From: Cloeon dipterum
Taxonomy: Eukaryota; Arthropoda; Insecta; Ephemeroptera; Baetidae
Reading direction: 5' to 3'
Length of the DNA stretch: 64,000 nucleotides
Assembly (NCBI RefSeq): GCF_949628265.1
Contig: NC_088790.1
Location: 19,162,545 to 19,226,544, forward strand
Shown: positions 1-64,000 of the stretch, in pieces
Layout of the letters: each line of letters opens with the position of its first letter
How positions within the stretch are numbered: position 1 is the stretch's first letter
Made by a program: the position numbers and the translations under genes
The notes under the pieces: model-generated
The model's input: only the letters and a program-made list of their open reading frames with translations
Databases searched by the model: none
What the model was told of the DNA's origin: nothing

Positions 1-2825
<2,825 letters not shown>

Positions 2826-3890
2826 AGGATATTCTTGCGCTGAATTTTACTTCCGCGTCTCGGCACAATCAGAACCAACATTCCCAGCGCTACATTCAAC
2901 CCTTTTTAATTCTCTATTGTTGGCTTATTTAAAATTTTATGTAAAAACCTTAACTATCCCTGTTTTAAATAGTTCTTAAAGGATGATGCGAGTTCCACCG
3001 GAACTCCTGGTTTTATTTTCGTATAAACAAACTTGTTATCATAAGTTTTATCCTTTGTTAGTGTTCAGTAGAGTTTAAAAACCTACGACTGCATCAAACG
3101 TGATTCTGAATGGGTTTTTTAAGGCCTCTCAATAATTCAATGTTAACTGTAAGTTTCTTACAATAAAAACATTATGAAGAAAATGAATTTTCCGATTTTT
3201 ATTTACATCAAACCAGTGTACGTTTGATGTTTGTGCATGTCTTTGTTCTGCAAATTAATATCGTCCGCTTCGAAATATTTCACAGGCCGCAGAATTTCAT
3301 TCGCATAATTAAATTCCACCGGCGGGAAGAGCGGAGGCAGCGTGGATTCCTGACACCAGGTGCCTCCACGAGCAGCGTTTCGGTGCTCACGCCGCGGAGA
3401 ACGAGACGGTCCGCCGCGCTCGCTCACACACACGCACACACATGCACACTGGTCAATTAAAGTTTGCAATTGCTCGGCCGGCGCGTGGAGCAGCGGAGGC
3501 GAAAATCGCAAGGGAAAGAAGGGGTCGCGGGGGTCGGGCGCAGGACGGGGTCACGCCGCGCGGCGGAGCACCACAGGGGAGGCAGGCGGGCGTGCGCCGT
3601 GTGCGGCAGTCGACCGGGCGGTGGAGCGGCGAGCGGCGTCGCCAGGAGGAGACGAACACGGTTATCGATTGTCCTGGTTGCAGCTACTAGAGGGGTCTCC
3701 GGTCGACGCGAGCGAGCGAGCGAGAGCAGAGCCGAGCCGCAGCCAGCCAGCCAGCGAGTGCGAGTGGAGTGAACTCGACACCACCTGGGCGGACGGCTCT
3801 ACCACCGAAAGGAAAGGTTTTTGCAGCTGAAATCCAGGCAGGTCGTCTGTCTCGTCATTCGGCCCAGTCGGCGCCAGTGTGTCCGTCAGA
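2826..3890 (+). other. GFAT 3'UTR, then CaMKII 5' flank/5'UTR
   Basis: GFAT's 3'UTR runs to about 3190 with an AATAAA at 3162-3167. From about 3300 base composition turns sharply GC- and CpG-rich, with GAGC tandem units near 3710-3760, and leads into the CaMKII start codon at 3891. This is the expected place for the CaMKII promoter and 5'UTR. No clear TATA box was seen and the transcription start was not located. Long open frames across 3360-3830 on both strands reflect this GC-rich, stop-poor composition. Confidence 0.6.
3162..3167 (+). other. Polyadenylation signal of GFAT
   Basis: Canonical AATAAA about 340 nt past the GFAT stop codon and before the GC-rich CaMKII upstream region. Confidence 0.6.
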
Positions 3891-25564
<21,674 letters not shown>

Positions 25565-28500
25565 GGGGTAGCAGGTTAAGGGATGCGCGCGGCAATTTGG
25601 CAGCGGCTCCTTCCTACAAAATACCGATAAATATCTTAACCAGCTGGTTCGATTTTCTCTTCCCCTCTTGTAAATTTAGTGCCATACATTTATACATATT
25701 ATGATGACACTGAAAAGTCTTTCTAAATGGTGAAAAGTATTGTTATTAAAATGCAGCAGCTGTAACAACGGAAATGATGGAAAACACACGCAACACACAC
25801 ATTGATGGGTTGATTGGTCGGCACACGAGAGAGTGAGGGACAAGTTGCGGAAACCAAAAGGACGAGCTGGGATTAATTCTGACAAAGAGCGCGGCACTTC
25901 TTGCGCGCCTTCCAGATGTATCGACAACCTTTTGAAATTTGATGATGATCTCCCTAAGACACATGACATGTTATACACACACACGTTTAATCCTGTTCAG
26001 TACCGAGATATGAAACCTAAAAATACTGTTTCTTTCGATGACTGTCCTACCAGCATTATTTTACTACGATGGTTGCGAGAGATAGATTTTTCGAAACGCG
26101 CGGGCCACACATACACATATTTAGTTTTAAAGCCATATCCGTATTCCGCACCAATTTTGCATACATAAATATTTCTCCCACTCACATGTTTTGCACGACT
26201 TTTCTTTATTTTGGCAAGGAGCAGGAGTAATTTTCAGGGCAGAGCAATTCGAATTAAAATCTGTTGTATTGTTACGTGAAAGAGAAATTTTAAAACACCA
26301 AGGCTATGGAAAATTTAATGTGTCAATGTGTTGGATGTTCATAATTGATATAAATATGTGTGCTTACTAAAAGGGTCGTCCTGACTTGACGCTGTGTTCT
26401 CTTATATCATGAACTCTACACGACCATTACGTAGGTTTTGACAACTGGAGCTTTCGTGATTATAGAAATAACTTCTTCGTGAAAATATGAAAAAATAAAC
26501 ACATTTTAGCGTTCCGAAAGAGCAAAGAAGACTCCGTTGATGCCCTTTAGAGAGCGAGCACGAAAACGTGTCAAAACCGCGCACTTTTTATCGATTCGTC
26601 TATTTGTCGACTAAAACTCTGCTTTTAAACGCATCTCACATATAATGCTGCCAACGCGCTTTGTCGATGATAAAAAATCAGTAACTATATATATACTTCT
26701 TTCAGGGCGCGTGTGCTACACATCTTGATAAATTTCCCGCCCTGTTATACTTTATTGTGATCTAATCAAGAGTCATCCGCTTCTTTTGATTGAAAAACAA
26801 TAGTTTTCGTTTAGCAGCACGCAAGCGTGAGAGTGATTTTTAAAGCGCCCCCCGCGCGCTATTGAGAAAAGTTTTGCGCATCCCCCGAAGTAAAAAAAAT
26901 GGATTACATAAAAATAAGCTAGTAAGTCATTCATGCCTTTGCCTGCCCTACGATCTTATAACGAGATATTACATATATAATAATGCATAATTGACTATTG
27001 GCATAAATGAATGTACTTGGCCTAAATGTAAACTATAGTACATAATCTTGTATAACTCTCTCGTTTTAAAAAGTTGAGCAGAAAAAAGAGAGGCCTCCTC
27101 AAGGAGGCTGTGATGCAAACACGCATGAATTAATTAATTATACACACACACTATATCAAAGCGACCAAACGGTCCCCATTAAAAAAAATACACAACTCGC
27201 GTCAAGTACACGGCCATATAATGCGATAACGAAGTGCAAATCACTTAAAAAGCAGCTGGAAGAAATAAGTAGTAGCTTCTCGGACTGAAATCGGTGAAAA
27301 ACAAAAAATTATTTGATGATGAATTCAGGGAATCGACGGGTTCAGGGCTGAATCGTATTCTATTAATTCTACACGCTAATCAAAACGGTGGCCATTTTTA
27401 AATCTTGCGAATCGGTTACTCTCATCTGTATATGCAGGAAGGAGCACTTTTGTCTTGTATTCATTCAGCATTGATGAAACTATATAACTGTGTATTCTAT
27501 AGACCTGCAACTCTTGCAAAAAACGCGCCTTATTGAGTCCAAGAGGGGATTTCGCAGACAGAGCACTAGAAAATGGAATTAGGGCAGGAAGGATATTTTC
27601 TTTCGTGTTTAGTTGCAGCTAAAACCCAAGAGAGCAGCTCCGTACTCATTAAATTCTTCGATTTCGAGCGACACGGTAGACGATAAATTTAGAGACACGC
27701 GGAGATGTGATGGGAATTTTAAAGAGAAAATCGAAAGGCTTATTTGAGTTGCGGCCAACGTGTATAGATGCAAACCCTGCAAAACTGCTAAATCGAGCTA
27801 CCTCTGTTGTATAACCTGCTGCTCCCTGAAAACGTATCGCGCCAATGCTCTGCTTGAATTGGTGAATGGAGACGATGCGAAAACTAGTCACATTCAAACA
27901 AACACATACACACACACCGCACGAGAACGAATTCTGATGTTAAAAAGGGGTAAGAGCGAGTCAATCGCCAGGACTGTAGAGTTGTATTGAAATACAAACT
28001 TTTAGAATTACATGACCCATACAAAGACGAGCCTCTCGCGAGTTCAAACGAACGAACTTTGGAAACCTTAACAAACACGCTCTCTTTCAGAATCGAGTCA
28101 TTAAGTTTTGAAGCAAGTTTTGATACATTAGGTGTTTTTTGAGAAGAATCCTTACGATTATAATTACATTAAATATTATTATGCATTAATATAATGTTAT
28201 AATTGTGTATGACACCGTATATAGTTACTTCTTATATTGTATGTTGCATGTGAGCTTTTTGAAATTACTTATTATGGAATATCAATTGTTGATTCGTTAT
28301 TAAAATTTTATCTAAATATATTTGTGCATTGTAAGAAGAGTTGTGTGGATTTTGAGGTGGACGGAGGCAAAGATTATAATTTGAATTCTCTCTCGACCGT
28401 TTGATAAATTGGAGCTTATTGTCTAGCCCCGTCGGCCTCGACAATGTTCAACACTTTCCGAGAGCGAAATTGATAAGAACCCTAAGTGTGCGTGATGTAA

Positions 28501-31500
28501 AAATCTGCATTGTACGCGCGACAGTAATATTTTCCTGACCTTTGTACTGGCGTGCAATTATTACTACTCGTGTTGCTGTGAGTCGGGATTTGCGTGCTAG
28601 GCTCCCATCGCTGTAAACCATGAAAAAACTCGTTTTTTCCTCATTTTTATCGTAGACCAGCAGAGACAAAGAAAACATAATATAAATAATGCCTTCAGAG
28701 AGTCTGTTTACAAACGAGATCCTCCCAACTTACAGAGAGAGTGATTAGAAAAATGCAGTAGTCATTGGAGGAGGCGAGAATTTATAGTATTGTTACTCTA
28801 GTTTGCCAACACAACAAGTATTCATTACGTGTTATATTTTTTTCGCGCGAGCGAATTTGAACCAAAAGCGAGTAAGGGAAGGTTAGGTGCGTTTACCCTT
28901 GGCGAAAAAGGAGCTAATTTGTATTCTGATTATTGCTATATTCGAATTCAGCAAAATATTATGGGATACGATTTCCTCTTCGACGAAGCTATGTCACAAA
29001 GTAGTTAAGAAACGTATAAATCGCTAACTAAGATCAGTATTGAGACGTGAAACTTTTTTACTGTACCATACGTTTCTCTCTTTTGTTTTCTCGATCCTTG
29101 TTAACTCATAGGGGCAGCTTTGGAATCGGTGCTAAAACTTGTTGTGTTGCTTTGTGAGCAGCACATAAGAGCGCACTCGCCTGTTATTAACATTGTAATC
29201 GCAGCAGTATTTTCTCGATTGATTGTTGCCCGATCGAATACTTGAGATTTTTTGATTCGCTCGCTTTTATAACGCACGTTCTCTCGACAACTTTGGAATT
29301 CATTGACTCGTTCAAATTGTTATAAACCAACCGCTCCACTCGAGCGTCGTTTAAGTAAAAGTGGCGGCGACGCAGTTACTAACCGGTGACTTTTGAAAAT
29401 CTAAAATGAAGAAAAAATACAGCGCGAGCATATAATATTACGAGAAAGAATATCGACTTACTACTGAGTGTATCATTTATATCGATAAGAAAAACCATTC
29501 ATTGTAAAAGATAATGATGAGAATTACTTCTTATTGACATTACATTATTATATTCCATTTTGACAATGCACTGATATAATACTAAATTATTTCTATAGTA
29601 TTCCATGTAATTAAAGCACTATCAAGTTTGTTCTTATTTACAAAATAAATTTAAAGGAAAAGAGGATAACTATAAAAACCAAGTCTCAAATGACTGAGAT
29701 GGATATCATCTCTATTTCTCTCTATCTCTTTCTGTAAAAAAGAAAATATTGAAAAGAACAAAAGTGTGGAAACAATATAAAATAACTAAAAACTGCAGCT
29801 TGTATTGACAAAATAAAATTGTCTGCAAACCATCTTTCTTTCCTTCTATTTAGTGAAATAAAATAATTATTAAATAAATTTTTAATCACCGTATAATTTG
29901 TTGCAATTATTTTTTTATGATCATGAGTAAGAGGCAATTAAATATAAGATGCAGGATGAGAGTCCTTTCTTAACAGAAAAGACAAAAGTTCTGCGGCCGT
30001 GAATCCTCTGTGGAGTTTCCTACGCAAGACGTTTTTATTACTGAAGCAAGTTTACGGCCAAGTTTTTATGTTCCTTTGGGATTATTAAATTTCCAAAGCT
30101 AAAACTTGTCTTAATTTAAACTTTACTTTCATGCATGTACTAGAAATTCACTAAATTTGTTTGGATTAAAACAAAATTACAAGAGAACCTACGGCGAAAA
30201 TAATTAATGGACTCAATTTATCTAGCTTGAAAAGGCAGATCCTGCGACGACTTTAAATAATTATTATTCGTTGTTCGCAACCTAGGAAGCCAGCTGATAT
30301 TATTTCCGCCATCGCCGTGATTGATGGACACTGAAAAGAGCAGATTTGAATAGCATTGACGGATTGAGCGGATCAAAGCGCGAGGCCTTGGTCAAACGCG
30401 CGAGGGGTCGGCAGTTTGCAGCTCCGAAAAGAGTCGGTGCGCACGGAATAATTGCAGGCTACACGGTGCAGGCAGGTGACCTTAGTCGGAGGCGAGGTCG
30501 CGCGTGTGTCAGAGTGGGATCCTCGCAGCGTAATGAGCAACGAAATAACAAAAGGCTTTATGCACCAGGAAGAGCGGCTCAGCAGAGCATCTTTCCCACC
30601 CATACACCAGCCGCCGCCGGCGACGCCATCTAATTAGCCCAAGGAAGATGCCAGGCAAAAAGGTCGATTCATTCATACAGATGAAGTAACCCCACGCTTT
30701 TAATTCCAACTGCACCTTTCATTTTTGCCGTTTACCTACGGAAAGATGCATTTTCACGATTGTGAGAGCTGCATTGGGACAGAAACTAACTACTATTATT
30801 ATTTAAATTTGATTACGATCAAAACGCAGTTAACATATCATCACGTTTTCAAAAACGTGTGTAATGTCCCGTGTCCCGTTTCCGGCCACTATGTTTAATT
30901 AACATTTTCCATGCGTACCTAGATGTGAGAAAACTTGAGCTCATTGAATAAATATTTTTTTTGAGTTTAGGCAAACGGCGAAATGTGCCGGCGTTGTCCG
31001 CTGCACAATTGTCATCGTTTCGCTTTTCAAGAAAACCCAGACAAATATAAAATATCGCTACTCTACAAAGTTTTTTAGTACTTACCTTTGGAGGGAATCT
31101 ACGAAGTGAGTTGCCCTTGAAATCAAACATCACACCTAAATAAAAAGAAAACACTTTTATAGCATGACTGCGCAAATAAAATTCTTGATTTTTTAGCATA
31201 TAATAATTTTCAAAATGATTAAACAACAACTCTATTTCCAGTTGATTTACAATATAATGCCAAATTTAAAAAATTTTTCCAGCTGGGTAGACTATTTGAT
31301 GTTAAACTAATGGGATTAATTAGCAATTTAGTATACAAAAATTAATGAAACAATTATTCTGCAAAGGTTTCGTCAGAGCCGAAATTTTCCCTGGGACGTG
31401 CTGTAAATTATGTGTCTTTTTAATTCATTCTTTCTAATTTAAAGATAACATCAGATCCAAAGTTAGCGTTTTCTTATGTGGCCAAATCAAAACTTGATCA

Positions 31501-34300
31501 ATTAAATTTTTCGGAATTTTTTTTATTCAATCTAAGAAAATAATTATACGAACATAATGTATGAATGTCGTGTCACCTTCGCATGATAAATTTTCAAATC
31601 TTACTGCACTAACTTGTAAGATTAGAACATGGCCATCCACTGCAAATTTTATCGCCATGGTTAAGGGATGTGTACTAACCGAATTCCGCAACAGAGAGGA
31701 AGCACTGGAATCTGCAGTTCAGGTCACATGGAAACAGGAAAGAAAGCGACTTACGTGTGACGCCCTCTTCCACCCGTAGCAGCCAGTATCGCCACCGCCT
31801 CTGCATTCCTATTAGTTCGTCACTCCTTTAGTGTTCTACTGTTCAGCAGGTTTCTTATTTCTACTATTTTTGCTAGTGGAGCGATAGCATCTCTTGTTGT
31901 CAAGTATTAAGGTGCAGCATTCAGTTTGACGCTGATAAATGTGAGCGAGTCATACTGAATGCTGAATGCCGGTGCTCAAAGCACAATGAAGTATGCGAGC
32001 AAGAGAAAACAAGAAAATCCAGAGAATCTAAGTTAAACAAACGTTGAAACATAACAGTCATATTCTTTATTGTTGATTGCGGGTTCAGTATTTGCCTATG
32101 CTAACTCCGTAGTAAATTTCTCCTCGCCCTTTTCTTGACAGTAACATAATTGATTTTTCTTGCATTACATTGTTTATGTATGCTCCACAAAGTACAGAAA
32201 CCGCACAGTTCTCATTATAGTTTTCATTTCTCAGCCTGGGCTTTTTAATCTAAATTTACTCAACCGGTTAGCTCAGGAACACATCAAACAGTAGTAAAGT
32301 TAGGAATTTATCAATAACCATAACATTTATGCATGCGATATTTGAATTTTTATTATAGGGTAGATAATTAATAATATTTTGATATTTTGGGGGTTAGATG
32401 CGCGTTGAAATGCGTTACAATTTTGCGTCTAAATGTGGGAAACTTCGAATTCCTCCTTTGCTTTCAGTCCGAGTGTCGCGAGTTTGTTTTTCAATGTCAA
32501 TTGGCATATAATGAATTCATGCTACGCAAATTACGTGAGAATTTTGTTACAACTCGCTTCCTTCCAACATTTTCTTCCCCAGCGCTTTTCAAAGTAAGTG
32601 CTGTATCCCAGCTGGACGCCTTAAATTGTGCATTGCGCAAATCTGGCCCCCAGTGCAAAGCAGTAAAATATAATGCAAAATATGATATGGACTATATATA
32701 CATATTATGAATTGGCAATTTTTATTACAAAATGGGCATGGATGTCTCCTTGAAGGGAAAAATATCTTTCTGGCGTTTCAATCCAAGACCTCGGTGCGGG
32801 GAGGCGAAAATTGTTTCCAAATACAAGCCACTCTGCGGCCACTCGGGCCTCATGTTATCCGGGACCTGATGAGCCCTTCAAGCCCAGCACGGGATGTGCT
32901 GAGCAGAGGTCCTATAAAAAAACATGAAAGAATTTCGAGGTCTTTGGTTGTAGAAAAGTGTGCGTTGAAAATTTGCAATCAACCTGCGGAGAGTCACTAA
33001 TTATTAACGTGTGTTGAAATGCACGTGTGCTCTTCGAATAGCCCAAACGCGAGGGCATGCACTGCTATTTCATAGCAAATCGACCAGCAAACTCGCGGCA
33101 CGCATGAAATATTTTTGCCCACTATCGCCAATTAAGCGGCCGCAATTTGCATTATCTTTTTCGCCTGAGCGCAGCACTAATTGGCAACCGCGACTGAAGC
33201 AATGCGCGCGACGCTGGCTGTAAATTACACGTTTCTCGTCTCACTTGGGAGTGCTGATGCGCTGAGAAGTACAAAAAACGACGGCCGCATGTCAAGTTTG
33301 ATTACATAGAATTAAGTCAGCGAGCCAAACGAGGTGTTATGAATCTCGTTTATTTCTGGTTGTTTCGCCAGCTTCCTATTAGATGTTAAAACGATAGATC
33401 AATCTTTCTCGGGACACCTGCCAATAAAGCAAATAATAATATATACATAGAAGGCAGTAGTAGGTCGTGTGTGTTGCACCAATTCCATATTTCGAAATCG
33501 AACTTTTATTTCTTCAATTTGTTTTCCTAGGCTGTTTTGGCTAAAAAAGGCAATTTAGGAAAGTAATTTTAGATAGTTGTAGGATTAGACTAAAAAACAA
33601 TTGGAGCAACTATTTTTAATTTTTAAAAATTGAAGAGATAAAAACATTTGGCACTTTCAATTTAGATATTCATTAATATTAATTAGTTATTATTAATGCA
33701 ACTCACCTGAAAGTATTTCCAAGTTAATTTAAAAAATAAGTTTATCAACCTTAACATAATAAATGCAGCGAGTTTTATTAATAACACGTTTTTCGGTCTT
33801 TTTATTAAAACCTTACAAAATAACAGCTTATATCGACGGATTCACAGTAAATATCGGTTGAAATAACCAGAAGACTATACACTTGAATTTTTAGTTTAAT
33901 TTTCTTCTATTTCACTTTTGTTTATCAACAAATCCCCTACTCCTGTTTTGATTTAGTATCTAGATCCCTCTCTGTCAACGTCTAATTCCCGCAGCATTTG
34001 CAGCTTTAAAAAATGTCAACGCATGGGTACTAAAATTATGCTCAAATAATTTCGAATCATAAATTTTCATTCCTCTGCAGGCTATCCAGTTAGTTTTTGC
34101 GATTGTAGCACATAGAAGACTTTTTATAAAGAAGTGCTGCCGAAGAGGGCCCTGGATAATACAGGGCGGCCGTCGATTAATGGAGGCCCGTCGCAGCATC
34201 GAGAGTTTGGTTCGGAGCGCCAAGGCCGCTTGACGCTCCATCTGTGCCCCTCTCACCTTTGAGCCAGGAGGCAGGCTTCGTTGTGCGGTGTTCTGCCAGC
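25565..34300. other. CaMKII 3'UTR and gene-poor intergenic region
   Basis: After the CaMKII stop there are 8.7 kb without a recognisable coding exon. Several AATAAA hexamers occur, so the 3'UTR end cannot be fixed; insect CaMKII 3'UTRs can be long and carry dendritic localisation signals. A 6-bp stem with a TCAA loop lies at 27093-27108, and a longer, better hairpin at 31915-31964. A CpG-richer patch at 30330-30640 contrasts with the AT-rich surroundings. No transposon proteins, tRNA or rRNA were seen. Confidence 0.6.
31915..31964. repeat. Imperfect hairpin, about 18 bp stem and 10 nt loop
   Basis: The left arm begins CAGCATTCAGTTTGACGCT and the right arm ends GTCATACTGAATGCTG. They pair over about 18 bp with one mismatch and one 2-nt bulge around a loop of about 10 nt. 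The stem is short for an animal pre-miRNA, and pairing outside it is poor. It could be a small-RNA precursor, a binding-site palindrome, or chance. Confidence 0.45.
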
Positions 34301-34356
34301 ACTAGTGTTAGTAAACACACACTCTTGGACACACGCGCGCACCACAGCACTCCACA

Positions 34357-37300
34357 ATGGTGAGTTTTTACTAATCTTTTATTTGTCTCAGAGTTAAAGA
34401 AGTTACTTCCGCGGGGACGATTTTCTACGATTATTTTAGAATGTGACTGGATTTGATTTGGTGGCCGAGTCTATAATTAATAGAGAAAGGCTGGCCTGAA
34501 GATAGCATCTCGCTATAGATTGATTCCTCAAGGGAATTGATGTTTTATTTACCTTTCCTGCCAACTCTATTCATAGCGAGTGCAGCCAGTAGTTGGAAAA
34601 AATAGAGCAAGCGAGAAAAATGCACGATCTGTTGCTTCACATGCGGGACACCAAGGTTTCAATATACACCGCGATTTCACACAGCTTTTTATATTTCAAA
34701 TGAGATTCTCGCAAATGAAAAGAAGTCAATTTATAAAAAGCCCTACAGCACACTTGGTCCTCTCGAAAAAAATGCCAATTATATATACAACAACGCGGCG
34801 GCCGCGTCATTTGCATAGTAAATATACGTATAATCAGCATTATGTATCAGCATGAAATAATAAAATCTGCACGAATTAAGAAAAATTCAAGGTAGTCTGG
34901 TTTTTTGAACGCTGTAAAAGCTTTACGATTCCTCGTTCAACAATAAATATCTTTTAATCTTTAGAATTCTGAGAATCAGCTTTTCTCATCTTAAAACAAA
35001 GCAGAAAAAAATGAAAAAATCGCCATGCTAGTTGTCATGAATTAAATACCAAATTTCAATGTTAAATATCGTGGATTATAATATATATGAAGATAACGTC
35101 AAGGACTTCTAGGAGTAGTTAATAATCTCATCAGCTCCCTAACAGATTTCTAAGAAGTACCTCCCACATCGTAATAATGCATGAAAGAATTTCCTTGTTT
35201 TGTTTATCGATCGAATTAGGATCATTATTAGGCCATTTAAGGAAGTTGAGCAAAAATCCGATCTGCTGATTATTGCGTCGGCCAAAAGAGAAACACACAC
35301 GACCATAGCATTTAATGATCTTTTTTTCTGCCTGGCCATCACACACATGCTCCAAACACACGCGTGAGAGAGCATTGAAACGCGTGCAGGGTGTGGTTCC
35401 CAAGCAGCAGCACCAGCAGCACCGTGGTATTGGCCATTGTCTATTCTGCTCGGGTAGCCTTGCTTTCGATATCAGTTTAATTGGATCTTTCGTTTTCCTT
35501 CTGCGCGCTGCACCTCCAGTCGTCCGTCGCTGCTTTATGTACGTGTGTGTTGTTTTATTATTTTAACTCTGAGCGGCGGCGGCGGCGGCAGAACAGGGTA
35601 AACGCGATTGCCTCACACGCCGCGCGGTGCAGAGTGATTTTGCTCTTTATATAAGCCGCGCGTATGGTCTATAAACCTGTTCGCGCGGGGGCACCATTAT
35701 TATTTTATTCTGCATGTCCCACTCGCAATGCAGAATAAATCAAAGATCGGATTATTTGAAGTGCACACATAAATATGTGTGTGCTTTGAAAGTTGTTTGG
35801 TGCTCTCATGGGATCGGGCGGCGAGTGCAGTTAACTTAATGAGCCTTTTCAATTGACTTTATATGTTCAGATCGTTGGATTTAAGTGCCTAAATACACTT
35901 ATTGGCGATTGTTATGGCCACTGCTCGTGGTTTTGGCCATTGTTGAGATGTATACTTTTGAAATGCCTTTAGAGAAAACTCCTTTAGTATTTTAGAGTTG
36001 AAGTTATTTACACGAACGGCTCATTGACATGCCAAAAATTTCTCTCTGTACTGCTATTATATTTGTATTTTAAATTTTAGAAATTTAAAATAATTTTATC
36101 AGTTCCCTGAATTTCTCTCCGTTTCTTTTTCTCGAGCACTTTTTTGGTGTCAACCGTCGTTAGGATTGGAAAGAGATCAAATAAAGTGTCCGATTTAATG
36201 ATCACAAGTGCGCACAGATGCTCATTTAGTTCAGCGTCCTGGGCTGAAGGAAACTCAGTCAGTTCTTAAAACTGTCGTAAAAGGGAAGAGCCGCCATGGT
36301 AATAATCGTAAATTGCAACGAGCAAAATGCAAAAATGCGCGTACCGGGAGGAAACGAGTTCGTAATTACTGTCTGCGAACTTTTGCGAGCGCACGTCAAT
36401 TTTGCCAAGAGTTCACTTTCACGTCATGCACTCATCGGCCTAGGTTAAAGAGTAGAATGTGCTCCGTTTCAATCCTGAAAACCTTCTCCTTCGCTCGAAA
36501 TCGGTTTCACCTTTGTCATCGACTCCTCTTAATTACTAACTACTATAGCCTAAAAAATGTCGCCTGTTAGTAAATTCCGGTTTTTGACCTCTCTCTGCGC
36601 GAAGGCCGCCTAAAAACGTATTTTTTTTCGTTCGCTTCGCTAACTATAAAATGCAGATCAAAATGTTAGTCGGCGCGGCCCGAGAAAAGTCTTCGAGATG
36701 AAAAACGAGCACCATTGCACCTTGGAGCGGTCGGTATAAAAAATGCTTCAACCAGATGTGGCGCCGAATTTGGAGCTCAATTTTTCGCAACTGACACGCC
36801 AGCTGAGAATTGTTATTTACGACGCTCGGCGAAGGTACACATTAAGCATTTCGGCCACGTCCCACGTGGTATTAATATTTATTTTCAATTTAGAAAACGC
36901 ACACACACACCCACCCTCCGTGCGTACTGCCCAGAATTAATTTCTGGCGTTTGGCGGACTACAAAAAAAAACACTTTCCCTCCGCTCTCTATTGCCAAAT
37001 TGTTGCTAACAGTTACTGTCTCGCGGGGTAGCGTTGTAAACCAATAATACAAACCTTTCGCTTGAGTGTCAAATTTTTTGAACCTTCAATTAGCGGTTGT
37101 AAAAGGAGTTAACTGGTATAAAATATGGTTTCCAGTGTTAGGGCAAAGCAATAAAAGTTAATTTCACTGAGGACACGTTAAAAAACAATCTAGATAAATT
37201 GTTTTCAAATTTAATATGAAATAAATCCTCTAAAGTCAATCAAATAATTTTCTTACTCTCGTGAATCCACTTATTATAAGGAAATATGAAACATTTATCC

Positions 37301-38779
37301 CTCTCCACGGCTATTAAGTGTCGTCTCTGACGCATTTTCTTGTTGAACGAACAGTAACCGCAAAAATTTTTATGCTTCACCCTAATTGACTTGTTAGGCG
37401 CACTCAAGTTTTACAGCTTGATGATATCGACATTCATTTCGCCACGGCCTTCAATCGCGCGGTAATTCCACCATTATATCATAAAAGCGGAGAGCGAATC
37501 TTTTCTCTGCGTTCGTGGGATAAATCGTGTACTTATTGTCGGTTCGATTAATTGAACACCGATCATCAATCTGTTTAACAGCTGCTAGCGAGCAGAAGAC
37601 ATAATGCTTTGAAAGTGAAAGCACCGCCACATTCCAATAATGCCTCAAATGTTCTTTGATGCGAGTGTGCCCGCCGGTGAATAAATTATGCAAATCAGAT
37701 TAGGACTGCGACTGAAATTGGTCCAAGTCTCGACGCGGCGCTCTAAAGAGAAAGAGATTAAGTTTCTGGCGTCAGGTGAAATAACGAATTATGCGCAATT
37801 CTCATGGCAGAGATGACCAGAAACGTCAGTTTGAAAGTGAAATTAGGTCGCAAGTATTAGATTTCTGGTAGTGCTTACAAATCATGACCAAACTGTTCTT
37901 GCTTTATGCCCCCAAGAGTTATTGAACGCCATAAACTCGAGGGAAAATGCGTTTATTTAATTTGGCAACGCAGGCTTTGTATTTCACGGAGTTTAAGTTA
38001 TTCCAACTCTTCAAGATTCAATAAGCTAAATAAATAATTAATGTTATGCCAGACACTTGGGGATAATTACAGTTTTGTAAACAATTCAGCGGGTTTGCAC
38101 GAGTCCTTCGCTTTTAATTTTGCAAATTGTTCATAACTCTTTACATTCAGCCCGCAAATTACATAGTGCGTTTATGAATATTTTTGCAGATACGGCGGTT
38201 GGTGGTGCTCCTCTTGCTAGTGCACGCGTGCATGGCTGTAATTGTGAATCCACGCACTGGAGAGGTCGGCAACAGGGATTTCCTTAAAGGCAGGACCTTC
38301 GCACCAGCACGAGTCACGCCTGCCCCCATTAACCCTCACGCCAAGCAGTACAAAGTCAAAGAGGAGCCCCAAGAGGCAACAACCCAGAGAGCCCCAGGTA
38401 AATTATCATAAAAATTGAATTTCAGAGGAACACACTTCTTTTTATAAAAATATCTTGTAAATAACTTTTATAAAAAGAGCAGAAAAATTTCCCACGTCAC
38501 TTAATTGTAATAACTTTTTGCTCAAATTTATTTTTTTCTATGTAAAAGCTTATTTCGATTTTTTTTTTGTAATTTTTTAATTCCTTGATGTCATCTGTTA
38601 TGTTATGCATTGCAGCTTTCTATGTGGATCCGCGTACAAAGCAGCTTTACAACTTCAAGTGGCTCGACAAGGAGCGTCTGGTACTGCCTACCAAGTGGAG
38701 TTCGAGCGTCAACTCGCTGGACCACTTGACCAGAGGTCGCGTAAAGCAACAGTATCAGTACATTTACTTCTACTACTAA
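34357..38779 (+). CDS. Small secreted protein of unknown family
   Basis: Three coding exons are inferred. 34357-34359 is the ATG alone, directly followed by the donor gtgagt; then 38190-38397 and 38616-38779 (TAA). Total 124 residues. Exon 2 begins with a textbook signal peptide: positives (IRR), a hydrophobic core VVLLLLVHAC and a small-residue cleavage site near CMA. The mature part, about 107 residues, has no cysteine and no clear dibasic processing sites. It is Pro/Lys-rich in the middle and ends in an aromatic-rich tail (YQYIYFYY). Exons 2 and 3 each open with a similar module, VNPRTGEV..FLKGR and VDPRTKQL..WLDKER. Intron 1 (3.8 kb) separates the ATG from the rest. I do not recognise the family. 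The ATG exon is inferred from its context and exact frame; exon 2 has no upstream in-frame ATG of its own. Confidence 0.65.
34360..38189 (+). other. Large intron 1 of the secreted-protein gene
   Basis: 3.8 kb between the ATG exon and the signal-peptide exon. CpG-rich sequence at 35340-35700 includes a (CGG)n run (35573-35587) and a TATATAAG at 35648-35655 followed by more GC-rich sequence, which could be an internal promoter. No coding exon or RNA gene was recognised in the rest. Confidence 0.5.
35648..35655 (+). promoter_or_regulatory. Possible TATA box of an internal promoter
   Basis: TATATAAG embedded in GC-rich DNA within the first intron of the secreted-protein gene. TATA motifs are common by chance in AT-rich genomes; here the contrast with the GC-rich flanks is the only support. 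Confidence 0.22.
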
Positions 38780-39028
38780 ACGAACAAAGGAAACAAAATG
38801 ATCATCTCAACTCCCATCCAACTGAACACGACTCACATTTTTGTGATCAACTTGATATTAAGCAATTTGTGTTATCATCCAACTGAGAAAACCAAATCAC
38901 ACACACGCATCCCATTGTTACTTTTTATATTACTCTTGTATATTTATAATGTGTAATCAACGTGTCCTGCGAGACTGAAAGATTTAAAAACTTATTCTTT
39001 AAAAGTAAAATTATCACTCTATTTTCGA

Positions 39029-39045
39029 AATAAAATATTTTATTT
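39029..39045. other. Overlapping bidirectional polyadenylation signals
   Basis: AATAAA on the plus strand (39029-39034) serves the secreted-protein gene. AATAAA on the minus strand (39045-39040) serves the MBD4-like gene. The near-palindrome AATAAAATATTTTATT lies 250 bp past one stop codon and 130 bp past the other, so the two converging genes could end on one site. Confidence 0.55.
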
Positions 39046-39176
39046 TTCTTTCTCATTATACAAAACTGGCTTTTTATATAAGGCGTACATACTCTATTGA
39101 TATCTTGTACTCATTATATTAACCTTTATAAGGCTTGATGGTGAGTTTGTCGTATTAGGTGTTAAAAATAAATTTG

Positions 39177-42100
39177 CTATTCATCTTGACCCATACTTTG
39201 CTGGTTTCGGCGCCAACTCAGGTATGTCTTGAGATCATACTCTTCTGTTACAATGTCCAGCTTTGATTCACCAAATATAGTGAGGACAGCAACGCCGTAC
39301 GATCCAATCAGCTCCTTCAGCTTCTCGTCGGTTGTTCCTTCAGTCAGAAACCTGGCCAGCTTCAGCAATTTGCCCAGCACCCACGCAAACTTTGGGTCGA
39401 CCTCGCACTCAGGAAGAGAAAAAGGGTCAGACAGCTGGAGGGCTGATGCTGGGTCGGGACAGCGTTCAAGGAAGTTGAGAGTCAGAACTTGTCCGACTTG
39501 TGCCGACACGTGAGGCTGGATTATCGAGGCAACAAGTAGGCGCCATTGGTCTGTGCCCAGGCTCTCGTAAATCAGGTTGTACGGGGAGCACAGATCCCAC
39601 TCTTCTTCTGGTTCACCTTGTACGCCTGGAGGAACAATAGAAATCATTAGAAAAAATTTATAATAATGGCCTGTGAACAGGTCATCACGATTTTAAAATG
39701 CAAATGGTGCGGCGCTGCATCCTTTTTAGACGCTGAGTTCATTCGTTAGTAACTTCAACTCGATGTAAGGTGATTAAATGTGTAGAGTCAATGTGAATAA
39801 GACTTGTTTTTAAAAATTTCATATGCGTATAAATTGCTGTTTCTGGACATTTTTTAATCACCTTTTGTTGCGACCTTTGGCCTGCCACTGACCTGAGAGG
39901 CGCCATGACCAGGTTCCTGGACCGACAAGTCAACCATTCAATGTACCAAAATTAGCATTTCTTTTGAAAGCGTGAGACGAGCAATGTCTAAGTTTAACGC
40001 AGTTTTCGCGCCTTCAGCGCCCTAATTGTCATAAAATGCTTACGGACTGGCTGGTGCGCACAGGAGTTGCTGCTCAGCGGAGAACAGATAACTTTCTGTG
40101 AGTCAGCCCAAATGCAGCATCCTCGATACTTGGGGGAGGTGCATTTGGCTGCCGGGCTGAAGGCGCGAAAACTTTGTTTAACTTGCTTGTCTCACGCTTT
40201 AAAAAAAGCCAATGTTTGTACATTGAGCAATTTTTGACTCGTCGGTCCAGGCGCCTGGTCAAGGCGCCTCACAGGTCAGTGACAGGCGAAAGAGTGTCAC
40301 GACACCTATCAATAATTCTCAAATTTGAGATACAAATATATGTTGGTTTAATATGCAAAAAAAGAAAATGAATATTACAAACCTGCCAATTCTGTTGCTG
40401 ATTCAGGAACATGGCTCTCCTCCTCGTTGGAACTTTCTTCTTCACATTGGTTATCAGCGGCAGTTATTGAGTCACTGGGCAGTTCACCATCATCTTCTGG
40501 CAGTACAAAGAACTTGAAGTTGGTTGGGTCTATCTTGTCCAGGTCTTTGTTGTTCACCACTTTGATGTCTTCAACTGGTATTTCTGGATCAATTTCTTCC
40601 TCTTTCACTTCTTTAGAATTAGCTTCTGCTTCCGGTTCTTTTTCTTTTCCTGCAAACTCTTCAGTTTGCAGTCTGGTTTCAAAGTCATCCATTGGCACGT
40701 CGTAGTCGTCAGACTCAAAGATGTTTGATGCAAGTTCCTCTAATTCACTCCCCAGGGACTCAGATTCTTCTGCCTGAAATGAAAAAAATGTGTTCACTTA
40801 TCCAACAAAGTAGTTGGCTGAGTACATTCTTTGCGTGCACATTGCATTGTGAGAGTCTGAGCCATGATTTGGGGTCGAGTGTAGGCTGATACGCGTCAAC
40901 GTTTCAATCTCGTTCATTGCAATAATGGATTCATTTTGATTTGGGAGGAATGCTTGCAGCAGTCCGAATGGCTACTTGCTGATTTGCATCTTTCCAGAAT
41001 GCAAGAAATTATTTTACAGAATTAATGGTAGATTTTCAATAAAAAAAAACGGATGCAGGAACATGAGCTGGACTAGGCTTCCTCTAACAATGCTCATGCG
41101 CTCATGTTTTTTGTTCGCGATATTATTTGGACGCTAAGTTTTCGCGAGTTATTCGCTATCAGGGGGAAGCCATCTCAAAAGAGATGAACCAAAACATTTT
41201 TTGCTTAAAATTTTATGTTGCACAATAGTTTGTTTATAACTCAATGTATTGTTTTATTAGGATGTGTGGCAAGAATGAAACATTTTAAAGCAAAAGTGTC
41301 TTGCACTGAAAAGCAAATCATTTCCTTGCCTGATAAACAAAATAAAAAGTTCAGTCATTAGAAGTTAGAAGTGCGAATCATTTGTAAAAATATCCCACCA
41401 CTGTTTTGTAAGTTCATAAATTTTTACTAGGTGATCAAATGAAAGTGAAACCTCATCATTTATAATTATAGCTGATAAAAATTAATAATGCAATTTGCGA
41501 AGCGCAGAGACGTTAATTCAATTCAAGTTAAAGAGGCGTAAATAGTCTAGAGACCCAAGAAAATCTGATTGAATTGCAAGATTGGAAATAATTACATTTG
41601 CCAATGCAGTGTCCTCTTCGCCCTCTTTTTTTGCTTCAGAACCTTCAGCTTGCTCCCCAGTTTCTTTGTCCTCCTCATCTTCACTGATATCTTCAATGTG
41701 TTCCAACGATTCAGAGGTAGCAACACTCTTACTTTCGTCTGCACCTTCTGGTATGTCCGCTTCAGCAGTCTCATTTTGGCTTGCATGATTACCAGTCGCG
41801 TCTGATTGAGTTTCAAAGAAGTGCTTAAACTCCTCTAAGTCCACACGAATGCAGTGTTTGGCAGCGTATATCTTCAGCTGTCGAAGGGAGCTCAGACTGC
41901 TGCTGCCGCTCTCGACAAATATCAAGTTACTGTCCCCATTTTTCTGCACCTTCCAAGATTTTGGCAGGCTATCAGGGGTGACCAGCCCAGTTGGATTATC
42001 CAGCTTTGGTGGGGAAAAAGAGGTTGCCAGCGAGTTCCTTGTTTGCCGACCAGTTAATGCAGTGGGTGATTCCTTCAATTTCTTCGCATCCTTGACTGGA

Positions 42101-42749
42101 GAAACTGAATGTTTTCGTTTCTTTGTGAGAGAGCTGCTAGCAGAGTCTCCAGACTTGTTCCTGCATCTCTCAGAGAGGACAGACTTAACTTTTGGCGGCC
42201 TGCCCCTCTTGGCCTTAACTGGTGCGACTGACATTTGAGCTGCTGATGCTGCTGCTGCTACCTTGTCTTTAAGCGACTCTTTGTTGGCCTTATCATTTTC
42301 TTTAGCTTTCCTAGCAACACTCTCTTGAGTGTTTTTGGTTGCTTCTTTAATTCTAATCAGAGCCGCAATTTCTTTTTTGAAAAGGTGTTCAGCTTTTGAT
42401 TGAGAAACGCTATACACCTCCGGATCCAGTGTCAAATTGTGCTCCTTGCAGTAGCGATCAATCTCAACTCTTGAACGCAAAAGGGTTTCGTCAGGGGCGA
42501 TGAGAACGATGTCCTTGCGACCTGCACTCGCGCCAGTGGTTCTCAGGTAAACTCTTCGACGCCAACCATCTTTTCCCAAAGGTTGTGTGATGTGTTTGAC
42601 TTTGCACATCACAGATGCATTGTATGGTTTACTGTAAAGGAAAATCAATTTGATACTAGTCGTATTTTGTCAATGATAAATGATATGATCACAAAACCAT
42701 TATTTATTTTAATCATTGGTGTGTTTCATTACCTCAGTCTCTTGCTCAT
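39177..42749 (-). CDS. MBD4-like protein (methyl-CpG-binding domain plus HhH-GPD glycosylase-like domain)
   Basis: MBD4 removes thymine or uracil opposite guanine at CpG sites and links base-excision repair to DNA methylation in the nucleus. Exons: 42749-42733, 42631-41596, 40773-40383, 39625-39177 (TAG), giving 630 residues with matching phases. Order: a methyl-CpG-binding domain (about 25-80; GWRRRV, SAGRKDI, RSRVEIDRYC); an AT-hook KRGRPPK (147-153); a basic Ser-rich stretch; a weaker second MBD-like segment (about 228-278; LPKSWKV, SLRQLKIYAAKH, VDLEEF); an acidic linker (about 300-481); and a C-terminal domain (482-630) resembling the MBD4 glycosylase (DQWRLLVASII, FLER, ELIGSYGVAVLTIF, DLKTYLSW). 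By hand alignment the helix-hairpin-helix loop lacks about two residues, and the catalytic Asp position (human D560) appears to be Glu610. Activity is therefore doubtful. Reading through the donor at 41595 gives a truncated 376-codon form. Confidence 0.8.
39871..40300. repeat. Long inverted repeat (arms about 145-150 bp, spacer about 130 bp)
   Basis: Sequence 39871-40020 reappears as its reverse complement at about 40153-40300, with roughly 80-90% identity by eye. Matching blocks include CACTGACCTG, TGACCAGG, CCTGGACCGAC, AAGCGTGAGAC and AGTTTTCGCGCCTTCAGC. Spacer 40021-40152 does not pair. It lies in the last intron of the MBD4-like gene, so the pre-mRNA would contain a long stem. Likely origins are a MITE-like element or a local inverted duplication. 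I see no transposase and no clear target-site duplication. Confidence 0.8.
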
Positions 42750-43395
42750 GATGAGGATGTGTTGAAACTTATGTATATGTAGATAAGTTGTTTTCGGAAT
42801 TATTGCTTAAAACTGTAAAAAAACAATTGCATACGTGCAACCACAGACATGAAGATTGAACCTGAAAATTGAAAAACAAAAGCAATAATTACAATTAAAG
42901 AGTATGCAGCAAAGAAATTAAAATTTTACGCTTGAAAATATACAAAAATAAACTTACGTAAAGACTGATGTCATTGATCAACGTTGCGCGCCAAAAAGAC
43001 AACTCAATATAATTGCTAATTATTTCATGAATTCCTCAAAATATCAATGTTTTAGCGTCTCCTGCAAACTGCTTATTCACAGAGTTGATATTTCGCGTGT
43101 CAACACTTGCATGCGGACTGGAAATTGCAGCAAAATTGGCGAAATTCAGCGCTTTCCATCAATTTCCTCGATGCGTGTGTCCTGCGTGTTTACGAAACAA
43201 ACTACTTGCCAGTCCGTGAGGTTGCAGCACCTGCTGTAGCCAATCAGAGCACACCATTCATCTGGGAGGCGTGGCACTCATGGAACTCAGCTGCTAGCGT
43301 CACCATTGTAAAAATAAACAGGTCCCATCTCCGTCGTCGACAGATCGGCGGTATTTAATCAACGCGGGTGCTGGAGCTGTGCCGATCGAGTCAAA
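42750..43395. other. Divergent intergenic region between the MBD4-like gene and arfaptin
   Basis: About 650 bp separate the two start codons, which point away from each other, so the promoters are probably shared or adjacent. A donor-like TTAC|gtaagt on the minus strand at about 42959 suggests a non-coding first exon for the MBD4-like gene. The arfaptin side (43240-43395) is GC-richer. No strong TATA box was found on either side. Confidence 0.55.
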
Positions 43396-44689
43396 ATGAT
43401 GTCGAATTCGGCAAGCTCGCCGGCGCTGGCGGCAAAGGCTGCCGACCAGGAGCTGAACTCCATTCTCAGTGAGATGAACCAGGGGCATGCTGAAGCCGCC
43501 CTAAGAAGTCACGCAACTTCACTTCCGACCACACCGACTGGTTAATAAGATTTGACTATATCTACACAGTTAACTTATGTTGCACTTCTATTCGGAAAAA
43601 AATTTATTAGTCATTAATGTTGACCTTAATTTATTTATTCTTTCAGGTGCTCCAAAAAATGGGGATCTCTTTCGTAACTCTGCGTCCAAGATGGAAAGTG
43701 TAAAAAACTGGGGGATTTCCACTTATAAGTGCACTCGGCAACTGGTATTAGAGAAGCTAGGCAAGAGCTCTCGGACTGTCGATACTGGTAAGGTGGCGAA
43801 TTTCATTTTATAAGTTACGGTTTGTTAATTCTCACTTTATCGTAGAGCTGGAAAGTCAAATCGAGCTGCTGAGAGACACACAGCGAAAGTATGCAAACAT
43901 TTTGCGTTTAGCTCGAGCTCTTTCAAGTCATTTTCATCATGTTGTGCAGACACAGGTTTGAATGAGCTTTGGATGGTTCAGTCAATTTATTAAAAAAAAA
44001 TTTTCAGCACGCTTTGGGTGAAGCTTTCTCAGAGTTAGCCCAAAAATCACCTGAGCTACAGGAAGAATTTCTTTATAATTCTGAAACTCAACGCTGTCTG
44101 ACCAAAAACGGAGAGGCCTTGCTTAGTGCTCTGCATTTCTTCGTCAACTCAGTCAACACATTATGTCACAAGACCATCGAGGACACTCTCCTCACCATTA
44201 GTCAATATGAGGCTGCTCGCATTGAGTTTGACGCATATCGCACGGACTTGGAGGCCCTTGGTCAGGCCCCACGGACAGACCCCCGTATAGAGGAAGCCCA
44301 GCAGAATTTTGACTCTCACAAAACCAAGTTTGAGAACCTTCGTGCAGATGTTGCCGTTAAACTGAAATTCCTGGATGAAAATCGGGTAGGTTCTCTAAAA
44401 TGTCAACAATTTGTTGATGTTTTTACCAGTGATTTTTATCTTTATTTTCCATGGTAATTTCTGAAGCACTAATAATTGAAGGCTAAATGTTATTCTCGCT
44501 GTTTGTCAAAAATATAATTTTGAAAAATATTTTTTGTTGCAGATTAAAGTGATGCACAAACAGCTGGTGCTGTTCCACAACGCGATCTCTGCCTACTTCT
44601 CTGGCAACCAGCAGGCGCTGGAATCAACGTTGAAGCAATTCAACATCACTGTCAAACCACCAAGCAATCCTTCATGGCTTGAGCACTGA
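43396..44689 (+). CDS. Arfip: Arfaptin (AH/BAR-domain protein)
   Basis: Arfaptins are Golgi-associated BAR-superfamily proteins that bind Arf, Arl1 and Rac GTPases and curved membrane. Exons: 43396-43540, 43647-43787, 43846-43955, 44008-44385, 44543-44689 (TGA), 306 residues, close to animal arfaptins (about 340). The N-terminus up to about residue 75 is low-complexity. The AH/BAR domain follows: [69 protein letters not shown] and [17 protein letters not shown]. It ends PSWLEH, the usual arfaptin C-terminus. Two successive ATGs (43396 and 43399) are possible starts. The intron at 43956-44007 is only 52 nt. A polyadenylation signal lies at 44849. The match to the family is extensive. Confidence 0.95.
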
Positions 44690-44848
44690 GATCTTGAAAG
44701 AGTTGAGGAGCACCCTGAGGGTCGATCTTGCGAAATTTGAAACAGCTGAGTTTTCATTTGCTTCGTTTTTATTTTGTAATTGTATCTAGTCACTTGAAAA
44801 GGCAAGTACATTTAAGGAAACCAAACTTGTATCAGTCACATTCCTTGT

Positions 44849-44854
44849 AATAAA
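44849..44854 (+). other. Polyadenylation signal of arfaptin
   Basis: AATAAA 160 nt past the arfaptin stop codon, about 250 nt before the converging Pil1-like gene ends. Confidence 0.6.
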
Positions 44855-45097
44855 AAGGATTAATTTAATTTGATTTTTTTCTCTAATTTTATTCCGTTTG
44901 ATGCATCATGTCATGGCGTTGCTATAGTCATAGTTTCGACAAATGATTTTTTATAAATTTCCATAAAATTTTATCAAAAAAGCGTTCAAAGAATCAAGAA
45001 AGTAATCTCCGAGATTCTTGGCCAAACAAAATTATAAAATTTTGTAAAAGAGCTAATGTATAAAGTTAACTTGTACAAAGGCACTTGATGCGTGAGT

Positions 45098-47278
45098 TCA
45101 GTTGAGTCTGACGCCTCCAACAGCTCCAGCCAATTCCTCTTCCTCTTCGTTGATCGAGCTTTGTGTTGTATTTCGTGATGCTGAAGTAGACCGTGGCAAA
45201 CTGAAACAAAAATAATTTCATAGAGGATTCACCAAACCAATACGCATGGCGTAAACAAATTTCTCCTTTTAAATGACTGGCTGGTGCTTCTATTTTTAAT
45301 TAGCTACTTTTTGAATCAAATAATAGATTAAAACGTTTTGTTTTCCGATGATTTTGATGAAGGAACAATGGATTGTAAAAGAAACAAAAACAGGTGGGTG
45401 ACATTCTCAGAATTAAGGTTTCACAGCAGACAATAATTAATTATAATTATTTTGTTATTTTTCTCAAGACATTGCCGACGTAAGGAAATTCGCAGTATAA
45501 TTTCTGAAACTACATGCAGCTAAACATGATATGTTTTGATGCTACGGGCAGCGAAAAATACAACTCCTGGTTTCCTGTTTTCAATTTCTCTGCGCGTTAC
45601 GGATATGAGTGAAACTCAATCAGCGAATTGGTGTAAGGTTGCGATAAGCTGGAGGCAAAACAGATCATTCATGCATAAGCAACCACTCGCAGCGTCCTGG
45701 CAAATAATATTTTTTATTGAGTTTAATGATTTTTGTTAGTGCATAATTTAAGGGTTACCAAAAAGGGTTCTGTTTTTCAAAATATGAATCAATCTAACGA
45801 CAAATTGTCGACTCCACTGATATTATTTTTAGCTTATGTAGATTAGTTGCCAAGGGAAACCATGCCAAAATAATATTCATTTGTGTATAATTATGAAATT
45901 CTTCAATGAGATTTCAAAAACAAATTAAGATTTAAACGCACCCATATCGACTAAATCCAATCCCACTTGCAGACGGTGGTGTTTCAAACGGGTTCATGTG
46001 ATCAGGATAGCTGTCGTAGGAGTTATTGTTCGAGGAGCCAGTTGGACTGTAGGGAGGAGGAGGGTCTCTCATCAGGCCAGAAGTAGAGGGAGCATATAAA
46101 TTTTGTTCTGGGGAGGATGTGGACGGTCGATCAACTTTAAAAGTGTTGATACGATGTCTGGCTCGGATCACAGCGTGTTGGGCTGCATGGGCACCTGTTT
46201 ACAAATATTTCATTTAGATTTTGTATTTATAAAGCATGTTTCAAAAATGAATACCGGAATATTTGAGGTCATGTATATTTTTGTCTTGCACGTCAGGCAT
46301 GAGTTTGACAATCTCTCGATGAGAGTCAAAAATTATGTTGCACTTAGTTCCCAACTCCAAATACGCTTCAGATAGTTTCATAAGGCTCTCTTTCACCCTG
46401 ATTAGTTTTACAGCTTCATTTTCTTGGACTTTATCTACAACTGCAACAAAAATTCGTCATGCTGGATAAAAAGTGCTAAATTAAAAATTAACAAACCTTC
46501 CATTTGAGCAAGTTCCTTGGACCTCTGTGCTTGGGCAAGTTTGACTTCTAACTGCTGCGCTTCTTCAGTGCTGAATTTTTTATTCGCCTTTCTAATATCT
46601 CTCCTTAGATTCGTTTCAGCAGTCTCGTGCCCAGCCAGCTGGCTCCTGGAGTGGTCCACGGCTCGTTCACCTTCGTAAATCATCTGGAAGCTGTTGCGGA
46701 ATTCTCGAAGGTGCTCGGTGAACTCCTTCTGCACATCTTCCCATATCGTGGATAGTTCCAGTATCTGGATGAACGTCTCTTGAATGGCACGGTTTTCCGC
46801 CTTGAGGGACCACTTCAGGAGGTCCTGAGAGGCCATGGTCTGCGCATGGGAAAAATTTTTCGCTGCTACCCTCATGTCTCGCAAACCACAGAGGACAAGG
46901 CTCAGCTCGCCATGGCCAGTTCCAATCGACTTCAGACGGACACTGCTCCTGGAATGTTTAAAATTATGTTAGATACATTTTTCATCAGTAGCATAGGGCA
47001 AGGTTGAAACTTGAAGGTCAAAATAATAAAAATTAAAGAAACGGCCAATTTTTTTATTAAAAGGTCAACGGGTTTGTTTCAATCAAATTGGCTATCAAAA
47101 CTTGGGCAAGATTATGGACGCATGAGAAACTAGATTTTTAGTATTTTTTGAAGCTGAACTGAGTTTTCTCTATCTCGTGAATTAGACCCCATAAAGAGGA
47201 GCACTGTTTTTGCCTAAAAATAGAACAAGGTTAAGTGGAACTTACATACCTTCGTATAACTTTGCTGGCTTTGTCCAT
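45098..47278 (-). CDS. Pil1/Lsp1-like (eisosome-type) BAR-domain protein
   Basis: Exons: 47278-47250, 46948-46497, 46440-46255, 46194-45942, 45200-45098 (TGA), 340 residues with all phases matching. In fungi Pil1 and Lsp1 coat and bend the plasma membrane into eisosomes. The layout here is parallel: a short basic start (KVIRRSSVRLK); helices containing KWSLKAENRAIQETFIQ; a core EFTEHLREFRNSFQMIYEGE followed by RAVDHSRSQL, which aligns by eye with the Pil1 core where an arginine-rich helix is followed by GSVQPSR; a Glu/Gln/Lys-rich coiled-coil helix (STEEAQQLEVKLAQAQRSKE); and a last helix HREIVKLMPDVQ. The C-terminal 90 residues are Pro/Ser/Asn-rich with PPPPYSPTG, then acidic (EEEEEL). Membrane shaping is inferred from the fold. 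A generic BAR family is the alternative. A TATAAAG lies at 47415-47409 upstream. Confidence 0.68.
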
Positions 47279-47408
47279 TTTAATGCCCTGAGAATGGAAG
47301 CTTTATCAACACAGTTTAAGATTATTTGGTCAAGCTGAGCAGTAGGTTCGATGACATTACGGAGCTGATAACACTCCCTTGTTTATTGTGCCAGTGCAGC
47401 TGCTGGAT

Positions 47409-47415
47409 CTTTATA
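47409..47415 (-). promoter_or_regulatory. Possible TATA box of the Pil1-like gene
   Basis: TATAAAG on the minus strand about 130 bp upstream of the start codon. No clear initiator was seen 30 bp downstream. Confidence 0.3.
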
Positions 47416-48045
47416 GTCAGGTAGATACTGTAACGACAACGACGGGTGGGCGTTGTGATTATTTTCGTCTGTCAGTCTCACGTCAATGACAGGGCTGTGG
47501 AGCTCCAACAGATGACGAATTGACAAATTTTGCTGGCCGAGTAAGGGATAATAGAAGCCACTGTTTGGTCGGTCCTAGACTTACACTGTCAAATTGCACA
47601 AGATTGAAACAGATTGTGTAAAAAGTCGCATCAATATTAAAGATGCTAAAAAGTTCAAACTTTCGTTTTGTAAAGGCTACCAACTTAATAAAACCTCAAA
47701 AAATCATTTATTATTATTTATGTCGCCTAGACCACTTGAAAAATATTAGACCTGCCAGTTGAAGAAAAAAAGCATGCAAATATAAACAACATTTTTTCTC
47801 TCATATCTTTTAACTCCCTGGCTTCGCAGACTTTATTTTCCTCGATTGATAGCTTAAACAGGTTTTTTCTGTACTCTTGGAAACGGAGAAGCAACCAATC
47901 AGCGGGCTCGGAACAGTCTCACTGCCACCCCCACTACAAACAAGGAAAGTGGTGCGAAAAGCATGGTGCGAGAGCGTATAAGAAGGACGGACCATCGTTG
48001 AGCCGGTAAATAAAGTCTTGGTTGTCTTAGAGACGAGAAGGAACG

Positions 48046-51000
48046 ATGTCCCAGCAGAGTGCAGACCTTCAGGGTGACGGTGGCCGCGGCGCCGACGAGT
48101 TCGCAGACATGGACGCCTGCTTCGACGCGTTCGACCAGGACGGGTAAGCGCGAGAGCTCGAGCACCGCTCCCAGTGCAATCAGTTGCTCGTGGTTTGTGG
48201 GTGTTTTTTTGATAATGATTTTTAACGTTTGTCCGCAGCGACGGAAAGATAGACTTTACTGACTTCGGTAGGATTTGCGCTGCCCTTTTCCGCAATGACA
48301 AGGGCATCGTGTACAGCTGTTCTGATGAGAAACAAAAGGAGATGTTTGGCATCTTTGATCAAAACAAGGTAGGATTGCAATCTATGTTATCATAATATAA
48401 TATTACGTGTGTATGATAATTATGAAAAAAATACACTTTTCGCCACCCATAATGATATGGGATTCTCATAAGAACTCAATAAGAACTGACGAGGTAGATA
48501 TATGTGTAACGTGTAACCCAGAGGAAACTGTAATTTTTCCATCGTTATTATATTAGCAAATCATAGATAAATATACAATACGTTTGTTTTTAATTATTTT
48601 TGTATTTACAAATTTTAATACTTACGTGTGCATGTTTATGTATCATATAATTCAGAATGTATATCATACATATGTATATAAGAGCAAGGGATAATGATAA
48701 TACTAATCTGATGTCGCAGATAATAGTTTTATTATATGGGACATCAGCTCAGTATAACTGCATAGGATTGTAGAATTTGTGCACACAATAACAACATCAA
48801 ATTGCAATCAATTCTGTCTGGCCTTGAATTTTTTCATATTGCGCTACAAATTAAGCGTTTAAGAGGGGTTTTCCACATTTTAATATCCACACTTAAACAT
48901 GTGATTGGTACTTTTCCAAAGCTAAAACCTTAAACGACTTCTGAATTGTAGACTTTCTATTTGAACGATGATGGGCTATTTACTATCTTTAATTGTTTGA
49001 GGAATAATTTTCATTATAATTTTGTTTATTCTTATAATTTTGATAGGTCAGAGGTTGAAATTTAGGGGTATGCTTAACCACAATTTTTCCATCATCTACC
49101 TAGATTTTTGTCATTAAACGAATGCGGCACTTATAAATCAATTCAATGCAATCTTTGAAAACCTTCTTATCACTAGATTTTGATTATTGTGTACTTCAAG
49201 ACCAATTTAAATTGCACTCTCGTTTTAAATACCAAAGGTCGAAAAGTAGAATATATACGCGGCAGCATGACTCTAGTTTATTACTAAGTGCTGCTCAAAA
49301 CTACCATGTGACGTTTTAAAATGCTCATTTCACGCAAATTTATCTGTAGCTGATTTTATTTTTTGTAGTATACAGCATGTTCAGATTTGTAGCAGGTTTT
49401 GAAAGGCAACTCAAGGTCAGGCAGCAAAAGTTTTTGTCTAAAAGGGTGGGACAGTAATTTAAAACCATGAATAATGGCTTCGCATTGTGTGCCGGGAACA
49501 AAGAGCAGGGTGTGGGAATGTTCAGATGATTTTGTCTGAAGGGCGTGATGGTACTTCATCAAAAGCACTTTGCAACACTATATTTAACTTGCCTTTCTAT
49601 TGAGTTATTGAAAGGGAAATAATGCCATAAAACTAATCAATTCGTTTGAAGTTCACTTTTTTCTTTAACGTTAGTTTCGTGCGAAGAAAAAACAAGTACT
49701 TCCATACTCTTACTAAAGAATCCATAATTTCCTCTGTGAATCCTTTATTGTACCAATACAGGATTTCATTCGAAATTGCTTAACGCTTTTAGTATAAGAA
49801 TATTTTTCATTGCACACGTTATGGTTTTGGGTAACAAAAGAAAAGCCCAAATTAAAGTACTTAATCCTCGACCATCTGTATTTCATTTCGTTATGATGCT
49901 TAAAGTGCTCATGTAAATTATGGTGAAACTCACATACCCTTCGGCCATGCTTTCCTTCGGGCGGAGCACCAGCTTGTCTCTATATAACTGTGGACAAAAT
50001 ATCCCTCGGATCACTTAAGAGTTATTTTTCCACACGTTACAACGGGCAAGTGTGGGAGACGTCCGCAGACATAACATCACGAGTTAGGCAGAGTGAGTGG
50101 TGAGACAATTTTTCACTGAGCTTAATTTCAATTCTTTTCTTGTCAAGTAATTAATTCCAAAGAAAAGTCCAATTCAATTTGCTTACTCTGTTCCTATTTG
50201 TATTTTAACTAATTCAACAGTGTTCGCAGAAGTCAATGATTTTGAGGGAAACATTTCATTTTAATTACACACAATATAATTTCTGCTGTATCGTTTAAGT
50301 TCTTGTTTACAATATAATTTAGTTTATTAAATATACACACTTTCATTGCTTTACCCTAGTAATTAAAGAAACTACGCGATCTTAAGCCGCTCGTCTTAAA
50401 TATATATTTTATATCAATTTAATTTCATTTTCTAAATTAAATATTAATAATAATTTAATTCATTTTATGTTCTGAGAAGTAATTATTTTAACGTGAATTC
50501 TTAAATTTTCCATTTCCAACTTTGGGAATTAATTAAAGTTGGTGGTGTCAGAATTAATCCTGAAAGGGCACGGCTTCACCGGGAGGGTAACTACTGGGAA
50601 GTTCTGTCCTGCGGCCCGAATTACTGCCTGGGTACGCGAAGGTTGCAACGTAATTCTAGATGAAAGGCAAATTTTTGAATAATTAATCAGCTAGATTACT
50701 CCTGACTAAGTTGCAATTCACATCTCTCTTAAATTATTAACTGAAATCAATTTTGCTGCAATAGTAAAAAAAATATTTTTTTTAAATCCAGTGTTCGCCG
50801 TCTAAAGAAAACACCAACAACGCCCATCTCAAAATTTTGCTGTGCACAAAACATATTGAAAATAACTATCAAATTCCGATAAGGAACAATTTAACAAAGC
50901 CTGCTGTTATTTGTTGAATATTCTTTCAAGCCATTTTTGCTAGCAACCAAAGTTCCCAACCAATTTTTCGTCGCCAGTATAAACACAGAAAAGTGCTGGA

Positions 51001-53225
51001 TATTAGCATTAACAATGGAAACGTTTGACTAAATCATCTAAACTTTTTCGATTCCGAGGAGAAAAACGGCTGTTGGAAAATCATTGAGGGGTGTATCGCA
51101 TGACCTGAGTTTGTTTCCAAAGTGGCAATAATTAATGAAGCTAGCGTGCTGCACCACTTGCGAGACTGATTAGGCACAATGTTAAAAGATCAAGAAACAA
51201 GAAACGAGGATTGAAAAACTTCCGTTTTGACGTTTGCCCGCAACGCGTTCATGCCAAAAGCAATTTGTTTAGCGCCCGATATAGACTCTAGATGGGCAAT
51301 CAAACAAGTTTTCACGGCCCTTAAACGAATTCTTTTCGCGAAATGACGTGAGAGGATGGAAAACCCGAGTCTGCTGGGAAAGCAGGGCCGACAAGGGGAT
51401 CGATTTGTTTGATTTCCTTGGCGCGCTCTCACCCGTCCGCGTGCGTGCAGCGCGGGTGTGAAAATGCAGGCCCTCCTCTGGCACGAACGGGGCTGAAAAG
51501 AAAAACCGACTGCGCCACTAAAACTTTTTAATTGGTGCCAGCCATCGACCTGCCGATGCTCGATATTGCAGCAATTCACAGAGCTGCTATTTATTTAATG
51601 GGGTTATCACTGATTCCGGCTGCCTAGAACCGCGGCGTGCGCAAAATTTTATCGCCGCTATCCAACAGGGGAGGTTGGGGCTGCCGAATGTGCAGCCAAG
51701 CACGTCAGCAACATTTTCCATTAATCATTTTTGTGCACGTCAATACACACGTATTCTATGAAATGCAATTTCTTTTATTACCATTCTCACGAAGGTGGCG
51801 TAACCGCGAGATTAATGGGAACACCTTGGAAAAGTTTTGAATGTTTTGTTTTCTGTCCACAGGATGGATTCATTGACAGGACTGAATTCAAATTCTGCTG
51901 GAATAAATGGATCAAGAAGGTGAGTTATAAATATCGGAATGTTTCAATAAAAAGTCTGAATGATGGCTTTTAAGATCGTACGTCCTGTGAGTGCCCTGTT
52001 GGTGATTGATGTGCAGAATGACTTCATTTCCGGCTCGCTCAGTCTCAGCAACTGTGACGCCAAGCAGAACGGAGAAGAGGTTAAATGGATACCATTCTAA
52101 CAACCGTTTTACATTAAATCAAAATTAACTTTTATTTGCAGGTGATTAAGCCGATCAACAATTTAGTGGACACAGTTCCATTTGACGGCATTTGCTACTC
52201 GCTCGATTGGCACCCAGCCGATCATGTTTCCTTCATTGACAATGTCGGCAAAAGGAAAATCCACTCTACTAGTCCAGTGAGTAGTGTCCAAGCTACAATG
52301 ATACGCAAAATCTGACCAATACTGTTTTGCAGGTGAGGGCTGACCAGGCCCAGTTGTACGACACTGTGATTTTCGATGGGAAGCCTCCAACCACCCAAAA
52401 GCTCTGGCCCCGCCACTGCGTCCAGAACAGTTGGGGTGCCGAGCTGCACAAGGATCTCAAGGTCTGCATTGATTTACATTGATTTAATGTGCAGATACTT
52501 ACTTGTGCAATTAAGGTTGGGAAAGACCCAAATTTGGTGTACAAAGGGAGCAACTCTGATGTTGACTCATACTCTGCCTTCTTTGACAACAAGCGATTGA
52601 GCCGAACTGGCCTGCATGACAAACTAAAGGAGATCAACGCCACTGATGTTTACGTGTGTGGACTTGCTTATGACGTCTGTGTTGGTTAGTGTTGGATTTG
52701 TTAGATAGAAGAGACAATTTGTATTGAATTATAATTTATCTAGGCTCTACGGCTGTTGATGCTCTTGCCATTGGCTTCAGAACCATAATGATCAATGACT
52801 GCGCGCGAGGCGTTAATTTCGATGATATCGAAAGCACCAAGAAGCGCTTCATTGAGTTGAATGGCATTATTGTCGAGTCTAACCAGGTAAACCACAATTA
52901 ATTAAGCTCTTGTCGAGTTGAAATTTTTCTACAGCTGAAATCTAGGAAAAGTTCTGAAGATGCAGTTTTTGCTATATTTAAAATATCAACCTAACCAACA
53001 AGATAGTTATATTTAATTTTTTTAATGCAAACCTGTTTTTATTTCTTGTAAAAGCTCAATGATAACATAATATCTTCTGTCCTAAAGATCAATAAATTTT
53101 GAACCACCCTCATTCATGATGCTTTTTCATTATTCTTCCAGGTGAAAGCAATGGTTGAGGGCCGTGACAGGAGACCAGAATTGGGATACAAACTAGCCTT
53201 GGAGCTGAAGGAGTTGCCGAAGTGA
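48046..53225 (+). CDS. Naam: Nicotinamidase with N-terminal EF-hands (Naam)
   Basis: Hydrolyses nicotinamide to nicotinate and ammonia in NAD salvage, relieving sirtuin inhibition. Exons: 48046-48143, 48239-48368, 51863-51919, 51975-52079, 52142-52276, 52333-52461, 52516-52684, 52744-52886, 53142-53225 (TGA), 349 residues. Residues 1-95 hold two EF-hand loops (DQDGDGKIDFTDF and DQNKDGFIDRTEF). Residues 96-349 are the isochorismatase-fold enzyme: catalytic D107 in VIDVQNDF, metal ligands D152, H154 and H158 in DWHPADH, WPRHC, probable catalytic K228 in VYKGSNSD, and nucleophile C273 in AYDVCV. The catalytic set appears complete. Insect Naam is known to carry this EF-hand extension, while vertebrates lack the enzyme. 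Five introns are 54-62 nt, but intron 2 is 3.5 kb. A TATA-like GTATAAG lies near 47977. Confidence 0.95.
48369..51862 (+). other. Naam intron 2
   Basis: 3.5 kb intron separating the two EF-hand exons, in a gene whose other introns are mostly under 100 nt. It is mostly AT-rich. GC-richer islands lie at 50560-50650 and 51230-51490. No recognisable exon, RNA or transposon protein was seen. It may host an enhancer or an alternative promoter. Confidence 0.6.
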
Positions 53226-53603
53226 TTGGATACTTAACAGAGCACATGACGCTAGATGTAGAGAGCAAAAGTTCTAGATTTGTAGCAGGGTAAAGCATTT
53301 AAATTGACAAATTTTATTTGATAGTTCCTAACAAAAATCAATGGTGGCCTAAGCAAACTCTACGTCTGTACAGCGTGGAACACTGCAAGCTTAATAATTA
53401 TACTATAGTGCCTCTTGCTGATGTCAATTTTACCGACGGCTTGTGCTTAAAAATCTTATTATTTTGTAACTGAACGTTTAAGCACTGAAAGAGTGCGGTA
53501 CTTGGTTCATCGGTTCTACCAAAGTCATTATTTTCTGCATTATTATCAATATACTTCTAATGTCAATAGGACGCACTACTTGTGTGATTTGAGCCGGGAA
53601 ACA

Positions 53604-53609
53604 AATAAA
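53604..53609 (+). other. Polyadenylation signal candidate of Naam
   Basis: AATAAA 380 nt past the Naam stop codon, before the converging LRRC20-like gene (stop at 54111). Confidence 0.45.
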
Positions 53610-54110
53610 ACACGACTTTATGTTAATTAAAGTGATTTTGAGTATTATTTTTTTATTCAATTAAGAAATAGACAATGCAATCAAATAGCTATCTAATAGT
53701 CATTTGCACAACACTTATGTTAGTCCATCCATGACTAGACATAGTGATTAAATGTTCACAAACACAATCGGCCCCTGGAACGGAAGGCTTTTTTGATTCA
53801 CAACGGTATATAATTGGATAGTTAATAAATAGTAGAAACCCCTTTTAAACAAAATATAATACACGTTCTTTGCCCCTGTGCGCATCACAGATATATATAA
53901 ATATTATGTGAATTAAGAAAAATGCCAAAAAGCATTTTGCAAATTGAGCCACTAATTCGTGTTACCCTGCGGTTACCAAAAATAGTTTAGTTTGAAATTC
54001 GATTTGAGAAAATTTCTTGCACGATTTTTTCTTTGAGATGTTGAGTCCATCGTGAGATCATTATTTCAGTTCACCCACACAGCGGGGTCTCTTTGAAATA
54101 ACCAGCGAAA

Positions 54111-56700
54111 TCACTCAATTTTCCAATCGTCGTCGTCCTCGGAGGATGTAAACACCACTTGCAAGCCTCTGGCGTTGTCGGTCGGGGCTTCAACCACCTC
54201 AAAATTCTCCCGAAGGGCGGCGATGCAGGGCAGGGTCAACGGGTTCTCACTCAGGTTGATCATACGCAAACTGGGTGCGTTTTTCAAAACATTCACATCA
54301 ATATCTGAAAGTGAAATTTAAATTTAAAATTGGGGAAAATTTATAAGAAAGAAATTTATTAAATATTGTCATATATTTCTGATGATAAGGACAAAACCAA
54401 AATTTTGGAGCGTCATTAGAGTTGTCTGATTCAATTTGGAAAAATATGGGTCAAATATCTCAATTAGTAAATCTGAAAAATAATTTTCGCACAATTTTTA
54501 GATTTTAGTTTAAGAAAGGAGCTTAAGTGCTTCGTGCAAAAAATAATTTTTTACTCACTGTCTATCCTGTTGTGCGAAAGATCAAGAACCTCTAGGGCGG
54601 GCATCTTGGCAATGGCGGGTGGCATCGCTGGCAGCGAGTTGTGTGCCAAGTCCAGGATGCGCAGTTGGTTTAAGTCGGACATCTGGTCGGACATGGTGGT
54701 GATTTTGTTGTGGGACAAGTTTAGCTCTGCAAGCAGCCATTTTACTCATTATTTTGGCACAGTTTAATCATAAGTCAATTTCCCTTTGCAGATGTGTTTC
54801 AATTTAAGTTTTTATCTAGGAAGTGGTGTTAGTTATTTGGAGTGTTCATATATACTAGAAAATTTGGCCTTTCAATGCAAGCTTTTTACTCGCAGTTCAT
54901 TGAACCACTTGATTTTTAGTGAAATTGACTTTTAATATGCTGCCTTCTACCTGTGATCTCGGTGAACTTCTTTGCAAGGCCAGGACCGATCTTGGTGAGC
55001 GCGTTTGTGGAAAGGTCGCACGTCTGGAGAACAGTGTTGCGCATAAGATGGTACACTGCGTCCGGGATTTGCATCAGCTGACAGTCGGACAGGTCTAAGA
55101 CAAGTGATTTGAAAAAATTAGATGGCTTGAAATCGGTATGACTTTATTTTACGACAACAGAAAGTGTGTGGGCATTTGAAATTATCGTGAGTCATGCAGT
55201 TTGCAAAGGATGAGGAAGCGATCACCGCGCTTGTGAGATGCGAATGAATGCAGCGCGACTGACTTTCGCGCAGCTGTGTTTTTCTGCTGGTTCAAGGCGA
55301 GGATAAAGTAGCGTGCGAATGTTTTTATGAAACTCCGTATATGGCACCGAACTCCATAAATGTCCTAAAGGAAGTAATCGGAAGGTCAATGTTATACTTA
55401 TTCATTCACAGTTTTGCAAAAATTATTTTCGCGTCGCAATTTATTCGTTTCCGAATTAGGTTCCAATAAGTAATTGGCCAGTTTTTAAAAATATAGGCCA
55501 AGCAATGATAAATGTGCAGTGCATCGATCGGATTGGTGTTTTGTACAGGAAATGAACGAAACTCTCGCGCGCATAAAACCACGCAGAGCGAAACGAGCCA
55601 CTCGTTTTCGTTTTATATATTTCTGTGAAAGTGCACTTGCAGTGGCTCAATGATTATACGCTTGTAACCATTAACAAACTAATGCCGAAGTTAGTTTTGC
55701 GTCATATGCACTCAAAAGTCGGCGCAATTTTTTAATTAGTTCAAAGCCGAGAAACGAAATGAAGCGGGCTTTAGTTAATATATTGCAACACGATCTGCGC
55801 ATTAAAATTATGGAATTGCTCAATCAGCTTGTTAGAAACAACTTTTCTAATTTAAATAGTAAATAGAACGCACATTCTTTATATTTGAAAAGTCGCACTA
55901 AGAAAATCAATTGTTACTGCTTGAAATGACTGAAGACTGACACACAAGAGGCGTTCCGGTTTCAATGGTTCATTTGAAACAGAAACGAGTTACTAATACG
56001 TATATATAAAAGCAAAAAGTTTTTATCTCGCTTGAACAAGCGTGTACTAACTAGGTGATACAATAATAATAGTGTGCGAGGAAGCAGAGTTGCACGCGTG
56101 TGTGTTATGAAAAGTCGTGAGAGCGGTGACTGCAATTAAGTTATGAAAAGGCGAAAGTGAGTTGAATTTTACACTTGCTTGCATTCGCGCAGCACGAGAT
56201 TTTCATTCATTCCTACGTTTGAGCAACTACTCGAAAACATAGTGTGCTTTTCGCACCGCGCGGTGTGGTTTGGCGCAACCGTGTAAATCGTGCGCTTCCT
56301 TGTTCTCTTCACTTTTATGTGAACCAATCAATTTTGAAATTAAACGGAAGGAATTAACTAGCCGTTTCATCATGCAACGAGTTAAAAGTTTGCAAAATTT
56401 TTATCATTTTAAATGTCTATCTTTTCTTTTGAACCATTCAATAAATAGAATATTTTTACTCTACAAATTTTAATCAGTATTTGCCCAGAAATGTTTCATC
56501 AAATTCATCACTATTTTTTTAATATTTGCATTTTGAAAAACGTTTGGGTACTGACCAAGTTTGCAAGTTTCTTGGGCGTCGTTGCACCTGCCGACGACCC
56601 TGATGACCGCTCGTCCAGCCATCCTGGTACAGTGCATCACTATGGGCACGTTGGGATTATTGGTGGTCGAGTTGGTCATGTCTTCTCCGAACTGAGGCAT
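54111..56700 (-). CDS. Leucine-rich repeat protein, LRRC20-like
   Basis: Exons: 56700-56556, 55094-54951, 54726-54559, 54304-54111 (TGA), 216 residues; phases match. Short animal LRR proteins of the LRRC20 type consist almost wholly of repeats and have no enzymatic domain. Visible repeats: LDLSDCQLMQIPDAVYHLMR, CDLSTNALTKIGPGLAKKF, LNLSHNKITTMSDQMSDL, LRILDLAHNSLPAMPPAIAK, LEVLDLSHNRIDNIDVNVL and LRMINLSENPLTLPCIAAL. The C-terminus is acidic (SSEDDDDWKIE). Exon breaks after the first repeat and the overall length (human LRRC20 about 184) suit LRRC20. The function is a protein-binding scaffold of unknown partner. Start: the ATG at 56700 is the first in frame; the codon further upstream that keeps the frame open is TTG. 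A TATA/initiator pair lies about 110-140 bp upstream. Confidence 0.82.
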
Positions 56701-56807
56701 CTTGGCCAAAAATCGGGGCAAAAAATCCGAAAGGCAACAAACGGCTCGAGTGGACGGCTCGCTCCTCTGTCTTCTCGCAAGACCAGGAGACGTGTGCGGA
56801 CACTAAC

Positions 56808-56839
56808 TGCAAGGCACGCGCCGCGCTTCAGCTTTTATA
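56808..56839 (-). promoter_or_regulatory. Core promoter of the LRRC20-like gene (TATA box and initiator)
   Basis: Minus-strand TATAAAAG occupies 56839-56832 in GC-rich sequence. Thirty-one bases downstream is GCAGTTAG, an arthropod-type initiator with its A at about 56808. Spacing and composition are as expected for focused insect promoters. Confidence 0.6.
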
Positions 56840-56949
56840 CGGCACGGGAGGGGGAAGCGTATACCGTTTCATCAGCGACGCATCTTCCCGCTGCCAAGGG
56901 AGACTTTTGCCCCCCGCGAGTGCATCAAGGGTGAAATTTCGACCTCGTT

Positions 56950-59018
56950 TTCTCTGGGAACCCCCTACGCTTGCCTCAATTGATTACCAACAAGAAAAAT
57001 GATTCTGAGATATGAATGTGTCTTTTTACCGCATTATTGGTTTTAAATGTCGTTAACCGTATGAAGTTTAGATCCAATATCGAAAATTGTAAATTAAATA
57101 GAATAACTCTGACTAGTCTACAATTTATTTACCATTTATTTTAGGGCCATCGCTAATTTATCTAAATTCGTTTTCTAAAAATGAAAAATTGCTAAATTTG
57201 AACTTTCCAATTGCAACCGATTTGACTCACGTGAAATCCTAACATTTCTTGTTACTACGCATTAAAACGCACAAATATTTATTTCTGCTGAGAGGCTGCT
57301 TTTTGCACTGCAAATAGTGCGCGTTTTCCTTGAAAAAATTCCCCAGCACGCACCCCATGATCACACTTCTTGTGACTTGTTTGATCCTTCGCGAACGGTG
57401 TCTACGACCCTGTTTCGCTTGAAATTTGCGCCTCAACTTGAACATCACGTGTAGAACGTAGATTATTTATAAAACGAACACAACGCGGTGGAGATCGCAG
57501 AGCGCGGAAACACGCAGTCTGCCTCAATTTAGTTCCGCACTTCATTTAACCTGATTTAGCCAAGTAGAAAATTTTGAAATTTATTAGCTTTCCGGCATTT
57601 TCAGCGATGTTTGAAGAAAATCTAAAAAAAAATCAAAGCGTTGCATTTGTAATTAATTAAAAGGCCGTAAAGCCTTTTTACTTTGAAAACAATGACGTTA
57701 AAATGAATTGTTCTTATCTTTATTTAAAAAATAATGGTTTGAACGATTTTCCTCAAAGCATGCTTGAATTCAATCAGATTCTAGCTATGTATTTGCTTAC
57801 AATCTATGAACAAGGTACTCTTTAGCAGATTTTTAGCGGTTAAAAGCGGAAAATGTTTTGATGGTAAAAAAAATAAAACAGTTAAAATCTTTGTAACAAT
57901 TTAACTCATTTTCACTCTTCATGTTTGCTTTAGTTGGATTTAAACAAAATTGATCAAGGAGAAGTATAAAATCATTCATTTTGCACCGAAAAAATTCTGC
58001 CTTGGCTGAAACGCACTGCAACCCATCTATTCGCGAGTACGTAGAGGTCGTGCCTTCATGAAGAGACGATAAATCTTTCCGCGAGCCGGGGCTCTATTTC
58101 TGCGTCCCAGAATGATGTTGATGTTGCAGCGTTCGGCGGCTGCTGCATCTGGACGCGCGTTGCACAAATCCAAGCAGAAGCGGCCTCACGTCTCGGCCCT
58201 CGGGCAATGGGCGCAGAGCAGAGCAGATCAGAGCGAGTCGTCCGTGCTCGGACAGTGTTTGCTGCTTGCGCGCTAAAATTAGCTGCCTTACACGGCGGAA
58301 AACCCATGAGGGAAGTGAGCTAGCTGAAGCTAACTGATTTATAAGTGCCAGGCTACAGAGATGAGGCCAAGAAATTGAGAAAACCATTTGAGCCAGTACC
58401 ATTTGCAATGCGTTCTCCTGCTCTAAAAATGATTTACTCACACTGTAGGACGGCTGATGATGGCGAAAATCGCTTTCTTTCAGGAGTGCGAAGTGCAGTC
58501 CCTCAAGGAACATATGATTTCGGAGGTTTAAAATTAGACCTGTGCCAAGAAAAAGCGACGCACTCGGCGTTTCAAAATAGAACGCGCGCGCGGTCTTTGA
58601 TTCATAATGTTTTTGTCTCGGCGTAATTTCTGCCTTCTGCCAACGGGGAATTCCATGAAAGCTCACGGATTTTCACTGCCAAATGCAATTCCATATTTTG
58701 CACAGCAGATCAGAGCTAAATTTAATATATGATTGAACCATATGTTGGCTCCTCTACTGTGAAAATTTTAAAAATTGTTACTTGTGCGAAAAAGAAAACA
58801 ATTGCGCATCCCGTTTCATATTTCTTTTGTAAATTAAATGGTTTTCTATAATTTTTATCATTTTAATATGTATTATACATCTTCTTCTATTGATAAAAGA
58901 TAAATATATATAAAAAAGTTATTTTCTGGAATAATCAAAAAACATTTTTTTGGCAAATTGGAGCCATTGATCTCTCACAGCTCTAAAGTATAAATAGCAA
59001 AGTCAAAAAAGAGGAGAA
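56950..59018. other. Intergenic region between the LRRC20-like promoter and the Rab 3' end
   Basis: 2.1 kb. A CpG-rich segment at about 58030-58320 stands out from AT-rich flanks and contains a 54-codon plus-strand ATG frame (58112-58275) and overlapping minus-strand frames. None has a recognisable family. It could be a promoter or an unrecognised first exon. The rest shows nothing. Confidence 0.4.
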
Positions 59019-59833
59019 TCACATTTTCAAACAGCAATAATTGCTCCTTCGGCGTTCCTCCAGTTCTTGTCTCCTGTTGATATTAACCAAATCTTCGGAG
59101 CGCAGTTCAAACTGCCTGAAGCTGAAATCCAGGTTGGAAGTCGGACTTTGAGCAGAATTCCGAATCCAAATAGTGAGTGCAGCGTGAAACGCTTCTTCCA
59201 CATTTGTTCGCGTCTTTGACGACGTTTCTAGACAAATCGCTTTGATTCCCTTTGCTTGGCACCACTCCTCCGCCCAGTTTGCAGGAACATCTCGCAACTC
59301 ATCGGCCAGATCGAGCTGAATAAATAATAATAGGCCACCAATATTAAAAAAGCAACTACAAATGGGTTTCCGGTTGACTAGCCTTTGTCCCAACAATAAT
59401 GTAGGGAAAATTAGCCCCAACTCCGGCGTGGAAGATGAACTCCTTTAGCCAGTATTGCAAGTCGTAAAAAGTGTTCCTGTCTGCTATGTTGTAAGTCAAC
59501 ATGCAGACATCAGCCCCTCTGTAAAATGGGGTTCGCAAACTGTGGAACTTCTCCTGTCCAGCTGTGTCCCAAATCTGTAATAATTATTTTCATATTTGTA
59601 GTGTTCTAAAATCTAAATTATTGTTTATTTTTAGGAACATTTACCTGTAAGGTGAAGGTTTCATGTTCAGCACCTTCTGGATGAATCTCTTTGGTGAGAA
59701 ATTCAACGCCAATCGTTGGAAACGAATTAACATCAAACTGGTCATAAATTAAACGACGCATCAGACATGTCTTGCCCACTCCCATGTCACCCAAAATCAC
59801 TAATTTCAATAAGCGGTTGCTACAACTTGCCAT
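59019..59833 (-). CDS. Rab9-like small GTPase
   Basis: Membrane-trafficking GTPase. Exons: 59833-59645, 59574-59383, 59315-59019 (TGA), 225 residues. G1 GDMGVGKT (15-22), switch I T40 in FPTIGVEF, G3 WDTAGQE (65-71), G4 TKLD (126-129) in place of the usual Rab NKxD, and G5 ETSSK (157-161). Rab9 proteins share the FPTIGVEFL and LRTPFYRGAD type segments and the W..EFI..A motif, so Rab9 (late endosome to Golgi recycling) is the nearest relative I recognise; it is longer than vertebrate Rab9 (201). The C-terminus is NYCCLKM, a CCXXX prenylation motif. Intron 2 begins with GC (AAG|GCTAGT). Start: ATG at 59833 gives the usual short N-terminus; the frame extends upstream only to a GTG. Confidence 0.85.
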
Positions 59834-60519
59834 GTTACACACACGCCAAATGTCTCAGCAGATGATTGTGGTTGAGGTGCGATGTGTATTAAATTTGTAA
59901 TTTGAATGGAGAAAAACTAGATAAAAATTTCGATTTTCGTGCTGTCATGCTCCCATTTCCACACAACTAAAACAAAAACAATTTTCAAATTCCAACCTCA
60001 GAGGGCCTGCATTTTATCTATATACGTAATACGTACTTTACAGCTTGCCTCGTATTCAGGCTATATTATAAAACTCTTCCCTGTCGATATTTAAACAACA
60101 GGTAGCAGCACCTACCGTAGTTGTAAAAATCGTTCCATTTGGTTGCCCATTTAAAAAACCTATTTCCGTTTCGCTCTTCACAATACATCTGCCAGATCTG
60201 CCAAAGTCTGTAATATCCCTATGCTCTTGCAGCAGGTATAATAATAAATTTTCGCATAGTCACCATGTTTTGTGGTTGTTATTCGTATAATTATTATATA
60301 GTTATAGCGAGTTTTATGTTATATTAGTATTGGTATTTTTAGTTTTATTGAGATGAAATATTATATGAATTGAAAGAACAAAACAAGCCTCACTCTGTAC
60401 ATGACAAGTTTTAATTTGAATTCAGTGTTACTTCTTCAAACAAGTCTTTATCATTATTATTTACTTATTAAAATTAGAATAATAATTATCAAATCCACTT
60501 TTAGGACAAATTAAGGCTA

Positions 60520-60783
60520 TTATGTAGTAGCATTAGCGATCAACTCACTGAAACTCATTGTAAAACAAGCAGCAACATTATTTGCAACTTCAGCTCTGCT
60601 GAGAAGCTTCAAATAATTTTCACTGCATCGTAAAACATTTTGGAGGTCTGAAACTTTCAGAACTTGTTTTTGCTTTATTTTCCTTGGTTTAAACTTTAAG
60701 AGAGCATTCTTAATAATTGATTCTTCACCGCAATAAAACTGAATGTCTTTTCCCGCAGCAGATGTTCGCGCCACTGAGCACAA
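60520..60783 (-). CDS. Possible coding exon of unknown family
   Basis: An 87-codon open frame bounded upstream by an in-frame TAA (near 60797) and ending in TAA at 60520. It has reasonable codon texture (SIIKNALLKFKPRKIKQKQV, SDLQNVLRCSENYLKLL). There is no in-frame ATG before the last dozen codons, so it is at best an exon with an upstream start, or chance. The middle is Lys-rich. It lies divergently to BLCAP, between that gene and the Rab-like gene, where a gene could sit. A distant likeness to ORC6 N-terminal helices was considered and is too weak to call. Confidence 0.25.
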   Translation of the reverse strand: MCSVARTSAAGKDIQFYCGEESIIKNALLKFKPRKIKQKQVLKVSDLQNVLRCSENYLKLLSRAEVANNVAACFTMSFSELIANATT

Positions 60784-61549
60784 ACAACGACTTTGACATT
60801 ATTAATATTTGACGCAAGCGCACAGCTGAACTTGCGCTCTCTTTGTGAGCAAAATAACATGGCGGCCAAAACAATGCTGCACTGGAGCTGAAAAGTTACG
60901 TTTTCTTTGGAATTTCTCGTGGCATGTTCATGCTCACCGTCACAGACATCTATCATCCTACTTCGAAAAATTCTAGCACGATCATCTTACATTTTTAGGT
61001 CCCATTATCAGGTGAGATTACAGAGAAATATTAAAAAATAAGTTGCTCCATGTACTGGCGCAGGTCATTTTTTGTCATATAGGAGAGATTAAGTGGAATG
61101 ACTCATGCACCAAATGGCATCGGAGGTTAAAGATTAAATGATGTTAAATCAAGTTGCATTCTATCAGTTAATTGTCATTCAATTCTAACTGTACAAACTG
61201 TTACGCACTCATATGATGTAGCATATTTTACCCCTCCTAAAACTTGATCGCTAATAAAATTGGAACCCACTACGCATATATCTATGTATCTATTTCACTA
61301 ATTTGGTACAATTCATTAATTAATATCTCTTAATGTGATGATGACACCCATTTATAACTTTATATTGATTTAATTACAGTGGAATCTTTCCGCTCAAACG
61401 TCTTGTTTTTTTCCAATAAGAATTACTTTGAGCGCTCTATCCGGCCAATCAGTAATGCGACTCCTAAATAAATCTTATATTATCATTTCTAAGAACATGC
61501 CTGGATTTCAATCAAACTCTAAAGATCCACCATATTTGTCCTCCGCAGG
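60784..61549 (+). other. BLCAP 5' flank and probable 5'UTR intron
   Basis: The BLCAP ATG sits one base after an acceptor (ctccgcag at 61542-61549), so a non-coding first exon must lie upstream. A good donor, TCAG|gtgaga at about 61011-61012, just after a GC-richer patch, is a candidate. The rest is AT-rich. Confidence 0.5.
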
Positions 61550-61798
61550 ATGTACTGTCTGCAATGGCTCATTCCGGTACTGCTGATTCCAAAACCGGTG
61601 AACCCCGCGCTTCTGCAGACTCACGTCATGTTCATGGCCCTCTACCTGATCAGCTTCTTCCTTGAGCGCAAGCCGTGCACCATCTGCAGCGTCGTGTTCC
61701 TCATAGCAGTGTCGCTCATTTGCTACTCGGGTTACAATGGCTTCGGCGGCAACTGTCTCTTCTGGAATTCAGACTGCTCGGCCACGAGTGATAATTGA
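61550..61798 (+). CDS. bc10: Bladder cancer-associated protein homolog (BLCAP/bc10)
   Basis: A single coding exon of 82 residues, against 87 in human BLCAP. Nearly the whole family core is present: [58 protein letters not shown] and [12 protein letters not shown]. Two hydrophobic segments (about 5-40 and 43-60) make it a small membrane protein; it is linked in mammals to growth control and is a known A-to-I editing target. The C-terminal tail after SDCS is short and divergent. The start is fixed by the conserved MYCLQWL. A polyadenylation signal is at 61959-61964. Confidence 0.95.
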
Positions 61799-61958
61799 AG
61801 AACAATCCGTTGCGGTGCGCGTGTTTTGTGATATGACGACTCTACTCACCTTGTTAGCGGAAGGGCGGGAGCCTGTTTTCTTCCTTGTTGACCATCAAAT
61901 TTATTAAATTCATACTTCTTGTTGAACCTTGTAACGTTGTACCCCTGATGTGATTTTT

Positions 61959-61964
61959 AATAAA
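61959..61964 (+). other. Polyadenylation signal of BLCAP
   Basis: AATAAA 160 nt beyond the stop codon of the BLCAP homolog. Confidence 0.6.
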
Positions 61965-62261
61965 TTGATGCCTATATGTATATATATCACATTAAATCCT
62001 ATTGTTTCAATACTTAAAAAAAATCCGATATGAACAGTGAAAATAATATTTTTATTTTATTGTTAGGAAAAGAGCTTAACGTGTCAATAAGAAGACAATT
62101 ATATTAATTTGTAATGATCGGCGGAATGATCTTAGTAAAATGTTATGAAATGCATAAATTAATACTACATAAATTGTTGACAATACTTTGCTCGTTGGGT
62201 GTTTCTGAGAACAATTGTATCTGCAATTAAATGCTTTCGTTGTTCATGAAATCTGCGACAT

Positions 62262-63974
62262 TTAAGGATGCCTGAGCATGGCGGCGGCTCTTGTGAGGAG
62301 TGGGTTGTTCAAGTCCTGCTCCTCTTCATCAGCCAAAATCACTCTCTCCCAACTCATGTGCCTGCTTGACTTGCGGAGCGCCTCCATAACAGCCTGAAGC
62401 GTAGTTAGTTTTAAAATAGCCTCCAGTTGAAAGTATTTAATGAAATACCTGTACATATTGACCATCCTGAAAGGTGGCTGCGTCTGCCACGGGTTCTTTG
62501 ACCCACCCCCGACGGTCCTCGACACTTTGGAATGCTTCCCTCAGGGCACCAACCATCTTCAAGAGGCCTTTCATGTACGGACGAGGTAAACTCTCATTGC
62601 CAGTGGGATTCTTTGAAATAGATGAACATTTAGTTAAAATATTGCACAAGCAGCAATATAGCAAAGCGGGGTTATTTGTGCGCAAAAATTGCAAGTATTT
62701 AATTTAAGTGACTTGGAAAATGAGCCAAAGTTTTGACTGGCTGAAAAATTGTTCAGGATAGCACTTCTTAGCTATGTGACTTTCATTGCTGATATTGCCT
62801 CTTGCGTAACCATTAAATTTAAATTTCTATTTTTTTAAAAGCTATAAGAAGAATAATGCGGTTTAAATTAAATCGTTTAAACTGTTTTGAGGGCTTGTTA
62901 TCAAGAAAATAACCCCGTTATGATAACCAATTTTGATAAATTCAATATCTGTCCCAATCCCCATACTCTACAGCTTAAAACAAGGTCATCTATGATAAAT
63001 TATTGACAAATCAATAATATATGTAATAATTTTTATTTTTAAATTATCAAATGATTCCGCTCTGCGTAGATTTTTTTTCAGAATGAATGATGTAAAGTGA
63101 TATTTTGTGAGGAAAAATCAATTAAAATTGAAACAGCTTGAACAGTACAAGATCGTGATATTTGATTTCTCCTTTGAATATTTCTCAAATTTCACCAGTA
63201 GCAATTCTTCCTGAGGAAATCCACGCAGAGCTGAATCATCCGACAATTTAAATTTCATTAAATTACATGCGAGAATATTCCTGTTCCTATTTTTAGTTAA
63301 GTTGGTGTTGCTGAAAATTAAAGTAAAAATAAACGTATTTGCAGATTTTTTGCAACCCTGCCAAGGAATTTTTCATTAGTTCTAGCATTTGACAGCTAAA
63401 TTAAAATTAAAAAAAAGATAAATTTTATTATTTGAGAAAGATTTTTGATTCCCAAAATAAAGCAACAAACAATTAAGGCAGCACTTACGGCAAAAATTTG
63501 CTTTTGCTGTAACAAACCTGCAAATAAACATTTTCTGTACTGTGCAAGGGTTTCCATTATGTTACGGAATTTGTGCTTACCTCAAGATCTTCAACATCTA
63601 AATAGAGGCACTCTTCTTTAGCATTATTTCTGCGTCCGTGAAGATCACCACCTTTGACCCAAAGTGCACCTGCTTCGCCAGTAATGACTAATTCTTGGTT
63701 GAACGCGCCTGCCTGGTTGGAGCTCATCAACTGGACTGTCACCTGGTATATAAAAAGTAAGCAATTTGCAAAAAAAATTGCAAAACTGTCTTAACATACA
63801 AGGAGAGGGGGTCTGTCTCCAGTTAATAAATTGTAGTCGTTTATTGGTCCACCCAGCTCAAGTTGGAATGTTGCAAAATCGGGCGCAGTCACCCTGCGGA
63901 TGCCTTGAACTCGTGCTGTTTCACTTTCAAACGTTCGAATGACTCCGTGAACCCTATACTTGACAGCTTTAGTT
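62262..63974 (-). CDS. GFOD1/2-like oxidoreductase, C-terminal exons (partial)
   Basis: Exons in the window: 63974-63800, 63742-63581, 62610-62449, 62393-62262 (TAA), about 210 residues. They match the C-terminal half of glucose-fructose oxidoreductase domain-containing proteins: VHGVIRTF, GIRRVTAPDFATFQLEL, GEAGALWVKGGDLHGRRN, PYMKGLLKMVGALREAFQSV, EDRRGWVKEP, ATFQDGQYVQAVMEALRKSS. The family is related to Gfo/Idh/MocA NAD(P)-binding oxidoreductases, but its substrate is unsettled. The N-terminal Rossmann domain lies beyond the right edge. Position 63974 is an internal acceptor, so the gene continues. GFOD1 and GFOD2 cannot be separated here. Confidence 0.85.
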
Positions 63975-64000
63975 CTAGAGCAAGAATTTGAATAAAGACA

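Follow-up and report, generated by a model that had tools for sequence, protein, structure and literature searches.

A candidate MBD4-derived pseudo-glycosylase among paralogues lacking the catalytic Asp in Cloeon dipterum

On present sequence evidence, a gene of Cloeon dipterum is one of three paralogues that lack the catalytic Asp of the DNA glycosylase MBD4, and is not the canonical MBD4 of its genome. With a probability of roughly 0.72, it would encode an MBD4-derived pseudo-glycosylase, in which the methyl-CpG-binding domain (MBD) half binds CpG DNA and the HhH-GPD glycosylase fold is kept without excision. The gene lies in a window of 64,000 nucleotides (C5:19162545-19226544), which is the whole stretch of DNA analysed, within a 190-Mb assembly of 10 contigs. 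Its two Asp-less paralogues, C5a and C5b, share its contig, and a further MBD4-type copy is found on contig C1.

Gene structure

The gene was predicted as four exons on the minus strand, which, once their GT-AG introns are removed, give an uninterrupted reading frame of 630 codons plus a stop codon. Exon 1 (42733..42749; window positions) holds the start codon within 17 in-frame nucleotides, with the ATG at 42749 and a GT donor past 42733. Exon 2 (41596..42631, with an AG ahead of 42631 and a GT past 41596) is open throughout and carries the MBD, a basic linker with an AT-hook, and the start of an acidic linker, to which exon 3 (40383..40773) is wholly given over, while exon 4 (39177..39625) encodes the entire MBD4-type glycosylase-like domain, assigned by homology and predicted fold, and the stop codon. 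The first-pass annotation had read these exons as one gene, and this reading appears to stand. An alternative in which they are split over two genes, one for an MBD protein and one for a separate glycosylase-like protein, draws on exon 3, a linker without a significant match to anything, and on a joining of exons that rests on sequence, not cDNA; it is considered extremely improbable against the matching intron phases of the exons and the two paralogues, in each of which an MBD likewise precedes the glycosylase-type domain on a single strand, over about 4.4 kb and 2.4 kb.

Intron 3 contains a foldback element of nested inverted repeats at 39875-40292, with outer arms of 64 nt at 86% identity, which is probably a small terminal-inverted-repeat transposon. 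An exon encoding an Arfaptin domain (PF06456, E 4.5e-43) adjoins the gene at 43966-44457 on the plus strand.

The C-terminal domain

Exon 4 had been assigned to the MBD4 glycosylase by hand alignment, and phmmer, profile comparison, and predicted fold now agree that it encodes a domain of this type. The phmmer match of exon 4 to PDB MBD4 (E 1.5e-4) was limited to residues 13-73 of 149, and a profile built from 40 Asp-bearing rows, with the three C5 copies excluded, scored 36.6 bits over residues 14-140 of 149. Conversely, a profile of the three degenerate copies alone retrieved PDB MBD4 at E 2.5e-16 with the whole domain covered, the next PDB family being the Mag2 chains at E 0.01. At E<=10, exon 4 alone had no match in Pfam or NCBIfam, PF00730 (HhH-GPD) included, whereas the C1 copy, the sole one of the four copies to match that model, did so at 31.6 bits; the hand alignment therefore caught what family scans miss.

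A single-sequence AlphaFold prediction of exon 4 was discarded (pLDDT 40.0, pTM 0.26). The alignment-based model that was used instead predicts an MBD4-type fold, an outcome partly expected given that its alignment included 38 viral rows of MBD4-type domains. In this model, Glu610 (model residue 129) is placed directly ahead of the last helix (130-147). The window domain retains the core of the fold together with the Y, D, and Y..WRR residues that the copies have in common. Its net charge is -7, compared with -3 for the C1 copy and 0 for the human fragment, so strong DNA binding by the domain is less likely; because of this greater acidity, a protein-binding role would be somewhat more likely than a DNA-binding one. 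A BFVD structure search with the window domain gave a sole match at E<=0.001, the HhH-GPD protein U5KBB0 of a granulovirus (an insect virus), which has an MBD4-like fold; this match adds nothing with regard to function.

Catalytic and base-reading positions

As set out in excerpts of PMC12073362, the bond-breaking water in human MBD4 is primed by D560, and the thymine is recognised by V448, Q449, and Y540, with Gln449 reading its edge. The corresponding columns were counted in 38 aligned viral rows, the C1 copy, and the three C5 copies. The viral rows derive from 46 loci (L030-L075) for MBD4-type glycosylase domains on IMG/VR contigs; identity to the C1 copy is 37-54% for most of these and 70% for two partial matches. 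Eight loci were left out of the alignment: L033, L040, L049, L054, and L058 as apparent near-copies, L064 for a stop within its stretch, and L074 and L075 as partial. A scan of genome contigs for prokaryotic relatives yielded 44 stretches fitting the pattern, none of which is a relative.

All 38 viral rows and the C1 copy keep Asp, Gln, and Tyr at the D560, Q449, and Y540 columns, respectively. The profile alignments bear out the first-pass placement of Glu610 (39240..39242) at the D560 column in the window gene, a column occupied by Ser in both C5a and C5b. The Q449 column holds Tyr in all three C5 copies, and Tyr540 is retained in each. The first Gly of the hairpin, present in the C1 copy and 37 of the 38 viral rows, is lost in all three C5 copies: it is replaced by Cys in C5a, by His in C5b, and, as aligned, by Leu in the window gene, where the shortened HhH loop LIGSYG (residues 587-592; 39294..39311) is as previously described. 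The predicted Asp-less proteins thus depart from the catalytic hallmarks of MBD4 at D560, Q449, and the first hairpin Gly.

The three C5 copies also have in common an Asp at the K562 column (Asp612 in the window gene; 39234..39236), where all 38 viral rows have Ala and the C1 copy has Met. It had been proposed that a conserved Asp at this residue would undo the claim of an altered active site; the Asp is indeed common to the three copies, but the profiles align it without a gap to K562, not to D560. According to parts of a small survey (PMC6838969), Y540 and D560 occur in all species studied and K562 is Leu in an aphid; the K562 change alone is therefore not telling, and those at D560 and Q449 are. 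Two further positions were dropped as evidence because active-type sequences vary there, namely R468 (Leu in 36 of the 38 viral rows and Gln in the other two) and the second hairpin Gly, at which the C1 copy itself has Asp. The L506 column was left out, the alignment being unsure there.

Paralogues in the genome

Searches by tblastn with three different members returned the same four loci, namely the window gene, C5:16.668 Mb (C5a), C5:24.458 Mb (C5b), and C1:28.345 Mb, which sets the number of MBD4-type loci at four at least, tblastn scoring the best candidates. The C1 copy (C1:28344858-28345283) groups with human MBD4 in a 15-row tree, across a 99/99 branch from the three C5 copies. No MBD was detected near it in six frames over 9.9 kb, nor at its locus in a genome-wide Pfam MBD search at E<=0.001. 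In both C5a and C5b, an MBD lies upstream of the glycosylase-type domain and on its strand (PF01429, E 5.9e-10 and 2.1e-5, respectively). A further MBD is encoded at C1:17490873-17491058, within a single-frame protein of 307 aa (PF01429, E 1.2e-9), in which Arg, Asp, Tyr, and Arg are in place.

In the 15-row tree, the window gene has a very long branch (4.18), which the tree program marked as unsure, and its grouping with the other two C5 copies may in part be artefactual; the Gln449-to-Tyr and K562-to-Asp changes are nonetheless common to all three. The dN between the window gene and the other copies is 0.90-1.07, against 0.45 between C5a and C5b. A dN/dS measure of selection failed, with synonymous sites saturated in four of the six pairs and values of 2.64 and 4.47 for the remaining pairs.

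The N-terminal half and the methylation setting

The N-terminal MBD recognised earlier in exon 2 was recovered at residues about 22-80 (42409..42585; PF01429, E 1.2e-9). By phmmer to PDB, its best match is MeCP2 (E 1.1e-6), followed by MBD1, MBD2, and the MBD of MBD4 (E 0.0011). Both arginine-finger positions are kept in the alignment, and Val stands at the Tyr of the MeCP2 "DVY". The arginine fingers and this Tyr are what we take to be the residues with roles in methyl-CpG recognition by MBDs of the MeCP2/MBD1 kind; given Val for Tyr, the methyl preference of the window MBD may be weak.

The AT-hook KRGRPPK (residues 147-153; 42190..42210) is likewise retained; when the protein was shuffled at constant composition, its core RGRP (148-151) arose in 14 of 5000 shuffles. 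A second MBD-like segment, put forward at residues 228-278 and delimited here at about 226-285 (41794..41973), is unsupported: a Pfam profile scan gave no match at E<=10, to PF01429 or any other model, and the score against a local MBD profile was 2.2 bits, equalled or beaten by 15 of 2000 shuffles; the segment is the top-scoring place in the linker, yet weak. Residues 286-480, spanning exons 2 and 3, consist of 34% Asp and Glu and form the acidic linker.

The earlier supposition that the animal methylates its DNA is probably correct. The coding sequence of the window gene has a CpG observed/expected ratio of 0.55 and a TpG ratio of 1.50, against a CpG ratio of 1.04 for the window, and coding sequence poor in CpG and rich in TpG is what gene-body methylation usually leaves behind. 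The genome encodes C5-DNA-methylase domains (PF00145; 39 exon matches), one TET-type domain, and two UDG-family matches. The PF00145 copies are dispersed over C1:5.73M, C1:37.80M, C2:34.37M, C3:6.67M, and C5:31.83M (L076-L080) as well as C2:36.86M and C4:6.64M (L082, L083). Ungapped identity to L076 is 99.8% for L078, 99.9% for L079, and 92% for L077 and L080, and L082 is 99.9% identical to L083; these methyltransferase copies look as if they were spread by a mobile element or segmental copying.

Interpretation and alternatives

In the proposed mechanism, the N-terminal half, comprising the MBD with both arginine fingers and the AT-hook in its basic linker, would bind CpG-containing DNA, and the long acidic linker would keep the C-terminal HhH-GPD fold apart from the MBD. 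This fold would have been retained with base excision lost, and most likely acts as a protein- or DNA-damage-binding module. The gene is one of three paralogues in which the MBD is retained and the catalytic Asp is gone, beside a stand-alone C1 glycosylase copy that keeps the catalytic residues with no MBD nearby. Loss of excision is held to be likeliest because the catalytic column is Ser in two paralogues, the hairpins are altered in three, and a canonical copy exists elsewhere. The first-pass annotation had offered either a glycosylase of changed chemistry or a fold turned DNA reader; the second option, understood as a fold serving as something other than a glycosylase, is favoured because two of the three paralogues have Ser rather than Glu.

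The Asp-to-Glu change of the window gene is in itself no proof of lost excision, since OGG1 D268E, as well as D268Q, retains activity (excerpts of PMC4207560). This lends something to the unlikely alternative of an active glycosylase with altered chemistry, in which Glu610 or Asp612 would replace D560 and the Gln449-to-Tyr change would shift the base preference. The new Asp common to all three copies might act in place of D560; together with the shared Tyr at the Q449 column, it looks selected rather than decayed, and the retained Tyr540 and the modelled position of Glu610 ahead of the last helix are in keeping with an active enzyme. However, the two Ser residues at the D560 column, the changed DNA-gripping hairpin of all three copies, and the position of Asp612 in a column that is Ala in every active-type viral row all argue against such an enzyme, an intact copy is at hand for the chemistry, and MBD4 D560N is catalytically inactive, as stated in excerpts of PMC12073362. 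A bolder version, in which the three C5 paralogues are active MBD-targeted glycosylases with a carboxylate shifted by two residues (K562 to Asp), a changed pocket (Q449 to Tyr), and a different substrate, e.g., oxidised or deaminated methylcytosine, having split from a canonical MBD-less T:G enzyme on C1, would be very unlikely.

Decay of the gene, with the glycosylase half under relaxed constraint and the protein working, if at all, solely via its MBD and AT-hook, is held to be as unlikely as an active glycosylase with altered chemistry. Of the copies, the window gene has diverged furthest by both branch length and dN, its MBD has lost the Tyr, and its hairpin is shortened, as decay would have it. 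Against this, 630 codons run without a stop or frameshift between good splice sites and the fold core persists with its shared residues, although the saturated synonymous sites put selection itself beyond measurement.

Comparison with known systems and significance

As in MBD4 (MED1), a methyl-CpG-binding T:G glycosylase, the window gene combines an N-terminal MBD with a C-terminal MBD4-type HhH-GPD fold. It differs in its Glu at D560, Tyr at Q449, shortened hairpin, and AT-hook, with Tyr540 kept, and in that a separate canonical MBD4 is present in the same genome. AT-hooks are also found in MeCP2, the closest PDB match to the window MBD, from which the window protein is set apart by its Val for Tyr and its glycosylase-like domain. 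The C1 copy, a glycosylase for which no MBD was detected, resembles plant MBD4L and MBD-less MBD4 (as covered in a review) in this respect; the window gene shows the opposite arrangement, with the MBD kept and the catalytic Asp lost. The MBD is described in parts of PMC6838969 as only sporadically paired with the MBD4 glycosylase.

A non-excising HhH glycosylase paralogue has a precedent in S. pombe Mag2, which exists beside the active Mag1, as is proposed for the C5 copies beside C1; the DNA binding of Mag2 is weak, and its supposed role is to protect abasic sites (excerpts of PMC4433238). A Mag2-like way of working may by analogy apply to the window gene, for which the fold and the paralogue are observed and the loss of excision is what we infer. 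Mag2 belongs to the alkylpurine branch, unlike the MBD4-type window domain; it is not known to carry an MBD, and its inactivity probably rests on other residues. The top-ranked open-access literature matches contained no report of an Asp-less MBD4 pseudo-glycosylase family, which does not imply its absence from print.

MBD4 is the textbook fusion of a reader to an eraser or repair enzyme, and a review treats the question of how its MBD is coupled to repair as still to be answered. The two roles appear to have been divided within one genome, in which the catalytic copy has no detected MBD and the three copies with an MBD lack the catalytic Asp. Should the C5 proteins bind methylated CpG but not excise, they could shield such sites from the active enzyme or recruit it, and would offer a natural test of the role of the glycosylase fold when it is not cutting.
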